A stretch of DNA of 64,000 nucleotides from assembly GCF_000025725.1 (NCBI RefSeq), contig NC_013943.1, positions 248,001 to 312,000 on the forward strand. The letters run 5' to 3'. This document shows, piece by piece, positions 1 through 64,000 of the stretch. Origin of the DNA: Denitrovibrio acetiphilus DSM 12809. Lineage in GTDB: Bacteria > Chrysiogenota > Deferribacteres > Deferribacterales > Geovibrionaceae. The notes beneath the pieces were generated by a model. The model ran no database searches. It was not told the origin of the DNA and saw only the letters and a program-made list of their open reading frames with translations. Positions within the stretch are counted from its first letter, which is position 1; every line of letters begins with the position of its first letter. The position numbers and the translations under genes are program-made.

Positions 1-46
1 CGGTGGTCAGATATAAAAACTGCGTCGTAATATAATATAATCACAG

Positions 47-76
47 GGCTCTGCATTATGGTGCAGAGCCTTTTTT
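47..76 (+). terminator. Rho-independent terminator
   Basis: A perfect 9-bp stem (GGCTCTGCA at 47-55 with its complement at 62-70), a 6-nt loop and six T residues at 71-76. It would end a plus-strand transcript entering from outside the window; the Rrf2 gene that follows is on the opposite strand. Confidence 0.85.
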
Positions 77-89
77 ATGAGTGGATGTG

Positions 90-554
90 TTAGATCATAT
101 AGTCGAATGAGTTGCTGGATGTTTGTCTGGCCTTTTCAGTTTCGCCGATCATGTCTGCCAGAGTGTTTGAAGATAATACGTCTGCCAATCGTTCGGAAAT
201 CTTTGTCAGGATAAGTCTGGTTCCGCAAAGTTCATAATCCCTGCACTGGTCGCATTTTTTCTCGCCTGTTTCATGGACTGCGCAGGGGATCAGTGCGATA
301 TTACCTTCCAAAGCCGAGATTATATCTTTCAGGTTTATCTCATTTGGAGCTAACGCCAGTTTATAGCCTCCCCCTTTGCCTATCCTGCTGGTCAGGAACC
401 CTTCGTTTTTGAGCGTGAGCAGTATTGTTTCCAGAAATTTTTTTGGTATTCCTTCATTTTCAGCTATGACAGAAATCATAACGTTTCCTTGATTGTGACT
501 TTCTGCAAGATATTGAAGAGCTTTGAGTGCATAAACAGTTTTCATAGAAAACAT
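90..554 (-). CDS. Rrf2-family transcriptional regulator, cysteine-bearing
   Basis: A 154-residue Rrf2-type winged-helix regulator. The N-terminal half has the family pattern: YALKALQYLA, then a recognition region with IPKKFLETILLTLKNEGF, then the wing SRIGKGGGYKLA. The C-terminal half holds four cysteines in about 20 residues (PCAVHETGEKKC, then DQC and ELCG). This is the usual place for an Fe-S cluster in Rrf2 proteins such as IscR, NsrR or RsrR. Sensing of iron-sulfur status, NO or redox state is therefore likely, but the spacing does not identify the ligand. The gene is monocistronic with its own promoter region at about 560-860. No isc or suf genes lie in the window, so targets cannot be inferred. 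Confidence 0.85.
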   Translation of the reverse strand: MFSMKTVYALKALQYLAESHNQGNVMISVIAENEGIPKKFLETILLTLKNEGFLTSRIGKGGGYKLALAPNEINLKDIISALEGNIALIPCAVHETGEKKCDQCRDYELCGTRLILTKISERLADVLSSNTLADMIGETEKARQTSSNSFDYMI

Positions 555-864
555 GGCTGATCCCCCCCCCTCCGTTTTTTGTAAAAAAGGATATCTAAAT
601 GCTCGGTTGTTCAGCCGAAGATAGACAAACCTATTGAATAATCCTATATAACTATAGATGTACTAGAGAATATTTCAACCAAAATTTTGACAAGTACAAT
701 CAGGTATGAAAATACTTATTGCCTACTGTTTAGCCGGATAAAAATCTCGGGTGATGATTAAGCCGGAAGAGTATAGCATTTCAATTTATGAGAAAAAGCG
801 GGAGCTGGGAAGGCAAAAGAGAATAAAACAACTGACAGCAATATGATTGGCTGTTTTCGCACTT

Positions 865-1584
865 TCAGTCCGACAGATAAAATTCCACAGTTGAGACTAC
901 CCGGAGTTTTTTGATATGAGGGGTGTTACGGTCTCTGTCATAGATGGTGAACTGCCCCTGCGATGCCGATTTGATCTTGCCGAGTCTGCTGCTGGAGTCT
1001 TCGGCAAACTTGGTTGCGACTTCTCGTGCTTTATTAGTAGCTTCCTCTATCATGGCGGGCTTGACTTCATTAAGCCTCGTGAACAGATATTCGATTCTGT
1101 TGTCGTAATTGTTCCCTGTGAGAGCGATACCGGCTTTGCCGAGCTCGCCTATACGGTTCATTACTTCACGGACTTGTGCGACATTCTTGCTGTAAACTGT
1201 AACAGTTCTTGTTGAGGTATATCTGAACTCAGGAGTCTTTTCGCTGCCGTACATGTTTGCTGTTTTGTCTGTTACAGATGCCAGAGATATTGATATCTCT
1301 TCTGTGGGGACCCCTTGCGATATCAGGAACTGTTTGATCTTGTCAGCGTCGGAGTCCAGCGAAGAATATATGCCTTTCAGTGTATTGTCAGCCACAGTGA
1401 ACTGTATCGGCCATATTATTATGTCTGCCGGGAATTCCTTTTGCGATAAACCTTTTACTTTTACTGTTCGTTCGTATTCTTTAATCTTTACTGCTGAGCT
1501 GCCCAGTGTATAGCCAAGGAAAGCAAGCCCAAGAAATATAAATATGCCGAGAATAAAAGCCTCTTTGCTTCTTGCCCTATTCAT
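865..1584 (-). CDS. SIMPL domain (DUF541) exported protein
   Basis: A 239-residue protein with an N-terminal membrane anchor or uncleaved signal (about residues 9-29) followed by a SIMPL/DUF541 domain to the C-terminus. The typical features are the strand VKVKGLSQKEFPADIIIWPIQF near the start of the domain, TSTRTVTVYSKN in the middle and a final beta strand. Relatives such as E. coli YggE are periplasmic and linked to oxidative stress resistance; the biochemical role is not settled. It lies 43 nt downstream of the TIGR03545-type gene on the same strand and may be cotranscribed with it. Family assignment is good; function is unknown. Confidence 0.8.
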   Translation of the reverse strand: MNRARSKEAFILGIFIFLGLAFLGYTLGSSAVKIKEYERTVKVKGLSQKEFPADIIIWPIQFTVADNTLKGIYSSLDSDADKIKQFLISQGVPTEEISISLASVTDKTANMYGSEKTPEFRYTSTRTVTVYSKNVAQVREVMNRIGELGKAGIALTGNNYDNRIEYLFTRLNEVKPAMIEEATNKAREVATKFAEDSSSRLGKIKSASQGQFTIYDRDRNTPHIKKLRVVSTVEFYLSD

Positions 1585-1627
1585 AGTGTTTTACCTCATT
1601 ATGTGGTTGATAACATATTAAATGTGA

Positions 1628-3460
1628 TCAGAAGGGGAATTTGCTTTTGAGTTTATCCAGAGCGCCTGATCCTGCCTGACCTGAGATTGCTTTTTTGATC
1701 AGGTTGTTTTTTTCGGCGGCGTTGCTGTTTAAACCTGTGAGCTCTTTGAGCTTCAACTTGCTGGAGTCATTGAGAGATAAGCCGGCTATAGCATTTTCTG
1801 AGCCTGCAAATATTTTTGTCATCTCTTCGTTATAGCGTTTCTGTATCTCTCCATTAACCTTCTGAATCTGTTTGGTCAGATACCCTTTGATGTTTCTGCT
1901 GATTATGTCTTGAAGGTTTGTGGATATGTTTATGCTGTAGTTGTCGAGAGTCCCCGATGCGGACAGGTCGGCTGTGAAGTTGTCTACTTTGCCGATGGCG
2001 GAATCCAGAAGCTCCGCAAGTTTACTGTCCATGTTTTCGCTGTTTATATCGATCCCTATCAGCGGACTGGTAAGCCTTATGTCGAGGGTAAAATCCTCGC
2101 CTGTTCCTTTTATCTGCCCCTGCATATCAATATTACCGGAAACACCTTTCAGAGAATTGTTGTCAGAAGGGTGTATAATATCTGAGATGGGATACCCTGA
2201 TGCGCTTATTTGCAGATATGTACTTATTGCGTTTTCAACAACACCGACCTGACCTCCGAGAGTGAAGAATGGGGTTGTGCCTGATGATTTTAAGAGTTTC
2301 AGGTCAATATCATAAGGCTTGTATGTAATATCCGTGCTCAGGTTTTTGATGTTGCCTGTAAGGATATCTCCGTTTTTTGTAGAACCGTTCAGATACATGT
2401 TTTTAATGTAGACTCTTGGTGTTTCGCCAGATTTACGAAAGTACACATAGGTGCCTTTTTCAGATACACGTTTGACTGTTTCAGGTTTAGCTTCGCCTTT
2501 CTCCGGTCTGGGTATCATGTGCTGATATTTACGGTAGAGCGCAACTGATTTGGTTAGTGTATCGGTCAGATTTTTTCCAATCAGTTCCTGTACGATAGCT
2601 TTTGCGTCAACAGGGTTGGAATCAGCAGACATCAGGAGATCCTTTGGTGCTTTCTGTGACATTTTCTTCAGGTTTGACAGCTCATTGCTGATGTTGCTCT
2701 GTTCCATACTGAGTTCTTTTACCAGACGGTCTGTCTCGTTTTTCTTTGCCTGAACCTGTTTTATGAATGCCTGCACAGTTTCTGCATCCTTTTTTGCTTT
2801 CAGAATGTCTGCCGGAAAGTTATATGATTCAACATCAATTTTTTGAATTATTTCATAAGTTGCTTTCAGTTCTGCTGTATCAGCGGCTTTGGCTATTTTG
2901 CTATTCCACATAGCCGCTTTCTCTTTTGCCAGAGACCCCAGACGTCTTGCCTCTTTAACTGCCGGTATTTTTTCAATATCTATCGCTGTTGAGATGTCTA
3001 TATCTTTGAGCTTTGAAAATATATTATTTGTTTCAGTTTTACTTGTCTCATTGTTTGCTGTTTCTGTTTCTTTCGATTTTGCCAGTGCTCCGCTGGTTTT
3101 GCGTTCGGTGTCCAGCTCCAGTCCGTCAATGGAGAAATTGTCAATGGTAACGTGCTTTTTCAGCAGAGGGGCTGCTTCTATGTCCAGTTTGGCACTGTTA
3201 AAGGTGAAGAGGTTCCGCATCGGTTTTTCTCTATCAGTCCATGACAGGTTGTCAAGTGTTACAGAAGTTTTGGTAAGGTCAGTTTCAAGGGAGTCCAGTT
3301 CGACTTTAGCTCTGTTAATTGTTTCTGATGAAACGATAAAAGCCTTTTTTAGCAGGCTGTCCATGAAAACCAGTATAAAAACTGCTATAAGCGATATGAC
3401 CGCCAGCCATATAATAAGTCCTTTTATTCTGAATAATGATATAAGCTTACGCATGTGCAC
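1628..3460 (-). CDS. TIGR03545-family membrane-anchored protein
   Basis: A 610-residue protein with one N-terminal transmembrane helix (about residues 14-32) and a long periplasmic part. The part contains a Lys/Glu-rich probable coiled coil (about residues 210-275), then beta-rich sequence resembling AsmA-like outer-membrane-biogenesis proteins (for example TGNIKNLSTDITYKPYDIDL). Length and pairing with the adjacent short membrane protein match the TIGR03545/TIGR03546 pair, known only from bacteria with outer membranes. The start overlaps the end of the upstream partner by 14 nt, so the two are translationally coupled. Function is unknown; a role in envelope lipid or outer-membrane assembly is only a suggestion. 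Confidence 0.8.
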   Translation of the reverse strand: MHMRKLISLFRIKGLIIWLAVISLIAVFILVFMDSLLKKAFIVSSETINRAKVELDSLETDLTKTSVTLDNLSWTDREKPMRNLFTFNSAKLDIEAAPLLKKHVTIDNFSIDGLELDTERKTSGALAKSKETETANNETSKTETNNIFSKLKDIDISTAIDIEKIPAVKEARRLGSLAKEKAAMWNSKIAKAADTAELKATYEIIQKIDVESYNFPADILKAKKDAETVQAFIKQVQAKKNETDRLVKELSMEQSNISNELSNLKKMSQKAPKDLLMSADSNPVDAKAIVQELIGKNLTDTLTKSVALYRKYQHMIPRPEKGEAKPETVKRVSEKGTYVYFRKSGETPRVYIKNMYLNGSTKNGDILTGNIKNLSTDITYKPYDIDLKLLKSSGTTPFFTLGGQVGVVENAISTYLQISASGYPISDIIHPSDNNSLKGVSGNIDMQGQIKGTGEDFTLDIRLTSPLIGIDINSENMDSKLAELLDSAIGKVDNFTADLSASGTLDNYSINISTNLQDIISRNIKGYLTKQIQKVNGEIQKRYNEEMTKIFAGSENAIAGLSLNDSSKLKLKELTGLNSNAAEKNNLIKKAISGQAGSGALDKLKSKFPF

Positions 3461-3986
3461 CGTTCCCTAAAAGGTCGTAAGCCTTTTTGAGCCATATGAA
3501 TATTTTTGAATTTGCAACAGCCTTGTACCATCTGCTTTTTTCTATTTTATCTTTCAGATCCTTTCTGTAGCGGAATACAAAGTATCTGACGCCTGCAAAC
3601 ATGGGAATGAAAAGCAGTAGTGAAACTATCAGGCTGCCGAGTGTGTACGTGTTGTTCAGGTCTGAGAACTGCATTAAAGGCAGATCGAAGAATCCCGTCC
3701 AGAAGGGGATCAGTCTGGGGGAATCTGCTAAAAGATAATACCCCAGCTTGTCAGCAACAGGTGCAACTACGTATCCGGGGATAAAAAGTATTGTAAAACC
3801 AAGCACAGCACTGCGGAAACTGACAGCCGTTACTGTAATAAGCAGTAATACTATCAGGTTATGAGGAGAAAACAGTGGTGTTAAAGCCATTATTGCGCCC
3901 AGACAGAACCCGAATGCGACCTGATTTGGGGTCTCTTCGCTGCTGAGTATCTGAAGAACTTTTAATATTATTTTCCATATAATCAT
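3447..3986 (-). CDS. TIGR03546-family membrane protein (DUF2062-like)
   Basis: A 179-residue integral membrane protein with about four hydrophobic segments. It carries the SxETPNQVAFGFCLGAIMALTP motif near the N-terminus that is typical of the DUF2062/TIGR03546 group. It is the upstream member of the two-gene pair with the TIGR03545-type protein and overlaps it by 14 nt. Its own promoter lies in the 3987-4330 intergenic stretch. No enzymatic residues are evident. Confidence 0.8.
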   Translation of the reverse strand: MIIWKIILKVLQILSSEETPNQVAFGFCLGAIMALTPLFSPHNLIVLLLITVTAVSFRSAVLGFTILFIPGYVVAPVADKLGYYLLADSPRLIPFWTGFFDLPLMQFSDLNNTYTLGSLIVSLLLFIPMFAGVRYFVFRYRKDLKDKIEKSRWYKAVANSKIFIWLKKAYDLLGNGAHA

Positions 3987-4210
3987 ACTTTATTGTATCA
4001 CATGCATATAATAGAAACGATATTATTTTGTTTGTATTTAATGTGAGAATTCACATAAGCTGTCCACCTCTCAGTCAGCCGGTGATAATTTAAAGTTCTG
4101 AAAATATAGTTTATGTGAGATGCAATTTGCTACTTATTCATTTAAGGCAGGTACTGCTCCTTTCCAATATTATTAGATTTCATTATAACACGTATAGCAG
4201 GGCAACAGGT

Positions 4211-4224
4211 TATCTGATCAGATA
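4211..4224. promoter_or_regulatory. Perfect 14-nt palindrome, possible operator
   Basis: TATCTGATCAGATA is its own reverse complement. It sits in the divergent intergenic region between the TIGR03546 gene and the iron-permease stump, about 40 nt upstream of the latter's -35 box. Apart from this palindrome and the Fur-type promoter, nothing else is visible in 3987-4330. Confidence 0.3.
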
Positions 4225-4263
4225 CATTGTGTGAAAGCACTGTAAAAATGCACCAAAGAGTGC

Positions 4264-4316
4264 TTGACAAAAGTAAATTATAGATAGACTATTTGTCGAT
4301 ATTGATAATCAATATC
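4264..4316 (+). promoter_or_regulatory. Fur-controlled promoter (Fur box at 4298-4316)
   Basis: A perfect -35 box TTGACA (4264-4269), a weak -10 about 17 nt later (4287-4292), and a 9-1-9 palindrome GATATTGATAATCAATATC at 4298-4316. The palindrome matches 17 of 19 bases of the classical Fur consensus and is perfectly symmetric. It covers the expected transcription start, an arrangement typical of Fur repression. The gene downstream is a truncated ferri-siderophore permease, which fits iron control. Confidence 0.75.
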
Positions 4317-4330
4317 TGGCGGGTCATTTA

Positions 4331-4642
4331 ATGAAGATTTTTATTTTAACATTGTTGCTGGTAATTCTTGGTTTTGCTTCTCTCTTTCTGGGATTCACAG
4401 ATATCTCTGTTATGGACTTATTTTCTATGACAGACAGACAGGCGCTTGTTATGGTTGTCAGCAGGATACCGAGGCTTGCAGCGGTCGTCATAACAGGGGC
4501 ATCCATGAGTATATGCGGTGTTATTATGCAGCAGGTGACTCATAACAAATTTGTCTCTCCGACCACAGCCGGCACGATGGATGCGCAAAGCAGAAATCTG
4601 GTATCTTTGACTCAGAGTCAAGTGCGGATAGATTCTCATTAG
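4331..4642 (+). pseudogene. FecCD-type ferri-siderophore ABC permease, 5' fragment
   Basis: The first about 80 residues match the N-terminus of BtuC/FecCD permeases of the FatD/CeuB type. They include a first transmembrane helix, DLFSMTDRQALVMVVSRIPRLAAVVITGASMS and the hallmark GVIMQQVTHNKFVSPTTAGTMD. Homology stops at about nt 4580, where unrelated codons lead to a stop at 4642. Full-length family members are about 310-330 residues, so roughly three quarters of the protein is missing and it cannot form a transporter. No partner permease, ATPase or receptor follows. Sequence at 4580-4800 has no recognisable gene. A deletion or an old mobile-element event probably removed an iron-uptake operon and left its Fur-type promoter. 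Confidence 0.75.
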
Positions 4643-4801
4643 TGCTCTTTTTATGTGGCAATGGGAGCTGTGCCAATGCTAGCGCACTGATTCGTCTATT
4701 ACCAGCTATAAAAGTTGGACTTAGTTTTTCAATTCAGGTTCTGAATTAATATGCAAAAAAGTGGGGTAGTCTCAGTTAATTCAATTATTATCTAACAAAG
4801 G

Positions 4802-6151
4802 CTACTTTCTTAAGCGTCTGCTTAAAGTTGACTGAGATATCCCTATCATAGCGGCAGCTTTGGTCTGGTTATTCCCTGCCAGCTTCATGGCATCACAAAT
4901 AAGCTGATCTATGACTTCGTCAACTTTTGGTAATGGACTATCATTAAGATCAATTTTTGTTTCATTGGATGTCAGGTAACTTTGCAGGTCTTTTGCCTGA
5001 ATTTTATTTTGAGTACGTGCCAGCACGTCAAAGCATATTGCTCTTAATTGACGCGTATTTCCGGGGAAAGAATAGGCGCTAATTAAATCCAGAGCATCCT
5101 GAGTTATTTCAGGGACACTTCTCTGGAACTCTTGTGATGCCTGACTGATAAAATGATGAAACAAAATCTGAATATCCTCAGGCCTTTCCCTCAGAGGAGG
5201 TATATGTACAAAGTGAGTGTTCAGTCTGTAATACAAATCCTGACGAAACTCGCCCGCTCTGCATTTGTCCTCCAGATTTTGATTTGTGGCAAAGATCAGT
5301 CTTGCGCGGGACTTAGAAGCCGCATCAGACCCAAGCTGCTGATATTCTCCATCCTGTGCAAGATATAAAAGCTTCACCTGAAGAGTATTTGGAAGATCAC
5401 CTATTTCATCAAGGAACAATGTTCCGTCATCTGCCTTTTGTATGGCTCCCGGGCGGTTTGAATCGGCACCTGTAAAGGCACCTTTCCTGTGCCCGAAAAG
5501 CGTGTCAGAGAAAGCATGATCATCAAGACCGCTCACGTTTATAGACACAAAAGGTCTGCCCGGGCGGGACAGTTCCGCCGTTGCTTTGGCGAGTACGCCT
5601 TTTCCAACACCACTTTCACCTGTTATCAGTATTGGGTAAGGGCTGACTGCTAAGGCTGTCAGATATTTAAATACCGAATGCATACGGCTACTCTTAGTAA
5701 TGAAATCCTTAAACACAGGGAATTCCTCACTAATAGAAAACAGTCCGTCTTTCAGCGCATGGTTTTCTTTTTCAAGCTGATGTATTTTTATAATGCGTTT
5801 AATATTACTTATCAGTTCTTCTATGAGAGATGTTTTCACCATATAGTCCATAGCTCCCAGCTTTCCGCAATTCAGCGCCATATGGATATCGTTCACCCCT
5901 GTCATAATTATCACGGGCAGATGAGGAAATTTCTGTTTGATCCTGTGCAGCACATCTTTTCCAGAGACATCTCCGAGCATTAAATCCAGGAAAACCAGGT
6001 CTGTATCTTCCTTTTCTAAGATATCAAAAACTTCGTCTTCTCTTTGAGCGGTGCGTATATTTTCAGATGAGGTAATATCATATTGCAAAAGCGTCCGTCT
6101 GAAAGAGACAAGCCAGTCCCTTTCGTCATCTACCAGAAGGATTGATGTCAT
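4802..6151 (-). CDS. NtrC-family sigma-54-dependent response regulator
   Basis: A 449-residue regulator with three domains. The receiver (about 1-120) has acidic residues D8/D9 and phospho-acceptor D56. The AAA+ activator domain (about 150-375) has Walker A GESGVGKG (178-185), the sigma-54-contacting GAFTGA loop (224-229) and Walker B LFLDEIGDL. The C-terminal Fis-type helix-turn-helix ends NNQTKAAAMIGISQSTLSRRLRK. It overlaps the sensor kinase gene by 4 nt (ATGA), so the two form one operon. A near-consensus sigma-54 promoter with upstream palindromes precedes the divergent cytochrome-flavoprotein operon. That operon is its probable target. Confidence 0.92.
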   Translation of the reverse strand: MTSILLVDDERDWLVSFRRTLLQYDITSSENIRTAQREDEVFDILEKEDTDLVFLDLMLGDVSGKDVLHRIKQKFPHLPVIIMTGVNDIHMALNCGKLGAMDYMVKTSLIEELISNIKRIIKIHQLEKENHALKDGLFSISEEFPVFKDFITKSSRMHSVFKYLTALAVSPYPILITGESGVGKGVLAKATAELSRPGRPFVSINVSGLDDHAFSDTLFGHRKGAFTGADSNRPGAIQKADDGTLFLDEIGDLPNTLQVKLLYLAQDGEYQQLGSDAASKSRARLIFATNQNLEDKCRAGEFRQDLYYRLNTHFVHIPPLRERPEDIQILFHHFISQASQEFQRSVPEITQDALDLISAYSFPGNTRQLRAICFDVLARTQNKIQAKDLQSYLTSNETKIDLNDSPLPKVDEVIDQLICDAMKLAGNNQTKAAAMIGISQSTLSRRLRK

Positions 6152-8046
6152 AATGTCTCCTTAGGGAAGAATATTCTGACACGTGTACCTTCCCCTTCTT
6201 CAGAATCCAGGATATAGTGTCCCCAATGTTCTTTTACAATACTGGCGACTATTGACAGCCCCAACCCTGTGCCGTTTTTCCGTGTAGTATAAAATGATTC
6301 AAAAGCTTTCTGCTTCACTTCGGGGCTCATGCCGCAGCCTTCGTCCTCTATTGAAAATACGACATACTTGCCATCTTCAGATTCGCTCAGGCTGCATGTT
6401 ATAGCCTGTTCACTATCGGTAAGGGCGTAGCATGCATTTTGGATCAGGTTGATAATGATCTGCTCTATGTGCTGAGCGTGTCCCCTGACAGGAGCAACCG
6501 GTTCATCTATTCGACAAGTAAAATTTCTGGTGAAGCTCTTGACGAAATACCCCACAAAACGAACAGAATCATTAAGGATAAGTTTCAAATCCACCAGTGC
6601 ATAGGCATCATCACGTTTTTTACTGAATGTTTTGAGATCATTAACAGTGTTTATGATGCGCAGTATATTTTCTGTAATAATTGTATGCGCAGATATCTCT
6701 TCCTGACGTGCATCAATCCAGCTAAGCCCGGCAAAGCGTCTTGATGGATCAGGTGTCTCCAAATTTTTATGTATATCGTTTGAAAGCTTTTGCAGAAAAT
6801 CGATGTTGTGCATGATTAGTCCCGCCGGATTATTAATCTCATGGGCTATATTTGCAGCCATATTTCCCAGTGCAGTCATTCTGTCTAAGACGAGCAGTTC
6901 ATCTCTTTGACGTACTTTTTCAGTAATATTAGAAGCAACAATCAAAAGCGGCTCACTACCTTTTTCCAAAATAATACCCGAGACCTCCCACGTCTCTGTA
7001 TTGTCGAGGAAGAGTTTTGTTTCAAATGATTTGTTTGTGACAATAGCCTGCTCTATCTCATTACTTATCAGCTCAATTTTAAAATTAGCATTGGAAGATG
7101 CCGCATTTGACCACACAGGCATCCCATTTGAATTTATCAGGTAGATTTGCTCAGGCAATACATCCAGAAGCATCTGCAGTAGCCCGGTCAAAGTGTTTAG
7201 GGACGCTGTCTTCTGATGTACTCGCATGTGAAGTGATTTGTTCCATAAAAGCATGAGCAATATAGTGAGAACTACAGTTAGCACAATATGTATCATATAT
7301 TTATGCCACAGAGGCGTGTCCTTCGAGCGTGACCACTTTTTCATTATTTCAAAATAATCACCAGATGCTTTCAGCTCTTCCATCGCGTCATTCAGCCTAG
7401 CATATAGAGCACTATTGGTTTTATTCATTGCAAAGCCATATATAGTTGGAATTATAGGAAAACCACAGATTTTTATCTCATAATGCTTCGGCAGATTTAG
7501 AATAGACGGAAGACTTGCCACAAAAAAATCACCTCTTCCAGCCAGATAATCTTCAACCATATCTATATGGTTTTGATAACTGATAAGATTCAGATTATAT
7601 TCATCTTTATGCTTCTGGAGATAGCTGTCTGTATAGCTTCCCTTCATGAAAAGTACAGTCTTGCCCCTCCAGTCTTCCATACTTTCTATTGGAGGATCGT
7701 CTATCCTGTTCACCGCGTATCTGTATATTACTACAGACTGCTCTATGTATGCGGCAAATTGATCAGCTTCAGGTATCGGGGAAATGCTCATCATGGTGAT
7801 CTCGTTATTTTTCAACTTATAAAGAAGCTCGTCTCGCTCACCTGGGGTGATAGTGTATGTACATCCGGCCTTTTTAGCCATCTGTTTAAGAAGATCGACA
7901 TTCATACCGTGGGGGACGCCATTGTCGTCGATCCATTCATAGGGTTTATATGGGTCAACCCTTAGTCCATAGGTAATATTGCAGCTATCCTGTGCGTACA
8001 CCGCAGCAGAAAGTAGAATAAAAATTAAGATAATTAAATGTTTCAT
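6148..8046 (-). CDS. Sensor histidine kinase with periplasmic solute-binding domain
   Basis: A 632-residue protein. It has a signal peptide (1-18), a family-3 solute-binding domain (about 24-240, opening ITYGLRVDPYKPYEWID), one transmembrane helix (about 249-268), a PAS-like segment (about 290-375), a HisKA domain with phospho-acceptor H402 in NIAHEINNPAG, and a HATPase domain (N-box IINLIQNACYAL, G1 DEGCGMSP, G2 GTGLGLSI). The architecture implies direct binding of a small molecule in the periplasm. The adjacent reductase operon suggests the ligand is that enzyme's electron acceptor, perhaps a dicarboxylate or other unsaturated acid; this is inference. It is transcribed with the response regulator, divergently from the cytochrome gene. 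Confidence 0.92.
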   Translation of the reverse strand: MKHLIILIFILLSAAVYAQDSCNITYGLRVDPYKPYEWIDDNGVPHGMNVDLLKQMAKKAGCTYTITPGERDELLYKLKNNEITMMSISPIPEADQFAAYIEQSVVIYRYAVNRIDDPPIESMEDWRGKTVLFMKGSYTDSYLQKHKDEYNLNLISYQNHIDMVEDYLAGRGDFFVASLPSILNLPKHYEIKICGFPIIPTIYGFAMNKTNSALYARLNDAMEELKASGDYFEIMKKWSRSKDTPLWHKYMIHIVLTVVLTILLMLLWNKSLHMRVHQKTASLNTLTGLLQMLLDVLPEQIYLINSNGMPVWSNAASSNANFKIELISNEIEQAIVTNKSFETKLFLDNTETWEVSGIILEKGSEPLLIVASNITEKVRQRDELLVLDRMTALGNMAANIAHEINNPAGLIMHNIDFLQKLSNDIHKNLETPDPSRRFAGLSWIDARQEEISAHTIITENILRIINTVNDLKTFSKKRDDAYALVDLKLILNDSVRFVGYFVKSFTRNFTCRIDEPVAPVRGHAQHIEQIIINLIQNACYALTDSEQAITCSLSESEDGKYVVFSIEDEGCGMSPEVKQKAFESFYTTRKNGTGLGLSIVASIVKEHWGHYILDSEEGEGTRVRIFFPKETL

Positions 8047-8073
8047 CAGTACTTATAACACATAAAAAAAATG

Positions 8074-8119
8074 AATGCAATTTGCATTAACTATGCAACA
8101 TGCAATGCATTATGCATAG
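8074..8119. promoter_or_regulatory. Clustered TGCA palindromes, probable activator binding sites
   Basis: The divergent region holds a perfect 7-1-7 palindrome (AATGCAA-T-TTGCATT, 8074-8088). Next to it is an interval bounded by CTATGCA (8091-8097) and its complement TGCATAG (8113-8119), with a nested ATGCAATGCAT (8100-8110). They lie about 50-95 nt upstream of the sigma-54 promoter, where NtrC-type activators usually bind. The regulator at 4802-6151 is the obvious candidate. Confidence 0.6.
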
Positions 8120-8169
8120 AAGCTATCATTGTTAGAGTTTAAAATACTAATAGATATGGTCTTATTGTT

Positions 8170-8185
8170 TGGCAATAACTTTGCT
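8170..8185 (+). promoter_or_regulatory. Sigma-54 promoter of the cytochrome-flavoprotein operon
   Basis: TGGCAAT-AACT-TTGCT fits the consensus TGGCACR-N4-TTGCW. The invariant GG (8171-8172) and GC (8183-8184) are correctly spaced. It is about 40 nt upstream of the cytochrome start codon, downstream of palindromic activator sites, and next to a GAFTGA-containing activator gene. Confidence 0.75.
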
Positions 8186-8222
8186 TTATCTGAAACTGAA
8201 ATATTTTTAACAGGAGCAAATT

Positions 8223-8783
8223 ATGCCGAGTATTAAAAAATGCATAGTACCACTGGTTTTGATTTTTGTTCTGACGCTATGCAACGTTGCCATATCAAAG
8301 GGCAATATTCCTACCGAATGGAGCATGGATACGGATTGCACTCTATGCCATACCCACGAGGCAGATACTTTAAAAAATGAAAAATGCCTTATCTACGCTC
8401 ACAGCGATCAAAGCTGCACAGCATGCCATTCACAAGAAAAAAAGCTGGCTGTTTCGCACAGGAAAATGTCTGCAGATACCTCAAAACTGAAACGCCTGAA
8501 AAGAACCACCGTTGATGAGGCGAACTGCATTGCATGTCATGGCGAATGGAAAGACCTTGCCGAACAGACAAAGAATACAACTCTGGTAAAGGACTCTGAG
8601 GGAACAGTTGTCAATCCGCATAGAGTAAGGGCAGACATAAACAAGAAGAATCAGCACGATCTGATTACATGCACAAATTGCCACAGGATGCATACAGAAT
8701 CAAATCTTGCAGAAGCTGCAAACGAGGAATGCCGCACCTGTCACCATAAAGGTGTATACACATGCGGCACTTGCCACGATTAA
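8223..8783 (+). CDS. Periplasmic hexahaem c-type cytochrome (flavocytochrome haem subunit)
   Basis: A 186-residue exported protein with a signal peptide (about 1-26) and six CXXCH haem motifs: CTLCH, CTACH, CIACH, CTNCH, CRTCH, and CGTCH at the C-terminus. Additional histidines between them could be distal ligands. It resembles the cytochrome c3-like haem domain of Shewanella flavocytochrome c, but here haem and flavin parts are separate genes and there are six motifs instead of four. The flavoprotein gene follows 62 nt downstream. The likely role is to pass quinol-derived electrons to that flavoprotein in the periplasm. SD sequence AGGAG precedes the ATG. The gene is controlled by the sigma-54 promoter at 8170. 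Confidence 0.9.
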   Translation: MPSIKKCIVPLVLIFVLTLCNVAISKGNIPTEWSMDTDCTLCHTHEADTLKNEKCLIYAHSDQSCTACHSQEKKLAVSHRKMSADTSKLKRLKRTTVDEANCIACHGEWKDLAEQTKNTTLVKDSEGTVVNPHRVRADINKKNQHDLITCTNCHRMHTESNLAEAANEECRTCHHKGVYTCGTCHD

Positions 8784-8845
8784 ATAGATATATAAGTGGA
8801 ATAGACCTTAAAGGTTTTTTGACAGTAATTGTAAAGGAGATAAAC

Positions 8846-10549
8846 ATGTCTGAAAAAAAAGACGGTATTGGAAGCAAAATGTTATCCAAAAGAGATTTTA
8901 TGAAGGTATCCAGCTTGACAGTTGGAGGTGCCATACTGGCTGCTGGCTGTGCATCGACATCAATCGCTGCGACAGGTTCTAAGCCTGTACAAAAGTGGGA
9001 TTACGAAGCTGATGTTATCGTAATCGGTACCGGCCCTGCCGGGCTTAGCTGCGCTGCTGCTGCTGCTGAAAATGGTGCGGCTGTTATCGCTATTGACGCA
9101 AATGATAAGATAGGTGGTAAAGGTATTCTCTCAGGAGGTAACCTTGGTATTGGTGGTGGAACCCGTATGCAAAAAGCTCTTGGATTTGTAGAGACAGCAG
9201 ATATTATTTATGAAGATCGTACTGTTCCGAACCTGCGTAAAGATGCGACAATGACAGTTGAGACTGTTGATAACCGGAAGGTCACAATGGGTATGTGGCG
9301 TAAAATATCCGGCGCGGAAGATGGCGAAGGTATGTCTCGTGCTTTTGCTGACAACAGTCTGGATACATGGAACTGGCTGGACGGAATGGGCTGCGCATTC
9401 GTAAAAGCTAAAAAAAGCAAAATGTCCCAGGTTTACCGAGGCACACGTTACTTTACTCTCACTGCCCGTAATTTTGTAGATCGTGACAATGCAAAATCAG
9501 GTGACCTGAAATCAGGTGGAGCAGGTATCATATGGCCTCTCTACGACAGAGCAGATGAAAACGGTGTTAAGTTCATGCTCAGCTGCAAAATGACAAGAAT
9601 TATCCGTGAAGACAATGATGGCCGTGTTCTTGGTATAGAAGCAAATTACAAAGGCAAAACAATATATATGAAGGGCAAGAAAGCCGTATTTCTTGGCACC
9701 GGAAGCTGGAATGGCAATAAAAACCTTAAGCAGCTCTTTTTGCCGTGGCTCACAAAATATCCACATATCACAGGCGAACCATACGTGAAAAATGACGGTA
9801 AAGGTATCGAAGCTGCGATTCAGGTTGGCGCATCACTTTCCACTGACCGTGGTAGTGACTGGCACGGTTGGCACCGCCACCCTGGTTCACGCTGGCACCG
9901 CTCCGGAGCACCATTCGGAATTAGAGGCTTCGAAGACCCGTTTCTTGAAAGCGAAAGCATCTATGTTAACGCCGAAGGTAACCGATTTATGAACGAAGAA
10001 ATAGGCGAAGACAACCCTGCGTGGGTAGGTGGTTCAAAACCATTCTACTTCGCACAAATATGCGCTACACAAACTACAGATGAAGACGGCCCTGTAGTGT
10101 GGATCATCATGGATGAGACATCTCGTCAGAAACAAAAGCTCGAGTTTAAACCAGGCGATAATGTTGAGAAATTCATGTACGGCAAAGGCAACACTCTACA
10201 AGAGCTGGCATCAGCCATCAATGTTCCTGCTGGTAACCTCACTGCTTCTGTTAAACGTTATAACGAACTCGTAGCAAAAGGGAAGGACGATGATTTTGAT
10301 AAACAGGAAATGACTGCAAAAATCATTCAGCCACCTTTCCATGCTATTAAATGGGGTATCCAGAAACACAATACTCTCGGCGGGGTAACAATCAACCCTC
10401 AAGCACGTGTTCTCGACTGGGAGCGTAATCCTATTCCTGGTCTTTATGCTGCCGGAGAATGTGCCGGCGCTATGGACCTTATCGGTCTGGCAAGACCTTT
10501 GGTTTTCGGTCGCATTGCAGGTATGACAATAGCAAAAGAAGAAAAGTAA
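8846..10549 (+). CDS. FAD-binding flavoprotein reductase subunit (flavocytochrome c / fumarate reductase-like)
   Basis: A 567-residue flavoprotein. The start at 8846 is chosen because AAAGGAG precedes it and the next residues form a Tat-like signal (SKRDFMKVSS, then a hydrophobic stretch). The signal has KR instead of RR. The FAD dinucleotide fold begins ADVIVIGTGPAGLSCAAAAAE. The C-terminal part has HNTLGGVTINPQARVL and GLYAAGECAGAMD, as in the FAD_binding_2 reductases (fumarate, urocanate, methacrylate and related enzymes). The arginine-rich closing motif of classical fumarate reductases is altered (LIGLARPLVFGR), so the substrate is left open. It probably works with the hexahaem cytochrome as a soluble periplasmic reductase. 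The cysteine after LAAG could also suggest lipidation. Confidence 0.88.
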   Translation: MSEKKDGIGSKMLSKRDFMKVSSLTVGGAILAAGCASTSIAATGSKPVQKWDYEADVIVIGTGPAGLSCAAAAAENGAAVIAIDANDKIGGKGILSGGNLGIGGGTRMQKALGFVETADIIYEDRTVPNLRKDATMTVETVDNRKVTMGMWRKISGAEDGEGMSRAFADNSLDTWNWLDGMGCAFVKAKKSKMSQVYRGTRYFTLTARNFVDRDNAKSGDLKSGGAGIIWPLYDRADENGVKFMLSCKMTRIIREDNDGRVLGIEANYKGKTIYMKGKKAVFLGTGSWNGNKNLKQLFLPWLTKYPHITGEPYVKNDGKGIEAAIQVGASLSTDRGSDWHGWHRHPGSRWHRSGAPFGIRGFEDPFLESESIYVNAEGNRFMNEEIGEDNPAWVGGSKPFYFAQICATQTTDEDGPVVWIIMDETSRQKQKLEFKPGDNVEKFMYGKGNTLQELASAINVPAGNLTASVKRYNELVAKGKDDDFDKQEMTAKIIQPPFHAIKWGIQKHNTLGGVTINPQARVLDWERNPIPGLYAAGECAGAMDLIGLARPLVFGRIAGMTIAKEEK

Positions 10550-10564
10550 ACATACTATATTATT

Positions 10565-10601
10565 AACCTGAAGGCGGCATTTTATATGCCGCCTTCAGGT
10601 T
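10565..10601 (+). terminator. Terminator of the cytochrome-flavoprotein operon
   Basis: A perfect 15-bp stem (AACCTGAAGGCGGCA, 10565-10579, with its complement 10587-10601) and a 7-nt loop. The T-tract after it is poor, so termination efficiency is uncertain. It marks the end of the reductase operon. Confidence 0.65.
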
Positions 10602-10645
10602 ATTATCGTCTTGAGAGTTCTTAATAATCTTTACTTAAACACCTT

Positions 10646-10831
10646 ATGGCATTATCCGGTGAGGGCTGGTCTTTTATTAACTGGAAGGATAAATCTCTTG
10701 TACTTAATGTTCTTCAGATGTTTTTAAGGGATCAAAATATTACAGGCAGCATGAACCGTAAGGGCAATTGCTATGATAATGCTCTAATCGATATTCTTAA
10801 CTTTATCGAGATGTTTTACAATAGTGTTTAG
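10646..10831 (+). pseudogene. IS3-family transposase (OrfB) remnant
   Basis: About 61 codons retain the IS3 OrfB signature SMNRKGNCYDNA near the third catalytic region, preceded by a degraded equivalent of HSDQGWQY (LSGEGWSF). The protein stops early at FIEMFYNSV. Catalytic residues upstream are missing and no inverted repeats are visible. It lies outside the Tn7-like element, between the reductase terminator and the oldest transposon end. Confidence 0.7.
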
Positions 10832-10863
10832 CTTATTTATAATATAATTTGTTGTTGTACTAA

Positions 10864-10907
10864 GTTACTAACTTGTTTTCACAGTTACCAAGCTTATTTT
10901 ACAACTA
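10864..10907 (+). repeat. Degenerate Tn7-like right end (third, oldest insertion)
   Basis: Read on the minus strand from 10907, TTGTAAAATAA, then 19 nt, then AAGTTAG reproduces the spacing of the first two TnsB-type sites in the right end of the main element (GGTAAAATAA, 19 nt, AAGTTAG). It directly precedes the CAAAA duplication at 10908-10912. Its terminal TGT has mutated to TAG. The rest of that older element is not recognisable. Confidence 0.55.
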
Positions 10908-10912
10908 CAAAA

Positions 10913-11050
10913 TGTATCGGTAAAATAAAGTAGGAAAAGTAATCAACATTAACTTATTGATAGACACTCGCACAATTTAATATCAGCACAATATCGGAAA
11001 GTACTTCTTTTCAAACCCCATGCCGAGATAAGAAAAATAAGTTGGCAAGT
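10913..11050 (+). repeat. Tn7-like left end with spaced TnsB-type sites
   Basis: The terminal site GGTAAAATAAAGTAGGAAAAG (10919-10939 region) is followed by weaker copies around 10985-11001 (AATATCGGAAAGT) and 11033-11050 (AAAAATAAGTTGGCAAGT). Three spaced sites match the Tn7 left-end layout. The rest of 11051-11341 contains only a doubtful small minus-strand ORF. Confidence 0.7.
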
Positions 11051-11077
11051 TATATTCTCAAAGGAACTTATCAATGT

Positions 11078-11227
11078 TTACTTGTACATCGCCAACAAAA
11101 AAAAAGACCAAAATGAAGGTTCATTGAGCTCTTTAACTTTTGACTTGAAGTCATCAAGTAATTCTTTTGCTTTGTCATTCATCGATATGCCCTTTGCAAT
11201 TAATATACTAGCAATCTCAGGGATCAT
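11078..11227 (-). CDS. Possible small ORF or gene remnant
   Basis: A 49-codon frame beginning MIPEIASILIAKGISMND and ending SFFLLAMYK. The frame stays open upstream of its ATG for another about 14 codons without a start, so it may be the 3' end of a decayed gene. No family is recognised and no clear ribosome-binding site is seen. It sits just inside the left end of the Tn7-like element. Confidence 0.25.
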   Translation of the reverse strand: MIPEIASILIAKGISMNDKAKELLDDFKSKVKELNEPSFWSFFLLAMYK

Positions 11228-11341
11228 TTTAATATCTGCATCATCCTTTAGCTGATTATATACTCAGCAATCACTCACATAAGCTTATCAATCTGATAAA
11301 AATCATTTACACTTAGACATACCTTCATAGTGAGGACGCAT

Positions 11342-11989
11342 ATGAAACCAAAACACATAATAATAGTCAGACATGGACAATCGGAAGCTAATGTAAATAA
11401 AGAGCTTTATGAGAACACTCCTGACCATATGATGCAAATCACTGCAAAAGGCAGAGAGCAAGCAGCCAAATGTGGACAGCAGCTTAAACCGCTCCTTGAT
11501 GGCAAAAAAATCACTGTGTGGCAGTCTCCTTATATGCGTACTCGAGAAACCGCTGAAACTATCATTTCTCAGCTTGATGAAGCTGAAGTTAAAATAAAAG
11601 AAGATCCTCGTCTCCGTGAGCAGGAATGGGGCAATTTCTACACCATGGAGCAAGGTCGAAGAGAAAATGAGGAACGTAAAAGACACAGTAACTTCTTCTA
11701 TAGAGTGTCTAATGGCGAGTCTGGAGCTGACGTATACGACAGAATTTCAACTTTTCTAGAGACATTGCATAGGGACTTTAATGAAGACAACTGGACTGAA
11801 GATATCCTTATAAGTACTCATGGCATAACTGCTTTAATTTTTTTGATGCGTTTCTTTCACTGGAGATATGAAGAATACGAAACAGCAAACAAGTTTGCTA
11901 ACTGCGACTATGTTGTTCTTGAACTTGATGATGCTATTCAGAAATATTCAATTACACAAGACTACAGAAGTATACAGAATCAACACTAG
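11342..11989 (+). CDS. Histidine phosphatase family protein (phosphoglycerate mutase-like)
   Basis: A 215-residue protein with the RHG signature near the N-terminus (IIIVRHGQSEAN, catalytic phospho-histidine), a second-shell arginine in SPYMRTRETAE, the acid/base glutamate region LREQEWG, and the second histidine in ILISTHGITA. The start at 11342 is preferred over the GTG at 11330 because GAGGA lies 5 nt before the ATG and the RHG core begins directly after. It is the first cargo gene inside the left end of the transposon and stands alone. Substrate cannot be told from sequence; this superfamily includes mutases, sugar and nucleotide phosphatases and protein phosphatases. Confidence 0.88.
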   Translation: MKPKHIIIVRHGQSEANVNKELYENTPDHMMQITAKGREQAAKCGQQLKPLLDGKKITVWQSPYMRTRETAETIISQLDEAEVKIKEDPRLREQEWGNFYTMEQGRRENEERKRHSNFFYRVSNGESGADVYDRISTFLETLHRDFNEDNWTEDILISTHGITALIFLMRFFHWRYEEYETANKFANCDYVVLELDDAIQKYSITQDYRSIQNQH

Positions 11990-12075
11990 ACTACCATGGC
12001 ATTTTTCATCATAGATTCCATCTGTGTCATACCGTCAAGAGCATCGTGTGGACGTTCCTCGTTATACTCAATTGA
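11986..12075 (-). pseudogene. IS3-family transposase C-terminal remnant
   Basis: The minus strand reads SIEYNEERPHDALDGMTQME, then MMKNAMVV and a stop, which is the characteristic YNxERPHxAL tail of IS3 OrfB. Only about 30 codons survive. It overlaps the 3' end of the phosphatase gene by a few bases, so the old insertion or its decay defined that end. Confidence 0.7.
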
Positions 12076-12150
12076 GCTTTATTTGACCATTATGATTAAT
12101 TAGCGTAATATATAAATGCATAATTGCTATGAAATTTAAACAGGTGATTT

Positions 12151-13293
12151 ATGAGTGAATTTGAGGATCTTAAAGATTTAATAGACACATATGATTCGGA
12201 TGAAGATGCTGCAGCGGAAAATATCGAAAATGAGTTCCAATACAATATTGATAGCTTCACCAATGCGATTCCTGTGGAACGCTTGATAGATGATTTTCAA
12301 AGAAATATAATCAAAATCCCTGAATTTCAAAGGCCTTACGTCTGGAATCGGCCTGACAATAAAACTGGCAGACATCGCCCTAGCCTATTTATTGACTCAA
12401 TCTTATTAGGATTACCAATTCCTCCAATAACTGTTTACAAAGATCCAGAAGCACGTGAAGAAGGTTATTTAATTGATGGTAGGCAAAGACTAATGACAAT
12501 GTCTTTTTTTACTAGAGGTCAATTCCAGAATGGTAAAGAATTTAAGCTAAAAGGTGAAAATATCTATAAAGATTGGCAAGGTAAAGCATATAAAGACCTA
12601 CCAGAAAGTCTTAAAGATCGTTTTAATAGAACTTATATTCCAGTTATGTATATTAGGCAATTAAAGAAGGATCTACAAATGACTCCAGGGGCTAGTTCTA
12701 TCTATCTTTTGTTTGATAGATTAAATTCCGGAGGTTATGCTCTCACTCCACATGAGAAACGTGGCGTACTTGGATTAAACAATAATCGTCTGTTAGTTCT
12801 TATGAAAAATGCATCGCAACTTCTTGAATGGAGATATATATTCCCACATTCATTGATGAATTTTCAAGATAAACCATATAATGAAAGTGTATTCCAAGAG
12901 AATGTATTTCGAACAATTGCGTTTTCGCTAAATTACGAACAATACGAAGGGAACATTACACGGTTCTTAGATAAATTTATGGTCTCATATTCAATAAATG
13001 ATCCAGAGCCTATTATGTATTTAACTCAAGAAGTATTAAAAGTACTCATTACTAACAAAAATATAGATAAATTTTTTAGACCACGAGGTCGCTTCAGCAT
13101 CTCTCTATTTGAATCAGTTTTCGTTGCTTGTTATAGGATTTTAGATAAAGGCAAAACTATAACTAATTTTGAAAAAAAATACCAGCAAGTTGTCGAAAAT
13201 GGCTACTATCTTGCCCAAGGAAGTCGCAGTCTATCAAACAAATTTGATATGTTGAAGAAATTTAATAATACGTATGAGATATTTAATGCATGA
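12151..13293 (+). CDS. DUF262 (GmrSD-N-like) protein
   Basis: A 380-residue protein with a DUF262 domain. Features are an acidic N-terminus, then FQRNIIKIPEFQRPYVWN (about 49-66), LFIDSILLGLPIPPITVY, and the DGRQR motif (109-113) that corresponds to the nucleotide-binding or nuclease motif of the ParB/DUF262 superfamily. The C-terminal nuclease domain of full GmrSD enzymes (DUF1524, HxxP/HNH) is absent. Its stop overlaps the next start by 8 nt (ATGCATGA), so the two genes are coupled. DUF262 proteins are common in defence islands. The partner carries a HEPN-type RNxxxH motif, suggesting a two-gene defence or toxin module. SD AGGTGA precedes the ATG. Confidence 0.82.
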   Translation: MSEFEDLKDLIDTYDSDEDAAAENIENEFQYNIDSFTNAIPVERLIDDFQRNIIKIPEFQRPYVWNRPDNKTGRHRPSLFIDSILLGLPIPPITVYKDPEAREEGYLIDGRQRLMTMSFFTRGQFQNGKEFKLKGENIYKDWQGKAYKDLPESLKDRFNRTYIPVMYIRQLKKDLQMTPGASSIYLLFDRLNSGGYALTPHEKRGVLGLNNNRLLVLMKNASQLLEWRYIFPHSLMNFQDKPYNESVFQENVFRTIAFSLNYEQYEGNITRFLDKFMVSYSINDPEPIMYLTQEVLKVLITNKNIDKFFRPRGRFSISLFESVFVACYRILDKGKTITNFEKKYQQVVENGYYLAQGSRSLSNKFDMLKKFNNTYEIFNA

Positions 13294-13900
13294 CTTAATT
13301 AATAAAATTTCATACTTTAATGATTTCTTTGATAATGAATTGAAAGATACATGGGTTTTCTATATTCACCTTATTCAAACTGATACACAAGAAGATAATA
13401 TCGAAAACAGCAGAATACTCTTTTCATACGTTATTATTGCCAGTTTATATCTAGAGTCTTTTCGTGCTGTTATGCTTAATTTCTTTATTGCATACGATAT
13501 AGATATTGATTTAATAAAACGTGGAAAATGGTTACCTAAAGATCTTAATATGAATTCTAAATTATGGTCTGGCATTGTAAGTTGTCAAAAGGAGCTATCA
13601 CATATTGCTAATAATCCGTTATATTTCGATGCAATCAAATTCTTTTGTGACTCCGACAAAAGCAGCCTAAGTAGAAACATCGTATCTCATGACATAATAA
13701 GCTCATTAGCAAAAAGCAAATACATAACATTACAAGATATTAAAAATAACACGAACCATCTCATAGACTCTTTAATCAGTATACACAAAATTTCTCAAAT
13801 CAAACGTGTAAAAAACAAAAGAAAGCTCTATTCTCATTCTACACCTAAAGCAGTAAAAAGAAGATTATCCCAATTAGAAAAAGCAATAATTCAGGCCTAA
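13286..13900 (+). CDS. HEPN-like protein, partner of DUF262 gene
   Basis: A 204-residue, largely helical, lysine-rich protein. The start at 13286 overlaps the upstream stop by 8 nt; an in-frame ATG at 13274 is the alternative. Residues 130-135 read RNIVSH, an exact RNxxxH motif as in HEPN ribonucleases and the MAE_28990-type HEPN-like proteins that often follow DUF262 genes. Overall family similarity could not be tested, so the call rests on the motif, size and gene order. If correct it would act as an RNase effector whose activity the DUF262 protein controls. Low GC fits recent transfer as transposon cargo. Confidence 0.55.
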   Translation: MHDLINKISYFNDFFDNELKDTWVFYIHLIQTDTQEDNIENSRILFSYVIIASLYLESFRAVMLNFFIAYDIDIDLIKRGKWLPKDLNMNSKLWSGIVSCQKELSHIANNPLYFDAIKFFCDSDKSSLSRNIVSHDIISSLAKSKYITLQDIKNNTNHLIDSLISIHKISQIKRVKNKRKLYSHSTPKAVKRRLSQLEKAIIQA

Positions 13901-13964
13901 AATGATGACTTTCTCTACTATAAAAAACTGAATACTCCTATTAACTCAACTAAGTCATACTTAT

Positions 13965-14340
13965 TCAAACACGAACAGGAAGTGAAACCATAGGTTGAAT
14001 TTTTGCCAACACAGGATAAGCATCTAATATCTCATTATACAAATCAGAGTGTTTATGAGCTTCTATAGTAAGAATTAATGCATACGCTAATGGCTCTCCT
14101 CGCCTTGTATCTGCCCCTGCCTCCCTGGCAATGTAATGAATGTCAAAAACAGGATTATTCAGCGTCTTGCCCATAAGGCTTTTTTCGGCATGAAGAACGT
14201 TCTCCCATTTATTTAATCCCATTCGGCGTTCATTTTCAGTAGCATAAATCTTATTAGAGAAAAAGGAATCTGATGCCGCATTTTGTTTACCAGACTCTTT
14301 CTTGCTTTCATCTCGCCTGAAAGTAATTTCAAGTGATGCA
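13965..14340 (-). pseudogene. 3' fragment of the IetS-like subtilase gene, cut off by the IS21-family element
   Basis: The minus strand stays open from the IS boundary (14340) to the stop at 13965. It begins ASLEITFRRDESKKESGK and includes MGLNKWENVLHAEKSLMG. When the IS element (14341-17033) and one 6-bp GATGCA copy are removed, this frame joins the subtilase gene at codon 614 without a shift. The intact protein would have been about 738 residues. The fragment has no start codon of its own at the junction; an internal ATG at 14222 could give 85 residues, but expression is doubtful. Confidence 0.85.
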
Positions 14341-14566
14341 TGCGAAATCCGGTGCTGATTGGACAGGCAATCCGGTTTTAATTGGACACCATTTCCGGAA
14401 TTGATTGGACACTCAATCCGGAATTGACTGGACAGTGAATCCGGAAATGACTGGACACTTAAGCGCAGCTACCGGATTTACATTTGTGTCCCGTTTTATG
14501 ATTTGAATTGAATTTTACGTTAATCTTCCGAGCCTATAGAATCTGTCTCAAAAACAGGAGAGACAG

Positions 14567-16135
14567 ATGCGACGACACAAGAAAGGAAGGTTAACAATGA
14601 AATATCTTCGTGAAGTAATCCGCCTTCATGACTTAGGCGGTCTCAGCAACCGTCAGATAGCCAAAGCCTGTAATGTATCACCGACGACAGCAGGCGGATG
14701 CATCAACAAATACATAGATTCAGGCATTCCTTATGAAACCTTTGCCGAGCTTCCGGATGAGGAGCTTGAGTCAATCTTTTACCCCAAGGAACCAGATCAG
14801 CCCGTATACTCCCGCCCCATGCCGGATATGGAGTATCTTTGCAAAGAGCTTAAGCGGAAAGGGGTGACTCTTCAGCTTCTCTGGGAAGAGTATATCCGTG
14901 AGAATCCCGGAGGCTACAGCCGTTCCCAATTCTCTTACCACTATCAGCAGTGGAGTAAAAAGATTAATCCGACGATGCGGTTTAATCATAAAGCAGGCGA
15001 GAAGGTATTTGTAGACTTCTCCGGTTACAAGCCTGAGATCGTAAATCCAATAACAGGCGAGGTGACATCAGTAGATCTCTTTGTAGCGACCTTAGGAGCA
15101 AGTTCATACACTTATGCGGTATGTGTTCCTGACCAGACGAAAGAGTTCTGGATAGAAGCCCATGTAAAGATGTTCGATTTCTTCGGCGGCGTTCCTGAAT
15201 GCATAGTGCCGGATAATCTTAAGTCCGGAGTAACGTCCCCATGCTTTTACGACCCTGATATAAATCCCGGCTACGCAGACATGGCAGCGCATTACGGCAT
15301 AGCAGTTGTCCCCGCAAGACCAGGTAAACCAAAGGATAAGGGGAAGGTAGAGAACGGCGTACTTAACGTTCAGCGCCGTATCCTTGCTGTACTCCGTAAC
15401 CACACATTTAACAGCATACAGGAACTCAACAGCGCAGTGGCGGAAGAGCTTGTAAATCTTAACGCCAGACCCATGCAGCATATGAAGTCATCCCGCAGAC
15501 AGCTGTTCAAAGGATTAGACCAGCCTGCGCTGAAACCACTTCCCTCTGAAAGGTTCGAACAGTACAGCTGGAAGAAGGCCAAGGTGAGCTTCAACTATCA
15601 TGTGCAGGTAGGAGATACTCACTACAGTGTCCCATGGCGGCTTATGGGTGAAACTGTAGATATCAAATACAACAGCAGGATAGTTCAGATAATACATAAG
15701 AATAAATGCATAGCATCACACCCCAGGTCTTTTAAGTATGGCTACTACGCTACCTCTAAAGCCCACATGCCGCCCAACCATCAGTTCGTTGCTTCAGGCT
15801 GGACGCCTGAAAGAATTAATAAGTGGGCATCAAAGGCCGCAGGAGCGTACACCGCCAAAGCAATAGATGCCATTATTGACAGCAGGCAGTTTCCGGAACA
15901 GGCTTACAAGAGCTGTATGGGTGTCATTAAGCTTTCGAAATATTACCAGCCGGAAAGACTTGAGAAGGCATGCCGTATGGTTCTGGAGAGCGGCACTGTC
16001 AGATACAAGAGCATCAAGTCTATCCTTGAAAAAGGTCTGGATAAAATACACTACCTTGAACCTGAACCAAGAAAAAATCTTGTCCATGAGAATATCAGGG
16101 GCAATGAGTACTATCGTATAAAAGGAGATGACTAA
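14567..16135 (+). CDS. istA: IS21-family transposase IstA
   Basis: Up to 522 residues; the ATG at 14597 with AAGGAAGG before it may be the real start. It has an N-terminal helix-turn-helix (LSNRQIAKACNVSPTTAGG) and an rve/DDE integrase core containing VDFSGYKPEIV, IVPDNLKSGV and GKPKDKGKVENGV, which carry the expected D, D and E. The C-terminal DNA-binding region follows. It is intact and ends 2 nt before istB. Together with IstB it catalyses transposition of the element. It differs clearly from the two other IstA proteins in the window. Confidence 0.95.
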   Translation: MRRHKKGRLTMKYLREVIRLHDLGGLSNRQIAKACNVSPTTAGGCINKYIDSGIPYETFAELPDEELESIFYPKEPDQPVYSRPMPDMEYLCKELKRKGVTLQLLWEEYIRENPGGYSRSQFSYHYQQWSKKINPTMRFNHKAGEKVFVDFSGYKPEIVNPITGEVTSVDLFVATLGASSYTYAVCVPDQTKEFWIEAHVKMFDFFGGVPECIVPDNLKSGVTSPCFYDPDINPGYADMAAHYGIAVVPARPGKPKDKGKVENGVLNVQRRILAVLRNHTFNSIQELNSAVAEELVNLNARPMQHMKSSRRQLFKGLDQPALKPLPSERFEQYSWKKAKVSFNYHVQVGDTHYSVPWRLMGETVDIKYNSRIVQIIHKNKCIASHPRSFKYGYYATSKAHMPPNHQFVASGWTPERINKWASKAAGAYTAKAIDAIIDSRQFPEQAYKSCMGVIKLSKYYQPERLEKACRMVLESGTVRYKSIKSILEKGLDKIHYLEPEPRKNLVHENIRGNEYYRIKGDD

Positions 16136-16137
16136 AG

Positions 16138-16887
16138 ATGGAACTAACGGAAATGATGACACAGCTCAGACTTAAAGGATTCATACAGGCGTATGAACTA
16201 CAGCAGAAGATGCCGGAGATTGATGATCTCAGTTTCGAGGAGAGGCTGAGAATCCTTCTGGAGCATGAGTCACTATACAGGGAAGACAGACAACTCTGCC
16301 TGCTTCTAAAGAAAGCTAAACTCAGGTATCCCGGAGCCTGCATAGAGGACATCCGGTACAGGAACGGCAGAAACATTACAAAGCAGATGATGCTGGAACT
16401 TGGTAAAAACGATTGGGTGCGCAAACACAGGAATATCATAATCACCGGTGCCTCTGGCGTAGGAAAGACTTATATCGCCTGTGCTCTCGGCAACAGCGCA
16501 TGTCGAAACGGAATAAAGTCCCTCTATGTCAGACTGCCGAGACTCCTTCAGGAACTTAAGATTGCCAGAACAGATGGTACTTATGTAAAGGTACTCACTC
16601 AGCTTTCCAGAGTAAATGTGCTGATCGTTGACGACTGGGGGCTTGATACTCTGAACGACCACGAGAGGAAGGACTTCCTTGAGGTCATGGAAGACCGCTA
16701 CTCCGTCAGATCCACTATTATCGCTACTCAGATACCCGTTGATAAATGGCATGACATTATAGGTGACCATACTATCGCTGACGCTATCTGTGACAGGCTT
16801 GTACATAACGCAGAGCACTTACAGCTTACCGGCGACTCTCTCAGAAAAGAGAAAGAACAGAGCTCTGTTAACATGAAAAATGAATAG
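16138..16887 (+). CDS. istB: IS21-family helper ATPase IstB
   Basis: A 249-residue AAA+ ATPase with Walker A ITGASGVGKTYIA, Walker B VLIVDDWGL and the IstB/DnaC-like fold. It acts with IstA in target selection and strand transfer. It is the second gene of the IS operon, directly after istA. The frame is intact at normal family length, so this IS copy may be active. Confidence 0.95.
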   Translation: MELTEMMTQLRLKGFIQAYELQQKMPEIDDLSFEERLRILLEHESLYREDRQLCLLLKKAKLRYPGACIEDIRYRNGRNITKQMMLELGKNDWVRKHRNIIITGASGVGKTYIACALGNSACRNGIKSLYVRLPRLLQELKIARTDGTYVKVLTQLSRVNVLIVDDWGLDTLNDHERKDFLEVMEDRYSVRSTIIATQIPVDKWHDIIGDHTIADAICDRLVHNAEHLQLTGDSLRKEKEQSSVNMKNE

Positions 16888-17005
16888 ATTTACCACTGAA
16901 CGCTTGACCAAAGATGGACATTTAGATATTTAAAAGGAGTAGGAAGATTAACTGAATTCAAACTGTCCAATCAAAACCGGAAACACTGTCCAGTCATTTC
17001 CGGAT

Positions 17006-18880
17006 TCAGTGTCCAATTACACCGGAATATGCAGATGCACGGGTATACGCCCCCACATCTTGCGGATCAACTGGAGAAGCATAACAAAATGTCGCCTTGA
17101 TTTTACATTTACCAGTTAAACCAGATTCTGGTATTGGCAGTTTAGCTCTTATAAACTTACCTGGCTTCAGGGTCCCCTGATAAACAATTCTAGCAACCCC
17201 AGAATCACATGAAATAATATCCATGATATTCTCAGGCAATTTACCCCAACCAACTTCTTGCTTGTCATGTTCAGAGCTCTTTGCAGAATGTATCAAAAGA
17301 GCCTTTATTGCCAATGCTGACAAATCATCTCCCAAAATAGCACGCACCCCTACTGCATTCCTTAAAGCGAATGGAGAAGCATAGCTAGTACCAAGCTCTG
17401 GAGTAATATGTAAGCCTTTTTCTGCAGATACCACATGAAAATATTCTTTTGGAGATCCCCCAAACGCCAAAATATCAGGTTTAATAAAACCTGGTCGCCT
17501 ACCTGGTCCAAATGCACTATAGGAAGCTTTAGACCACTCCTTCTGAATACTTGTAGCAGCCCCAACAGAAAGAGTGTTTACGCAGTCAGATGGGATTTGT
17601 ATTCTCGCATTTCCTGAATCTCTATCATATTCACCATTATTGCCTGCAGCAACAGTCATAATGGTTTCACCATCACTCAGCAAGTCATCGAGAACCGCTG
17701 TCCATGTATGTATCTCTCCGTCTTCAATAGGTAAATCAGGACCAAGACTCAAATTCACAAATTCATATTGTCTAGACAATAATACCTGTTCAATAAGTCC
17801 TAACGTTCTATATAGTTCCAAAGGGTCTTCCTCTTCTGACTTGCTATCCAAGACCCTTAAATGGTTAACATAAGAAAATGGGCGTTTCGCAGTTTCACCT
17901 GGCTCAATGGGGCCAAATAAAAAAGCAGATGTAACACCGAGACCGTGATCTGGTCCACCATCTATATCATCAGAATCTTCATCTAGTTTTGTATAAGACC
18001 TTACCCACTGGCCAAGGGCATGTTGCTCAGGAAGGCCACCATCCAGAATAGCAACACGCGGCAGAGATGACATCGGAGCTTCTTTAGGTAATGTGCAAGA
18101 AAGTGAAACCCCGCTATTTCGCTGTATTGGGCGAAAACCACGCAACTTAGGTATATTTCTCATCATCCTTATGAAAATAAACTTTGATAATATTTCAATA
18201 TTGTTTACAAAACCTTTTATAGGAACAAACCATAAAGTCCCAGCATTAAAACTAAGGTCATCATATACCTCAATCCCAAGATTGGAAGCATATTCCCGAA
18301 AAGACGATTTAATATGTACAGAATCGTCGTTAGGAAGCATATGTATAGCCACCTCAAAGTACTCAATATCAGAGTCCTTAGTTTGAATATCTATAGATGC
18401 ACTAAAGCTTTCAATCCTTTCAAATCTAGTAAAATGCAATGCCTCTCTTGAATTTTCATCAAAACCAGATATGGTTTCACTTAATTTCCTAAAAATTGAC
18501 CGTTTACCCGCAACAAATATCTCAGTAGTGGTCTCTTCTTCACCAGGACCTGTTTTCTTTGAAGTCTTTCTAGGAACAAGACTAATATTCCTACTGCCGA
18601 TAGGAACTATATTCACTGCATTGAAAAACGCTTTAGGATAAGTAGTTTTTGCTATAAATGATGGGTTTAATATCATACTCATTACTCCCATATCATCAGG
18701 ACAAGCCAAATCTGGCAGTTTGTTCAGTTCTTCCGTAACAGAAGATATTTGCGGAATTAAAACATTTTTCGCTTCTACAAAGGAATACAATGGATCTTTT
18801 TCTTCCATTTTTCTTTTGATAGGAGGAATATTGGCAGTCAATAATTCGCCTCGTCCAATTAAAAAATTTGGTTGTGCCAT
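17006..18880 (-). pseudogene. ietS: IetS-like subtilisin-family serine protease, C-terminally truncated by IS21-family element
   Basis: A 624-codon frame for an S8 (subtilase) peptidase. The catalytic triad is visible: D280 in VAILDGG, H312 in DHGLGVTSA and S499 in GTSYASP, with the oxyanion Asn in AAGNNG (about 414). The last about ten codons come from the IS element; the genuine 3' end (about 124 codons) lies beyond it at 13965-14340. Catalytic residues survive, so the shortened protein might still fold. The AAA+ ATPase gene ends 12 nt upstream. An AAA ATPase followed by a subtilase is the layout of IetAS, a plasmid-interference and anti-phage system. The assignment to that system is by architecture, not by alignment. 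Confidence 0.8.
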
Positions 18881-18892
18881 GTACTTATCCTC

Positions 18893-20062
18893 CTAAGATT
18901 TTAATTTGAGATATTTGGCGACAGTATCTCTACTAATACCTACCATGTCTGCAATTGCTCTTTTCGATGCGACATTTTCTTTAGCAAGATTAACTGCTAT
19001 TTCAATAGCATCTCCTTTAGACAGTGTTGGCAATGCGTTTTTTAATAGATCACTTATAGAGCTTAGAAAAGTTTCGTTATTTAACACATTCGCTCTCCGC
19101 AACTGGTAAATACTTCTCTCAATGTCACTATAGGACTTATCTTTTAAGACAATCTCTAAAACGCTTCTCCATTTTATTATTAGCTCCTTATCATCACCGC
19201 TGAACAGTTCAATTGCTTTATTAAGTTCCAAACTACTAGGCATAGTAAAATCTACGACTACATCAAATCTACGCCATATGGCAGGATCTAATAAATCTGG
19301 GAAATTTGTTGCAGCAAGTAAGAGAGAATTGCCTGGCCAGTTTTCTATTTCTTGCAATATTATTGTAACAAGTCTTTTAAGCTCTCCAATATCTGAATCG
19401 TCACTACGTCTTTTCGCTATAGAATCAATTTCATCAAGAAGTAAAACACACGAATTTGCTTTTGCAAAATCAAGTACGGATCGCAGATTTGCTCCAGTTT
19501 TACCCAGTAAGCTACTCATAACTGTTGTTAAATCTAAGACATATAATGGCAAGCCTAATTGTGAAGCAATCCAACGAGAAGCAAGCGTCTTCCCAACTCC
19601 TGGAGGGCCTGTAAAAATTGCAGAACGGGCTGGAATCAAGCCCTTGGTCATCAATTTATCAACATGCATACGTTCTTTAACTAATTGGCCTAGCTGATAC
19701 TGTAGTTTTTCTGTAAACAACGGAGCAATGTTTTCTCCAGGATTTTCATACGTCTTGAGAAGATTTAGCTTCGTTTCTTCATCTGAAGGAATTGATGAAA
19801 AAAACTCAACCTCTGAGGCCCCTTTTCTCATCATAGAACGTTTATAAGGAGTGGCTCTTAGATATTCGTTAAGCTTATTTGCAAGTTCTGGGTTTTCATC
19901 TCGATACTTCCTAACTAATCTAGCCACCAATAAACGTACTTCATCAATTTGCCCCGCAAGAGACAAGCGAATCAAGTGGCCTAAATCATCACTTAGAATC
20001 ATGCAATCTGCACTTTTAAAGTTAAGTTCTTTATTTTTAAAGATTTTTTTATTTATATTCAT
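18893..20062 (-). CDS. ietA: IetA-like AAA+ ATPase
   Basis: A 389-residue AAA+ protein with Walker A GPPGVGKT (152-159), Walker B LLLDEID (Asp210/Glu211), sensor-1 ATN and an arginine-finger region AIWRRFD. This resembles FtsH/Cdc48-type unfoldases. The N-terminal about 110 residues are a separate domain, and the C-terminus ends in a helix-turn-helix-like stretch (SKRAIADMVGISRDTVAKYL). The subtilase gene follows at 12 nt. In IetAS the ATPase is thought to sense or remodel a target for the protease. Here the ATPase is intact while its partner is broken. Codon use is AT-rich like the rest of the cargo. Confidence 0.82.
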   Translation of the reverse strand: MNINKKIFKNKELNFKSADCMILSDDLGHLIRLSLAGQIDEVRLLVARLVRKYRDENPELANKLNEYLRATPYKRSMMRKGASEVEFFSSIPSDEETKLNLLKTYENPGENIAPLFTEKLQYQLGQLVKERMHVDKLMTKGLIPARSAIFTGPPGVGKTLASRWIASQLGLPLYVLDLTTVMSSLLGKTGANLRSVLDFAKANSCVLLLDEIDSIAKRRSDDSDIGELKRLVTIILQEIENWPGNSLLLAATNFPDLLDPAIWRRFDVVVDFTMPSSLELNKAIELFSGDDKELIIKWRSVLEIVLKDKSYSDIERSIYQLRRANVLNNETFLSSISDLLKNALPTLSKGDAIEIAVNLAKENVASKRAIADMVGISRDTVAKYLKLKS

Positions 20063-20174
20063 GGACTAATTATAACCCATTTAATACGAAATCGTCAACA
20101 GCAACCTTTGAGCAAAGCTTAACTTCAGAATCAAAAAATATTATATCCATAAATTACCAAAAGATCAGTTTCCT

Positions 20175-21692
20175 TTAAATCCACATCTTCTGTAAAAGCC
20201 TGCTCCCCCAGTTTTCAGGTGTGTCATTCCTGCTGTGTTTTGCAAATTTATAGCTAAAAGAATGAAAAGCACTCAAAAAAGAAGCATCCCAATGCCCATT
20301 ATTCTCAATCACTGACGCTATAAGCTTACCTATGTCATCTTCAATGATTGAACTGTCATACTTGTTTATTATCAAAGTCGAAATAGGATAGTTATCTGGT
20401 CTGCCAAATTCTAGAATGACTGATTCCTCCACAAAAATCACAGCACAATTTCTTGGGCTCTCACCAACTCTGACGAAAGCAGATTCACCAGCAAGAGGCA
20501 CGACTGTGGCGTTGTGAACTCTTGCACTAGTGTGTTTCTCAATATATGCAACTGCTCTAAGGAATTTCTCCAGACCAGCAATATTTATATCTTCAGGCAG
20601 TACACTAAGGTTTTGCAGTTCTATAGGCTTCCCCTTACCATCCCCAATGTAATTTCTAAGAGTATATTTAGAAATTTTTGTACTGGTGCTGACGTTCTTA
20701 ATGTGTTTTCTAGGATTGTCCGATTGCTTCATTACATGTTCTGCCTTAATCCCTCGAAAATGCATCTTAATATGTATACTATCGTGCCATACAGCATCTC
20801 TATTACTGTCAAAACCAGGGGATGTAGTATGATCTAAATTCCTATGATCCTTATTTCCTTTAGGTATTCGTCTCTTTTCTTCTTCTTTATCACCGGATTT
20901 CTCGACAGCAGCGGGATGTGTGTAACTGAGGGAATTAAAAGGCGGTCTTAAGCCGCTGATATCCCGTATTTCCTTAACTAGCACAAAATTCATAAATTGC
21001 TTATATTTAAACTGAAGTTTGACGCCTTTCATTGGCACAATATCAAACATTTTCTTCGCACTAGAATCTGTTAACGCATTCCTAAAAACGCTCCACCATA
21101 GATCATTCAAGCTGCCTTTTAAGTATACAGACATAAGATGTATGACATTCCCGTGTGTAAGCAGTTGTTTTGGATATTCTTTTGACAATTCGACATTAAG
21201 TTTATCTCCAACAATATTGTAACTGGAGATTAGAAAGCTCAGTCCTTCAGGAGCAATGATACTGTTTGCAAATGTAGTATTCGTAGTTAGAAATGCCCTT
21301 ACTATTTCAGACTGAGGTATGAAATATGTCTTATTATCACAAACATAACTATAAACCTTTTCTCTGGATAGATGCTGATTACCATAATAGGAACAAAGGT
21401 TCCTCGGTAACTGTCCAAAGTTGATGAGGTTGCCTTGAGCGAGGTTGTTGATTCTAAGCTCTCCATTGTCTTCAGATGCCATGCTTCCACGTAAATAACC
21501 ATCATCCACTTTGGCACCTATTGCGAGAAATGGCATAGCCCCGATAGGAAGGTACCCCTGAATTATCTGCATACCATCAAATAAATAAACATTTACATTC
21601 CACTTGTTCGTTCTTGTTTTCCAAAAACTACCAACCCAGTAAACTTCAACCTCTTTGCCAAGTCCGGGCTTAAAAAAGCGATATGCCTGCAT
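20175..21692 (-). CDS. tnsE: TnsE-like target selector
   Basis: A 505-residue protein in the fifth position of the tns operon, 15 nt after tnsD. It resembles Tn7 TnsE in length (538 in Tn7), position and general make-up: FFKPGLGKEVEVYWVGSFWK at the N-terminus, a charged linker around 260-310, and a C-terminal domain with SARVHNATVVPLAGESAF. TnsE of Tn7 directs insertion into conjugal plasmids and replicating DNA through the sliding clamp and 3' recessed ends. No catalytic motifs are expected. The call depends strongly on context; the N-terminal half is poorly conserved in the family. Confidence 0.75.
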   Translation of the reverse strand: MQAYRFFKPGLGKEVEVYWVGSFWKTRTNKWNVNVYLFDGMQIIQGYLPIGAMPFLAIGAKVDDGYLRGSMASEDNGELRINNLAQGNLINFGQLPRNLCSYYGNQHLSREKVYSYVCDNKTYFIPQSEIVRAFLTTNTTFANSIIAPEGLSFLISSYNIVGDKLNVELSKEYPKQLLTHGNVIHLMSVYLKGSLNDLWWSVFRNALTDSSAKKMFDIVPMKGVKLQFKYKQFMNFVLVKEIRDISGLRPPFNSLSYTHPAAVEKSGDKEEEKRRIPKGNKDHRNLDHTTSPGFDSNRDAVWHDSIHIKMHFRGIKAEHVMKQSDNPRKHIKNVSTSTKISKYTLRNYIGDGKGKPIELQNLSVLPEDINIAGLEKFLRAVAYIEKHTSARVHNATVVPLAGESAFVRVGESPRNCAVIFVEESVILEFGRPDNYPISTLIINKYDSSIIEDDIGKLIASVIENNGHWDASFLSAFHSFSYKFAKHSRNDTPENWGSRLLQKMWI

Positions 21693-21707
21693 TTACACAA
21701 AACTCCA

Positions 21708-23195
21708 TTAAATCATCTGCTCGCCTGAACCATTTGAAAAATCAAGATCACTCAATAACCTTATCAGAAAATTATCTACTTCTATTGATCGCCCTTTAGC
21801 AACTGTTGCTCGCCTGTAAACATGCGACTCATATAAAGGCAAACCTTCAACGACCATTTTCTTAACCACGCTCATGATCTTTCGTTTCTGAAACTCTTCA
21901 ATACTCTCAACTAACCTTGATAGTAGTTCAGCTGTTTCAGGAAGCTTATCCCGATGCTTTTCAATAACACTTAGTTTACCAATCATTTTACCAATTCTGC
22001 TAGTGGTTATCCTTAAAAATGGCTTTTCAGATGATTTAATTTTTTTTATAGCGATAACAACCTCTCGAACAATCGACTTGTCTCTTTCAGCCCAGTCCAC
22101 ACGATCCTCTTCTGAAACAGGGATCAATTTAAGAGGTGAATGTTCCATAAGCCAGTCTCTATCATTCCGATAAAGCCAGACGTAAACTTTTGGAGAAAGC
22201 TTTCGAAGGTCATTTTTGGACTTCTCAGGCATTTCTTTTTGCAATGCGAGCCAATCATCATGATAAACAGTATCGTGCGCGAGGAGGCTATATCTTGTCT
22301 GCTGAGGGACAATACCTCTACGAGGCTGGTAACACATAAACTCTGAAAGTGAACCAGAGAGGAACAGTATCATCAAAATATGCCTGATTGGATGAAATGT
22401 CTTCCTATGTTTTCTGATAATTGCAGTCAGCCAGCTATCAATATCTGCTGAATACAGCGTAGTGAGTAAGCTTTCTCCAAAATAGCGTCTAAATTCAGGA
22501 AGTAATTTACTAATCGCGACAGAGTTATTACCTTTAATAAATCCAATATCATCCAACAACGATAAATACATTGCCCTGAAGTCCATTCCTGAAAGATCAA
22601 CCCTACACTCAATAAGCTCTTTATAAATTTTGGCAACCTGAATCAACACTTTACTATCGTTGAGCGAGTACGAATTAACGACACCTACTCTTAATAGAGA
22701 GATATCAGGGTAAATAAACTGATGCCTATTATATTGCTTCACTGGTACAGCAGAAATTCGCAAAGGTATTTCGTGCATCGGACAAAAATGAACCGTAGAT
22801 AGTTGATGCAGACGGTTAAAATACAGCTCTCCACAGTTTCTGATGGACTCATCATTACATACTGAACAAAATTTAAAATATTGGATAACATTGACATTAC
22901 CAGCCATAATCCCCAAGCGGGTATGTATTGAGCCCCCTTTTGCTCCACGCATATCGTCATAAGCCTTTTTAGCCTTAATAGTACTGACAAAATGCCTAAA
23001 AAGAGGGAATAAAGTATTATTATAAATAAGTTCCTTTGAGGTGAATGAAAAACCTGTGTTTCTCAGGTTTTGGACAAGAGTATCTACATGAGCAGGCAAA
23101 TCATAAACAGCGCATACTTTCCTGCTATTGAAAAGCTCTTCAAGAGTATCCTTAGTTGAAGTATTCCCTGTATGCCTATGATATCTGGCTACCAC
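21708..23195 (-). CDS. tnsD: TnsD/TniQ attTn7-binding protein, start region frameshifted
   Basis: The open frame gives 495 residues from a GTG at 23195, with TniQ features: ARYHRHTGNTSTKDTLEELF at the N-terminus and a zinc motif CSVC...FNRLHQLSTVHFCPMH. TnsD recognises the 3' end of glmS. The family N-terminus (PYxxELLYSxxARYH) is encoded just upstream in the same frame (FPEPYENELLYSV), but no start codon precedes it. An ATG at 23244 overlapping the tnsC stop lies in another frame and reaches TGA after six codons. One nucleotide removed near 23230-23235 would give MLKVFPEPYENELLYSV. So the gene has a 1-nt frameshift, uses the short GTG start, or shifts frame during translation. Confidence 0.85.
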   Translation of the reverse strand: MVARYHRHTGNTSTKDTLEELFNSRKVCAVYDLPAHVDTLVQNLRNTGFSFTSKELIYNNTLFPLFRHFVSTIKAKKAYDDMRGAKGGSIHTRLGIMAGNVNVIQYFKFCSVCNDESIRNCGELYFNRLHQLSTVHFCPMHEIPLRISAVPVKQYNRHQFIYPDISLLRVGVVNSYSLNDSKVLIQVAKIYKELIECRVDLSGMDFRAMYLSLLDDIGFIKGNNSVAISKLLPEFRRYFGESLLTTLYSADIDSWLTAIIRKHRKTFHPIRHILMILFLSGSLSEFMCYQPRRGIVPQQTRYSLLAHDTVYHDDWLALQKEMPEKSKNDLRKLSPKVYVWLYRNDRDWLMEHSPLKLIPVSEEDRVDWAERDKSIVREVVIAIKKIKSSEKPFLRITTSRIGKMIGKLSVIEKHRDKLPETAELLSRLVESIEEFQKRKIMSVVKKMVVEGLPLYESHVYRRATVAKGRSIEVDNFLIRLLSDLDFSNGSGEQMI

Positions 23196-23236
23196 ACTGT
23201 AGAGAAGTTCGTTTTCATAAGGCTCAGGAAAGTACT

Positions 23237-24802
23237 TTAAGCATCTTTTCCCAACTTAAAATCTCCTAATGGGTTTAGCGTTATTCCGTTCTCTGTGAAT
23301 AAGGAATAAACTGTTCTTTCAGACTCTTTTGCTTCCTTATATAAACTGAGCTGTATTATATCTTCTGAATATGTTGTCTTATCAGGTTTCTTTGTTTTTT
23401 TATTGATCCTGCTAAGTGCCTTATATGATAGCTCTGTGGCAATCAGTCTTGGATTCTTCTTAGCAATTTCCTCAACAACCGGTTCTGCCAGGTCATAATC
23501 TATTCCATCTGCAACCAGAGAGTTTATAGCTTTATAGACTTTTTCATCAAACTCAGCCTTCTCATTCTCTTCCTGCTTAATATTACGTCTTAATATTGCT
23601 GTTGTTGAAAAATATTTTGACTTTATTTCATCAAAGCTCATTGGGATGATATCGCTATACTGGATAATCTCTTCAATGTTGCCTGATTTAAGAGCATCAA
23701 GCATAGGGCGCATATAGACCAAACCTTTCTTGGCGGCAATCTTTATACTTTCCTTTGTTATCGTCTCTGAACCGTCCATAATAGCAGAGTGCTGAGCCAA
23801 AGCATAAATCTTCATTGCAGCATCAATAATCCCCTGACTCTCCTTATATAAGGTTTCGAGAATATCTTCAGTAAGCTCAGGCTGATTCTTAACCCAACAA
23901 TATTCCCAAAACCCTTCAACGAAAACATCCCATAGCTCATCATACTCAAGACGCTCCCATACCATTCCTCCCTTGCCATCCAAACGTCTCCCCTGTCTCA
24001 GATCCTTTTGAAAAAGCTTCTTAGCCTTAAGTGTGCCTATCAGAAGCGTTGGAACAGAGATGGTATTATTCAGACTTACAAAGAAGTTTAGCATTTTTTC
24101 AGCACCGCCAGACTTTGCTTCGCTAAGATTCTGTATCTCATCAATTATCAATATGCCAAGATGATGTATTGAGGCAACTTTGGTCATCATTGCTAACATC
24201 TCTTCAATAGAATTTCTTGGCTTGGCATACTTGGCGTGATAATCCGTTTTCAGAATTTTATCCATTTCAAGGAAAAAGCTGATGCAAAGCTGCTTTAATG
24301 AACCATCATGAGGACACTCTATCTTAAGCCAAACTACCTGAAGACAGTTATCCGGTCTATCATGCAGAATAACCTGGTCATATAATCCAAGAATTCTTTT
24401 AGTGGCAGTCGTCTTTCCTATTCCAGAGATACCAACGAATGCAGTACTTCTTACAGAATCGTAATCAGTTGAATTATCCAGAGGATTCTCTGCAGACAAA
24501 GCAGGGTTGATCTTTTCTCTTGGATTCCTGCCAACATACCCCTCTCTTATCATCATGTCTATCTTGTATGCGTACTCAATATGCATATCAAGCGGATGAA
24601 AATAGGCAAAAATCTTATTCAGCGAATATTGCTTAATCTCTGGTGGCTGGTTTATTTCATCCTTTTTATAGTAGGGCTCTTTGAGCATCTCAAGAGTTAG
24701 CGTATCTCCATCTTTGATTGGCGGTAGGGCTTCAATCAAAGGATTACCCCTATATTGTGTCGGAATTTGTTTTTTATACTTAGCTTTTTTAAACTTAATC
24801 AC
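23237..24802 (-). CDS. tnsC: TnsC transposition regulator ATPase
   Basis: A 521-residue AAA+ ATPase with Walker A VGISGIGKTTATKRIL (around 123-138) and Walker B LGILIIDEIQNL (Asp221/Glu222). The length is close to Tn7 TnsC (555). TnsC bridges the target complex (TnsD or TnsE) and the TnsAB transposase and mediates target immunity. It overlaps tnsB by 8 nt at its start, and its stop lies within the probable tnsD start, so translation is coupled along the operon. Confidence 0.92.
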   Translation of the reverse strand: MIKFKKAKYKKQIPTQYRGNPLIEALPPIKDGDTLTLEMLKEPYYKKDEINQPPEIKQYSLNKIFAYFHPLDMHIEYAYKIDMMIREGYVGRNPREKINPALSAENPLDNSTDYDSVRSTAFVGISGIGKTTATKRILGLYDQVILHDRPDNCLQVVWLKIECPHDGSLKQLCISFFLEMDKILKTDYHAKYAKPRNSIEEMLAMMTKVASIHHLGILIIDEIQNLSEAKSGGAEKMLNFFVSLNNTISVPTLLIGTLKAKKLFQKDLRQGRRLDGKGGMVWERLEYDELWDVFVEGFWEYCWVKNQPELTEDILETLYKESQGIIDAAMKIYALAQHSAIMDGSETITKESIKIAAKKGLVYMRPMLDALKSGNIEEIIQYSDIIPMSFDEIKSKYFSTTAILRRNIKQEENEKAEFDEKVYKAINSLVADGIDYDLAEPVVEEIAKKNPRLIATELSYKALSRINKKTKKPDKTTYSEDIIQLSLYKEAKESERTVYSLFTENGITLNPLGDFKLGKDA

Positions 24803-26864
24803 CTCTGTTAAACTTCTTATTTCTTAATTTACGAAGCTTGTCAGCCATAGCCTTTTTGGAGCTGTCAGGCTCTTTGCGATTTATGCTAATAACCTCAGCT
24901 TGATTTGATTCTGATGCCACATCATTTTCTTTTTGTCTCTGAAAAGTTTTTTCCAAAGCTCTATTGCTTCTAATCTCCTTTGTCCTTTTAGTCTTGCTTT
25001 CAGTATGAATAACTTTGTCAGCTTTAGCCTTTGCTTCACTTAATATTTTTTTAGACTGTTCATGAGCATTCAGGCTATCAAGAAGAGCATTACTCTCGTC
25101 CATAGCTTTTTGATGTTCTAAACATTCCTGATAGAACACATAATCTTCAAGATTATATTTGAGTATATCTGAGTCCATAGTCGGGTAAGCTCTGTGATAC
25201 TTTTTCTTATAAAAAACATAAGCTTCACGTGGGTTTCTAGGATTATAAGCTAAATCAACTTTAACTGATTTCTTCCCTTCTTTACGTACAAACCACCCCT
25301 CTTGCATAGCGATTGGAAAAGTATAGAAGAGGTCTTCATGGTGCCTTATACCACTTTCAGTCACCAAAGCTTTTTTGTGAAAAAGCAGAGATGCTTTTAG
25401 TTGTTCGAGATCAACCTCTCTTAAAAGACCAGCTCTCTTCTTTATTCCCCATGACCAAAGATCTTTTGGTTTAAACATTATATCCGCTTTGGCCAATTGA
25501 TCATCGAATGGGTATCTATTTATTATGGTGCGGTTATGCAGGATTATCTTAGGTATAAGATACGCTATAAATTCATTTAAGTTCATCTTGGCATCAAGCC
25601 TGTAATCCTCTCCACCTCTTTGCCTATGATCTGGCATCACAAACCCAGGCAACTCAGGTTTAACTTTTTCATTAATAGTCCTGAAAAACCTTTCAACAAT
25701 ACCTTTGGCATCAGCTCTATAAGTCCCCGTAGTTTGAACTTTAATACCAAAATTCCTTATCATATTTTCAGGTGTTATACCTTTCATTTCGCCATTATCA
25801 CCGAGAAAGGTTGCAGGCAGATTCTCAACAGGCCAGTCTTCTTTCTCTATCTCAACGCCATACTTTTTACAGAACTCGACCTTGTCTTCACCGCAGTTGA
25901 TAATAGCCATACTAGCTCCGGCCATTGAAGGTCCTTCCAGACCGATATACATACCAGCAACCATACGGCTGAATACATCAACACAGAAATATATTACTGG
26001 TCTGCCTATGATTTTCTTTCGATTGAACTCTGAAACTAGATATACATCACCAACAGTAGCGTCAATCTGATATTTTGAACCTGGTCCATAAGCTTCTTGT
26101 GTTGAATTCCCTAGAATAGGTCTATGGTCTTTCTCATAAGCCTTGTCGCCCTTAACAGCCCTTAGTTGTGCCTCAAGTCCGAATTCTTCATTATATCTTC
26201 TTACAAATTGCCTGTAAGATGGTATATATTGAGTCCCCTCAGTCTTTCTGATTTCATCTGCAAAATACTCGTTTCGCATATTCTCGTATGCTTTCTGCAG
26301 ACTGATTTTATCAGCGTCTTTGTTACGTTCTCTGAAAACTGTCATGAATATTTTCATTATTTCAGGTGTAATCTTAATGCTTTGGATCCTGTTAGCATTC
26401 TTTGGTTTTCTACCAGGCAACTTTGCATCTGCACTACGATTCCCTGTTCCACAGTTATGATAATCAGGTACCAATGCATTCTTGGTCATGCCCCTCTGCC
26501 AGTATTGCTTGAGGTATGCGTATATATATTTTTCTGACGACACTTTCTTACTGACAACACCCGCAACCAACTTACCACGCAGACTTCGATTAAAGATATC
26601 CGGCACTTTATTAACCAGATCTTTGATAATTTCCCACCTCTTGTCTCTTATAGACTCAGCTTTTTCTGTGAATTCTCCTTCTACAAGGGCACTGTATTGA
26701 TCTGTAATAGGTTTATACTCTTCTATTTCAGGCATCATCATCATTACTGGAAAGGAATTACCATCGATGTCTATAACAAAAGCCTTACTATAATCCTCTT
26801 CTATCCAGAGAATACGAATAGTATCGCCGGTGTCAGATATAAGTACTTGATTTACAGCGATCAT
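24795..26864 (-). CDS. tnsB: TnsB DDE transposase
   Basis: A 689-residue transposase with an rve core. The catalytic residues are D268 (QIDATVGDVYL), D356 (FLGDNGEMKG) and E391 (ADAKGIVERFF). They run with a constant offset of 5 from those of Tn7 TnsB (273, 361, 396). TnsB binds the terminal repeats and cuts and joins the 3' ends. An N-terminal DNA-binding region and a C-terminal TnsC-contacting tail (rich in Lys/Glu) are present. It overlaps tnsA by 4 nt and tnsC by 8 nt. Confidence 0.95.
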   Translation of the reverse strand: MIAVNQVLISDTGDTIRILWIEEDYSKAFVIDIDGNSFPVMMMMPEIEEYKPITDQYSALVEGEFTEKAESIRDKRWEIIKDLVNKVPDIFNRSLRGKLVAGVVSKKVSSEKYIYAYLKQYWQRGMTKNALVPDYHNCGTGNRSADAKLPGRKPKNANRIQSIKITPEIMKIFMTVFRERNKDADKISLQKAYENMRNEYFADEIRKTEGTQYIPSYRQFVRRYNEEFGLEAQLRAVKGDKAYEKDHRPILGNSTQEAYGPGSKYQIDATVGDVYLVSEFNRKKIIGRPVIYFCVDVFSRMVAGMYIGLEGPSMAGASMAIINCGEDKVEFCKKYGVEIEKEDWPVENLPATFLGDNGEMKGITPENMIRNFGIKVQTTGTYRADAKGIVERFFRTINEKVKPELPGFVMPDHRQRGGEDYRLDAKMNLNEFIAYLIPKIILHNRTIINRYPFDDQLAKADIMFKPKDLWSWGIKKRAGLLREVDLEQLKASLLFHKKALVTESGIRHHEDLFYTFPIAMQEGWFVRKEGKKSVKVDLAYNPRNPREAYVFYKKKYHRAYPTMDSDILKYNLEDYVFYQECLEHQKAMDESNALLDSLNAHEQSKKILSEAKAKADKVIHTESKTKRTKEIRSNRALEKTFQRQKENDVASESNQAEVISINRKEPDSSKKAMADKLRKLRNKKFNRGD

Positions 26865-27655
26865 GCCATCTTCTCCTTGACGTCAAGTATGATATTTACT
26901 TCGTCTGCTGAGATGCCAATATTGAACTTCTGAAACATATCAATTGAAACGATCTTGTTCGCTATCAAACTCTTATAAATTAAAAGAGCCGTGCCTATTT
27001 CAAGGCCAAAAACTTCATCGGTTTCTTCTAATATAGCATCCACTGTGGATTTCGATGTAGATAGGCGCTTGATTATATAATTAATGACTTGAGTGTTATT
27101 ATATTCTTCTAGGGCATATTTCGCAGGATGCACGATTTCGAGATTTTTAGCATATATATCATCTATCTCGTTTCTAGTTGCTATGCCCCAACTAATACCT
27201 TTCCTCTGCCAATATATCTGTTCAATGCTGAACTTTACTATTACGTTCTCATTTTCCAGATCTTTAGCTTCCTTAACCGTTCTTGCAGCATAACTACCGT
27301 CTTTCAACAGTACTAAAAAGTCAGTACTCATAACCTGATATGTATCGTGCATATAAGGGTGTCTAAGGCCAGTTTCATTTGCTATTTTGATTGTCTCATC
27401 TCGATCAAGCGGGTACTGCTCTCGAATATCCAAGATGTTATCATGCCATTCAAGAAACAGAAAATAGTAGTATTCAAGATCAGAAAGGAGATGGTGTTCT
27501 CTTTGTGTTTTCCAGCCGAGAGGCCTATTAGACCTGCTTTGAGAGGAAGGCACATCACGGACAGTCAGCCAAGGCTTATAATTTTCATACTCGCCTGTGC
27601 CGCGTCCTTCAGCTATGCGTTTAAGTATTGTTTTTTCGTCGAATATTGTAGCCAT
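26861..27655 (-). CDS. tnsA: TnsA endonuclease subunit
   Basis: A 264-residue protein (Tn7 TnsA is 273) with the restriction-endonuclease-like active site: E61 in HLLSDLEYY, D112 in STDFLVLL and lysines 128/131 in VKEAKDL. The C-terminal TnsC-interacting domain follows. TnsA cuts the 5' ends so that transposition is cut-and-paste. It is the first gene of the tns operon, starting 113 bp inside the right end. The TnsB sites of that end overlap the likely promoter, which allows autoregulation as in Tn7. Confidence 0.92.
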   Translation of the reverse strand: MATIFDEKTILKRIAEGRGTGEYENYKPWLTVRDVPSSQSRSNRPLGWKTQREHHLLSDLEYYYFLFLEWHDNILDIREQYPLDRDETIKIANETGLRHPYMHDTYQVMSTDFLVLLKDGSYAARTVKEAKDLENENVIVKFSIEQIYWQRKGISWGIATRNEIDDIYAKNLEIVHPAKYALEEYNNTQVINYIIKRLSTSKSTVDAILEETDEVFGLEIGTALLIYKSLIANKIVSIDMFQKFNIGISADEVNIILDVKEKMA

Positions 27656-27669
27656 AATACAAGCGTAAC

Positions 27670-27768
27670 ACTTAAAATGTAATTTTACATTTTATTTAGC
27701 CACTTGCCGACATATTTTTCAGCTTTCTAACTTATATTACTACTTGCAAACTTTATTTTACCAACACA
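27670..27768 (-). repeat. Tn7-like right end with four adjacent TnsB-type sites
   Basis: Read inward from 27768 on the minus strand: GGTAAAATAAAGTTTGCAAG, AGTAATATAAGTTAGAAAGC, AAAATATGTCGGCAAG and GGCTAAATAAAATG. These are four sites of about 22 bp with little spacing, which is the Tn7 right-end layout. The same order is repeated at 28060-28152 in the mini-element. Confidence 0.8.
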
Positions 27769-27773
27769 CAAAA

Positions 27774-28152
27774 TGTTGTGGTAAAATAAAATCTGAAAGC
27801 TTTTCGCAGATAAATTACTGTCAAATACATTAACCAACAAACCTTAGTATAGAGTCCGAAAGTAACTATTCTGAGCAAGCTCATTATTATTCAGTATAAT
27901 TAGTTGGAAATAAATGTGTCCATTATCTTACTCATAAGTGGCATAAAAGTAAGTCTTTAAAACTCAGTTATGCAACGTATAAAATATTACCTTATATGAT
28001 AGTTGGTTATGCATTGTAAATGGTGGCATATTTTAAACGAACACAACAGCGTTTCCGCAATGCGTAGTTTCCAATATATTTTACTACTTGCCGACTTGTT
28101 TATCAGCTTTCCAACTTATATTACAATTTGCAGACTTTATTTTACCTACACA
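27774..28152 (-). mobile_element. 379-bp Tn7-like mini-element without genes
   Basis: The left end TGTTGTGGTAAAATAAAATC (27774) and the right end, read on the minus strand from 28152, TGTGTAGGTAAAATAAAGTC match the ends of the neighbouring complete element. Its right end keeps all four TnsB-type sites. CAAAA duplications flank it at 27769-27773 (shared with the main element) and 28153-28157. The interior has no credible ORF. Short degenerate site-like sequences occur around 27895-27920. It would be mobilisable by TnsABCD supplied in trans. Confidence 0.82.
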
Positions 28153-28200
28153 CAAAACACAACATTATCAACACGGATTATTCTACTGTAACTGACTTGG
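28153..28200 (+). other. attTn7 target at the glmS 3' end
   Basis: The CAAAA duplication (28153-28157) lies 20 nt beyond the glmS stop codon (28178-28180), close to the Tn7 insertion distance. The last glmS codons (NLAKSVTVE) form the sequence that TnsD recognises. All insertions recorded here sit on the glmS-distal side of this point. Confidence 0.8.
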
Positions 28201-30001
28201 CAAGATTCCTGGGTTGGTCAACATCCAGCCCCAAGAGGTGTGCACAGTGATAAGAAAATAGTTGAGTTGCCACTACTGTGGGAAAAACTGACAGCTCTTC
28301 AATAATATCCGGAATCTCTATCATATAGTCACATATGTCTTTCAGCCCTTCGTCACCCTCTGTCACCACAGCGATAACGATGCCATCTCTGGTTTTGACT
28401 TCTTCAACATTTGAAGCAACTTTTTCATAAACTGAAGATTTAGGACAGAGGACAAAAACAGGAAGAGTTTTATCTATCAACGCTATCGGACCGTGCTTCA
28501 TCTCACCTGCTGCATAACCCTCAGCATGTATATAAGAAATCTCTTTAAGTTTCAGAGCTCCTTCCAGCGCAACAGGGAAATTAACGTTACGCCCAAGATA
28601 CAGAAAATCGCTTGCATCTTTAAATTGCTTTGCGAGAGAAAGGATCAGGTCATCTTTGCTAAGAACATTTTCTATGACTTCAGGCAGCCTCACAACTTCG
28701 GCAAGATATCTTCCGCACTCATCTCTGGAAAGTATTTTACGTTCCTGTCCCAGAAACATAGCAAACATAAACAGACTTATCACCTGAGTTGTAAATGCCT
28801 TTGTGGAAGCAACGCCGATCTCCGGACCTGCATGTGTATATATAACACTGTCGGACTCTCTGGATATAGATGATCCGACAACATTGCAGACAGACATAAT
28901 TTTTGCGCCCATCTTTTTAGCAACCCGAAGAGCGGAAAGGGTATCCGCTGTCTCACCGGACTGAGTAATGGCGACAAAAAGAGTTTTCTCATCAATAACA
29001 AGACTTCTATATCTGAACTCAGAAGCGATATCTACCTCTACAGGCATCTTTGCAAATTTCTCAATGTAAAATTTTGCAATAAGTCCTGCATGCCAGCTCG
29101 TTCCGCATGCGACAATAACTATTCTGTTCAGATCCTTAACCGCATCTTTAATAATATTAAAATCAGGGAAGCTGACACTGCTGTTTTCAAGGGAATAGTT
29201 CCCCCTTATAGTGTCAATAATTGCTCTGGGCTGTTCGTATATTTCTTTCTGCATGAAGTGGTTATAGCCTGCCTTCTCTGCCATCACAGGATTCCAGTCT
29301 ATCATTCTCACTTCGCGGTTAACAGATTTACCGTCATTATCATAAATGACAAAACTGTCTTTTTTTAAAACTGCAAGGTCGCCTTCTTCCAGAAATACAA
29401 ACTCTCGTGTATATGAGAGCACTGCGGGGATATCGCTTGCTGCAAACATCTCTCCGTCGCCAATACCGATCACAAGCGGGCTGTCTTTCCGGCCTATTAT
29501 AAGCATATCCGGCTCTGACATACTTATTACAGCGAGTCCGTAAGAACCTATGATCTGCCTGAGAGAATGCTGTACCGCATCCTTCAGGTCGCCGTCATAG
29601 TTTGATTTTATAAGGTGAGCTACTACTTCTGTGTCTGTTTCAGAGTGAAAGATATACCCTTTCTCCTTCAGCATAGTTTTAAGCTCAAGGTAGTTTTCGA
29701 TTATTCCATTATGAACTATAGCAAGTCCTTCGGAACAGTGTGGGTGTGCATTCTCAAAGGACGGCTTACCGTGGGTTGCCCATCTGGTGTGACCTATGCC
29801 AATATTAGCAGTGAAATTTCTGGAGCTGATCTGTTCTTTCAGATTAATAAGCTTACCGACGCTTCTTTCAGTGTGTATGGAGCCTGCTTCAAGCAGAGCA
29901 AGCCCGGCAGAGTCATATCCTCTGTATTCAAGCTTTGAAAGACCTTCCATAAGGACATTAGAAGCTTTTCTATTACCTATATATCCAACAATTCCGCACA
30001 T
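28178..30001 (-). CDS. glmS: Glutamine-fructose-6-phosphate aminotransferase (isomerizing)
   Basis: A 607-residue enzyme making glucosamine-6-phosphate for peptidoglycan and LPS. The glutaminase domain starts with the catalytic Cys2 (MCGIVGYIG). Two SIS domains follow (for example VACGTSWHAGLIAKFYIE and SGETADTLSALR), and the C-terminus ends LAKSVTVE as usual. It is the last gene of a minus-strand run with the S4-domain and SurA genes upstream (20 nt gap to the S4 gene). Its 3' end serves as the Tn7 attachment site and remains intact. Confidence 0.97.
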   Translation of the reverse strand: MCGIVGYIGNRKASNVLMEGLSKLEYRGYDSAGLALLEAGSIHTERSVGKLINLKEQISSRNFTANIGIGHTRWATHGKPSFENAHPHCSEGLAIVHNGIIENYLELKTMLKEKGYIFHSETDTEVVAHLIKSNYDGDLKDAVQHSLRQIIGSYGLAVISMSEPDMLIIGRKDSPLVIGIGDGEMFAASDIPAVLSYTREFVFLEEGDLAVLKKDSFVIYDNDGKSVNREVRMIDWNPVMAEKAGYNHFMQKEIYEQPRAIIDTIRGNYSLENSSVSFPDFNIIKDAVKDLNRIVIVACGTSWHAGLIAKFYIEKFAKMPVEVDIASEFRYRSLVIDEKTLFVAITQSGETADTLSALRVAKKMGAKIMSVCNVVGSSISRESDSVIYTHAGPEIGVASTKAFTTQVISLFMFAMFLGQERKILSRDECGRYLAEVVRLPEVIENVLSKDDLILSLAKQFKDASDFLYLGRNVNFPVALEGALKLKEISYIHAEGYAAGEMKHGPIALIDKTLPVFVLCPKSSVYEKVASNVEEVKTRDGIVIAVVTEGDEGLKDICDYMIEIPDIIEELSVFPTVVATQLFSYHCAHLLGLDVDQPRNLAKSVTVE

Positions 30002-30020
30002 TTTTCAACTCCGGATGAAT

Positions 30021-30284
30021 CTACTCTTTTGTCCTGTATTCTAAGACATTTACATATTTATCGACATCTTTCTTCGGCACAGAACCTTTTAACGGAATTT
30101 CCACAATTTCAAGTTTTTTGTAGTAATTCCACATGTCCAGTTCAATGAGATCGCCGGCTTTAACCTTCGTGCTCGGTTTAGCAGAGCGTCCGTTCAGCAG
30201 GACAAATCCCTCATCCGCCATTTCGTTTGCAACAGTGCGGCGTTTTATAAGCATTAGAACTTTCAGTAGTTTATCAATACGCAT
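30021..30284 (-). CDS. S4-domain RNA-binding protein (RqcP/Hsp15-like)
   Basis: The start at 30284 (MRIDKLLKVLMLIKRRTVAN) is chosen because the S4 domain begins there; a longer frame opens at 30335. The 87-residue product is essentially one S4 domain (MRIDKLLK...GFVLLNGRSAKPSTKVKAGDLIEL), as in RqcP/YlmH-type or Hsp15-like proteins that bind rRNA or tRNA on the 50S subunit. Such proteins act in rescue of stalled ribosomes. The start overlaps the end of the upstream SurA-like gene by 11 nt. Which subfamily it belongs to cannot be settled by eye. Confidence 0.82.
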   Translation of the reverse strand: MRIDKLLKVLMLIKRRTVANEMADEGFVLLNGRSAKPSTKVKAGDLIELDMWNYYKKLEIVEIPLKGSVPKKDVDKYVNVLEYRTKE

Positions 30285-31206
30285 ATTTCTTTTGGATGAG
30301 TATTTCTTTTCTCTTTTCTGCCAGCCAGTTATCAAAAATCTCTTTTGATCTTTCTTCCTGAAGAGTTTTCACGATGCTGTCTCTTTTGTCGCCTGTTACA
30401 TTGTCTTTATTCTTAAAGCCTTCTACGTAGAAAACACGGTATGAGCCATGGTCTTCTAATGGTTCAGTAAGCCCTTTTTTTCCTGCTATGGTGTTTCTGA
30501 TCTCATCATCAAGAAATGCAAGCTCAACCCAGCCTAAGTAGCCGCCGTTATCTGCATTGCCGGATGTGGAAAATTTCATAACAGTTGAACGAAAATCACC
30601 GGTATCTTTGAAATCCGCAAGAGCCTTATCGAGCTGCTCTTTGTTGTCAACAGTCATGATCCGCAGTTCATACATATCAGAAAGCTCAAGTGCTGCGGCA
30701 TTGGCTTCAACATATTTTTTGATATCATCCTCTGTTATTATGATCTTAGGTCTGAACACAGTGCTCATAAGCCTTGCTTTAAGGATGTCTATTTTTATGC
30801 TCCATTTATACTGTTCCATTGTCTGGTTGGAAGCAGCGAGGAGCTCAGAGAGTTTATCTTCATCGATGCTGTTCTTTTCAATAATCTCTTTAACAGCCCC
30901 ATCAACCTCTCTGCTGGAGACACGAACACCTTCTCTGGCTGCTGCCTGTTCGATAACATAGTTGTTAGTCAGCATATCAAGAGCTGCTACATAATACTTA
31001 TTCAGTTCTTCTTCACGCTTATCGCCTTCAAAGTTTTTGTAGATATACTGAAGTCTTTTCGGGTTAAGTGTCTCAAGCTCGTACTGGGTAATGACTTTTT
31101 CCCCGACAACAGCGTAGACCCTGTTTATAATTTCGGCATTGGCACTAACTGCCGCTGCCAGCAACAGTATCAGGATAGATAATTTCAGATTTTTGATACA
31201 AGTCAT
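30274..31206 (-). CDS. SurA-like periplasmic peptidyl-prolyl isomerase
   Basis: A 310-residue exported protein. The signal peptide (to about residue 24, ending VSANA) is followed by a SurA_N-type region (INRVYAVVGEKVITQYELE) and a parvulin/rotamase domain (about 165-275, with GGYLGWVELAFLDDEIRNTI). Such proteins fold outer-membrane proteins in the periplasm. It overlaps the upstream PpiC lipoprotein gene by 62 nt, an unusually long overlap. The chosen ATG is the only start that keeps the signal peptide. The S4-domain gene overlaps its 3' end. Confidence 0.88.
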   Translation of the reverse strand: MTCIKNLKLSILILLLAAAVSANAEIINRVYAVVGEKVITQYELETLNPKRLQYIYKNFEGDKREEELNKYYVAALDMLTNNYVIEQAAAREGVRVSSREVDGAVKEIIEKNSIDEDKLSELLAASNQTMEQYKWSIKIDILKARLMSTVFRPKIIITEDDIKKYVEANAAALELSDMYELRIMTVDNKEQLDKALADFKDTGDFRSTVMKFSTSGNADNGGYLGWVELAFLDDEIRNTIAGKKGLTEPLEDHGSYRVFYVEGFKNKDNVTGDKRDSIVKTLQEERSKEIFDNWLAEKRKEILIQKKYAY

Positions 31207-32101
31207 CGATATATTCCCTTACTTTATTTTCCTGCTTTATACCGTAAAGTTCGGCATAAAGCTTCTTTTTAAGTGTGTCAAAACTAATACCGGACTTCTT
31301 CTGCACTTCAAGCAGCTTAAAGATGTGATAACCGTAGTCAGACTTCATTATTCCGCTGACCTGTCCGGTTTTCAGGGCGAGAGCTTCTTTAAAGATATCC
31401 GGATATTCGTTAACATTGATAAACCCAAGGTCTCCGCCAGCCTCTTTTTCCGGAGCTACAGAGAATTTCTCTGCCACTTCTGAAAAAGGTATCCCCTGTT
31501 TGATAAGTCCAAGGGCGTTTTGCGCTGCCTTCTCCTCGTATGTTACAATATGCTGTATATGAGCAGAAACATCGGCATTAAGTTCATTTTTCTTCTCTTC
31601 ATAAAATGCCTTCAGTTCTTCTTCGCTAATATCTATATCAGAATCAGCAATCTTCTCAAGAAATTTGCCTATTATTATGCGTTGTTTAAGGAGCTCTTTC
31701 AGTGAATCAAAATTCATATTAAGCTGTTTTTCAAACTCACTCAGCATCTTCTGCCCTTTGATAGTCTGAAAGGACTCAACAATGTCTTTAAATTTCCCTT
31801 CATCAACGACAACGCCTTCTGCCACAGCTTTTTGCAGCAGAAGTCTGTGTTCTATGAAATCCTTGTGGAGCGCTTCCACAACAGCCGGATTGGTTCTTGT
31901 CTCTGTGTCCATAACAGAGTTGCTGTATGAGATAAATGCCTCATACTCGTCTTTTGTAATCCTTTCGCCGTTAATTGTGACAAAGGTATTAGCAATCTCC
32001 TCTTCGGTAAGCCCGTTCTTTTTACCGGCTTTACCTGGGAAACAGGAAACTAAAGATAAACATAATACAATTGTGATTATTAAAATTTTTGTCTTTTTCA
32101 T
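31145..32101 (-). CDS. PpiC-type peptidyl-prolyl isomerase lipoprotein
   Basis: A 318-residue protein with a lipoprotein signal (lipobox LVSC at about 17-20), an N-terminal SurA-like chaperone region with ITKDEYEAFISYSN, and a parvulin domain (about 180-275: VSAHIQHIVTYEEKAAQ...AGGDLGFINVNEYPDIFKEA). It probably acts at the membrane on secreted or outer-membrane clients. It is a tandem partner of the SurA-like gene downstream and lies 53 nt after mfd. Confidence 0.88.
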   Translation of the reverse strand: MKKTKILIITIVLCLSLVSCFPGKAGKKNGLTEEEIANTFVTINGERITKDEYEAFISYSNSVMDTETRTNPAVVEALHKDFIEHRLLLQKAVAEGVVVDEGKFKDIVESFQTIKGQKMLSEFEKQLNMNFDSLKELLKQRIIIGKFLEKIADSDIDISEEELKAFYEEKKNELNADVSAHIQHIVTYEEKAAQNALGLIKQGIPFSEVAEKFSVAPEKEAGGDLGFINVNEYPDIFKEALALKTGQVSGIMKSDYGYHIFKLLEVQKKSGISFDTLKKKLYAELYGIKQENKVREYIDDLYQKSEIIYPDTVAGSGS

Positions 32102-32154
32102 AGCCTCTTAGATTACCTTAAATACGCATATTTTTGCAATAGAGTATTTACATT

Positions 32155-35100
32155 TCAGACTGTGGGTATTTTAATAAGTTCATTAATGAAAGATACCGTT
32201 TTATCAAGGACTTTCTGCTCTTTCTCGAAAAACAGCGACAGGGTGAATTCATTGTCAAACTTTGAGCCTGCGCCGGCATTAGCTATAGCGTCCATAATTC
32301 TCTGAGGGTTTGAAGGTGTCCCTTTTGTAAAAACCATCTTAACTTTATTGCTGTAAAGATAGACTTTTTCCATATTTGCAAAGCCTGCCAGTTTTTTTAT
32401 AAGCATAATGCGCCCCAGATTTTCAGTCTCCGGTTTCAGCTCACCGTAAAGCTCCGAAAGCTCATATAAAAGCTCCCGCACACTATCCATATCCTCAACA
32501 CCTGAGAACTTACGATAGTAATCAAGCCTGATCTTAGTATCTTCAATATAGTCAGCAGGGATAAAATGCGGAATTGCTGTAATTATCTCCGTATCTGCGG
32601 AGATGCTCGTTATCCCTTTCAGGTCTTTCACTGCTTCGTCTATCATGGCGATAAAAAGCTCATACCCGACTTTCACCATGAATCCTGACTGGTCAGCACC
32701 CAGCAGGTCGCCTGCACCGCGAAGTTGAAGGTCGTAAAACGCGATCTTCACGCCGCTGCCAAGGTCTGAAAGCTGCTGGATTATCTTAAGTCTCTTTTGT
32801 GCAACATCCGACAAAGACGAAAATTGTTCCACCACAAGATAACAGTAACCACGTCTCCCTGAACGCCCGACACGCCCCTTAAGCTGATATATCTGTGCCA
32901 GCCCGAGGTGAGCGGCATCATTAATCACTATGGTATTTGCATTTGCAATATCTATTCCGTTTTCAATTATTGCGGTACATACAAGAACATCTGTTTTGCC
33001 CGAATAAAACTCCATAAGAATCTTTTCCAGCTCCGAGCTTGTCATCTGACCATGTGCAATGGAAACGTTCGCCCCCGGCAGCATGTTCTTAACACCGGCA
33101 GCCACCGTTTGAATATTTTCTACTCTGTTATGGAGGAAAAATACCTGACCGCCCCGTTCAAGCTCCCTCTGGATGGCGTTTTTAACCTCAACATCACGCT
33201 TGATAACCTTTGTGATAACGGGCAGCCTGTCAACCGGCGGTGTATCTATGGTTGATATATCCCTTATGCCTGAAAGCGAAAGCTGGAGAGTTCTGGGGAT
33301 AGGTGTCGCTGAAAGATACAGAACATCAACATTGCTCCGCATAGCTTTAATCTTCTCTTTATGTGCCACGCCAAAGCGTTGTTCTTCATCAATGATCAAA
33401 AGTCCGAGATCCTGAAACTCTATCTCTTTGGACAGCATTTTGTGAGTACCTATCAGTATATCCAGATCACCCTTTGAGAGATCAACAAGTATCTGTCTGG
33501 TATCTCTTGCAGTCCGGAAACGGCTCACGTAGTCTACCTTTACAGGCAAATCCTTAAACCGTTCAAAAAAAGTCATATAGTGCTGTCTGGCGAGAACTGT
33601 GGTGGGGACAAGCACAGCGACCTGTTTCCCTCCGGCAACAGCCTTACATGCGGCACGCATAGCCACTTCTGTTTTACCAAAGCCGACATCACCGCAAACA
33701 AGCCTTTCCATAGGCATTGCAGATTCCATATCATTATAAACGTCGTGTATCGCAGAAAGCTGATCATCGGTTTCATCATATTCAAACGACTGCTCGAAAT
33801 TATCCAGCATGTTTCCGTCATCAGTAAACGAAAAACCTTTCTCTACTTTCCGCTGGGCGTAAAGCTTCAGCAGATCCATGGCTATCTTCTTCGCCCTTGC
33901 CTTTGCCTGCGCTTTAACTTTTTTCCACTGCTGTGTCTGAAGAGAGCTGACTCTCGGTCTTGAGCCTTCCGAGCCAATGTATTTTTGTATCTGCCCTATC
34001 GAGGATAGCGGCACGTACAGAAATTCACTGTTGTCATACTCAAGCTGTATAAAATCACCTTCCACACCGCCGATGCTCTGGTGCACCAGACCAAGGTAGA
34101 TTCCTATACCATAATCGACATGAACGACATGATCCCCGGGCTCAAGGTCAGATATAGTTGTGGAGTAAAGTTCTTTTTTACCGCGTTTAGGTCTTTTCTT
34201 TGCTGTACCGAATATATCTTCATCTGTGAAAACAGCAAGCATCAGCTTCTCATCTATGAACCCGCCGCGAAATTTTTCTGAATGCAGATAAAGCCCTGCC
34301 TTGTCCACCTCTTTATAGTTTTCAACTTTAGCAGGTATAAACGCATAATCCTTTGAAAACTCAGAGAAAAGTTTTGCAAGACGGTCACTTTCTATAGAAC
34401 ATATCACACGGAAAGATTTTTCTGCGTAGCTCTTGATAATATCCATAGCAGCAGACATTGACTGATAAAGATTGCCTTTCTTCCCGGCAAAGAGCATGGC
34501 GCTGCTTTTATACCTTGTCCCTTCGCTTTCAGCTGTTGTGATGTCCGCCATCACGTTTACTCTGTCTTCGGTCATATAAAAAAGCATACGTGAAGGTGCA
34601 ATAAAATTATTGTTCCAGAAGTTTTCACCTTCAGGCATTTTATCATCTATGAGCACACGAAAATCTGTGAAAATCGACCTGTAATCTTCCGTAAAGAACA
34701 GAAAATTATAGCTTTCGCTCACATAGTCCATCAGGTTTTCCATATTATGCACAGCGGGGGTCAGCCAGTGACATCCGGCATATTTCCCATATAGCTCTAC
34801 CTTATCTAAAATATCACTGTCATTTATATATTTCCTGAGGTCATCTACATCAAAAAGAGCTTCTGATGCTGGAAGGAGCCTTACAGTTTTTTCAATTTTG
34901 AGAGTGCGTCTCGTACGTATATCAACATAAGATATCCGCTCCGCCTCATCGTCAAAAAATTCTATCAGACAAGGGGTTTCACTATCTGCGGGAAAAACCT
35001 CAAGCGTATCGCCTCTGAATGCATATTCTCCTGCACCCTCAACCATTTCCACATGCACATACCCGGAGTAGGCAAGGATATATTCGAGCTCTTCCCGTTC

Positions 35101-35466
35101 ATATGTGCCTCCGACCTTGATATCCGCTGTGGCAGAAGCAAAAACATCTTTCGGTGGTAATGATTTCAGAAGTCCGTACGGAGTAGTGACAAGGATGCAG
35201 CTCGCATCAGCGTTCAGCAGAAAGTCCAGAGTGGATGCACGTTTTGCGAAAACCTCCGGCAAAACACGGGCTTCCTCATAAGGATCCTGCGTATACTCAG
35301 GAAAACCAAGTACCCGCACACCGGAGAAGAAGAACTCGGCCTCCTGCATGATAAGGTCGTATTCCCTCTTGTTCCCTGCAACAAGAATGCTGACACGCCC
35401 CTTCGGTCTGTTGTTATAAAAGTGCCATATGGAGGAACATCCCCAAAGGCTGCTAAGTAAAGACAT
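32155..35466 (-). CDS. mfd: Transcription-repair coupling factor Mfd
   Basis: A 1103-residue SF2 translocase. It has a UvrB-like N-terminal region, the RNA-polymerase-interacting domain beginning LEPGDHVVHVDYGIG (about 425), a RecG-like helicase motor with Walker A GDVGFGKTEVAMRAA and DEEQ box (LLIIDEEQRFG), motif VI in QLKGRVGRSGRRGYCYL, and the TRCF C-terminal domain. It removes stalled RNA polymerase and recruits UvrA. It lies 3 nt downstream of gmhA in the same operon. Length is slightly below the E. coli protein (1148). Confidence 0.97.
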   Translation of the reverse strand: MSLLSSLWGCSSIWHFYNNRPKGRVSILVAGNKREYDLIMQEAEFFFSGVRVLGFPEYTQDPYEEARVLPEVFAKRASTLDFLLNADASCILVTTPYGLLKSLPPKDVFASATADIKVGGTYEREELEYILAYSGYVHVEMVEGAGEYAFRGDTLEVFPADSETPCLIEFFDDEAERISYVDIRTRRTLKIEKTVRLLPASEALFDVDDLRKYINDSDILDKVELYGKYAGCHWLTPAVHNMENLMDYVSESYNFLFFTEDYRSIFTDFRVLIDDKMPEGENFWNNNFIAPSRMLFYMTEDRVNVMADITTAESEGTRYKSSAMLFAGKKGNLYQSMSAAMDIIKSYAEKSFRVICSIESDRLAKLFSEFSKDYAFIPAKVENYKEVDKAGLYLHSEKFRGGFIDEKLMLAVFTDEDIFGTAKKRPKRGKKELYSTTISDLEPGDHVVHVDYGIGIYLGLVHQSIGGVEGDFIQLEYDNSEFLYVPLSSIGQIQKYIGSEGSRPRVSSLQTQQWKKVKAQAKARAKKIAMDLLKLYAQRKVEKGFSFTDDGNMLDNFEQSFEYDETDDQLSAIHDVYNDMESAMPMERLVCGDVGFGKTEVAMRAACKAVAGGKQVAVLVPTTVLARQHYMTFFERFKDLPVKVDYVSRFRTARDTRQILVDLSKGDLDILIGTHKMLSKEIEFQDLGLLIIDEEQRFGVAHKEKIKAMRSNVDVLYLSATPIPRTLQLSLSGIRDISTIDTPPVDRLPVITKVIKRDVEVKNAIQRELERGGQVFFLHNRVENIQTVAAGVKNMLPGANVSIAHGQMTSSELEKILMEFYSGKTDVLVCTAIIENGIDIANANTIVINDAAHLGLAQIYQLKGRVGRSGRRGYCYLVVEQFSSLSDVAQKRLKIIQQLSDLGSGVKIAFYDLQLRGAGDLLGADQSGFMVKVGYELFIAMIDEAVKDLKGITSISADTEIITAIPHFIPADYIEDTKIRLDYYRKFSGVEDMDSVRELLYELSELYGELKPETENLGRIMLIKKLAGFANMEKVYLYSNKVKMVFTKGTPSNPQRIMDAIANAGAGSKFDNEFTLSLFFEKEQKVLDKTVSFINELIKIPTV

Positions 35467-35469
35467 AAA

Positions 35470-36051
35470 TCAGCCGGCAAACCGCCCGAACATAATCTCG
35501 TCTACAAGTTGGCAGATTATGTGTGCGGCTGCTATGTGTATCTCCTGTATTCTGGCAGTATTTTCGGATGGCGACTGAAACAAAAGGTCGCAAAGTCCCT
35601 TCATCTTTCCGCCGTCACGTCCGGTAAAGCCCACTATTTTCATGTCGCCCCTAGCTGCTTCACGCAGAGCACGGACAACATTTTCTGAATTACCGCTGGT
35701 TGAAATGCCCCACACAACATCGTTTTCGTTGCCGAGAGCACTCACCTGCTTTATAAATACGTCATTAAATTCATAGTCATTGCCAATAGAGGTAAGTATT
35801 GATGTGTCTGTTGTGAAAGCTATCGCAGGCAGAGGCGGGCGTTCCATCTTAAAACGGTTCACAAATTCCGCAGCGATATGCTGGGCATCAGCAGCAGAAC
35901 CTCCGTTGCCGAAGATCATAAGCTTACCGCCGTTAATAAAGCACTGGGCGATCTCGGTTGAGATGGCGATCAGCACAGGGGCAGCTTCAGCAATAAACCT
36001 TGTCTGAGTCTCTCTCATCTCATCAAAAATATCTGATATATATTTATCCAT
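35470..36051 (-). CDS. gmhA: Phosphoheptose isomerase
   Basis: A 193-residue SIS-domain enzyme converting sedoheptulose-7-phosphate to D-glycero-heptose-7-phosphate for LPS inner core. The signature FGNGGSAADAQHIAAEFVNRF and the SIS loop WGISTSGNSENVVRAL are present, as are the zinc/active-site His region (EIHIAAAHIICQLV). It heads the minus-strand run gmhA-mfd-ppiC-surA-S4-glmS. No other heptose genes are in the window. Confidence 0.95.
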   Translation of the reverse strand: MDKYISDIFDEMRETQTRFIAEAAPVLIAISTEIAQCFINGGKLMIFGNGGSAADAQHIAAEFVNRFKMERPPLPAIAFTTDTSILTSIGNDYEFNDVFIKQVSALGNENDVVWGISTSGNSENVVRALREAARGDMKIVGFTGRDGGKMKGLCDLLFQSPSENTARIQEIHIAAAHIICQLVDEIMFGRFAG

Positions 36052-36132
36052 AAAAAAACCTACAATTCTTTTTCTATATAATATGTATAGCTTACGTGCA
36101 ATTTATACAAGTATTTTATCGCCAGACGGCGT

Positions 36133-36178
36133 TTAACAATTTTTTGTTGTTGACACTATACCTCAGTTGGTTTATTTA
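36133..36178 (+). promoter_or_regulatory. Promoter(s) of the DAHP synthase attenuator transcript
   Basis: TTGACA at 36150-36155, a 17-nt spacer and TATTTA at 36173-36178. This would start transcription almost at the leader ATG (36185), making the leader peptide leaderless. An alternative is TTAACA (36133-36138), an 18-nt spacer and TATACC (36157-36162), giving a 5' leader of about 15 nt. Confidence 0.6.
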
Positions 36179-36184
36179 AACAGT

Positions 36185-36268
36185 ATGAATAACAGGGAAA
36201 ATTTCGGGCTCAACTTTTTTGGCTATTTTTTTTACTTCTTTTTTAACACTGAAGGTGTAGCCGTCTAA
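36185..36268 (+). CDS. Phe/Tyr-rich attenuation leader peptide
   Basis: A 27-codon ORF starting MNNRENFGLN and containing the run FFGYFFYFFF. Eight of 27 residues are Phe and two are Tyr. It is followed within 33 nt by a terminator hairpin and then by the DAHP synthase gene. This is the layout of the E. coli pheA leader: slow translation at Phe or Tyr codons should favour the antiterminator. No Shine-Dalgarno sequence is visible before the ATG. Confidence 0.82.
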   Translation: MNNRENFGLNFFGYFFYFFFNTEGVAV

Positions 36269-36271
36269 GTC

Positions 36272-36342
36272 CGACCTGTAACAACAAAATATGCAAACAG
36301 GCCGCAGCGGCTTCACTTTTGAAGCTGTATGCGGCTTTTTTT
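36272..36342 (+). terminator. Attenuator (antiterminator 36272-36304, terminator 36301-36342)
   Basis: Terminator: GCCGCA (36301-36306) pairs with TGCGGC (36330-36335), with an inner 6-bp stem GCTTCA/TGAAGC around a CTTT loop, and seven T residues at 36336-36342. Competing pairing: CCTGT (36275-36279) with ACAGG (36297-36301), extendable through flanking G-C pairs to 36304. This takes up the 5' arm of the terminator. Confidence 0.8.
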
Positions 36343-36391
36343 ATGCCCAAATTCGGACATGATAGGTAATTAATATAAACGGAGGATCAAA

Positions 36392-37408
36392 ATGATCGTA
36401 GTAATGAAGATCGGAGCATCACAGGAAGAGCTCAATAATGTCACTCAGGCAGCAGAAGAGCTGGGTTTCTCTTCCCACGTTATCGAAGGGAAAGAGCGCA
36501 ATGTCGTCGGACTGGTCGGCATCGCAGGTCAGCGAGACAAGATGAATGTTATCGGGCAGCTCGCAGGTGTTGAAAACATTGTCCCAATCAGCAAACCATA
36601 TAAGCTTGCAAGCCGTGAGGTGAAGCCGGAGCCAAGCATAATCGATGTTTGCGGTGTAAAATTCGGCGGTGAAAACATACCTGTTATAGCAGGACCTTGC
36701 TCTGTGGAAAATGAAGAGGGGGTCATCAAAACGGCAGAATTCATCAAAGCGGCAGGAGCACAAATGCTCCGCGGCGGTGCCTTCAAACCACGTACATCAC
36801 CATACTCTTTCCAGGGGCTTGAAGAAGACGGGCTTAAAATACTCGCAAAAGCCAGAGAAGCAACAGGGCTTCCCATTGTCACAGAGGTCACAAACCCGAG
36901 ATATGTTGATATGGTATACAAATACGCAGACATGTTTCAGGTTGGTGCAAGGAACGTGCAAAACTTCGCACTCCTCTCTGAACTGGGGAAAACTGACAAG
37001 CCTGTCCTCCTGAAAAGAGGTATGTCCACCACAATAGAAGAATACCTCAACGCAACTGAATACATCCTCTCAGAAGGGAACAAAAACGTAATCCTTTGTG
37101 AGCGGGGACTAAGAACATTTGAAACAGCTACAAGAAACACCCTTGATATCAGCGCTGTACCTGTTATCAAAGAGAAATCTCACCTGCCTATCATCATTGA
37201 CCCAAGCCATGCAGCAGGTCACTGGCAATATGTTGGTCCACTTTCAAAAGCTGCTGTTGCAATCGGCGCAGACGGACTTATAATAGAGGTGCACCCTGAG
37301 CCGGAGAAAGCATGGTCAGACGGCGCACAGTCGCTGACACCAACACAGTTCCTCAAACTTATGGGAAGCATGCGCTCAATAGCTCTTGCAATAGGCAGAA
37401 CTATATAG
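36392..37408 (+). CDS. aroF: 3-deoxy-7-phosphoheptulonate synthase (DAHP synthase)
   Basis: A 338-residue enzyme of the short (TIGR01361, KDO8P-like) type, catalysing PEP + erythrose-4-phosphate to DAHP, the first step of aromatic amino acid synthesis. An N-terminal ferredoxin-like regulatory domain (about 1-70, [17 protein letters not shown]) precedes the barrel. The barrel has [28 protein letters not shown] and the metal/active-site region [12 protein letters not shown]. In relatives the N-terminal domain mediates feedback inhibition by Tyr or Phe. The upstream Phe/Tyr leader peptide and terminator suggest transcriptional control as well. SD GGAGG precedes the ATG. Confidence 0.95.
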
Positions 37409-37476
37409 TATGGTCACAGCCCTGCTATATTTTAAGCTGGATATACGAACCTGATGGTTCATATTTTAAACACACA

Positions 37477-37523
37477 CTCCCTGCTATCCCCTTTGGCAAC
37501 AAGGGGGACTCAGGGAGATTTTT
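37477..37523 (+). terminator. Terminator after DAHP synthase
   Basis: Stem CTCCCTG (37477-37483) pairs with CAGGGAG (37511-37517), and an inner stem CCCCTT/AAGGGG closes the hairpin. A T-rich tract follows at 37519-37523. Confidence 0.7.
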
Positions 37524-37584
37524 CAATGTAAGACAGGCAATTAAAGCTTTGCTAAATCTTTTTTAAAAAGATACGAAATAGATA

Positions 37585-37613
37585 TTGACAAGACAGAGGT
37601 TTTTCGATATTTT
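37585..37613 (+). promoter_or_regulatory. tRNA-Phe promoter
   Basis: TTGACA (37585-37590), a 17-nt spacer and TATTTT (37608-37613), about 25 nt before the mature tRNA 5' end. Confidence 0.65.
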
Positions 37614-37637
37614 TAGACCTCACTTTTGATAAGAAAT

Positions 37638-37713
37638 GCCCAGGTAGCTCAGTCGGTAGAGCAGGGGACTGAAAATCCCCGTGTCGGTGGTTCGATTCCG
37701 CCCCTGGGCACCA
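37638..37713 (+). tRNA. tRNA-Phe (GAA)
   Basis: A 76-nt cloverleaf. The acceptor stem GCCCAGG/CCTGGGC is followed by A and encoded CCA. The D-arm is in AGCTCAGTCGGTAGAGC. The anticodon stem GGGGA/TCCCC encloses loop CTGAAAA with anticodon GAA. The T-arm contains GGTTCGATTCC. It lies just downstream of the Phe-regulated DAHP synthase and borders an accessory region, a common integration context. Confidence 0.97.
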
Positions 37714-37742
37714 TTTTTTATAATGGTATCAACAACTTACAC

Positions 37743-37774
37743 AAAGACTAGTGTTTCGGCACTGGTCTTTTTTT
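37743..37774 (+). terminator. Terminator downstream of tRNA-Phe
   Basis: AAAGACTAGTG (37743-37753) pairs with CACTGGTCTTT (37760-37770) around TTTCGG, followed by a run of T. Confidence 0.75.
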
Positions 37775-38089
37775 GTGGTACACTCGTGGTACATTTTTGA
37801 TTGAGATTTTGTGGTTAGAATTGGTCAGAAATTAAGTGAAGGTAGTGTATTATGAAGGGTCTATTTTAAATGCTTTCTGAAAACCGATACATTCTTTAAT
37901 ACGTAGCTGTCTTTTCCTGAACAATGCCCCCTCCCCGAAACATTCAAAAGATTTACTTCTTTATCAAGAATATTTTGTAATAAATGTGTGTAAGTTCACA
38001 AGTTAATTCAGAACGTTTTTCGCTCTAAATTAACAGATTAATTGCTCTGAGTTATACTTCCAGAAATCATCAAATTTAAACTTGACTCA
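37775..38089. other. Intergenic stretch without a recognised gene
   Basis: It begins with a direct repeat GTGGTACA at 37775-37782 and 37786-37793, just after the tRNA terminator. No second copy of the tRNA 3' end was found by eye. The remainder is AT-rich with no convincing ORF or structured element. Confidence 0.4.
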
Positions 38090-38845
38090 TTATACTATGT
38101 TTTTAAAAACAACAATACACGCACAAAGAATAAGCATCAGATTAACTGTTACGGAGAACGTCCTGTCACTAATTTTCTTGAGGAATCTACGACCAAGATA
38201 ATTGCCCGCAACAGCCCCAATTCCTGCAATAGAACCAATAAGCAAGACTCCTGAATCCATCATACCCACTGTCGTGTACGTGCCTGCTTTGAATAATTGC
38301 ATAACTATAACGACAGCAGCTTTGGTGCCTAGTAGCATCTCCTTTTGCATACCATAGTTGAGGTAAAACGGGTTCATTAGAGGACCGCCGACACCAACAA
38401 TTCCCGATATAAAAGAAGAAATCGCCCCAGCTATTGGGAAGTACCAGTTTTTAACTTTAAACAGCTTCTTTTCTCTGAAAAAAAGTGCCCATACTCCATT
38501 CAATAAATAAAAAACAGCCAGGCAATATGCAATCAATATCGGGTTAACAAAAGAGAATAGGTATGCTCCCGATACTGCTCCGGTTATGACGCCGGGTATA
38601 ACAAGCAGTGAGACTCTAATATTAATTGATCTTCGGTATAAAATTATTCTGCTCAAACCAGATAACAAACCTGCAACAGCAACAACAGGAGCAATTGTCT
38701 GAATCGAAAAAAACATTCCGGCAACAGGGACAAAAATCATTGCCCCTCCTCCTCCTGCCAGCGTACTGAAAAACCAAGACAAAGCACCTAAGGCAAAAGG
38801 TAATAAAAGCATGAGGTCCTCATGTAATAACTCATTAAAATTCAA
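38090..38845 (-). CDS. TauE/SafE-family anion exporter
   Basis: A 251-residue membrane protein with about seven to eight hydrophobic helices and typical TauE/SafE features: a Gly-rich first repeat (GALSWFFSTLAGGGGAMIFVP) and the second repeat SFISGIVGVGGPLMNPFYL. Family members move sulfite, sulfoacetate and related anions. It overlaps the upstream regulator gene by 11 nt, so that protein probably controls it. The transported anion is not known. The divergent GAPDH gene may belong to the same function. Confidence 0.85.
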   Translation of the reverse strand: MNFNELLHEDLMLLLPFALGALSWFFSTLAGGGGAMIFVPVAGMFFSIQTIAPVVAVAGLLSGLSRIILYRRSINIRVSLLVIPGVITGAVSGAYLFSFVNPILIAYCLAVFYLLNGVWALFFREKKLFKVKNWYFPIAGAISSFISGIVGVGGPLMNPFYLNYGMQKEMLLGTKAAVVIVMQLFKAGTYTTVGMMDSGVLLIGSIAGIGAVAGNYLGRRFLKKISDRTFSVTVNLMLILCACIVVFKNIV

Positions 38846-39749
38846 TAACTATTTTCCCCATATCTTTTGTGTCGTAACCGCCAATATGAGAAAATTCATC
38901 TCTAAAAGTGTCTGAACGTATTATGCTCAACAACGATGCAATCTCAGGGGTACCCATATCTTCTCTTTTAAATACTAAGTCATAACGTTCCTTTTTAATT
39001 GGGACAAAATCAATACCTTCAACTTGTTTCGCTATCTTCTCTGAACCAATAGCAACATCAGCCTTTCCTGAAGCAACAACGCTTGCAACCGTTAAATGAG
39101 ATTGGATTTCTTTTTCATATCCTGAAATGTCTCTTCCAAAAATACCCAGAAGTCTCAGGTTTTCATCCAGCAAGACCCTAGAGCCTGAACCTTGCTCACG
39201 GTTAACCATAGTAATATCGTCACGTCCAAAGTCGTCCCATTTAGTTATATTTTTTGGATTTCCTTTGGCAACATAAAAACCTTGAATGCGGCAAGTCAGG
39301 TGAACAATAACAGCAGGAATTCCAGGCAGCAGCCTCCGCACATAAGGCACATTATAGGTATCAGTGTCGCTGTCCCAAAGATGGGCTGATGCTACACTAA
39401 CCTGATTCCGATAAAGAGCAATAAGGCTATCGTAGCTCCCAATGTACGCCCGCAATGCAGGTGTATTATGCTGCCGCATATAATTTGAGAGTATATCCAA
39501 TATTATATCCTGACCACATAAGACGAACCCTTTATTCGCCGTACCACCGATTGCTTTATGCGTAACAGGCGTACTCGCTTGCTTCAGACCTTTAATATAC
39601 GATTTGATATCATCTTCTGAAAAACGAATTTTCCGTCCAACTTTGTAAGATGGCAATTCTCCACTCTTTATCAAGCTATAAACCTTGCTCTTACTGATTT
39701 TTAGTATTTCACTAATATCTTCTACGGAAAGCTCATCTCTTGATTTCAT
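38835..39749 (-). CDS. Excisionase-type HTH regulator with PBP-like anion-binding domain
   Basis: 304 residues from the ATG at 39749, chosen because GGAGG precedes it; a longer frame opens at 39848. The N-terminus is a MerR/HTH_17-type DNA-binding domain (LSVEDISEILKISKSKVYSLIKSGELPSYKVGRKIRFSEDDIKSYI). The rest (about 75-300) is a periplasmic-binding-protein-like domain without a signal peptide (VNREQGSGSRVLLDENLRLLGI, VASGKADVAIGSE), as in proteins that sense molybdate or similar oxyanions. It would regulate the overlapping TauE/SafE gene and perhaps the divergent GAPDH gene. The ligand is unknown. Confidence 0.82.
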   Translation of the reverse strand: MKSRDELSVEDISEILKISKSKVYSLIKSGELPSYKVGRKIRFSEDDIKSYIKGLKQASTPVTHKAIGGTANKGFVLCGQDIILDILSNYMRQHNTPALRAYIGSYDSLIALYRNQVSVASAHLWDSDTDTYNVPYVRRLLPGIPAVIVHLTCRIQGFYVAKGNPKNITKWDDFGRDDITMVNREQGSGSRVLLDENLRLLGIFGRDISGYEKEIQSHLTVASVVASGKADVAIGSEKIAKQVEGIDFVPIKKERYDLVFKREDMGTPEIASLLSIIRSDTFRDEFSHIGGYDTKDMGKIVIEF

Positions 39750-39818
39750 AAAGCCTCCAAATCTTGACAAATGTGCAAAATAATTTAAAATGAGATATAA
39801 AATATAACTTATATACGT

Positions 39819-39836
39819 TTTAGTATCATTTAGTAT
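39819..39836. repeat. 10-bp-spaced direct repeat TTTAGTAT, possible operator
   Basis: TTTAGTAT occurs at 39819-39826 and 39829-39836, one helical turn apart, in the divergent region between the HTH-PBP regulator and the GAPDH gene. Confidence 0.35.
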
Positions 39837-39923
39837 ATTTAAACACAATATCTGATGAACAACAAGAGCTATTAGGTTATATACAATGAAATATTAGCTC
39901 TTGATAATCCTAGGAGTGACTCA

Positions 39924-40955
39924 ATGATTAAAAAAATTGCAATTAACGGGTTCGGAAGAATAGGCAGAGTTTTATTTAAACAGATCATTAACGATAATAG
40001 ATATGAAATAAAAATAATAAACGACCCCGCATCTACAGAGATGATGTCTTACTTGCTAAAACATGACACTACTCTCGGCACAATGGACATGCACAATGAA
40101 GTAGAGACAGGCTGTGATTTCATAGCAGTAAATGGAAAACATATACATATAACTCATGAAATTGCTCCAGATAGTCTGTCATGGGGCAAACATGATATCG
40201 ATGTTGTAATCGACTGTTCAGGAGCTTACCTTACTAAAATTAAAGCACAAAAGCATCTTGATGCAGGGGCAAAGAAAGTTATATTATCAGCTCCTGCTGG
40301 TCATGAAATACCAACTGTAGTATACGGAGTTAATACAGAAATTTTGACACCTGATGACCGTATAATCTCAGCAGCATCTTGCTCTACAAATGCCCTTGCG
40401 CCAATGGTGCAAGCATTAAGCAGATATGCCAATATCTTAGCGGGAAACATGCTTACTGTTCACGGATATACAGCAAGCCAAGTTCTTGTGGATAACGCAC
40501 AAAAAAATAATGACTTTAGACGCTCAAGAGCCGCAGCATGCAATATCATCCCCACCTCAGCAGAAGCAGCTACAGCAGTAGGAAGAGTTATTCCTTCTTT
40601 AAACGGCAAGCTATATGGTTCTGCTGTCAGAGTCCCAGTACAAGCAGGATGTTATATAAATTTCATTGCCGAAATACAAAGAAAAAATGCTACAATAGAA
40701 GAACTCAATGATGTAATGGAATCTGCATCCTCAGAATTTTTTGGATATACAGAAGAAGAATTAGTTTCTTCTGATATCATAGGCATTCGTTATGCATCAC
40801 TTTTTGATGCGACACAAACAGAAGTGTGTAGGACATCTCAGAATACTTTCCAGACAAAACTATCAGCATGGTTTGATAATGAAAGCTCTTTTGTATCACA
40901 AATTATTCGCTGTTTAAGCATTGATCCTTCTAAGATTAATAAGACTATATATTAG
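39924..40955 (+). CDS. Glyceraldehyde-3-phosphate dehydrogenase-like protein (type I)
   Basis: A 343-residue protein with the NAD-binding GFGRIGR (about 9-15), catalytic C153 in SAASCSTNALAP, H180 in TVHGYTASQ, and the S-loop and sugar-phosphate motifs AAACNIIPTSAEAATAVG. Catalytic residues are conserved, but the second Cys of the usual CTTNC is Ala. It sits in an accessory region, opposite an anion-sensing regulator and an anion exporter, rather than beside pgk. In ArsJ systems a GAPDH attaches arsenate to glyceraldehyde-3-phosphate for export. A parallel oxyanion role here is a hypothesis. An ordinary glycolytic role remains possible. Confidence 0.85.
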   Translation: MIKKIAINGFGRIGRVLFKQIINDNRYEIKIINDPASTEMMSYLLKHDTTLGTMDMHNEVETGCDFIAVNGKHIHITHEIAPDSLSWGKHDIDVVIDCSGAYLTKIKAQKHLDAGAKKVILSAPAGHEIPTVVYGVNTEILTPDDRIISAASCSTNALAPMVQALSRYANILAGNMLTVHGYTASQVLVDNAQKNNDFRRSRAAACNIIPTSAEAATAVGRVIPSLNGKLYGSAVRVPVQAGCYINFIAEIQRKNATIEELNDVMESASSEFFGYTEEELVSSDIIGIRYASLFDATQTEVCRTSQNTFQTKLSAWFDNESSFVSQIIRCLSIDPSKINKTIY

Positions 40956-41103
40956 ACGTTAATTGTTTAGCTTTCTCCAAAACCAATTCAGACCATTTTT
41001 AGTTCTAAATTGAATCTAGCCTAGTTCTGTCCAAAACTGCCATAAGAAACTGCATCCTGCAATAATGAACAATAAATATGTATTTGCTCGTTAGTGTGTT
41101 TAA

Positions 41104-41345
41104 GTGAAAATCATCAAGAGCTTACAAGACGGCAATTTAGAAATATACCAGCGAGGAATATTCCTCGGTAAACAGATAATTATTATATTCAAGCTGTTCA
41201 TAGATTGTTAGAATATTACACAGTAATCCTAGAATCATATATAGCACTTACAGAGTGGAGTCAAATCAGCGTATAAATGACAAATTACATTTCGTTGGTA
41301 AAAGCACAAAAGAGATGAAGGTAAAGTTGAGCTATGACATCTGAA
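41104..41345 (+). pseudogene. Decayed tyrosine-recombinase (integrase) remnant
   Basis: The first 18 codons from a GTG at 41104 (VKIIKSLQDGN...YQRG) match the start of the integrase at 49685. A stop follows at 41209. Further pieces match its interior: NDKLHFVGKSTKEMKVKLSYDI (to about 41345) aligns with its beta-hairpin segment GDEYLKFYVDGKTGKREL. Most of the middle is missing. A palindrome, CGAGGAATATTCCTCG (41152-41167), shared with the terminator at 49553, interrupts the early part. The stretch 40956-41103 contains nothing recognised. Confidence 0.7.
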
Positions 41346-42113
41346 AGATTTGGTTATTCTGAAAAATCATGTAAAGAGTTGATGCATATCTTCTGGAAAA
41401 ATTTGCAAAAAGATCCTAAGAACAGAAAGTTTTTGTTTTTCTACATTATGATAAGTGAGAAACAGTGCTTCACAAGTAATGAAAGTTTCATGCACATTTT
41501 AGAAATGATACCTGCTCTAACCCCAGAGCAAGAAATAAAAGATTTATATATTGAGTTGCTTGCAGTTATAAAAAAAATAATGCCAGATACAGGGCTTACG
41601 AACAAAGAGGAACTGGTTAATAATTGTCTCGAAAATCCTGAACTTATAACAAGTATGACAGAAGTAGCAAAAGAAGATAGAGACTATTACGATGCATTAA
41701 AAGAAGTTATCAGGATTTATATCGAAGATGTTGACCTTGACGTATCACAGATACCTTTCAAAACACAAGTAGCATTCTTAGACTGTTTTTCCGAAACTCA
41801 AAAAGCACCTATAAGCAAGAAGAAAAATTTGATCCGAACGGATTATAGAAGAGCTTTTTCCGTATGGGCATTAAACGCATTTTTTGGGATAAACCCAACA
41901 AGAAATGACAAAACAGATAGGAATACTAATCCGTGTGGATGTGATTTTGTCGCAGATGCTGAAAATTGCAAGTATGGTGAGATAAAAGACCTTTGGTTCG
42001 ATCATGAATTTAAGTTTTACCGTATGTCTGAGATCGAAGATATTTCATACATAATAAAAGATAAAGAAAATAACAAAACTTTATTTTCTCTGGGTTCAGG
42101 GCTAAGCAAGTAG
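41334..42113 (+). CDS. Hypothetical protein, paralogue of the split gene 42247-45602
   Basis: A 259-residue soluble, acidic protein of no recognised family. It shares blocks with the gene interrupted by the next IS element: FW(K/S)..L...P at the N-terminus, VIKKxxPDTxLTNKE in the middle, DRDYYDAxxEV, and FSVWALNxFF with a later (C)GCDFVADAE / CGFDLVANAE region and KFYRxSEIED near the end. The two are tandem paralogues in a mobile region bounded by integrase remnants. No membrane segments or catalytic motifs are evident. The start overlaps the decayed integrase tail. Confidence 0.6.
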   Translation: MTSERFGYSEKSCKELMHIFWKNLQKDPKNRKFLFFYIMISEKQCFTSNESFMHILEMIPALTPEQEIKDLYIELLAVIKKIMPDTGLTNKEELVNNCLENPELITSMTEVAKEDRDYYDALKEVIRIYIEDVDLDVSQIPFKTQVAFLDCFSETQKAPISKKKNLIRTDYRRAFSVWALNAFFGINPTRNDKTDRNTNPCGCDFVADAENCKYGEIKDLWFDHEFKFYRMSEIEDISYIIKDKENNKTLFSLGSGLSK

Positions 42114-42246
42114 TTTTATATCATCGAGGATTATTCCTCTCTGCCCAAGACACAAGTTACTTATGAACGCCTTACTGACTCATAAGAGAAGACATACAAA
42201 GCAGTGTTGAATTGACTAATAGATAATTCCTGAGAGGCAAGACAAT

Positions 42247-42354
42247 ATGTTTACAGATAATAACGAGTACAAAAAAGAAATAGAACTTTTGTGTGAAGAA
42301 GAAGCAAAAGAACGGATGAAGTCCTTTTGGTCAGCATTAATAGCTAATCCAGAT
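42247..42354 (+). pseudogene. 5' part of IS-split paralogue (hypothetical protein)
   Basis: 36 codons (MFTDNNEYKKEI...ALIANPD) ending at the IS boundary. They correspond to the N-terminus of the intact paralogue at 41334 (FWKNLQKDP). The reading frame resumes at 44910 after removal of the IS element and one TCCAGAT copy. The restored protein would have 266 residues, close to the 259 of its paralogue. Confidence 0.85.
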
Positions 42355-42525
42355 TGTGATTTTGCAGTTCAATTGACCCCCCTGGCGGCAAATATTTGCA
42401 GCTGAATTGACCCCCCATATTTGCAATTCAATTGACCCCTCTGTGGTGTCAGCTTTTGTAAAAAGTTTTGTAAAAATCTCTCCTTTGTATAATGCCTCCA
42501 TAGAAAATAACTATGGAGAAATTGA

Positions 42526-44085
42526 ATGCGAAAGGAGTACCACATGCACGACATCCTGGATATTCTACGACGCAGAAAGCATGGCGACGGCTTTAAGACG
42601 ATCGCCAAGGCTCGCAAGATGTCTAGAAACACCATCAGGAAATACATAGAACTGGCTGTCACTTTGGGTTTCGAAAGTGACAGTGAGCCACCACTGGAGG
42701 AGATCGCATACGGTGTCTACCGCAAAGTATACGGAGACGGTTCTCGCCCAGTCAGTGAGTGCCGTAAAGTTCTTATTCCATACAAAGAGAAACTGGAACA
42801 CTGGCTGAGTGAAGAGCGCCTCACTATGACCAAGATTCATTCTCTTCTTAAGCGTCATGGTGTTTCTGTAAGCTATGACACACTGCGCCGCTACCTTCAT
42901 GAAGATCTTGGTTTCTTTAAGCACAACACAGTCCGCATGCCTGAAACTGCTCCAGGCGAATACGCAGAGGTTGATTTCGGTCGTCTGGGGCTTTTATATG
43001 ACCCTGAGACAGACAGAAGGCGTGTGGTCCATGCATTGATAGTGACTTTGCCTTACAGCCGCTATCAGTATGTTCACCTTTGCCATAGCATGAAATTCCA
43101 GGAAGTAATCACCGGTCTGGAATCAGCCTGGGAATTCTTCGGCGGTGTTCCTGCGAAAGTGATTGTCGACAACATGAAGACAGCCATAGATAAGGCAGAC
43201 CGTTATGATGCGCAGTTCAACCGCTACTTTTATGAGTATGCTTGTTACCGTGGATTTATCATAGACCCTGCAAGGGCAGTTGCTCCGAAAGACAAGCCTA
43301 AAGTTGAAAGAAATGTATCATATGTCAGAGATAACTTCTTTAAAGGAGAGACATTCAGGAGCCTTTCCCATGCACAGGAAGCAGCAGATGCCTGGTGCAG
43401 AACTGTCTCCGGCATGCGTATACATGGCACAACTAAAAAGCATCCCCGCATTGTATTTGATATGGAAGAGCAGGCGAATCTGCTCCCTCTGGAACAGGAG
43501 CGTTACGATGTACCTTTCTGGGGAACCTGCAAAGTGCATCCAGACCATCATATCCGTATTCAAAGCGCTCTTTATTCTGTCCCCACTGTATACATAGGCA
43601 AAGAGGTTTCTGTAAGGCTGGACAGCAAGCTGGTTCGCATTTACCACAAAGAGCAGCAGATAAAGGTGCATAGTCGTATGAAAAAAGGTAAACGCTCAAC
43701 AGACACCAGTGACTATCCTGAAGAGAAACGTGGATACACCATGAAGAGCTGTGAATATCATATTTATAAGGCTAAAGAAGTAGGTTTCTACTGCGGAGAA
43801 TTTATGGAGCGTCTGCTATCCGGTGACTTCCCATGGCAGAATCTAAGGCAGGCTCAGAAACTCATCCGGGATGCTGATAAATATGGTCATGGTCGTATGG
43901 AGCAGGCATGTCAGCGGGCAGTAAGCTTCGACCTCATCAATGTGTACAGAGTAGTAAATATAATTGAGCTCTCTATGCAGAATAATGAGGTAGAAAAATC
44001 TTCCTGTAAAGTGCTGAAACCCGCTAAATTTACACGCAATAAAAACTATTTCTACGAAGGAGGTCACGATGACACTATCAAATGA
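42526..44085 (+). CDS. istA: IS21-family transposase IstA
   Basis: Up to 519 residues. The ATG at 42544 has AAAGGAG in front and is the better start. It has an N-terminal helix-turn-helix (KTIAKARKMSRNTIRKYI) and a DDE core with AEVDFGRLGLLYD, VIVDNMKTAI and APKDKPKVERNVSY. It represents an IS21 subgroup distinct from the other two IstA proteins here. Its end overlaps istB by 17 nt. The frame is intact. Confidence 0.95.
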   Translation: MRKEYHMHDILDILRRRKHGDGFKTIAKARKMSRNTIRKYIELAVTLGFESDSEPPLEEIAYGVYRKVYGDGSRPVSECRKVLIPYKEKLEHWLSEERLTMTKIHSLLKRHGVSVSYDTLRRYLHEDLGFFKHNTVRMPETAPGEYAEVDFGRLGLLYDPETDRRRVVHALIVTLPYSRYQYVHLCHSMKFQEVITGLESAWEFFGGVPAKVIVDNMKTAIDKADRYDAQFNRYFYEYACYRGFIIDPARAVAPKDKPKVERNVSYVRDNFFKGETFRSLSHAQEAADAWCRTVSGMRIHGTTKKHPRIVFDMEEQANLLPLEQERYDVPFWGTCKVHPDHHIRIQSALYSVPTVYIGKEVSVRLDSKLVRIYHKEQQIKVHSRMKKGKRSTDTSDYPEEKRGYTMKSCEYHIYKAKEVGFYCGEFMERLLSGDFPWQNLRQAQKLIRDADKYGHGRMEQACQRAVSFDLINVYRVVNIIELSMQNNEVEKSSCKVLKPAKFTRNKNYFYEGGHDDTIK

Positions 44086-44815
44086 ACTGAAACAGACAGT
44101 AAAAAAACTAAGGCTGTCGGGAATACTGGCTACTTTACCGGAACGGATGGCTTATGCCAAACAGCAGCACCTGACATATGCAGAGTTTCTTGAGTTGGTA
44201 ATGCAGGATGAAGTGGACAGGCGTCTTCATAACCAGGTGGATAATCAAATGAAAAAAGCTGGTATTAACCCCTTTGAGACACTGGAGAGATATGACTTCG
44301 ACGCTCCGGTGCAGGTAGACAGAGAAATGATCAAAGGACTGTTCGGTCTGAATTTTATTGAGGAAAAAGATAACGTGATGCTGTGCGGACCTGTCGGTGT
44401 TGGTAAAACATATCTGGCAAATGCATTGGCCCACGCTGCTGTGCGAAGAGGTAAAAAAGTCCTGATGGTCAGAGCAGAGAAACTTTTTAAAAGACTGCAG
44501 CAGTCCAGAGCTGACTACTCCTATGAGAAGGCTCTGCTTGGATTTATTACTCCCGATATGCTTATTATAGATGACTTCGGACTGAAGGCATTGAATGAAC
44601 AACAGTCTACTGACTTCTATGAGATTGTTGTGGAAAGGTACGGGAGAGCATCTACTGTGATCACAAGCAACAGGGATACGGATGAATGGCTGGAACTATT
44701 CCATGACCCGATTCTCGCAAACTCGGCACTCGACAGGTTGGTGCATAATGCATACAGAGTTGTCATTGAGGGTGAGAGCTATAGAAAAATTAAATCCAGA
44801 AAAAAGTTGATTTAA
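44069..44815 (+). CDS. istB: IS21-family helper ATPase IstB
   Basis: A 248-residue AAA+ ATPase with Walker A LCGPVGVGKTYLANAL, Walker B MLIIDDFGLKAL and the conserved ITSNRDTDEW region. It has a strong SD (GGAGG) inside the end of istA. It supports transposition with IstA. The frame is intact. Confidence 0.95.
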   Translation: MTLSNELKQTVKKLRLSGILATLPERMAYAKQQHLTYAEFLELVMQDEVDRRLHNQVDNQMKKAGINPFETLERYDFDAPVQVDREMIKGLFGLNFIEEKDNVMLCGPVGVGKTYLANALAHAAVRRGKKVLMVRAEKLFKRLQQSRADYSYEKALLGFITPDMLIIDDFGLKALNEQQSTDFYEIVVERYGRASTVITSNRDTDEWLELFHDPILANSALDRLVHNAYRVVIEGESYRKIKSRKKLI

Positions 44816-44909
44816 AAAGGAAGATGACGTAAACAAAAATTAAGGAGAGAGGGGGTCAATTAACCTGCAAATCAGAGGGGTCAATTGAACTGCAAAATGA
44901 CATCCAGAT

Positions 44910-45602
44910 TATAAAAAATTTCTTTATTATTATATTTTGAATAGTGAAAAACAATATTTCAAAAGTGACGAGGCTTACAGTCAAATTGAAGAAGAGTTAG
45001 AAACCATAACCAGAAATCAAAACGAAGAAGATGTCTATCAAGAATTTCTTGAAGTCATAAAGAAATTGTTGCCCGACACAGAACTAACAAACAAAGAACA
45101 GATTATTAAAAGATGTGAAAGCAATCCAGATTTTATAAGACACGTTGCAATAAATTCAAAAACAGACAGAGACTACTACGATGCTTTCATGGAAGTCATG
45201 AAAATGCTTTTTGAAGATAAGATAAGTATCTCTGAGCTACCGCCAGAAGCATATACTGTATGGTTAAGTTTTACTTGTGGTGCATTAAATCCTACTCAGG
45301 CTAAGAAGAAAGTTCTAATCACTGAAGAGCATAGAAAAGTATTTTCCGTATGGGCACTAAATGAGTTTTTTAAAGTAAAGCCAAGCACAACTGTTAATGG
45401 GGATAAAAACGGTGTTGTTAAGACTTGTGGATTCGACTTAGTAGCCAATGCTGAATATACTAGTTATGAAGCAATGAAAACACTTTGGAGTAATTATAGG
45501 CGTAAAAATACTTACAAATTTTATCGCTTATCTGAAATTGAAGATTTGCCAGTGATAATAACTGATGAAAACAAAAAGCTACTATTCGAAATAAACGACT
45601 GA
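44910..45602 (+). pseudogene. 3' part of IS-split paralogue (hypothetical protein)
   Basis: 230 codons continuing in frame from 42354 once the IS is removed (YKKFLYYYILNSEKQYF matches RKFLFFYIMISEKQCF of the intact paralogue). An in-frame TTG at 44937 could give a shortened 221-residue product. It shares VIKKLLPDTELTNKEQ, TDRDYYDAFMEVMKM and FSVWALNEFF with the paralogue at 41334. Function is unknown. Confidence 0.85.
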
Positions 45603-45754
45603 TCATACATGATATTTAACCTTACCATCCTGAATTAACAATCTCCGTGTGGCACAACCACATCAAATCTTCCCCACTTATTTTTACCACTCATCACAGA
45701 TATCTTATTCTCAAGACATGGCTCGCAAGAGTCAAAAAAAAAGGAGGCACTATT

Positions 45755-45874
45755 ATGCCAAAATTAAAAAATGAATCAAAAGTATCAGAAGAACCAAAAG
45801 TAATGTCAGCAGAGATTAATGACTATCTGTGTCGAATTCATGAAGCTATCAGCGAAGCCAGAAAATCATCTTAT
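45755..45874 (+). pseudogene. 5' part of IS-split gene upstream of clamp-loader-like ATPase
   Basis: 40 codons (MPKLKNESKVSEEPKVM...EARKSSY) with a strong SD (AAGGAGG). The frame runs into the IS element at 45875 and resumes at 48434. The restored protein would be 203 residues. No family is recognised. Confidence 0.82.
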
Positions 45875-46028
45875 TGCTCGTAGCGGCGTGATTCGGACAG
45901 CGTAGCGTTTTATCGTCGGACACCGTAGCGGAAACATTCGGACACCATGGCGGCCGTCGGACAGCGTAGCGGAGCTCGGACACTTCCCGCCAGCAAGGTT
46001 AGCCTTTAAACTGTCCTCCAATAATAAG

Positions 46029-47585
46029 TTGGAGGCAGATATGACGAGGTTAACAATGAGCGAGATCAAAGAGGTAATACGCCTAAGATATATAAACCAG
46101 CTTTCCATCCGTCAGATATCGGTATCAACCGGAATCCCTAAATCAACGGTATCAGACTATGTGAACCGTTTCCGGATAACTGGTCTTAAAGCTGAGGAAC
46201 TGTCGTCGGTTTCCGAAGATGAACTGTACAGCCGTCTTTTTCCGGAAAGGTCAATGCCTTTGAAGCGAACCTTTCCAATGCCCGATCTGGATTATATCGC
46301 CAGAGAGAAACGTCGCAAGGGAGTCACCTGGCTTCTCCTATGGCAGGAATATAAGTCCGTCCATCCCGACGGCTATAACTACACTCAGTTCAAAGAGTAC
46401 TGCAAGAAACACATATCCCGTCTAAGTCCAACCATGCGTCAGATATACAACGCCGGTGAAATAATGTTCGTAGACTATTCCGGTCTGACAATGGATATAG
46501 TAGACCGCTATACAGGAGAAGTGAGCGAGGCACAGATATTTGTATCCGCTCTCGGAGCATCCGGAGCTGTGTTTGTGCATGCAACAGAAAGCCAGAAGAA
46601 AGAATCATTCATACTGTCACACAGTCTTGCGTTTGAATATTACGGCGCAGTCTCAAAGACCGTAGTACCGGACAATCTTAAATCAGCAATAACTAAACAC
46701 ACCAGAGATGTTCTTACGGTCAACAGCAGCTACTCAGACATGGCTAAGTATTACGGTTGTGCAGTCATCCCCGCCAGACCTGCAAAACCTCAGGACAAAG
46801 CAAAGGTGGAGCAGGCAGTTCAGGGGATACAGCGATGGATACTTGCAAAGCTCAGGAACAGACTGTTTAACACCGTGCAGGAACTGAACTCTGCCATATC
46901 TCCGCTTACTGAGGTCTATAACAATAAAGTCATAAGAGGCATAGGCAAGAGCCGTCTTGAGCTTCTGGATGAAATAGACCGTCCTGAGATGCTCTCTCTG
47001 CCGAAAGAAAGATATCAGTATCGGGAATATCTGATAAGGCATGTCGGCTTTGATTATCATGTGGATGTTTCCGGCAGCAGATACTCAGTTCCATACAAGC
47101 TCATAAAGAACAAGGTGGATGTATGGCATTCCGCAACAACAGTAGAGATATATCACAAAGGAGACCCTATAGCCATCCATCCTAAATCAAAGAGAGGCTC
47201 CACACTCACAGAGCACATGCCGCCGAATCATGTCATGTGGCAGGAGAAGTGGAATCCCACACGTATACTCAACTGGGCAGGCTCTATAGGCTTAGATACC
47301 GCAAGGCTCATGAAGAATATCCTTGATTCCAGAAGTCATCCGGCAAACGCTTACAGGACATGCATAGCTATCCTCAGCAGAGCTAAGAACCACGATAAAA
47401 ATGACTTCAATATGGCATGCAAGAAAGCAGTGGAGATAAGAGCTTATTCCGTGAAGAGCCTTGAATCCATACTTAGCAGTAAAATATATCTTGAGAAAAA
47501 CGACAAGAACACTGCTCCGCTCAGCAATCATAACAATGTGCGTGGGAGAGACTATTATAAAGAGGAGGACAAATGTCAAAGTTAG
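46029..47585 (+). CDS. istA: IS21-family transposase IstA
   Basis: The ATG at 46041 with GGAGG five nt before it is the likely start; the frame opens at a TTG at 46029. The product is about 514 residues with an N-terminal HTH (LSIRQISVSTGIPKSTVSDYV) and DDE core motifs FVDYSGLTMDIV, VVPDNLKSAI and KPQDKAKVEQAVQ. It is related to the IstA at 14567 but not identical. It overlaps istB by 13 nt. Confidence 0.95.
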   Translation: MEADMTRLTMSEIKEVIRLRYINQLSIRQISVSTGIPKSTVSDYVNRFRITGLKAEELSSVSEDELYSRLFPERSMPLKRTFPMPDLDYIAREKRRKGVTWLLLWQEYKSVHPDGYNYTQFKEYCKKHISRLSPTMRQIYNAGEIMFVDYSGLTMDIVDRYTGEVSEAQIFVSALGASGAVFVHATESQKKESFILSHSLAFEYYGAVSKTVVPDNLKSAITKHTRDVLTVNSSYSDMAKYYGCAVIPARPAKPQDKAKVEQAVQGIQRWILAKLRNRLFNTVQELNSAISPLTEVYNNKVIRGIGKSRLELLDEIDRPEMLSLPKERYQYREYLIRHVGFDYHVDVSGSRYSVPYKLIKNKVDVWHSATTVEIYHKGDPIAIHPKSKRGSTLTEHMPPNHVMWQEKWNPTRILNWAGSIGLDTARLMKNILDSRSHPANAYRTCIAILSRAKNHDKNDFNMACKKAVEIRAYSVKSLESILSSKIYLEKNDKNTAPLSNHNNVRGRDYYKEEDKCQS

Positions 47586-48307
47586 AAGACCTTATTGCAG
47601 AGCTGAAGCTCGCCGGACTGGAGGCGGCTCTTTCCAGACAGATGGAGAATCCGCAGTATCGTGATCTGCCGTTTGAAGACAGGCTGCTTCAGCTACTGCA
47701 GGCGGAATCAGCAGAGAGGCTGTCACGGAAGATAAAGAGGAACATGGCACAGGTCAAGTTCAAAGACCTCAATGCAAGAGTTGAGGATATCGACTACACC
47801 ATACCAAGGGGACTTGATAAGTCGGCTATGCTTTCGCTCATTTCAGGAGAGTATCTGCACAAGAAACAGAATATCCTTATTACAGGTCCTACAGGTACAG
47901 GGAAGAGCTTCATTGCTCAGGCTCTTGCCAATATGGCTGTAAGAGATGGGCTTACTGCCAGATACTATCGACTGCCCAGGCTTATGGATGAGATGAAGCT
48001 GGCAAGGCTGGATGGTACTTATGTTAAGGGGCTTAATAAAATAGCCAGGTATAATCTGCTCATCCTTGATGACTTTGGTATTAATCCGCTGACCTCCGAT
48101 GATGCCAACGACCTTCTTGAGGTGATTGAGGATCGTGCGGGTATCAGCAGTGTTATCGTCACCTCGCAACTGCCTGTAGATCGCTGGTATGACTATCTCA
48201 ACAACGATACTGTGGCTGACGCCATTCTGGACAGGTTGCTTCACAGCAGTCACAAGATCAAACTTAAAGGAGAAAGTATAAGGAAGATTCAGGCGGATAA
48301 CGCTTGA
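47573..48307 (+). CDS. istB: IS21-family helper ATPase IstB
   Basis: A 244-residue AAA+ ATPase with Walker A ITGPTGTGKSFIAQAL and Walker B LLILDDFGINPL. SD GGAGG precedes the ATG inside the istA end. It is intact and resembles the IstB at 16138 most closely. Confidence 0.95.
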   Translation: MSKLEDLIAELKLAGLEAALSRQMENPQYRDLPFEDRLLQLLQAESAERLSRKIKRNMAQVKFKDLNARVEDIDYTIPRGLDKSAMLSLISGEYLHKKQNILITGPTGTGKSFIAQALANMAVRDGLTARYYRLPRLMDEMKLARLDGTYVKGLNKIARYNLLILDDFGINPLTSDDANDLLEVIEDRAGISSVIVTSQLPVDRWYDYLNNDTVADAILDRLLHSSHKIKLKGESIRKIQADNA

Positions 48308-48433
48308 TTTATAGATGAACTGGTTCTTATAATCAGAAAAAGGTTACCTTGCGGCAAAAGTGTCCGACGACCGATACGGTGTCCGAATGTTTCCGATCCC
48401 ACTGTCCGAATAAGCCGATACAGGCAATCTTAT

Positions 48434-48925
48434 AACATCTTCGCTGTATTTTTTGAGGCTTATGAGACTCTTCGCACCGAAGATTTCAATATCTTCACAG
48501 ATAAGATTGAGTATGAAAAGACCAGTATCAACAAAATGAAGAAAATCTGTAATAACTCGACTTTACGCAAGTACATCAGATTAAAGATGCTTCCTGAAAG
48601 TTGGGGTACACTTCATCAAATCACATTTCTGCACAAAAGTAATATTGATAACTTCATTAGTAATGGTTCACTAAACAAGAACTCGACCTTTAAGGACGTT
48701 ATGAAGTTACGTAAGCCTCACAAGACTCCCAAAACAAAGTCAAAAGATGACTCTGTTAGTGTTAGCAGTAGTAAGTTAGTTCTCGAACTGAAGTCTTCTG
48801 CCAATATAGACGACATTGCAAAAACTGAAATACAGAACGCCATGGAAGTATTGAACAAGTACTTTACTGCCGATGGCGAATTATACAACAGAATATTTGA
48901 AATAGTGGGGTCTAATCATGAGTAA
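48434..48925 (+). pseudogene. 3' part of IS-split gene upstream of clamp-loader-like ATPase
   Basis: 163 codons continuing the 45755 frame after IS removal (NIFAVFFEAYETLRTED...). The middle is Lys/Ser-rich and low-complexity (KPHKTPKTKSKDDSVSVSSSK), and the C-terminus is helical. An internal ATG at 48536 could yield 129 residues. It overlaps the next gene by 8 nt, so the two were coupled. It might be the accessory subunit of the downstream AAA+ protein, by analogy with gp62/gp44-type loaders; this is speculative. Confidence 0.78.
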
Positions 48926-49538
48926 TATGAAGACATTCAACGATTTTCTATTCACTTCAGAACTGAAGAAGGAACTAAAATATCTGCTAGATACCCCAGA
49001 GAGGATTCCAAGTCCTCTCTGCTTCTACGGCAGACCAGGCAACGGTAAGACATCTTTTGCTGAATATATCGCAAAAACACTTTGCTCTGAAGTTTGCTAC
49101 TATGACATGAATGAATACAAAAAGAATGGTGCAAGTAGTGGTGAATTATTGAGAGCCGTTAACAATTATGCGTCTATGGCGACATTAAGTGATGAAAGCA
49201 AACCTCTAGGTAAATGTATAATACTCGATGAATGGCACAACGCCACACACTCACAACAAGATGCATATAAAGTGCCTTTTGAAACGTACTCGCAAAAAGC
49301 AAATGTACTATTCATACTATGCCTAAACACAGACTGGGAGCTACCCATTGAAAAGGCTCTTAGTCCTGCTATTAAGTCTAGGTGTCACTGTATTTCATTT
49401 AATACAAGAAGTTCACAGTTACCGGAACTTAGAGCACTAGTTCGTGAGAAATACCCTACTTTGAGTGACATACAGATAGCTACTGCTTTACCAGACATGC
49501 GGGTAATACAGAGACTTGCTGATATGTACTCTGCTTAG
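48918..49538 (+). CDS. Clamp-loader-like AAA+ ATPase
   Basis: A 206-residue AAA+ protein resembling the small replication-factor-C / phage gp44 type: Walker A FYGRPGNGKTSFAEYIAKTL (about 33-52), Walker B CIILDEWHN, a sensor region with LCLNTD and an Arg in SPAIKSRCHCISF. It lacks the C-terminal oligomerisation domain of full clamp loaders. It follows the split 203-residue gene with an 8-nt overlap and precedes a palindromic terminator and the integrase, so it probably belongs to a phage-like or integrative element. A replication role is inferred from the fold only. Confidence 0.72.
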   Translation: MSNMKTFNDFLFTSELKKELKYLLDTPERIPSPLCFYGRPGNGKTSFAEYIAKTLCSEVCYYDMNEYKKNGASSGELLRAVNNYASMATLSDESKPLGKCIILDEWHNATHSQQDAYKVPFETYSQKANVLFILCLNTDWELPIEKALSPAIKSRCHCISFNTRSSQLPELRALVREKYPTLSDIQIATALPDMRVIQRLADMYSA

Positions 49539-49552
49539 GTTCATCAATAATG

Positions 49553-49585
49553 ATCAGCGAGGAATATTCCTCGCTGATTTATTTT
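49553..49585 (+). terminator. Palindromic terminator after the AAA+ gene
   Basis: A 26-nt perfect palindrome (half-site ATCAGCGAGGAAT) at 49553-49578 followed by TTATTTT. The central 16 nt recur at 41152-41167 within the decayed integrase. Confidence 0.7.
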
Positions 49586-49684
49586 CTGAATGTCTGACCG
49601 TTTTTATGCAACTCCCCAGCATAACCATTAACTAAAGATGTATTTCTTAAATTAGGAATATTATAATCACTACGAGGTGTTTAA

Positions 49685-50779
49685 GTGAAGATTATCAAGA
49701 GTTTACAAGACGGTGACGTAGCTCTTTACCAGAGAGGTAAATACTACCACTGCCGACTGAAAGTGAATAATGAATATATTAAAAAATCATGCAAAACAAA
49801 GCATTTAAATGAGGCTGAGAAGTTCGCCTTAGACAAGTACCTTGAGATCAGGTACAGAGCGGAACATAACCTTCCGATTGAGTCTAAAAAATTCCAGAAT
49901 GTTGCACATATAGCAATCAGGAACTTACAGAACCAACTGGATTCAGGGGACGGCAAGGTCGTCTATTCTCACTACATCGGATGCTTGAGGCGATATTTCA
50001 TTCCTTTTTTCAAAAACAAAAATATCGACCTGATCGGGTACAAAGAAATGAAAGAGTTTGACGAATTCAGAAGAAAGAAAATAGGTAGAGTCCCATCTGC
50101 ATCGACTATCAAGACTCACACTTCTGCCCTGAACTATGTCTTTGACATTGCAATTCAGCATCAGTGGATATTGAAGTCACAAATTCCACACCCCAAAAAT
50201 CAAGGTCGGAAGGCAAGCAGAAGACCGCATTTTACCAAAGATGAGTACAGGAAACTCGTTAGGAACATGACTGAATGGTCTAAGACAGGTCACAGAAAAA
50301 CAACTAGAGATATGAGAGTGCTACTGAGAGACTATGTACTGATTCTGGCACATACTGGCATGAGGTGTGGTAAGGAAAGTCTAAACCTTAAATGGAATCA
50401 AATCGAGTTCTTTAAGCATAATGGTGATGAATATCTCAAGTTCTATGTTGATGGAAAGACAGGTAAAAGAGAACTGATTGCTCACAATAATATAAGAACC
50501 TATCTGGAACGGATTAAGGACAGGTTCGAGGATTTGAAAGATTTATCTCTGAAAGAATGTACCAATTCAAATGAGTATGTTTTCAGAACTCCTGACGGTC
50601 GGATACCGGGAAATCTGCTTAGAAGTTTTGAACAGCTTCTGGTTTATTGTGACCTGTTACATGACAAGTACGGAGACAGAAGAATGAGACGTGTCAAGAA
50701 TCTACTGGAATTAAGAAAAATGGAGGCGGTGGGAATCGAATTGAAAAATTCCTTTTTTATATCAGTTATTTATAGTTAA
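49685..50779 (+). pseudogene. Tyrosine recombinase (integrase), C-terminally truncated at an att repeat
   Basis: A 364-codon frame from a GTG. The N-terminal arm-binding and SAM-like core-binding regions are complete. The catalytic domain begins with box I (LAHTGMRCGKESLNLKW, the first catalytic Arg) and has the beta-hairpin Lys (VDGKTGKREL). It stops after HDKYGDRRMRR...LELRKM, before the HxxR box and the nucleophilic Tyr. From 50718 the sequence is a 23-bp copy of the ssrA 3' end, and the last codons (EAVGIELKNSFF) are not integrase. It cannot be an active recombinase. A recombination event at the att site probably replaced its 3' end. Confidence 0.85.
50718..50740. repeat. att-type direct repeat of the ssrA 3' end (distal copy)
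   Basis: A 23-bp perfect repeat (core TGGAGGCGGTGGGAATCGAA) identical to 52113-52135, which is the 3' terminal part of ssrA on the minus strand. It marks a former integration at ssrA. The segment between the copies is about 1.4 kb. Confidence 0.85.
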
Positions 50780-51025
50780 CATCCGTGATGGGCAGTGACG
50801 TAAAGTGATAACAGTAAAAGGCTTTCCATTTTCATTCGCAAACCCTCTGAAACCCTTGTTTTATAGGCCTTTTTGGCCAAAAATACGAAAATTCTACGAA
50901 AGTTTTGTCACACCTGGGTTTTTACCGGATATTCGGCAGCTCCTTCGCAACCTCAATATACCACTTCGCATTCTTTTCAATAATACTTATATAGGATATT
51001 TTGAAATTTAAAAGACCTTTTATCT

Positions 51026-51252
51026 TTGCGTGAAGTTGAGCTTGAATTTATACAGCTAGGTAAGCCATTTAGAACTCTTACATTGAGAGATTCAACAGAA
51101 CATATAGAAATGAAATTCTTGACTTCTATATCTTCGATAGCTTCTAAGAAGTCAGAGCTAAAACAGAATCATGGATTGATGAATATAACAATGAAAGACC
51201 ACATGTGTCACTAGGCAACTTGAAACCTATGGAACGTACTGCAAATATTTGA
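51026..51252 (+). pseudogene. IS3-family OrfB C-terminal remnant
   Basis: The sequence decodes, with one frameshift and one in-frame stop, as a typical IS3 OrfB end: LEFIQLGKPFRTLTL, then ERFNRTYRNEILDFYIF, then SWIDEYNNERPHVSLGNL, and a stop at 51250. The upstream part, 50780-51025, shows no recognisable gene. Confidence 0.75.
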
Positions 51253-51281
51253 AAAATCTAATAATGATATGATACTAAAAT

Positions 51282-51830
51282 AGGTGTGGTTACAAAGAGA
51301 AGATCGCCTGGGGCGAGCTTGAGACTGAGCATGTCGGTTATCTGGGAGCTCAGGATACTTTCTACGTTGGGACTATGAAAGGTGTCGGCAGAATCTATCA
51401 GCAGACCTTCATAGATACCTACTCCGCTGTCGGCTTTGCAAAGCTCTACAACACCAAACAGCCTATCAACTCAGCTGATATGCTCAACGACAGAGTTATA
51501 CCTTTCTTCAAATCATACGGCGTGCCTCTGCTGAGAGTTCTGACTGACCGTGGAACTGAATACTGTGGTAAGGCTGATGCTCACGACTTCCAGCTGTTCT
51601 TGGCTCTGAACGACATCGACCACACTAAAACTAAGGCTAAAAGCCCTCAGACTAACGGGATCTGTGAGAGATTCAACAAAACGATTCTGGATGAATTTTA
51701 CAAAGTCGCTTTCAGAAAGAAAATCTACCACAGCATAGAAATCAGAGAAAGGAAAATGGTTACAATTACGATTCTGCTCATAAATCACCTCATGTTTTTA
51801 GATGTGATTAATAATAATGGCAGGGTATGA
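51282..51830 (+). pseudogene. Integrase-core transposase fragment (IS481/IS3-like)
   Basis: An open frame from RCGYKEKIAWGELETEH through VGYLGAQDTFYVGTMKGVG, IDTYSAVGFAKLY, LTDRGTEYCG and NGICERFNKTILDEFY carries the three acidic residues of a DDE core. The N-terminal DNA-binding region is missing, and the C-terminus becomes nonsense after FRKKIYHS, probably a frameshift. GC content is higher than in its surroundings. The rest, to 52112, is AT-rich without features. Confidence 0.75.
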
Positions 51831-52112
51831 CAGATCATGTCGCACTGATAAATTGTATATTTAATAGATGGTCAGCTGTGTAAAACATTGGACTATCATT
51901 TAATATATATTGAGATAAAGCAGTACGCTGAAAATGTAAGAATTTAGCGTGTAATTAACCGAGAAATAGGCATAAACTATTTATAATAAAGTAGTTAACT
52001 TTTTACAAAAACACGTCTCTTGTAAGCTGTTGATAAATAAGGAAAATTCTGAACGAAAAAAATACGAAAACGGCCTATTTGAAATATAAATCATTGATAA
52101 TAAAGAAGAAAT

Positions 52113-52135
52113 AAATGGAGGCGGTGGGAATCGAA
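52113..52135. repeat. att-type direct repeat (ssrA-proximal copy)
   Basis: Identical to 50718-50740. It overlaps the T-arm and acceptor 3' strand of ssrA, a frequent integration site for tyrosine recombinases. Confidence 0.85.
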
Positions 52136-52464
52136 CCCACGTCCGAAGTATGTTCAGTCAAAGGTACTACATGTTTAGTCTTTGCATTAATCTTAGCTTT
52201 ACGGCAGGGGCAAAGACGACCCAATCGAAAAGAGCATCCTCTTAGTTTTGCCTGATGCCCGAGGCATCACACCAGACTATCCCACTAAAGTTTGTGCCCT
52301 CTACAAGACCGCGGGAGTGCCTTCGCAGAGGACATCGCCACTAATTAAGCAGCAGCGAGTGTGTGTTCGTTGTTTGCAATTACTTGCGTTGGCTTGCTAA
52401 CCGGGTAGCCGCCCCGGACATGCACCTAGAGACCTACGATCCCCCGTCGAAACCGTGCGCCCCC
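52116..52464 (-). ncRNA. ssrA: Transfer-messenger RNA (tmRNA)
   Basis: A one-piece tmRNA. The 5' end GGGGGCGCACGG pairs with the 3' acceptor strand CGCCTCC (one G-U pair), and the T-arm GGTTCGATTCCC is at the 3' end. The tag reading frame on the minus strand (52377 to 52345) encodes ANNEHTLAAA followed by TAA. The terminal CCA does not appear to be encoded. It rescues stalled ribosomes together with SmpB, whose gene is about 0.7 kb away. Confidence 0.93.
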
Positions 52465-52587
52465 GTATTCTTTTGTAAAATACTGAAAACAGTTCAGCGT
52501 AAAACGCCTGCACAACCCAAAAAGATCATGCAGGCGACATTACTGCGTACATAGTATTATAGTTATTAAACAGATATTTGCAAGTTA

Positions 52588-53139
52588 TTATAATTTCTCA
52601 AGCACTTTAGCGAGTTTTTCGCCGTGTGCTTTTGCTTTTGCCTGGATAGCGTTTTTATCACCAACCATGTCTGGGATGTAAAGCATTCCGTTTGAAAAAA
52701 CTGTATCACTGACAATCATATTGACGAAATTTACAGACTGAATGATAGGTGCGAGAAGCTGTGTCACGCTGTAGTTGTTTGAGCCGCTGACAGAGTATGA
52801 GTCTGCCGGTGCGCCTGTTGTGAAGGACAGCACTACTTTTTTACCTGCGAGCTTGTCGCCTCCAGGGCCATATGCGAATCCGAATGCCAGCACATCATCA
52901 AGCCATTTCTTAAAAATTGCTGGCAGGGAGTACCAGTGGAACGGAAATTGAAAGACAATTACGTCTGCGTTTGTCAGCGCTTCCTGTTCTGCCTTTATGT
53001 CAAATTTGAAATCTTTGGAAACTTCGTTAAGGTTTCTTATTGTTATATGTGGCAGATCCTTTACATAATCTATAATAGTTTTATTGGAAAGCGAGTTCTG
53101 TTCATTTGAGTGTCCGTAAACTATGAGAACGTTTTTCAT
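52588..53139 (-). CDS. NAD(P)H-dependent oxidoreductase, flavodoxin-2 fold
   Basis: A 183-residue FMN-dependent quinone or nitro reductase of the KefF/MdaB type. The pattern is VLIVYGHSNEQNSLSNK at the phosphate-binding loop, VIVFQFPFHWYSLPAIFKKWLDDVLAFGFAYG (typical of the family) in the middle, and GKKVVLSFTTGAP. It probably reduces quinones with NAD(P)H in the cytosol. It has its own SD (GGAGG) and lies between ssrA and smpB on the same strand. Confidence 0.9.
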   Translation of the reverse strand: MKNVLIVYGHSNEQNSLSNKTIIDYVKDLPHITIRNLNEVSKDFKFDIKAEQEALTNADVIVFQFPFHWYSLPAIFKKWLDDVLAFGFAYGPGGDKLAGKKVVLSFTTGAPADSYSVSGSNNYSVTQLLAPIIQSVNFVNMIVSDTVFSNGMLYIPDMVGDKNAIQAKAKAHGEKLAKVLEKL

Positions 53140-53207
53140 GGTTGCCTCCTGTTTTATATCTAGATAGATATATCTTTAGCCGTAAATGTCAAGGGTTAAA
53201 AAGAGAC

Positions 53208-53651
53208 TTATTTTATCTTAAGTTCTCTACCCATTTCCCGTTGGAGGTCTCTTTCTTTAAGAACCTGGCGTTTGTCGTGGGTTTTCTTCCCTTTTGCCAG
53301 TGCGATTTCGAGTTTGATCAGTCTGTCTTTCTGATATATTTTTAGGGGGACAAGAGTCAGCCCCGCTTCTTTAATCTTCCCTATCAGTCTGTCAATTTGC
53401 TTTCTGCGCATGAGTAGTTTTCTGCTTCGTGTCGGCACATGGTTGTTCCTGTTCCCCTGAAGATATTCGGGTACATGGGAGTTCACAAGGAACACTTCAT
53501 TACCTATGACCTTAACAAATGCCTCTTTCAGGCTGACTCGTGAATCCTTTATAGACTTCACTTCTGTTCCGGTTAACTGAACACCGGTTTCAAATGTTTC
53601 CAGTATCTCATAGTCAAAAAAAGCTTTTTTGTTTTTTGCAAATACTTTCAT
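53208..53651 (-). CDS. smpB: SsrA-binding protein SmpB
   Basis: A 147-residue protein with the full SmpB pattern: KKAFFDYEILETFETGVQLTGTEVKSIK, GNEVFLVNSHVPEY, LLMRRKQIDRLIGKI and the C-terminal basic tail KGKKTHDKRQVLKERDLQRE that enters the mRNA channel. It is the partner of the tmRNA encoded nearby in trans-translation. Confidence 0.97.
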   Translation of the reverse strand: MKVFAKNKKAFFDYEILETFETGVQLTGTEVKSIKDSRVSLKEAFVKVIGNEVFLVNSHVPEYLQGNRNNHVPTRSRKLLMRRKQIDRLIGKIKEAGLTLVPLKIYQKDRLIKLEIALAKGKKTHDKRQVLKERDLQREMGRELKIK

Positions 53652-53770
53652 ATAAATCCTTGCTAAACAATATCATTTATTCGGAGATTTAAATAGTTAA
53701 AATACACTTTTTTAATTGAAAAACAACTCCTGAAATGAGATAATCACTAAAAATTACAGGCGGGGAAAGG

Positions 53771-54187
53771 ATGGCTGTTTATAACGAACAGTTTTCCAAT
53801 GGGATACCGTTTATGGCTGCCTCTGCAAAGAGGTTTATTTCAGAGCTGAATAAGCTCGCCAATGCCATGAAAAGCGGAGAGGGACGTCAGTATGTTATGT
53901 TTACACTTCATTACCTGAAAGACTACTGTGAAACCTATCTTGCATTGGAAAACAGAATCATGCTTAAGCATTGTTTTTATGACGAATCCAACCATACAGC
54001 ACTTCATGCAGGGTTCAAAGAGGATGTGCAGAACCTTATCCGTAGATACGAAGAGTGCGGTTCAGAGCACAGTATACCTTTGGCTGTCCAACAGCTAATG
54101 GCTGGCTGGCTAATGCGTCACATCGGCAAACAGGACAAAGTGCTCAGTGATTATCTTATGTCTATGCTGAAAAAGAAACAGACCTAA
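53771..54187 (+). CDS. Hemerythrin-like protein lacking two iron-ligand histidines
   Basis: A 138-residue four-helix-type protein with the overall bacteriohemerythrin pattern (FSNGIPFM..., LENRIMLKHCFYDESNHTALHAGF, WLMRHIGKQDK). It retains E60, H75, H79, H117 and D122 as equivalents of di-iron ligands. The usual IDxQH histidine is missing (AASAK near residue 18), and the HFxxEE histidine is Tyr56. It may bind iron differently or not at all, perhaps as a sensor or scaffold. It is convergent with the FmdB-type gene, overlapping by 4 nt. Confidence 0.6.
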   Translation: MAVYNEQFSNGIPFMAASAKRFISELNKLANAMKSGEGRQYVMFTLHYLKDYCETYLALENRIMLKHCFYDESNHTALHAGFKEDVQNLIRRYEECGSEHSIPLAVQQLMAGWLMRHIGKQDKVLSDYLMSMLKKKQT

Positions 54188-54432
54188 GAGCTTGCAGCCG
54201 GGCATGTTTTACATGCTTCTTTCGACGATTTGGCAGGACATCCGCCGTTGTCGTTGGAGTAGCCTTGTGAGTACCAACCGCCCCCTTTTAGGTGGAAAGC
54301 GGATGCTGACATTATTTTAATCGCTTTTCCTTTGCATTCCGGACACTCTGTTTCTTCTGAAGCAGAAGAGATGCTTACAAGTTTTTCTGTAACTTTTCCA
54401 CATTTTTCACATGCATATTCGTAAATAGGCAT
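54184..54432 (-). CDS. FmdB-family zinc-ribbon protein
   Basis: An 82-residue protein with the FmdB-type zinc ribbon MPIYEYACEKCGKVTEK...CPECKGKAIKIMSASAFHLKGGGWY, followed by a Cys-rich tail (GGCPA, ACKTCPA). Family members are putative regulators; the role is unknown. It overlaps the hemerythrin-like gene end by 4 nt in convergent orientation. Confidence 0.88.
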   Translation of the reverse strand: MPIYEYACEKCGKVTEKLVSISSASEETECPECKGKAIKIMSASAFHLKGGGWYSQGYSNDNGGCPAKSSKEACKTCPAASS

Positions 54433-54544
54433 TTGTTCACCTCTGTCATTCTATATTCCAGCAAACGAATATAACGCATACCTGATAAAATTCAAGCAAA
54501 AAATATTTCTCAACTTTAAGTTAAAAACTGATGCGGGGGTGATT

Positions 54545-54604
54545 ATGCCGGTTATCCTTGTTACAGTTTTTTTGCTTGTTTGTTTATTATGGAAAGGTTT
54601 ATAA
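54545..54604 (+). CDS. Possible 19-residue hydrophobic peptide
   Basis: MPVILVTVFLLVCLLWKGL is preceded by GGGGGTG about 5 nt before the ATG and would form a single transmembrane segment. It sits in the 309-bp gap before hypE. A perfect TATAAT at 54710-54715, probably the -10 of hypE, lies downstream. No conservation can be checked. Confidence 0.3.
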   Translation: MPVILVTVFLLVCLLWKGL

Positions 54605-54741
54605 GCAGGAATGGGGGATTTCCGTGAGGTACGTTTTCGTATACGTATTGTAGAAGATACGGGGAGTGCGGCCTCTTGAATTTGGTCTGTTAAAATCTTA
54701 GTAAATAGGTATAATGTTAAGTATAAAGATAGGCGGTTGAA

Positions 54742-55725
54742 ATGGAGAAGATAACCATGGCAGTAGGGAGCGGCGGAACGTCCTCCCGTTCATTTGTTTC
54801 AGAAATAATTTTTTCAAGATTAGGCAACGAGCACCTTTTAAAAGCGTCCGATGCCGCAATAGTTAGCACATCCGGCAGGACAGCTTTTACAACAGACAGT
54901 TATGTTGTCCGACCTGAGTTTTTCCCCGGTGGAAATATCGGCAAAATAGCCGTTTGCGGAACTATAAACGATCTTCTGGTTTCCGGTGCGAAACCACTGT
55001 ATCTCTCATTTGGGCTTATTATGCCGGAGGGGTATCCTGTTGCAGACCTTGAGCGTGTTATAGACAGCATGGCAGAGGAGTGCAGAAAGGCAGATGTGAA
55101 GATAGTGTGCGGTGACACAAAGGTTGTGGACAAAGGCGGCTGCGACGGTCTCATAATAAATACATCCGGTATAGGGGAATCACTGCGGGACTATACGGAG
55201 CCATATAATATACAAGAGGGTGATGCTGTTATCCTTACATCTGATGTTGCAAGACACGGTATGAGCGTTATGCTCGCAAGGGGAGAACTGGGCTTTGACG
55301 GTGAGGTTCTGTCTGACTGCGCATGTTTGAAAGATGTTTTTAGTGCAGTGGAAAACCTTAATGTTAAATTTGCCAGAGATGCTACCAGAGGCGGTGTCGC
55401 TGCCGTACTTAACGAGATTGCCTCGGACAGCGGCAAAGGATTTCTTATGCGGGAGACTGATATCCCTATGGATGAAAATGTCGGCTATCTTTGTGATATG
55501 CTGGGGTTTGACCCTCTGGCAGTTGCTAACGAAGGACTTGCGGTTATTATAGTAAGTGAAGAAGATGCCGAAAAGGCACTTTCAAATATCTGCGCCTGTG
55601 AAAACGGACAGAGAGCTGCTATCGCGGGACGTGTGGAGGGCAAAAATGTTATTCTGGAGACATCCATCGGCGGTAAAAGACATATCGAAATGCCTGCTGG
55701 TGAGCTTTTGCCTCGTATCTGTTAG
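54742..55725 (+). CDS. hypE: Hydrogenase maturation protein HypE
   Basis: A 327-residue PurM/SelD-like protein. It begins MEKITMAVGSGGTSS, contains FTTDSYVVRPEFFPGGNIGKIAVCGTINDL, GCDGLIINTSGIGE and FARDATRGGVAAVLNEIA, and ends with the diagnostic C-terminal LPRIC. HypE's terminal Cys receives a carbamoyl group from HypF and dehydrates it to thiocyanate for the NiFe cofactor cyanide ligands. The gene is separate from the other hyp genes, which are not in the window. A -10 TATAAT is present at 54710. Confidence 0.93.
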   Translation: MEKITMAVGSGGTSSRSFVSEIIFSRLGNEHLLKASDAAIVSTSGRTAFTTDSYVVRPEFFPGGNIGKIAVCGTINDLLVSGAKPLYLSFGLIMPEGYPVADLERVIDSMAEECRKADVKIVCGDTKVVDKGGCDGLIINTSGIGESLRDYTEPYNIQEGDAVILTSDVARHGMSVMLARGELGFDGEVLSDCACLKDVFSAVENLNVKFARDATRGGVAAVLNEIASDSGKGFLMRETDIPMDENVGYLCDMLGFDPLAVANEGLAVIIVSEEDAEKALSNICACENGQRAAIAGRVEGKNVILETSIGGKRHIEMPAGELLPRIC

Positions 55726-55942
55726 CTTTGTTACAGCATGCGGAACGAGCAAAATCAGTATTGTGGAAGAAAAATGCGGGATTTGCCATAAGGCAGAAAT
55801 TGTTTATAAGCGTAAACTTACAAAGGCTGAGTGGGACAGAGTTGTTTATGCCATGAAAATCCGAGGGCTTAAGATCAGCGCTTCCGAAGAGAAAACGCTG
55901 AAAAGTGAACTCTACAAAAAACTTGGCAAAGAGGATAAATGA
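55646..55942 (+). CDS. Small monohaem c-type cytochrome lipoprotein
   Basis: A 98-residue product from the ATG at 55646, chosen because GGAGG precedes it and the signal peptide is complete; the GTG at 55700 is an alternative. The signal KCLLVSFCLVSVSFVTAC ends in a lipobox (VTAC). One CXXCH haem motif follows (EEKCGICHKAEIVYKRKLTKAEWDRVVYAMKIRG), with EW and M residues as in small sulfide- or diheme-type cytochrome domains. It overlaps hypE by 80 nt in another frame and hisI by 4 nt. It is probably a membrane-tethered periplasmic electron carrier. Confidence 0.75.
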   Translation: MLFWRHPSAVKDISKCLLVSFCLVSVSFVTACGTSKISIVEEKCGICHKAEIVYKRKLTKAEWDRVVYAMKIRGLKISASEEKTLKSELYKKLGKEDK

Positions 55943-56274
55943 TAAAGATAGACTGGAAAAAACAGGGAGGGCTTCTCCCTGCGATAGCGCAGGATGTAGA
56001 GACCAAAGAGGTTCTGATGCTTGCCTATGTGAATAAGGATGCCTTACGGCTGTCTTTTGAAACAGGATATGCACATTACTACTCCCGGAGCAGGGATCAG
56101 CTCTGGAAAAAAGGCGAAACCTCTGGTCATCTTCAGAAGATAGTCAGCGTTTTTTTAGACTGTGACGGCGATACTATACTTTATCTGGTTAATCAGACGG
56201 GGGCTGCCTGCCATACCGGAGAGAGAACGTGCTTTTTTACAAGACTGGAGGATGTCGGAGAGTCTGATACATGA
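55939..56274 (+). CDS. hisI: Phosphoribosyl-AMP cyclohydrolase
   Basis: A 111-residue enzyme of histidine synthesis (third step). It has YYSRSRDQLWKKGETSGHLQ, the metal-binding DCDGDT and the zinc-ligand motif AACHTGERTCFF. It starts within ATGA of the preceding cytochrome gene and overlaps pilM by 4 nt, forming a tight operon. No HisE domain is fused. Confidence 0.95.
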   Translation: MIKIDWKKQGGLLPAIAQDVETKEVLMLAYVNKDALRLSFETGYAHYYSRSRDQLWKKGETSGHLQKIVSVFLDCDGDTILYLVNQTGAACHTGERTCFFTRLEDVGESDT

Positions 56275-57293
56275 GCAAACTCCTGACGGGTGTGGATATA
56301 GGTGCATCCAATATCAAAATTGTTGGACTGAAAGAGAAGAAAGACAGTTTTGTTGTCAGTAGTATAAATATATTACCTACACCTGCCGGAGCTTTTTCAG
56401 GCGGTACAGTCGCAGATACCGATGTGCTCGCAAAGAGCCTGAGTGAGTGTGTGAAAAAGTGCAGGGGCGCTGAAAAAGATATAGCACTTTCTCTCAAAGG
56501 GGCTGATGTCGTTGTTAAGCGTATCGCTCTGCCGTGGAATGGTAAAGGGCATTTCACCGAACAGTTTCTGTGGAGTGCAGAACAATATATAGGTATGAGC
56601 TCAGAGAGAGCTTCATTTGATGCTCAGCTTCTGCATTACGACAGAGAGACTCAGACGGCGGACGCGGTTCTTGCTGCTGCTTCTAAGGTGAAAGTTGCAG
56701 ACATGCTTGATTTGGCTTCCCAGTCAGGATTGAATCCGGTTGTTCTTGATATTGAATCTCTGGCACTGGTGAACCTTGTGACCTTTTTCAAAGGGCCTCA
56801 GAAGCATATAAATGCTATCATTGATATCGGGCATGACGAGGTTCGTGTTATTTTTTATGAGAACGGGCACGTGGATATGGTTAAAACCATCAGGAAGGGG
56901 GGGCGTTTCATGGCGGAAGACCTTGCTTCCGACCTCGCTATAGACCCGGCTCAGGCTGAAGAGATGATTCGTAATAACGCAACAATGAAAAATGATGCTG
57001 ACGCTCAGGCTGCTGCCGCTGCATATGGGAATAATCTCGGGGCAGAGATAGAGACTACCGTGGATGTATATATTCAGGAACGGGGAAAAGAGCCCGTAGA
57101 TTTTTTTGCATGTGGGGCTATGGCTTATGTCGCTGATGTAGTCGAGAGTATTGAGAGTTCGATGGGTGCCGCCGTGGCACATGTTGACCCTTTCAAATAT
57201 ATAGAGCTGCCCGCTAGTATGCGTTCCCTTGTTGATGGGTGCGGTTCGGGTACATTTGCCCTTGCGTGCGGGCTTGCCATGAGGAAGGCGTAA
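56271..57293 (+). CDS. pilM: Type IV pilus assembly ATPase-like protein PilM
   Basis: A 340-residue actin-fold (FtsA-like) protein beginning LLTGVDIGASNIKIVGLKEK, with NAIIDIGHDEVRVIFYENG and later FFACGAMAYVADVVESIE, as in PilM. PilM is the cytoplasmic base of the PilMNOP alignment complex of type IV pili or T2SS. The partners pilN, O, P and Q do not follow; instead there is a lipoprotein gene overlapping by one nucleotide. It could therefore serve a related but different apparatus. Confidence 0.85.
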   Translation: MSKLLTGVDIGASNIKIVGLKEKKDSFVVSSINILPTPAGAFSGGTVADTDVLAKSLSECVKKCRGAEKDIALSLKGADVVVKRIALPWNGKGHFTEQFLWSAEQYIGMSSERASFDAQLLHYDRETQTADAVLAAASKVKVADMLDLASQSGLNPVVLDIESLALVNLVTFFKGPQKHINAIIDIGHDEVRVIFYENGHVDMVKTIRKGGRFMAEDLASDLAIDPAQAEEMIRNNATMKNDADAQAAAAAYGNNLGAEIETTVDVYIQERGKEPVDFFACGAMAYVADVVESIESSMGAAVAHVDPFKYIELPASMRSLVDGCGSGTFALACGLAMRKA

Positions 57294-58318
57294 TGAACAA
57301 AATTCTGTTACTGGTCTTTTTACTGACATGTGTTTACGCTTGTACAGGTTTTCAACTGAAACCGGAACCACTGGAACCGCCCCCGCCTCCGCCTGTGTCG
57401 GAAAATCCTGTTACGTCCTATGTCTACAGGATAGGCGGCGATCTTAATATCGAATTTGCCATTGCAGACGATAGCTGGGACTATACCGCTGTTATGAGTA
57501 ATGACGGTGTGACATTCACTCTTGTTATTAAAGATGTTGAGCGCGAAATGGGAGATCTTGAAGTTATACGTCCGCTGAAAAGTGTGGATAAAACCGAGTA
57601 CCCGAGCGGATTCAGGCTCGTCTTTCATCTTGCAAGCAGACACTCTGCCTATACCCTTAAGAACGATCTCGGACTTAAAGTTGTTCTGACTGCTCTTGAT
57701 CCTGACATGGAAATACTTTCCATGAACACTTTTGGCTCATGGGCAGACCCTTTGCGCCCTGCGGAAGCCTTTCAGGGGACTTTTGCTGACGGTGGAAAAA
57801 CAACTGTAAAATTTGACGGTCCTCCGCTTTACTCTGCCGGAGAAGCAGGCGGGAGGAACTACATAGATGTTTTCGGAGTTAATATTATTCCGGGGACAAT
57901 AAAACATCCGGCTTTGGTTGCATCTAATAATATGGACGGGAAAACCAGACTGATATTTAATAAGAAAGTTGATGTCTGTCCTGATAACTATTCACTTATA
58001 ATAGGCGAAAAATGCAAAGGTTATAGCGGACTTTCAGGATTCAGAAGAGAAAAAAACGAAAAGACGGAATCTTTTGAGTTCAGATTGCCGGGCAGACCTG
58101 ATATGACAGTGCGTGAGATGAACGGTATAGTTGCATTCGGCTTTAAAGATGCTAAACTTTTTTCAAAAGTTCTTCAAAGGTTTGCGGTAAGCTATGTTTA
58201 TAAAGTTGAAGCGAGAGAGAAAGACGGCATGCTCTGGCTTATATTTCTCTATAACGGTGATCTTAAATATAGAAAATATTATTCCGGCGACAGGTTTTTT
58301 GTTGTCTTTTACAGGTGA
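57293..58318 (+). CDS. Hypothetical lipoprotein downstream of pilM
   Basis: 341 residues from the ATG at 57293 (TAATGA junction with pilM). It has a lipoprotein signal with lipobox VYAC (14-17), a proline-rich linker (EPLEPPPPPPVSENP), and beta-rich sequence in two similar halves (about 45-140 and 230-340), AMIN-like in pattern. Secretin-associated lipoproteins and PilQ N-terminal domains carry AMIN domains. Together with pilM upstream, this suggests a role in pilus or secretion assembly at the outer membrane. The family assignment is tentative. Confidence 0.65.
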   Translation: MNKILLLVFLLTCVYACTGFQLKPEPLEPPPPPPVSENPVTSYVYRIGGDLNIEFAIADDSWDYTAVMSNDGVTFTLVIKDVEREMGDLEVIRPLKSVDKTEYPSGFRLVFHLASRHSAYTLKNDLGLKVVLTALDPDMEILSMNTFGSWADPLRPAEAFQGTFADGGKTTVKFDGPPLYSAGEAGGRNYIDVFGVNIIPGTIKHPALVASNNMDGKTRLIFNKKVDVCPDNYSLIIGEKCKGYSGLSGFRREKNEKTESFEFRLPGRPDMTVREMNGIVAFGFKDAKLFSKVLQRFAVSYVYKVEAREKDGMLWLIFLYNGDLKYRKYYSGDRFFVVFYR

Positions 58319-58322
58319 TTGA

Positions 58323-59459
58323 TTGAAACATCTAAAACTTTTTATCATGGCTGCTGAAAAATCCGGAGATGCTCATGCCGGTTCACTTATCACTGCACTT
58401 AAAAAGCGGTTTGACGTGACTTTGACAGGTACGGGTGGTCCGGATCTGAGAAAGCATGGACAGGTTCAGCTTTATGATATAAAAGACCTGAGTGTCATAG
58501 GTCTCGACGAGGCTCTGAAAAAACTTCGTTTTCTCTTCAGGGTTAAAGACAGGCTTATTCAGGAATTAAGTGAGAACAGACCTGATGCCGTTATTCTTGT
58601 TGATTACCCGGGGTTTAACCTCCGTTTTGCCAGAGAAGTGCAGAAGCTGGGAATACCTGTTATATTTTTCATATCACCGACATTCTGGGCATGGAACTAT
58701 AAGCGTGTATATAAACTCCGTGATTATTGTGATCTTGTGCTTTGTATATATCCATTTGAGGAGGAGATTCTCCGTAAGGAGGGTGTCAATGCGAAGTACA
58801 TAGGTAATCCTCTGAAAAGTGATATTAAATTCAAGTGTGCAGACAGAGATGAATTTCTGGCAAAAGGGAAATTTGAACCTGATGCGAAGATAATAGGTAT
58901 GCTCCCCGGAAGCCGTAAGCGTGAGATAGAATCTCTGCTCCCTGTGATGATAAATGCTGCTGCCTCTCTGCCGGAGTATGAATATGTGCTTGGTGCCGCT
59001 GGCGGTGTGGACGAAGATTATATCAGAGAAAAGATAAAAGGGACGAGAATACGCTTTGCCACGGGGCTTACCCATGACATTATGAAATATTCTGACGTCT
59101 TATGGGTATGTTCTGGTACTGCAACTCTGGAATCAGCCATAGTAGGCACGCCTCTTATACTGCTTTATAAAACAAGCTTTCTGACATATCAGCTGGGCAG
59201 GCTTTTGTACAGGCTGAAATATATCGGTATGCCTAATATAATTATGAAAAGAGCCGTTGTCCCTGAACTTGTTCAGAGTGACGCCAGCGCATTTAACCTT
59301 GTCCGTTACACAGAAAAGATTCGAGACGAATACGAGAGTGTTAAGTCTGATCTGAAAGAGGTAGGGGACTTCTTTCCCGACACAAATGCCTCTGAAACAG
59401 CCGCAGAGGAAATAAATTCCTTTATGGAAAAAATAGCTGTGGAAAAAACTGCCGGCTAG
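58323..59459 (+). CDS. lpxB: Lipid-A-disaccharide synthase
   Basis: A 378-residue GT19 glycosyltransferase joining UDP-diacylglucosamine and lipid X. It has LFIMAAEKSGDAHAGSLI at the N-terminus, VDYPGFNLRFAREVQKLGIPVIFFISPTFWAW, LPGSRKREIESLLPVM and CSGTATLESAIVGTPLILLYK. The start is a TTG at 58323, four nt after the previous stop, with AGGTGA upstream. No ATG precedes the conserved N-terminus. It closes the hypE-hisI-pilM-lpxB run. Confidence 0.95.
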   Translation: MKHLKLFIMAAEKSGDAHAGSLITALKKRFDVTLTGTGGPDLRKHGQVQLYDIKDLSVIGLDEALKKLRFLFRVKDRLIQELSENRPDAVILVDYPGFNLRFAREVQKLGIPVIFFISPTFWAWNYKRVYKLRDYCDLVLCIYPFEEEILRKEGVNAKYIGNPLKSDIKFKCADRDEFLAKGKFEPDAKIIGMLPGSRKREIESLLPVMINAAASLPEYEYVLGAAGGVDEDYIREKIKGTRIRFATGLTHDIMKYSDVLWVCSGTATLESAIVGTPLILLYKTSFLTYQLGRLLYRLKYIGMPNIIMKRAVVPELVQSDASAFNLVRYTEKIRDEYESVKSDLKEVGDFFPDTNASETAAEEINSFMEKIAVEKTAG

Positions 59460-59557
59460 TATCGACCTTATCGTTCAAAACTTTAGATAAATCATCATTT
59501 TTTATTATTTTTTCAATTGGCATCATATTTTCTATTAAATGACCGGAGGAGTCTATT

Positions 59558-60724
59558 ATGGAGAATATGTCCATTCTTAATCTTTTCAGCGCACAGGCAA
59601 AAGTACAGGTGCCTAAAGTCACTGAAACGACAGGGACGCAGCAGGGAGAATTTGAAAATGTTTTCAAAAAATACCTTGATCGTTCAGATAGTTCAGACAA
59701 TACGCTGAAAACAGACACTGCAAAACAAGAGAAGAATAGCGTTGAAGCGGAAGAACCGGAAACGCCTGAAGAAGTTATAGATAACCTTGATATTCCGGAA
59801 GAGCAGAAGGCGGAGCTTAAGCGTATGCTGGACGAAGCAGATTCTGCGGAAGATGTAGCTGTTTTTCTGGATGCGCTCATTGAAGTTACACCAGTCGAAC
59901 CTGAAGAAGTTCTTACACAGATAGCTATGAGTATATTAGGTTCCGAACAGGAAGTAACACCTAAGGAAAGTATGGTTCTCGAACAGTCACTTGATGAGAT
60001 TGCCGCTATACAGTCGGCACAGGCAGCACCCATACTTACACTTGTGAAAAACGAGGTAACCCAGACAAAAGCTCAGTCACAGACTCAGTCAGATGTGCAG
60101 GCTGGTGTGCAGGTTTCTGCGGACAGTGGCCAAGGGGAGTCAAAGAAAGAGACTCTTATGAATATGGTGCAGCAGAAAAACTCAGAGCAGCTTCCGGCAG
60201 ATCTGAAAGAAAAAATAGCCGAGCTGGTTAATGCAAAGCAGGGTTCGGAGAAGACAACAACTGAAACGACTGACACAGGCTTTACTATTAAAACAGAGCT
60301 CACCGAGAAGGTGATTACAACAGAAGTTAAAATTGAGAGCCCTAAAGATATAATGAAATTTGCCGAGCTCATTGAACTTGCTAAAACCCAGAAGGTGAAT
60401 AAGCTAAACATCCAGCTTCATCCGCAGGAACTTGGCAAGGTGAATATTGAGCTTACCGAACAGGCAGGGAAAATAACCGGCAAAGTTATTTTTGAATCAG
60501 AAACCGCAAAGCATCTTTTCAGCTCGAACTCTGAAGCACTTCGACAACAGCTTGCTGACAAAGGAGTAATTGTGGAAAACCTTGAGTTTATCTTTAAGGA
60601 TTTCAGCAATGGAGAATTTGCGGGATGGGAAGGGAAAGAAGGTAAGAAAAGCGGCGGCGGAGCATCAGCTCTTATGCCTGATATAGAAGAAGAGGCTGAT
60701 GAAGCAGATGGTATTTATGCCTGA
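59558..60724 (+). CDS. fliK: Flagellar hook-length control protein FliK
   Basis: A 388-residue protein with an acidic, Gln/Thr/Ser-rich N-terminal ruler region and the conserved C-terminal Flg_hook domain (about 275-350: VNKLNIQLHPQELGKVNIEL, EALRQQLADKGVIVENLEF). SD GGAGGA precedes the ATG. FliK measures the hook and switches export specificity. It is the first of three hook genes in order fliK-flgD-flgE. Confidence 0.92.
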   Translation: MENMSILNLFSAQAKVQVPKVTETTGTQQGEFENVFKKYLDRSDSSDNTLKTDTAKQEKNSVEAEEPETPEEVIDNLDIPEEQKAELKRMLDEADSAEDVAVFLDALIEVTPVEPEEVLTQIAMSILGSEQEVTPKESMVLEQSLDEIAAIQSAQAAPILTLVKNEVTQTKAQSQTQSDVQAGVQVSADSGQGESKKETLMNMVQQKNSEQLPADLKEKIAELVNAKQGSEKTTTETTDTGFTIKTELTEKVITTEVKIESPKDIMKFAELIELAKTQKVNKLNIQLHPQELGKVNIELTEQAGKITGKVIFESETAKHLFSSNSEALRQQLADKGVIVENLEFIFKDFSNGEFAGWEGKEGKKSGGGASALMPDIEEEADEADGIYA

Positions 60725-60747
60725 CAGGCATCTACCGGAGGGGAATT

Positions 60748-61446
60748 ATGTTAGTAAGTAACACAACGACAGTCGACACAAAGCAATATGATACGTCAGA
60801 TATCGAATATAACAACACTCAGGGAGAGCTGTCTCAGTCAGATTTTCTGAACCTGTTCATAACACAGCTTCAGAATCAGGATCCTACAGATCCTATGGAC
60901 GACTCTGCCATGATGGAACAGACAGCAACATTTACACAGGTGGAACTGCTCACCAGTATGGAGAAAAGTCTCAGCGAGATAGCTGGCGGTGCGAGTAACC
61001 TGAATACGCAGCAGCTTATGATGTCTGCCTCTGGCTATATCGGAAAACTTGTGGAGTTTGATGGTAACAATACATACCTTTCTGATGGTGTAGCAGCAGT
61101 GTCATTTGAAGCAGAGGAAGTTCCATTTAAAACAACTGTAACGATTAAAGACTCTGAAGGGAATTTTGTCAGAAGTTTTTCCCCATCAGTTTCTGATACG
61201 GACATGAATACATTTTACTGGAATGGTACTGATGCCGATGGTAATGCTGTAGATGAAGGGAAATATACATTTTCAGTTGTTGCTATCGGTACAGATGGTG
61301 AAAAAATAGATGTTCATACATATGGTAACGGTCTGGTGACAGGAGTCAAAACCGTAGACGGGGAGCTTGTTTACGAAGTTGACGGAAGTGATATTCCTGC
61401 GGAAGATGTTACCTCAGTGAGAGATGCAACTCTCGGAGGTGCTTAA
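60748..61446 (+). CDS. flgD: Flagellar hook-assembly scaffold FlgD
   Basis: A 232-residue protein with the conserved N-terminal FlgD signature (LSQSDFLNLFITQLQNQDPTDPMDDSAMMEQ...) and C-terminal FlgD Ig-like/Tudor domains (NTFYWNGTDADGNAVDEGKYTF). It caps the growing hook. It starts 23 nt after fliK with SD GGAGG and directly adjoins flgE. Confidence 0.96.
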   Translation: MLVSNTTTVDTKQYDTSDIEYNNTQGELSQSDFLNLFITQLQNQDPTDPMDDSAMMEQTATFTQVELLTSMEKSLSEIAGGASNLNTQQLMMSASGYIGKLVEFDGNNTYLSDGVAAVSFEAEEVPFKTTVTIKDSEGNFVRSFSPSVSDTDMNTFYWNGTDADGNAVDEGKYTFSVVAIGTDGEKIDVHTYGNGLVTGVKTVDGELVYEVDGSDIPAEDVTSVRDATLGGA

Positions 61447-63936
61447 ATGATGCGGTCACTCTACTCAGCCATTAGCGGTCTGAGTGTAAACCAACAGGCA
61501 ATGGATGTTCTTGGTAACAACATTTCCAACGTTAATACAGTAGGTTATAAATCCGGTCGTGCTGTTTTTGAGGATATGCTCAGTCAGACACTCGTAGGCA
61601 GCACAGCGCCGTCGGACACTCTTGGTGGTACTAACTCAACTCAGGTTGGGCTTGGTACATCTCTTGCCGGAGTGGATACAATATTTGAAACAGGGAGTAT
61701 GCAGAGCACTTCTGTCAATACTGATCTGGCTATTCAGGGGGATGGTTTCTTTGTTATCAAGGGAGCCGGATCCAGCGACCTTCTTTATACAAGGGCAGGA
61801 GATTTCAGGTTTGATACATCCGGTTCGCTTGTGACCTCTTCCGGCTTTTATGTTCAGGGGTGGATGGTCGATCCTGATACTGGTGAACTGCTTACAGAAG
61901 GCACCACAGAGGACATTGTCCTCAGCTCGGCATATCAGACAGCACAGGCGAAAGTAACTTCTGAAGCCAGTCTTGCAGGAGTCCTTGATACTGATGCAGA
62001 CCCTAGTATCGTGTCATATCCTTCTCTTTTGCACTATGCTGATACAGGCGACAGTATTTTTCAGGTCTACAGTGATGATGGTGCGAACATGGATCTTGCG
62101 GATAACGAGTCTATTAAGGTGAAGGCTCATGGTACCGGCATGACGGAGATGGGGTACATATATAACACTTCTGATGTGAATCTTGATCTTGCCAGTGACC
62201 CGCAGCTTCTTGTTTATATCAATTCAAATCCGGTTACGCTTGAATATGGTGTGGATTTTAATACCATGGCAGAGCTTGCAAATGCACTTGAAACGCAGCT
62301 TAATACAGCCGCAGGTGCAGCGGATTTCTCAGTTGCTGTAGTTGACGGTACCATTAATGTTACAAGAAATACTGTTGTCGGTGCTAATGTTTCTATCGAC
62401 TCATTCAGTGGTTCACCACTGTTGGCAGTGGCAATGTCCGACCTCGCATCTGTTTATGACGATGCAGGCGATACTAAATCCAGTGATGAAATGTACTACG
62501 AAAGTCAAATCTATGCCGGCAGAGATTTTACAACGCTGACAGAGCTTGCATCTGCAATTGAAGAGGCTATTGACGGTAACGTTATTCCTACAGATGAATT
62601 CAATGTCACTTATGACAGTGCTACAGGTCAGTTTAACTATGTAATAGACAATACGCTGAACTCTGCTCTCGGCACACTTAGGCTTTCTGGGTTCTCTCTG
62701 GATAAAGCTTACAGTGGGACAGTTTTTGAGAATAATATAGTTCCTGCCGGTGCAGTGATTGAAGCTGTATACGGTACTACAGATACGGAACTGAGCAATA
62801 CATTTCTGCGTACAGCTCAGGATGACGACCCGCTGACAGAGCTTTTTACAAGTTCCGGCGACAGTCTTGGTCTTGACGCAACGGCTATTCTCCAGTTTTC
62901 TGCTGGTGTTGCGGGAGAGAATCTGGCTGGTACGGCAACTATTCCGGCAGCGACATCAACACTTGATGACCTGAGAGAAGCTATCGCTGCCTATATGGGA
63001 TACGACTCTGCAACAGAAGACGATGTGTTACAGCACATTGCAAGCCTTGATAAAAATTCGGGCAAGCTTCAGATAACAGGGGAAAAAGGCAGCCCGAATG
63101 AAATAGACTTTGTGAAATTTGAAGTTGTCGGTTCAGGGACATATGACACTTTCTATGACTATTACGAGTATAATACTGTTCAGGAAGCCAAAGGCGGTAC
63201 TCTGACAACATCTCAGACAATCTATGATGCTCAGGGTAATGCGCATACAGTGCAGTATAATTTTGAAATGTCTGACTCGCTTGATAATGTATGGAAGCTG
63301 ACAGTTTCCACTCCTGATGATGGAGCTGAGATATCATTTAATGAAACAACGGGTAATCAGGTTTATATGCATTTTAATGCAAACGGATCTTTTAATTACC
63401 TTACAACTGAAAGTGGACAGAGAATAGCTTCCCTCTCAATGAACTATGATACAGGTGGCGGCGCCGGTGTTGTTTCAGATATTGAAATGGATCTCGGTAC
63501 TGCCGGAAAATTTGACGGTATATACATATCCTCTGACGACAGCGGTATTACGAAGGCTGCTCAGGATGGATACGCCACAGGTCTTTTGGAGTCTACATTG
63601 TTTAACTCAAACGGAGAGATAATCGGTTACTATACTAACGGTCAGGTAGCAACTATCGCACAGATAGCTACTGCGACTTTTACAAACCCCGGAGGTCTTA
63701 CTAAAGTTGGGGATACGACTTTTCAGAAATCATCAAACTCTGGTGATCCAGCAATAGGCAGACCTGGTACAGGTTTCAGAGGAAAAGTAGCCGCAGAGAC
63801 ACTTGAAAACTCGAATGTGGATCTTTCAACTGAGTTTGTTAATATGATCACTACACAAAGGGGATTTCAGGCGAATTCAAGAGTAATCACTACATCTGAT
63901 GAGATGCTTCAGGAGCTCATGAGCCTTAAACGTTAA
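61447..63936 (+). CDS. flgE: Flagellar hook protein FlgE
   Basis: An 829-residue hook protein starting immediately after the flgD stop. The N-terminal flg_bb_rod motif MRSLYSAISGLSVNQQAMDVLGNNISNVNTVGYK and the C-terminal flg_bbr_C motif ENSNVDLSTEFVNMITTQRGFQANSRVITTSDEMLQEL bracket a long variable domain. This is about twice the size of enteric FlgE (about 400), comparable to the large hook proteins of epsilonproteobacteria and some Deferribacterota. A strong terminator follows. Confidence 0.96.
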   Translation: MMRSLYSAISGLSVNQQAMDVLGNNISNVNTVGYKSGRAVFEDMLSQTLVGSTAPSDTLGGTNSTQVGLGTSLAGVDTIFETGSMQSTSVNTDLAIQGDGFFVIKGAGSSDLLYTRAGDFRFDTSGSLVTSSGFYVQGWMVDPDTGELLTEGTTEDIVLSSAYQTAQAKVTSEASLAGVLDTDADPSIVSYPSLLHYADTGDSIFQVYSDDGANMDLADNESIKVKAHGTGMTEMGYIYNTSDVNLDLASDPQLLVYINSNPVTLEYGVDFNTMAELANALETQLNTAAGAADFSVAVVDGTINVTRNTVVGANVSIDSFSGSPLLAVAMSDLASVYDDAGDTKSSDEMYYESQIYAGRDFTTLTELASAIEEAIDGNVIPTDEFNVTYDSATGQFNYVIDNTLNSALGTLRLSGFSLDKAYSGTVFENNIVPAGAVIEAVYGTTDTELSNTFLRTAQDDDPLTELFTSSGDSLGLDATAILQFSAGVAGENLAGTATIPAATSTLDDLREAIAAYMGYDSATEDDVLQHIASLDKNSGKLQITGEKGSPNEIDFVKFEVVGSGTYDTFYDYYEYNTVQEAKGGTLTTSQTIYDAQGNAHTVQYNFEMSDSLDNVWKLTVSTPDDGAEISFNETTGNQVYMHFNANGSFNYLTTESGQRIASLSMNYDTGGGAGVVSDIEMDLGTAGKFDGIYISSDDSGITKAAQDGYATGLLESTLFNSNGEIIGYYTNGQVATIAQIATATFTNPGGLTKVGDTTFQKSSNSGDPAIGRPGTGFRGKVAAETLENSNVDLSTEFVNMITTQRGFQANSRVITTSDEMLQELMSLKR

Positions 63937-63961
63937 TAAGTATGAAGTATCAGATTTTAAG

Positions 63962-63992
63962 GCCGCAGTTTTCATCAACTGCGGCTTTTTTT
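63962..63992 (+). terminator. Terminator of the hook-gene operon
   Basis: A perfect 9-bp stem GCCGCAGTT (63962-63970) with AACTGCGGC (63977-63985), a 6-nt loop and seven T residues. Confidence 0.9.
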
Positions 63993-64000
63993 GTATTTAT

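Follow-up and report, generated by a model that had tools for sequence, protein, structure and literature searches.

A probable leaderless Phe/Tyr attenuator upstream of the DAHP synthase gene aroF in Denitrovibrio acetiphilus and its relatives

Described leader-peptide attenuators and the aroF locus of D. acetiphilus

Attenuators of the E. coli pheA type are represented in Rfam by the family Phe_leader (RF01859). The attenuators of C. glutamicum are reportedly leaderless, as Neshat et al. are said to have described in 2014. In this species, a leader with the residues Phe-Tyr-Phe (aroR) is located in front of aroF and is reported to respond to a shortage of Phe but not of Tyr (PMC4046766; PMC11802643; PMC7356990). 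Leaderless leader peptides with mapped 5' ends are described for Streptomyces lividans (PMC8079986) and for trpL of Sinorhizobium meliloti (PMC7298713). A further paper lists, for Shewanella aroF, an attenuator that senses tRNA-Tyr (PMC2659441), and the uORFC-13-1 motif in front of aroF of Acholeplasma is reported only from Acholeplasma and environmental sequences (PMC8632094).

We analyzed a window of 64,000 nucleotides (contig NC_013943.1, positions 248,001 to 312,000) from the D. acetiphilus genome (3,222,077 bp, one contig), in which aroF is preceded by a short leader ORF encoding MNNRENFGLNFFGYFFYFFFNTEGVAV (27 codons; Table 1). Codons 11–20 of this leader read FFGYFFYFFF, a run of ten residues of which nine are aromatic. 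As in the aroR-aroF arrangement of C. glutamicum, a leader with Phe/Tyr codons lies directly in front of a DAHP synthase gene, whereby the likeness is one in the way of working: D. acetiphilus belongs to a different phylum, carries the ten-residue run instead of Phe-Tyr-Phe, and has a leader whose response is a prediction, whereas aroR is reported to respond to Phe and not to Tyr. With the S. lividans and S. meliloti leaders it would share a transcript that begins at the leader start codon as well as the attenuation of amino acid genes; those leaders concern Trp, Leu, Ile, Thr, and others, belong to other phyla and have mapped 5' ends, whereas we infer the 5' end in D. acetiphilus. Phe_leader, too, controls aromatic synthesis by attenuation with a leader peptide rich in Phe, but membership in RF01859 was rejected, since the D. 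acetiphilus leader scored 17.2 bits (E 1.6) and thus below the gathering score of 55. In the uORFC-13-1 motif, aroF is likewise preceded by a terminator and a short ORF that holds Phe codon(s); this ORF has a ribosome binding site and at least one Phe (PMC8632094), whereas the D. acetiphilus leader has no Shine-Dalgarno (SD) sequence and a long aromatic run.

A literature search, in which few subscription journals were covered, found among the papers listed no aromatic leader attenuator in front of aroF or a DAHP synthase gene for Deferribacter, Denitrovibrio acetiphilus, or Geobacter. The mechanism is classical and its leaderless form is known elsewhere, and the D. acetiphilus aroF attenuator is new as far as the literature was searched. 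An earlier reading of the locus, made from the sequence only, had overrated its novelty: both leaderless leader peptides (PMC8079986; PMC7298713) and, in C. glutamicum, a Phe-Tyr-Phe leader preceding aroF (PMC4046766; PMC11802643) had already been published.

Table 1. Features of the aroF leader region, in window coordinates
Feature	Position	Strand	Basis and remarks
-35 hexamer TTGACA	36150..36155	+	sequence; first base 35 nt before leader ATG
proposed -10 hexamer TATTTA, weak match	36173..36178	+	putative; 17-nt spacer behind TTGACA
leader peptide ORF, 27 codons + stop	36185..36268	+	sequence; ATG 36185, TAA 36268; proposed transcription start = first base
region 1, partner of region 2 in the protector hairpin	36191..36239	+	predicted fold, -23.5 kcal/mol
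region 2, spans leader stop codon	36251..36280	+	predicted pairing
region 3, partner of region 2 (antiterminator) or of region 4 (terminator)	36296..36319	+	predicted; 2:3 duplex -22.4 kcal/mol
intrinsic terminator: 3:4 hairpin 36300-36336 + U-run to 36342	36300..36342	+	-24.5 kcal/mol
Shine-Dalgarno GGAGG of aroF	36381..36385	+	sequence
aroF, DAHP synthase with N-terminal ferredoxin-like domain	36392..37408	+	profile matches and solved relatives

The leader ORF with its aromatic run, the terminator, and the DAHP synthase gene were all found where the sequence-only reading had placed them, as was TTGACA with its 17-nt spacing. The second hexamer is weak and matches TATAAT at 3 of 6 positions only, because of which the consensus promoter scan did not list a promoter for the leader; the same scan also picked up the inner part of the leader terminator. 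The leader ATG follows about 7 nt behind the proposed -10 element. In agreement with the earlier claim, no SD-like motif is present in the 20 nt before it, and the anti-SD pairing amounts to -2.4 kcal/mol before the leader versus -9.5 kcal/mol before aroF. The aroF product matches NCBIfam NF006421 with 505.9 bits (cut-off 335) and carries the Pfam domains DAHP_synth_1 and DAHP_snth_FXD, and the related solved structures are annotated as DAHP synthase. For the second DAHP synthase gene, which lies closely behind another coding frame, no recognizable leader was found in the 19 genomes of families f1–f5 (see below) that were read; in D. acetiphilus, a prephenate dehydratase match is located about 1.4 kb upstream of this gene.

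Two RNA genes of the window were noted in addition. The tRNA-Phe(GAA) gene (37638-37713), which is the sole full-length match in the genome, is located on the same strand 229 bp behind aroF, and therefore the tRNA that would be sensed lies beside the sensor's target. Read by eye, a promoter of its own (TTGACA 37585-37590, TATTTT 37608-37613) seems to drive it, and aroF is followed by a terminator-like hairpin at about 37477-37523. The same arrangement of aroF and tRNA gene recurs in 7 of the 8 genomes from genera g1 and g4; the distance of the tRNA gene to aroF is 3–5 kb in G018, G022, and G023 and at least 20 kb in G006, G011, G013, and G015. A tmRNA gene with the tag ANNEHTLAAA is encoded on the minus strand (52116-52464).

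Conservation and predicted alternative folds of the leader

The phylum search for aroF relatives comprised 50 genomes and yielded matches in 48, whereby the families are labelled f1–f10 and D. acetiphilus belongs to f1. In all 24 genomes of f1–f5, a near copy of aroF is preceded by an aromatic leader ORF and, 22–37 nt behind the stop of this ORF, a terminator, and in each of these loci (24/24) the stop codon lies inside region 2. The comparison of leader ORFs, which had been proposed as a check of the sequence-only reading, found the Phe/Tyr codons conserved and thereby did not refute that reading. Pfam and NCBIfam models gave no match to the leader peptides tried. In the three loci of f10, which we take to be Chrysiogenota-like, the leaders end in FFWQYYFR, YFWQYYFFR, and YFWQFYFFS and thus hold Trp, Tyr, and Phe together, and a terminator between leader and aroF is again present in 3/3. 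In these loci (L024, L025, and L026), the stretch from leader to aroF holds two terminator-like hairpins in tandem, which suggests a pair of attenuation points; for L025 the search chose the second terminator, and the first was set by hand for the swap and masking analyses. Among the 23 genomes of f6–f9, the upstream region was read in six f7 genomes, in which no aromatic leader was seen, while the analysis of L051–L054, L057, and L058 comprised a listing of ORFs. In L055 (G033), direct repeats of some tens of bases occur in the 260 nt before the DAHP synthase gene, and aroF of L003 (G019) holds one in-frame TAG, which is either an assembly error or a mark of a broken gene.

The mutually exclusive hairpin of the earlier claim was recovered as four regions with alternative pairings. 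When the 211-nt leader of D. acetiphilus was compared with 200 dinucleotide shuffles, only 3 folded equally well or better (z -2.26), and a 1:2 hairpin as good as its own was obtained in 1 of 200 shuffles. This hairpin stood above the shuffles in all 12 f1 loci (at most 3/200 as good), where paired changes are seen as well, e.g., GGATTC/GAATCC in L004 versus GGGCT/AGTCC in L001. By the same shuffle test it was not above chance in any of the nine loci of f2–f4, and the outcome was mixed elsewhere (24, 6, and 38 of 200 shuffles as good in f5; 5, 11, and 3 of 200 in f10). For the 2:3 duplex of D. acetiphilus, none of 500 shuffles of region 2 paired as well. Across 27 loci, the own pairs of regions 2 and 3 reached a mean of -22.0 kcal/mol compared to -17.9 kcal/mol for cross-family swaps, and in several loci, e.g., L003, L007, L015, L016, L024, and L025, swaps of region 2 or 3 revealed no excess for the own pairs. 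In D. acetiphilus, no foreign region 3 (0/24), but 9 of 24 foreign region 2s, paired as well as its own.

The folds were also predicted with a ribosome masking parts of the leader. With the ribosome at the stop codon, the terminator 5' arm was paired upstream at 0.00-0.17 in the 24 f1–f5 loci and at 0.08-0.25 in f10, with the ribosome in the middle of the run at 0.54-0.88 in all 27 loci, and with the ribosome at the last aromatic codon the antiterminator was weaker (0.07-0.81). The corresponding values for D. acetiphilus are 0.04 (stop), 0.81 (mid-run), and 0.57 (last aromatic codon), and 0.16 when no ribosome is present. In these models, the position of the ribosome, at the stop or inside the run, flips the predicted leader fold. 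The predicted antiterminator and the terminator are mutually exclusive, and a ribosome at the stop prevents the former, with weaker effects in some loci. In complete transcripts, the terminator was dominant in every ribosome state (0.60 or more). Since the terminator is thus favored at equilibrium, antitermination would have to be kinetic.

Start sites of aromatic leaders upstream of aroF and trpE

Leaders outside genus g4 number 19, and in each of them TTGAC[A/T] starts either 35 nt (12 loci) or 36 nt (7 loci) ahead of the leader ATG. This ATG is the single in-frame one in 16 of the 19; where several exist (L009, L019, and L023, as well as several Trp leaders and leaders from the order of Geomonas), the one at promoter distance was chosen. 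The spacing is kept although the 29 nt behind the -35 hexamer show little likeness between families (identity 0.36 versus 0.31 expected), and of the -10 element the first T is kept in 15/19 and the A in 18/19 leaders. The base before the leader ATG is a pyrimidine in 19/19, whereas it is A in all five SD-type leaders of g4. Fifteen of the 19 have no SD-like motif. L011 carries AAGGG 4–5 nt before the leader ATG; in L016, L017, and L020, GGAG is located 13–15 nt before the ATG and upstream of the proposed -10 element, and therefore would not be part of an RNA made from that promoter. The mean anti-SD pairing is -1.5 kcal/mol for the 19 leaders, -6.4 kcal/mol for the g4 leaders, and -10.1 kcal/mol for 24 aroF genes. 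Genus g4 (5/5) has a longer 5'UTR with an SD, whereby the hexamer-to-ATG distance is 50–63 nt and GGAG or GAGGA precedes the ATG. L002 of g4 and L003, which belongs to the genus of D. acetiphilus, have a 33-base promoter stretch in common, behind which L002 has extra DNA with the SD. The leaders of the three f10 loci have longer 5'UTRs, too. As a control, the promoter-to-ATG spacing was found in none of 50 window ORFs of at least 120 aa; 26 of these 50 have an SD motif, a count that is a rough lower bound since the control ORFs were taken at longest-ORF starts. The comparison thus supports, by spacing and initiator base, a putative leaderless start of the leader RNA as the sequence-only reading had proposed it, and the SD-like motifs in 4 of the 19 leaders count against it.

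A survey of trpE covered 23 loci in f1–f5 (G014 gave none). At 19 of them a leader with a Trp run is present, with its ATG 34–37 nt behind TTGAC[A/T] or TTTACA, and in all 19 the ATG directly follows a pyrimidine and a terminator is present within 140 nt. Among the loci without such a leader, L197 ends 108 nt and L199 ~268 nt upstream of trpE. The leaderless-type Trp leader is kept in all five g4 genomes. In D. acetiphilus (G000) the Trp leader before trpE (L159, 1177-1239) reads MNYKERNRNLTNWWWRLTYI; TTGACA precedes its ATG by 35 nt, and a terminator follows the leader. Judged by this layout, it is a second putative attenuator of the leaderless type in this organism. A survey of leuA, pheA, ilvB, and hisG in 10 genomes, in which 400–450 nt before the matched domain were read (mostly coding in the case of pheA), revealed no convincing attenuator.

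From other phyla 80 aroF loci were listed, 78 of which had enough upstream DNA. An aromatic leader with a terminator was found at 18 of the 78, whereas the reverse strand gave none and neither did any of ten shuffles. Among the leaders read in this set, those of the Geobacter-like loci L061, L063, L066, and L102 fit the leaderless layout. A leaderless start as a general rule for aromatic leaders in all phyla was rejected, as L083 and L125 show an SD-like stretch and others no clear promoter. In the order of Geomonas propionica, which is presumably the Geobacterales, 34 aroF loci were read, namely 30 listed of the 37 matching genomes and four from another search. TTGAC is located 35–38 nt before an in-frame leader ATG in 33 of these 34 loci (exception L233), an SD-like motif occurs in 2/34, and a pyrimidine directly precedes the ATG in 32/32 scored leaders (L233 and L263 left out). 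Many leaders of this order resemble FYFWYGFYFRPSAR, with codons for Phe, Tyr, and Trp.

Proposed mechanism, alternatives and implications

We consider it likely that the aroF leader of D. acetiphilus attenuates transcription by way of the ribosome and that its RNA is leaderless, starting at or within 1–2 bases of the leader ATG. Through the Phe/Tyr-rich leader, a shortage of Phe or Tyr probably turns on the enzyme with which aromatic amino acid synthesis begins. Transcription would begin at, or a base or two from, the A of the leader ATG, and the first ribosome would bind directly at the 5' end of the RNA, with no need of a Shine-Dalgarno sequence. With ample charged tRNA-Phe and tRNA-Tyr the ribosome would reach the stop codon and cover region 2, so that RNA polymerase would halt at the 3:4 terminator and leave an RNA of ~158 nt. 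When these charged tRNAs are scarce, the ribosome would stall in the aromatic run and cover region 1, whereupon regions 2 and 3 could pair, the terminator would be delayed, and aroF would be transcribed. If no ribosome is loaded, the 1:2 hairpin would protect the terminator.

It might be that the same attenuator is not leaderless, with transcription starting further upstream and ribosomes loading on a 5'UTR with a weak or no SD. The weak -10 element missed by the consensus scan, the longer 5'UTRs of g4 and of the three f10 loci, and the SD-like motifs in 4/19 leaders would agree with such a start. However, the spacing fixed at 35–36 nt and the pyrimidine before the ATG, both in 19/19 leaders, argue against it, as does the position of GGAG in L016, L017, and L020 upstream of the proposed -10 element, and we regard it as improbable. 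Far less probable still, in our view, is an additional role in trans for the leader peptide or for the RNA that ends at the terminator, as reported for rnTrpL/peTrpL of S. meliloti. Trans activity of an attenuator RNA and peptide is on record (PMC7298713), and the predicted terminated RNA is of the same general kind as rnTrpL, but the tests run gave no sign of a second target, and leader lengths and sequences vary strongly between families. Hardly credible is a chance Phe-rich ORF in T-rich DNA ahead of a constitutive terminator: T-rich composition alone does read as Phe, but the aromatic run and the stop codon within region 2 are kept in 24/24 relatives, and the 18 leaders at 78 loci of other phyla contrast with none on the reverse strand or in any shuffle.

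A leaderless attenuator in front of aroF would extend leader-peptide control of the aromatic pathway entry enzyme to lineages for which no report was found. It also offers a natural comparison, as nearly the same attenuator is apparently leaderless in three genera of one family and SD-led in the fourth; therefore, the role of leaderless initiation in attenuation would be directly testable. Only tentatively, and with more doubt than confidence, we suggest that a fusion of promoter and start codon may be selected in these attenuators. In Deferribacterota-like genomes as well as the order of Geomonas, the leaderless aromatic leader before the type I-beta DAHP synthase might then have been long kept or have arisen several times, whereby one genus would have swapped to an SD-led start with the attenuator retained. 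In the order of Geomonas, the Phe/Tyr/Trp leaders would let one leader read and integrate all three end products of the pathway.

What the first reader, a model, noticed from the sequence alone, without database searches (positions are those of the whole stretch)
38090..40955. TauE/SafE exporter, PBP-HTH regulator and GAPDH-like enzyme: possible oxyanion handling cluster
A cytoplasmic anion-sensing regulator overlaps an anion exporter gene and lies divergent from a GAPDH outside any glycolytic context. In arsenate resistance by ArsJ, a GAPDH makes 1-arseno-3-phosphoglycerate for export. Here a different exporter could play the parallel role for arsenate or another oxyanion. The direct repeat at 39819-39836 could be the shared operator.
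Basis: inference. Interest (0 to 1): 0.65.

Follow-up and report, generated by a model that had tools for sequence, protein, structure and literature searches.

The report
Metal-regulator-linked GAPDH lacking its phosphate site
Three neighbouring genes form a small, probably horizontally acquired module in which a regulator of the TaoR kind (molybdate/tungstate sensors) faces a glyceraldehyde-3-phosphate dehydrogenase that has lost the pocket where phosphate or arsenate would bind, so it probably oxidises its sugar-phosphate without adding phosphate, and the suggested arsenate detoxification is unlikely.

Summary
In detail: a TauE/SafE gene, an HTH_17 + PBP_like regulator and a divergent GAPDH paralogue are present, with an 18-bp direct repeat (39819-39836) between regulator and GAPDH. 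Two details change: the regulator probably starts at ATG 39749, so the repeat is intergenic, and TauE probably at ATG 38812, so the overlap is doubtful. The regulator has the architecture of TaoR, the published regulator of tungsten aldehyde oxidoreductase. Its closest relative found (75%), in Desulfobulbus rhabdoformis, lies in a Mo/W island (AOR, moeA, tupABC) and faces a modABC-abrB-gapdh gene string ending in the closest GAPDH relative found (65%). Similar 10-bp-period repeats recur upstream of several regulator homologues. The GAPDH pair alone has Ala-Glu in place of Thr208-Gly209 of the inorganic-phosphate site; 45/45 others keep Thr208 and 44/45 Gly209, the exception being E. coli E4P dehydrogenase, which is non-phosphorylating. 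Catalytic and C3-phosphate residues are kept. This argues against ArsJ-type arsenate chemistry. Best reading: a Mo/W-regulated, NAD-dependent, non-phosphorylating GAPDH-like dehydrogenase. Ligand, reaction and TauE cargo are inferred. The host lacks AOR, and its two mod operons lack the repeat.

The parts
38090..38812 (-). TauE/SafE family membrane transporter (ORF extends to a TTG at 38845); directly downstream of the regulator, same strand
   Evidence: Pfam TauE 3.2e-31; start at ATG 38812 preceded by GAGG; no solved relative; at E <= 1e-10 found in 2 of the other 19 genomes searched, 30-36% identity
38835..39749 (-). TaoR-type regulator: N-terminal excisionase-like HTH_17 plus C-terminal PBP_like (molybdate/tungstate type) domain; the ORF can be extended to 39848 only by a TTG
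   Evidence: Pfam; 75% identity to the L034 regulator, about 50-57% to homologues in three phyla; HTH_17/PBP-like TaoR architecture described in PMC11980592
39750..39923 (.). intergenic region shared by the divergent regulator-tauE and GAPDH units
39819..39836 (.). direct repeat TTTAGTATCATTTAGTAT, read on the regulator strand as ACTAAA-N4-ACTAAA (10-bp period); probable operator
   Evidence: repeats with the same half-site and 10-bp period upstream of the regulators of L034, L059 and L069; 4 of 12 regions contain such a site, shuffle mean 0.41, none of 300 shuffles reached 4
39924..40955 (+). GAPDH-superfamily dehydrogenase with an altered inorganic-phosphate site
   Evidence: Pfam and NCBIfam; below the GAPDH-I cut-off (351.9 < 367.2); site table
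40560..40565 (+). codons for Ala-Glu replacing Thr208-Gly209 (B. stearothermophilus numbering) of the inorganic-phosphate site

Best explanation
This is a two-transcript regulatory module, probably horizontally acquired. A TaoR-type regulator (HTH_17 + periplasmic-binding-protein-like sensor) binds 10-bp-spaced direct repeats in the 174-bp intergenic region and controls its own unit (regulator-tauE) and a divergent GAPDH-like gene in response to a tetrahedral oxyanion, most likely molybdate or tungstate. The GAPDH-like enzyme keeps NAD binding, the catalytic Cys149/His176 pair and the C3-phosphate site, so it still takes glyceraldehyde 3-phosphate or a close phosphorylated aldehyde. It has lost the site that holds inorganic phosphate (or arsenate) for attack on the thioester, so the acyl-enzyme is most likely released by water, giving the free acid. 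The enzyme would then be an NAD-dependent, metal-free counterpart of the tungsten GAPOR/GOR or AOR reaction, expressed according to Mo/W status. TauE would move an anion linked to this response. Shown: gene content, homology, residue changes, recurring repeats, co-occurrence in two phyla. Inferred: ligand identity, direction of regulation, reaction and TauE cargo.
For: Regulator architecture matches TaoR, described in PMC11980592 as a regulator of a tungsten aldehyde oxidoreductase. Its best relative sits in a Mo/W island in D. rhabdoformis: AOR (the only PF01314 protein in that genome), moeA, moeA-PBP, a second HTH-PBP regulator, tupABC, the regulator, then divergent modABC-abrB-gapdh. ModA there matches solved molybdate-binding proteins. 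Six further Desulfobacterota homologues (L065-L070) lie next to, and divergent from, modAB homologues; the Cereibacter plasmid homologue is annotated next to a TOBE protein and modABC. GAPDH and regulator form a close pair across two phyla (65% and 75%), while searches of the own phylum (51 genomes), 395 Desulfobacterota and 258 genomes of the order of G051 gave no other GAPDH as close. Repeats with the same half-site recur upstream of several regulators. T150, T208 and G209 are canonical in all GAPDHs compared except the pair and, at 209 only, E. coli Epd; C149, H176, T179 and R231 are kept in the pair. The pair branches with support 1.0 from within canonical GAPDHs.
Against: The Denitrovibrio-like host has no AOR-family protein, so no tungsten enzyme of this kind is being replaced there. 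Its two mod operons lack the repeat. In D. rhabdoformis the aor-tup part also lacks the repeat. Only two genomes carry this GAPDH, so the link may rest on one shared event. No assay shows what a Glu209 GAPDH does; the protein could be inactive or use another acyl acceptor. The fold search put the sensor domain near many oxyanion and LysR-type binders, with no molybdate-specific match. The other genomic near-copy of the repeat precedes a metallophosphoesterase, not a Mo/W gene.
Confidence: 0.45

Rival explanations
1. ArsJ-like oxyanion resistance: the GAPDH makes a 1-arseno- (or other oxyanion-) 3-phosphoglycerate adduct and TauE exports it or the free oxyanion.
For: GAPDH, exporter and oxyanion sensor stand together; in D. 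rhabdoformis a different transporter (AbrB) stands directly before the GAPDH gene; a broken regulator homologue lies beside arsR-gap-arsJ on a R. capsulatus plasmid.
Against: The acceptor oxyanion site is altered and carries a Glu; the R. capsulatus ArsJ GAPDH keeps Thr208-Gly209; NF033735 score far below cut-off; no ars genes seen at either locus; the R. capsulatus regulator homologue has a premature stop, so its position is probably incidental.
Confidence: 0.1
2. The GAPDH has changed substrate: it oxidises another anionic aldehyde (for example 3-sulfolactaldehyde or another phosphorylated aldehyde) to the acid, and TauE exports the anionic product.
For: TauE/SafE family names refer to sulfite/sulfoacetate export; loss of the phosphate acceptor site with retained R231 and T179 suits hydrolytic oxidation of an anionic aldehyde.
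Against: No sulfonate or other catabolic genes were seen next to either GAPDH; the regulator links to Mo/W genes; the Ps-site residues look like a normal G3P enzyme (S/T181, with Thr also in E. coli GapA).
Confidence: 0.15
3. The GAPDH is a passenger or a non-catalytic protein (regulatory or decaying) carried with the regulator on a mobile island.
For: Island setting: two IS21-type elements, an integrase-like ORF and its remnant just downstream of the GAPDH, and a duplicated tmRNA 3' end; long branches of the pair; no other genome found.
Against: Intact ORF with all catalytic residues at 65% identity across phyla; identical Pi-site changes kept in both; co-inheritance with the regulator and repeats in the same promoter position.
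Confidence: 0.2

Closest known systems
TaoR family (Rajeev et al. 2019, Environ Microbiol 21:784; cited in PMC11980592; the original paper is not held)
   Same: HTH_17/excisionase-like DNA-binding domain plus PBP-like domain; relatives lie beside modABC, tupABC and AOR genes
   Different: in this genome the gene is linked to tauE and a GAPDH paralogue, not to Mo/W transport or a tungstoenzyme
Tungsten GAPOR (Pyrococcus furiosus) / GOR (Caldicellulosiruptor bescii), PMC13328260
   Same: non-phosphorylating oxidation of G3P is the proposed reaction, and the gene is placed under a Mo/W-type regulator
   Different: unrelated protein: GAPDH superfamily, NAD, no tungsten
Erythrose-4-phosphate dehydrogenase (Epd; NF010058, TIGR01532)
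   Same: GAPDH superfamily member with a changed residue 209 (Lys in E. coli Epd); Epd is non-phosphorylating (own knowledge)
   Different: not a member by score (222.8 against 539; 211.4 against 530.55); different 208-212 sequence; Epd lies beside pgk-fbaA in E. coli
ArsJ-associated GAPDH / VarG (NF033735; PMC9601151)
   Same: extra GAPDH beside a transporter and an oxyanion-linked regulator
   Different: Thr208-Gly209 kept in the R. capsulatus ArsJ GAPDH and lost here; 35% identity; no ars genes
Type I phosphorylating GAPDH of the Clostridia/Desulfobulbales type (L119, L120, L078-L084)
   Same: parent clade of this enzyme, 45-50% identity to the query
   Different: canonical phosphate site; the pair here is a long derived branch

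Membership tests
TaoR family regulator | HTH_17/excisionase-type N-terminal domain plus PBP-like C-terminal domain | tested here: met
   Pfam HTH_17 and PBP_like, both above cut-off; architecture as given for TaoR in PMC11980592
TaoR family regulator | genomic link to molybdate/tungstate transport or tungstoenzymes | tested here: inconclusive
   met for close homologues in D. rhabdoformis and six other Desulfobacterota and, from the annotation, Cereibacter; not met at the window locus itself
TaoR family regulator | W/Mo-responsive control by binding a promoter site | not testable with these tools
   needs EMSA/ITC; only a recurring 10-bp-period repeat was shown
ArsJ-GAPDH arsenate export | GAPDH of the NF033735 type | tested here: not met
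   256 bits against a cut-off of 450
ArsJ-GAPDH arsenate export | intact acyl-acceptor site that binds arsenate | tested here: not met
   T208A, G209E, T150S; the ArsJ GAPDH keeps Thr208-Gly209
ArsJ-GAPDH arsenate export | ArsJ permease and ArsR-type regulator in the operon | tested here: not met
   neighbours are TauE and an HTH-PBP regulator
Type I phosphorylating GAPDH (TIGR01534) | score above the equivalog cut-off | tested here: not met
   351.9 against 367.2
Type I phosphorylating GAPDH (TIGR01534) | catalytic Cys149, His176, Ps-site Thr179 and Arg231 | tested here: met
Type I phosphorylating GAPDH (TIGR01534) | inorganic phosphate site Thr150, Thr208, Gly209 | tested here: not met
   S, A, E in both members; canonical in the 45 others compared, except Epd at 209
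Erythrose-4-phosphate dehydrogenase | score above the family cut-off | tested here: not met
   222.8 against 539 and 211.4 against 530.55
TauE/SafE anion transporter | Pfam TauE domain above cut-off | tested here: met
   109.3 bits against 32.6
TauE/SafE anion transporter | transported anion and direction | not testable with these tools
   no solved relative; needs transport assays

The most novel reading that the evidence does not exclude
A GAPDH-superfamily enzyme has been converted, by replacing Thr208-Gly209 with Ala-Glu, into a non-phosphorylating dehydrogenase that serves as a metal-free, NAD-dependent stand-in for the tungsten/molybdenum aldehyde oxidoreductase type of reaction, and its gene is switched by a TaoR-type Mo/W sensor: a metal-sparing swap in central carbon metabolism.
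Probability: 0.25. Interest if true: 0.65.

Novelty: new variant of a known kind. Interest (0 to 1): 0.42.

Why it matters
GAPDH is one of the most conserved enzymes known, and its phosphate site is what couples sugar oxidation to ATP formation. A natural branch that has rebuilt this site and travels with a regulator of the Mo/W-sensing kind gives a directly testable case of how glycolytic oxidation can be uncoupled from phosphate and tied to trace-metal status. It also warns that GAPDH plus exporter plus oxyanion sensor need not mean arsenate resistance.

Tried and rejected
ArsJ-like arsenate chemistry was rejected on the residues of the acceptor site, family scores and context. The R. capsulatus neighbour (regulator homologue beside arsR-gap-arsJ) looked supportive until its premature stop was seen. 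The idea that this regulator and TauE form a conserved pair failed, because the TauEs beside regulator homologues in L059 and L062-L064 are a different subfamily. Replacement of AOR as a general rule was weakened, because the host has no AOR. A second genomic operator (2 mismatches, upstream of a metallophosphoesterase) was found but could be chance. tRNA-Phe as the attachment site: no repeated 3' end found; a tmRNA attachment repeat was found instead. IMG/VR gave no relative of the GAPDH pair; plasmid and phage records gave none above 60% identity. A regulator fold search put the sensor domain among LysR-type and oxyanion-binding proteins without deciding the ligand. The TaoR paper itself is not in the library.

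Full report
Observation. The genome is a single 3,222,077-base contig, which from memory fits Denitrovibrio acetiphilus (Deferribacterota); this name was not verified. The GAPDH is one of three paralogues. It is 39-44% identical to the standard-size GAPDHs of its phylum (one extra copy in G018 is 28%) and about 33-35% to the long ones. The regulator's likely start is ATG 39749, because homology to its relatives begins there and a GGAGG precedes it; the TauE start is likely ATG 38812. The direct repeat 39819-39836 is therefore in the intergenic region shared by regulator and GAPDH.

Relatives. A scan of 84,980 genomes with the GAPDH, which finds close relatives only, gave one strong match: Desulfobulbus rhabdoformis, 65%. 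Searches of the whole own phylum (51 genomes), 395 Desulfobacterota and 258 genomes of the order of G051 gave no other close member; the next best in that order are 46-49%. In D. rhabdoformis the gene is the last of a closely spaced same-strand string modA-modB-modC-abrB-gapdh, divergent from a regulator 75% identical to ours. The same contig carries the only AOR-family protein of that genome, moeA, a moeA-PBP fusion, another HTH-PBP regulator and tupABC. The AOR matches solved aldehyde:ferredoxin oxidoreductases and the ModA solved molybdate-binding proteins.

Regulator. Homologues at about 50% identity in six other Desulfobacterota (L065-L070) lie next to, and divergent from, modAB homologues. 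Three Deferribacterota (L062-L064) and a Cereibacter plasmid (L059) have a TauE nearby, and by annotation Cereibacter also has modABC and a TOBE protein; these TauEs are 64% alike and not detectably similar to ours. PMC11980592 describes TaoR as a characterised regulator of tungsten aldehyde oxidoreductase with HTH-17 and PBP-like domains, so the regulator is filed as TaoR-type. A model (mean pLDDT 81.6) matches LysR-type and oxyanion-binding proteins, which does not settle the ligand.

Operator. Read on the regulator strand, the repeat is ACTAAA-N4-ACTAAA. In D. rhabdoformis the site lies between the regulator and modA, the same position relative to the GAPDH-bearing unit. The two mod operons of the host have no such site.

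Enzyme. All GAPDHs compared (45 besides the pair) keep Thr150 and Thr208, and all but E. coli Epd keep Gly209. The pair has Ser150, Ala208, Glu209, plus Thr/Val at 212 and Ser/Thr at 181. Position 181 is Thr in E. coli GapA too, so that change is not telling. Cys149, His176, Thr179, Arg231 and the Asp that binds NAD ribose (INDP) are kept. The pair branches with support 1.0 from within canonical clostridial and Desulfobulbales GAPDHs, so the changes are derived. From established GAPDH structure (own knowledge), residues 150, 208 and 209 hold the inorganic phosphate that attacks the thioester, and the same site takes arsenate. A Glu there should exclude phosphate and arsenate. Epd, the only other deviant at 209, is a known non-phosphorylating enzyme (own knowledge). 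Hydrolytic release of 3-phosphoglycerate is thus the most likely reaction; this step is inferred.

Mechanism and limits. A Mo/W-type sensor controlling a non-phosphorylating, metal-free G3P dehydrogenase recalls organisms that use tungsten GAPOR/GOR for the same step (PMC13328260). In D. rhabdoformis the link to a Mo/W island is direct. In the window's genome it is not: there is no AOR, the gene string modABC-abrB is absent from the locus and tauE takes a place beside the regulator. The function of TauE stays open. ArsJ/VarG systems (PMC9601151) differ in the acceptor site, family score and neighbours.

Setting. The left flank (gmhA-like gene and DAHP synthase) is conserved in relatives, but what follows is different in each of the four inspected. 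To the right lie two IS21-type elements, an integrase-like ORF, a remnant of its 5' end just downstream of the GAPDH, and a duplicated tmRNA 3' end. This fits horizontal acquisition, as does the patchy occurrence in two phyla.

Noticed in passing
window 50718-50740 and 52113-52135: The 3' end of the tmRNA gene (52116-52464, minus) is repeated exactly (23 bases, AAATGGAGGCGGTGGGAATCGAA) near the end of an integrase-like ORF (49685-50779, no Pfam match): probable attachment sites of an integrative element at tmRNA.
   Followed up: partly
window 41104-41156: 53 bases 77% identical to the 5' end of the 49685 integrase-like ORF lie just downstream of the GAPDH: probable remnant of a second integrase copy.
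   Followed up: partly
window 41334-42113 and 44937-45602: Two paralogous ORFs (42% identity) without any Pfam match flank an IS21-type element.
   Followed up: no
window 42526-44815 and 46029-48307: Two different IS21-type istA-istB pairs; the first has another copy of its istA starting at G000:1716988 (L109 18989), just downstream of a modABC operon.
   Followed up: no
L101 6404-6418 (G000:C1:2799403-2799417): The only other near-copy (2 mismatches) of the operator-like repeat in the genome lies about 200 bases upstream of a metallophosphoesterase gene with a twin-arginine-like start.
   Followed up: partly
L060 7992-8933: On the R. capsulatus plasmid pRCB133 a homologous HTH-PBP regulator, broken by a premature stop, lies directly upstream of arsR-gap-arsJ.
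   Followed up: partly
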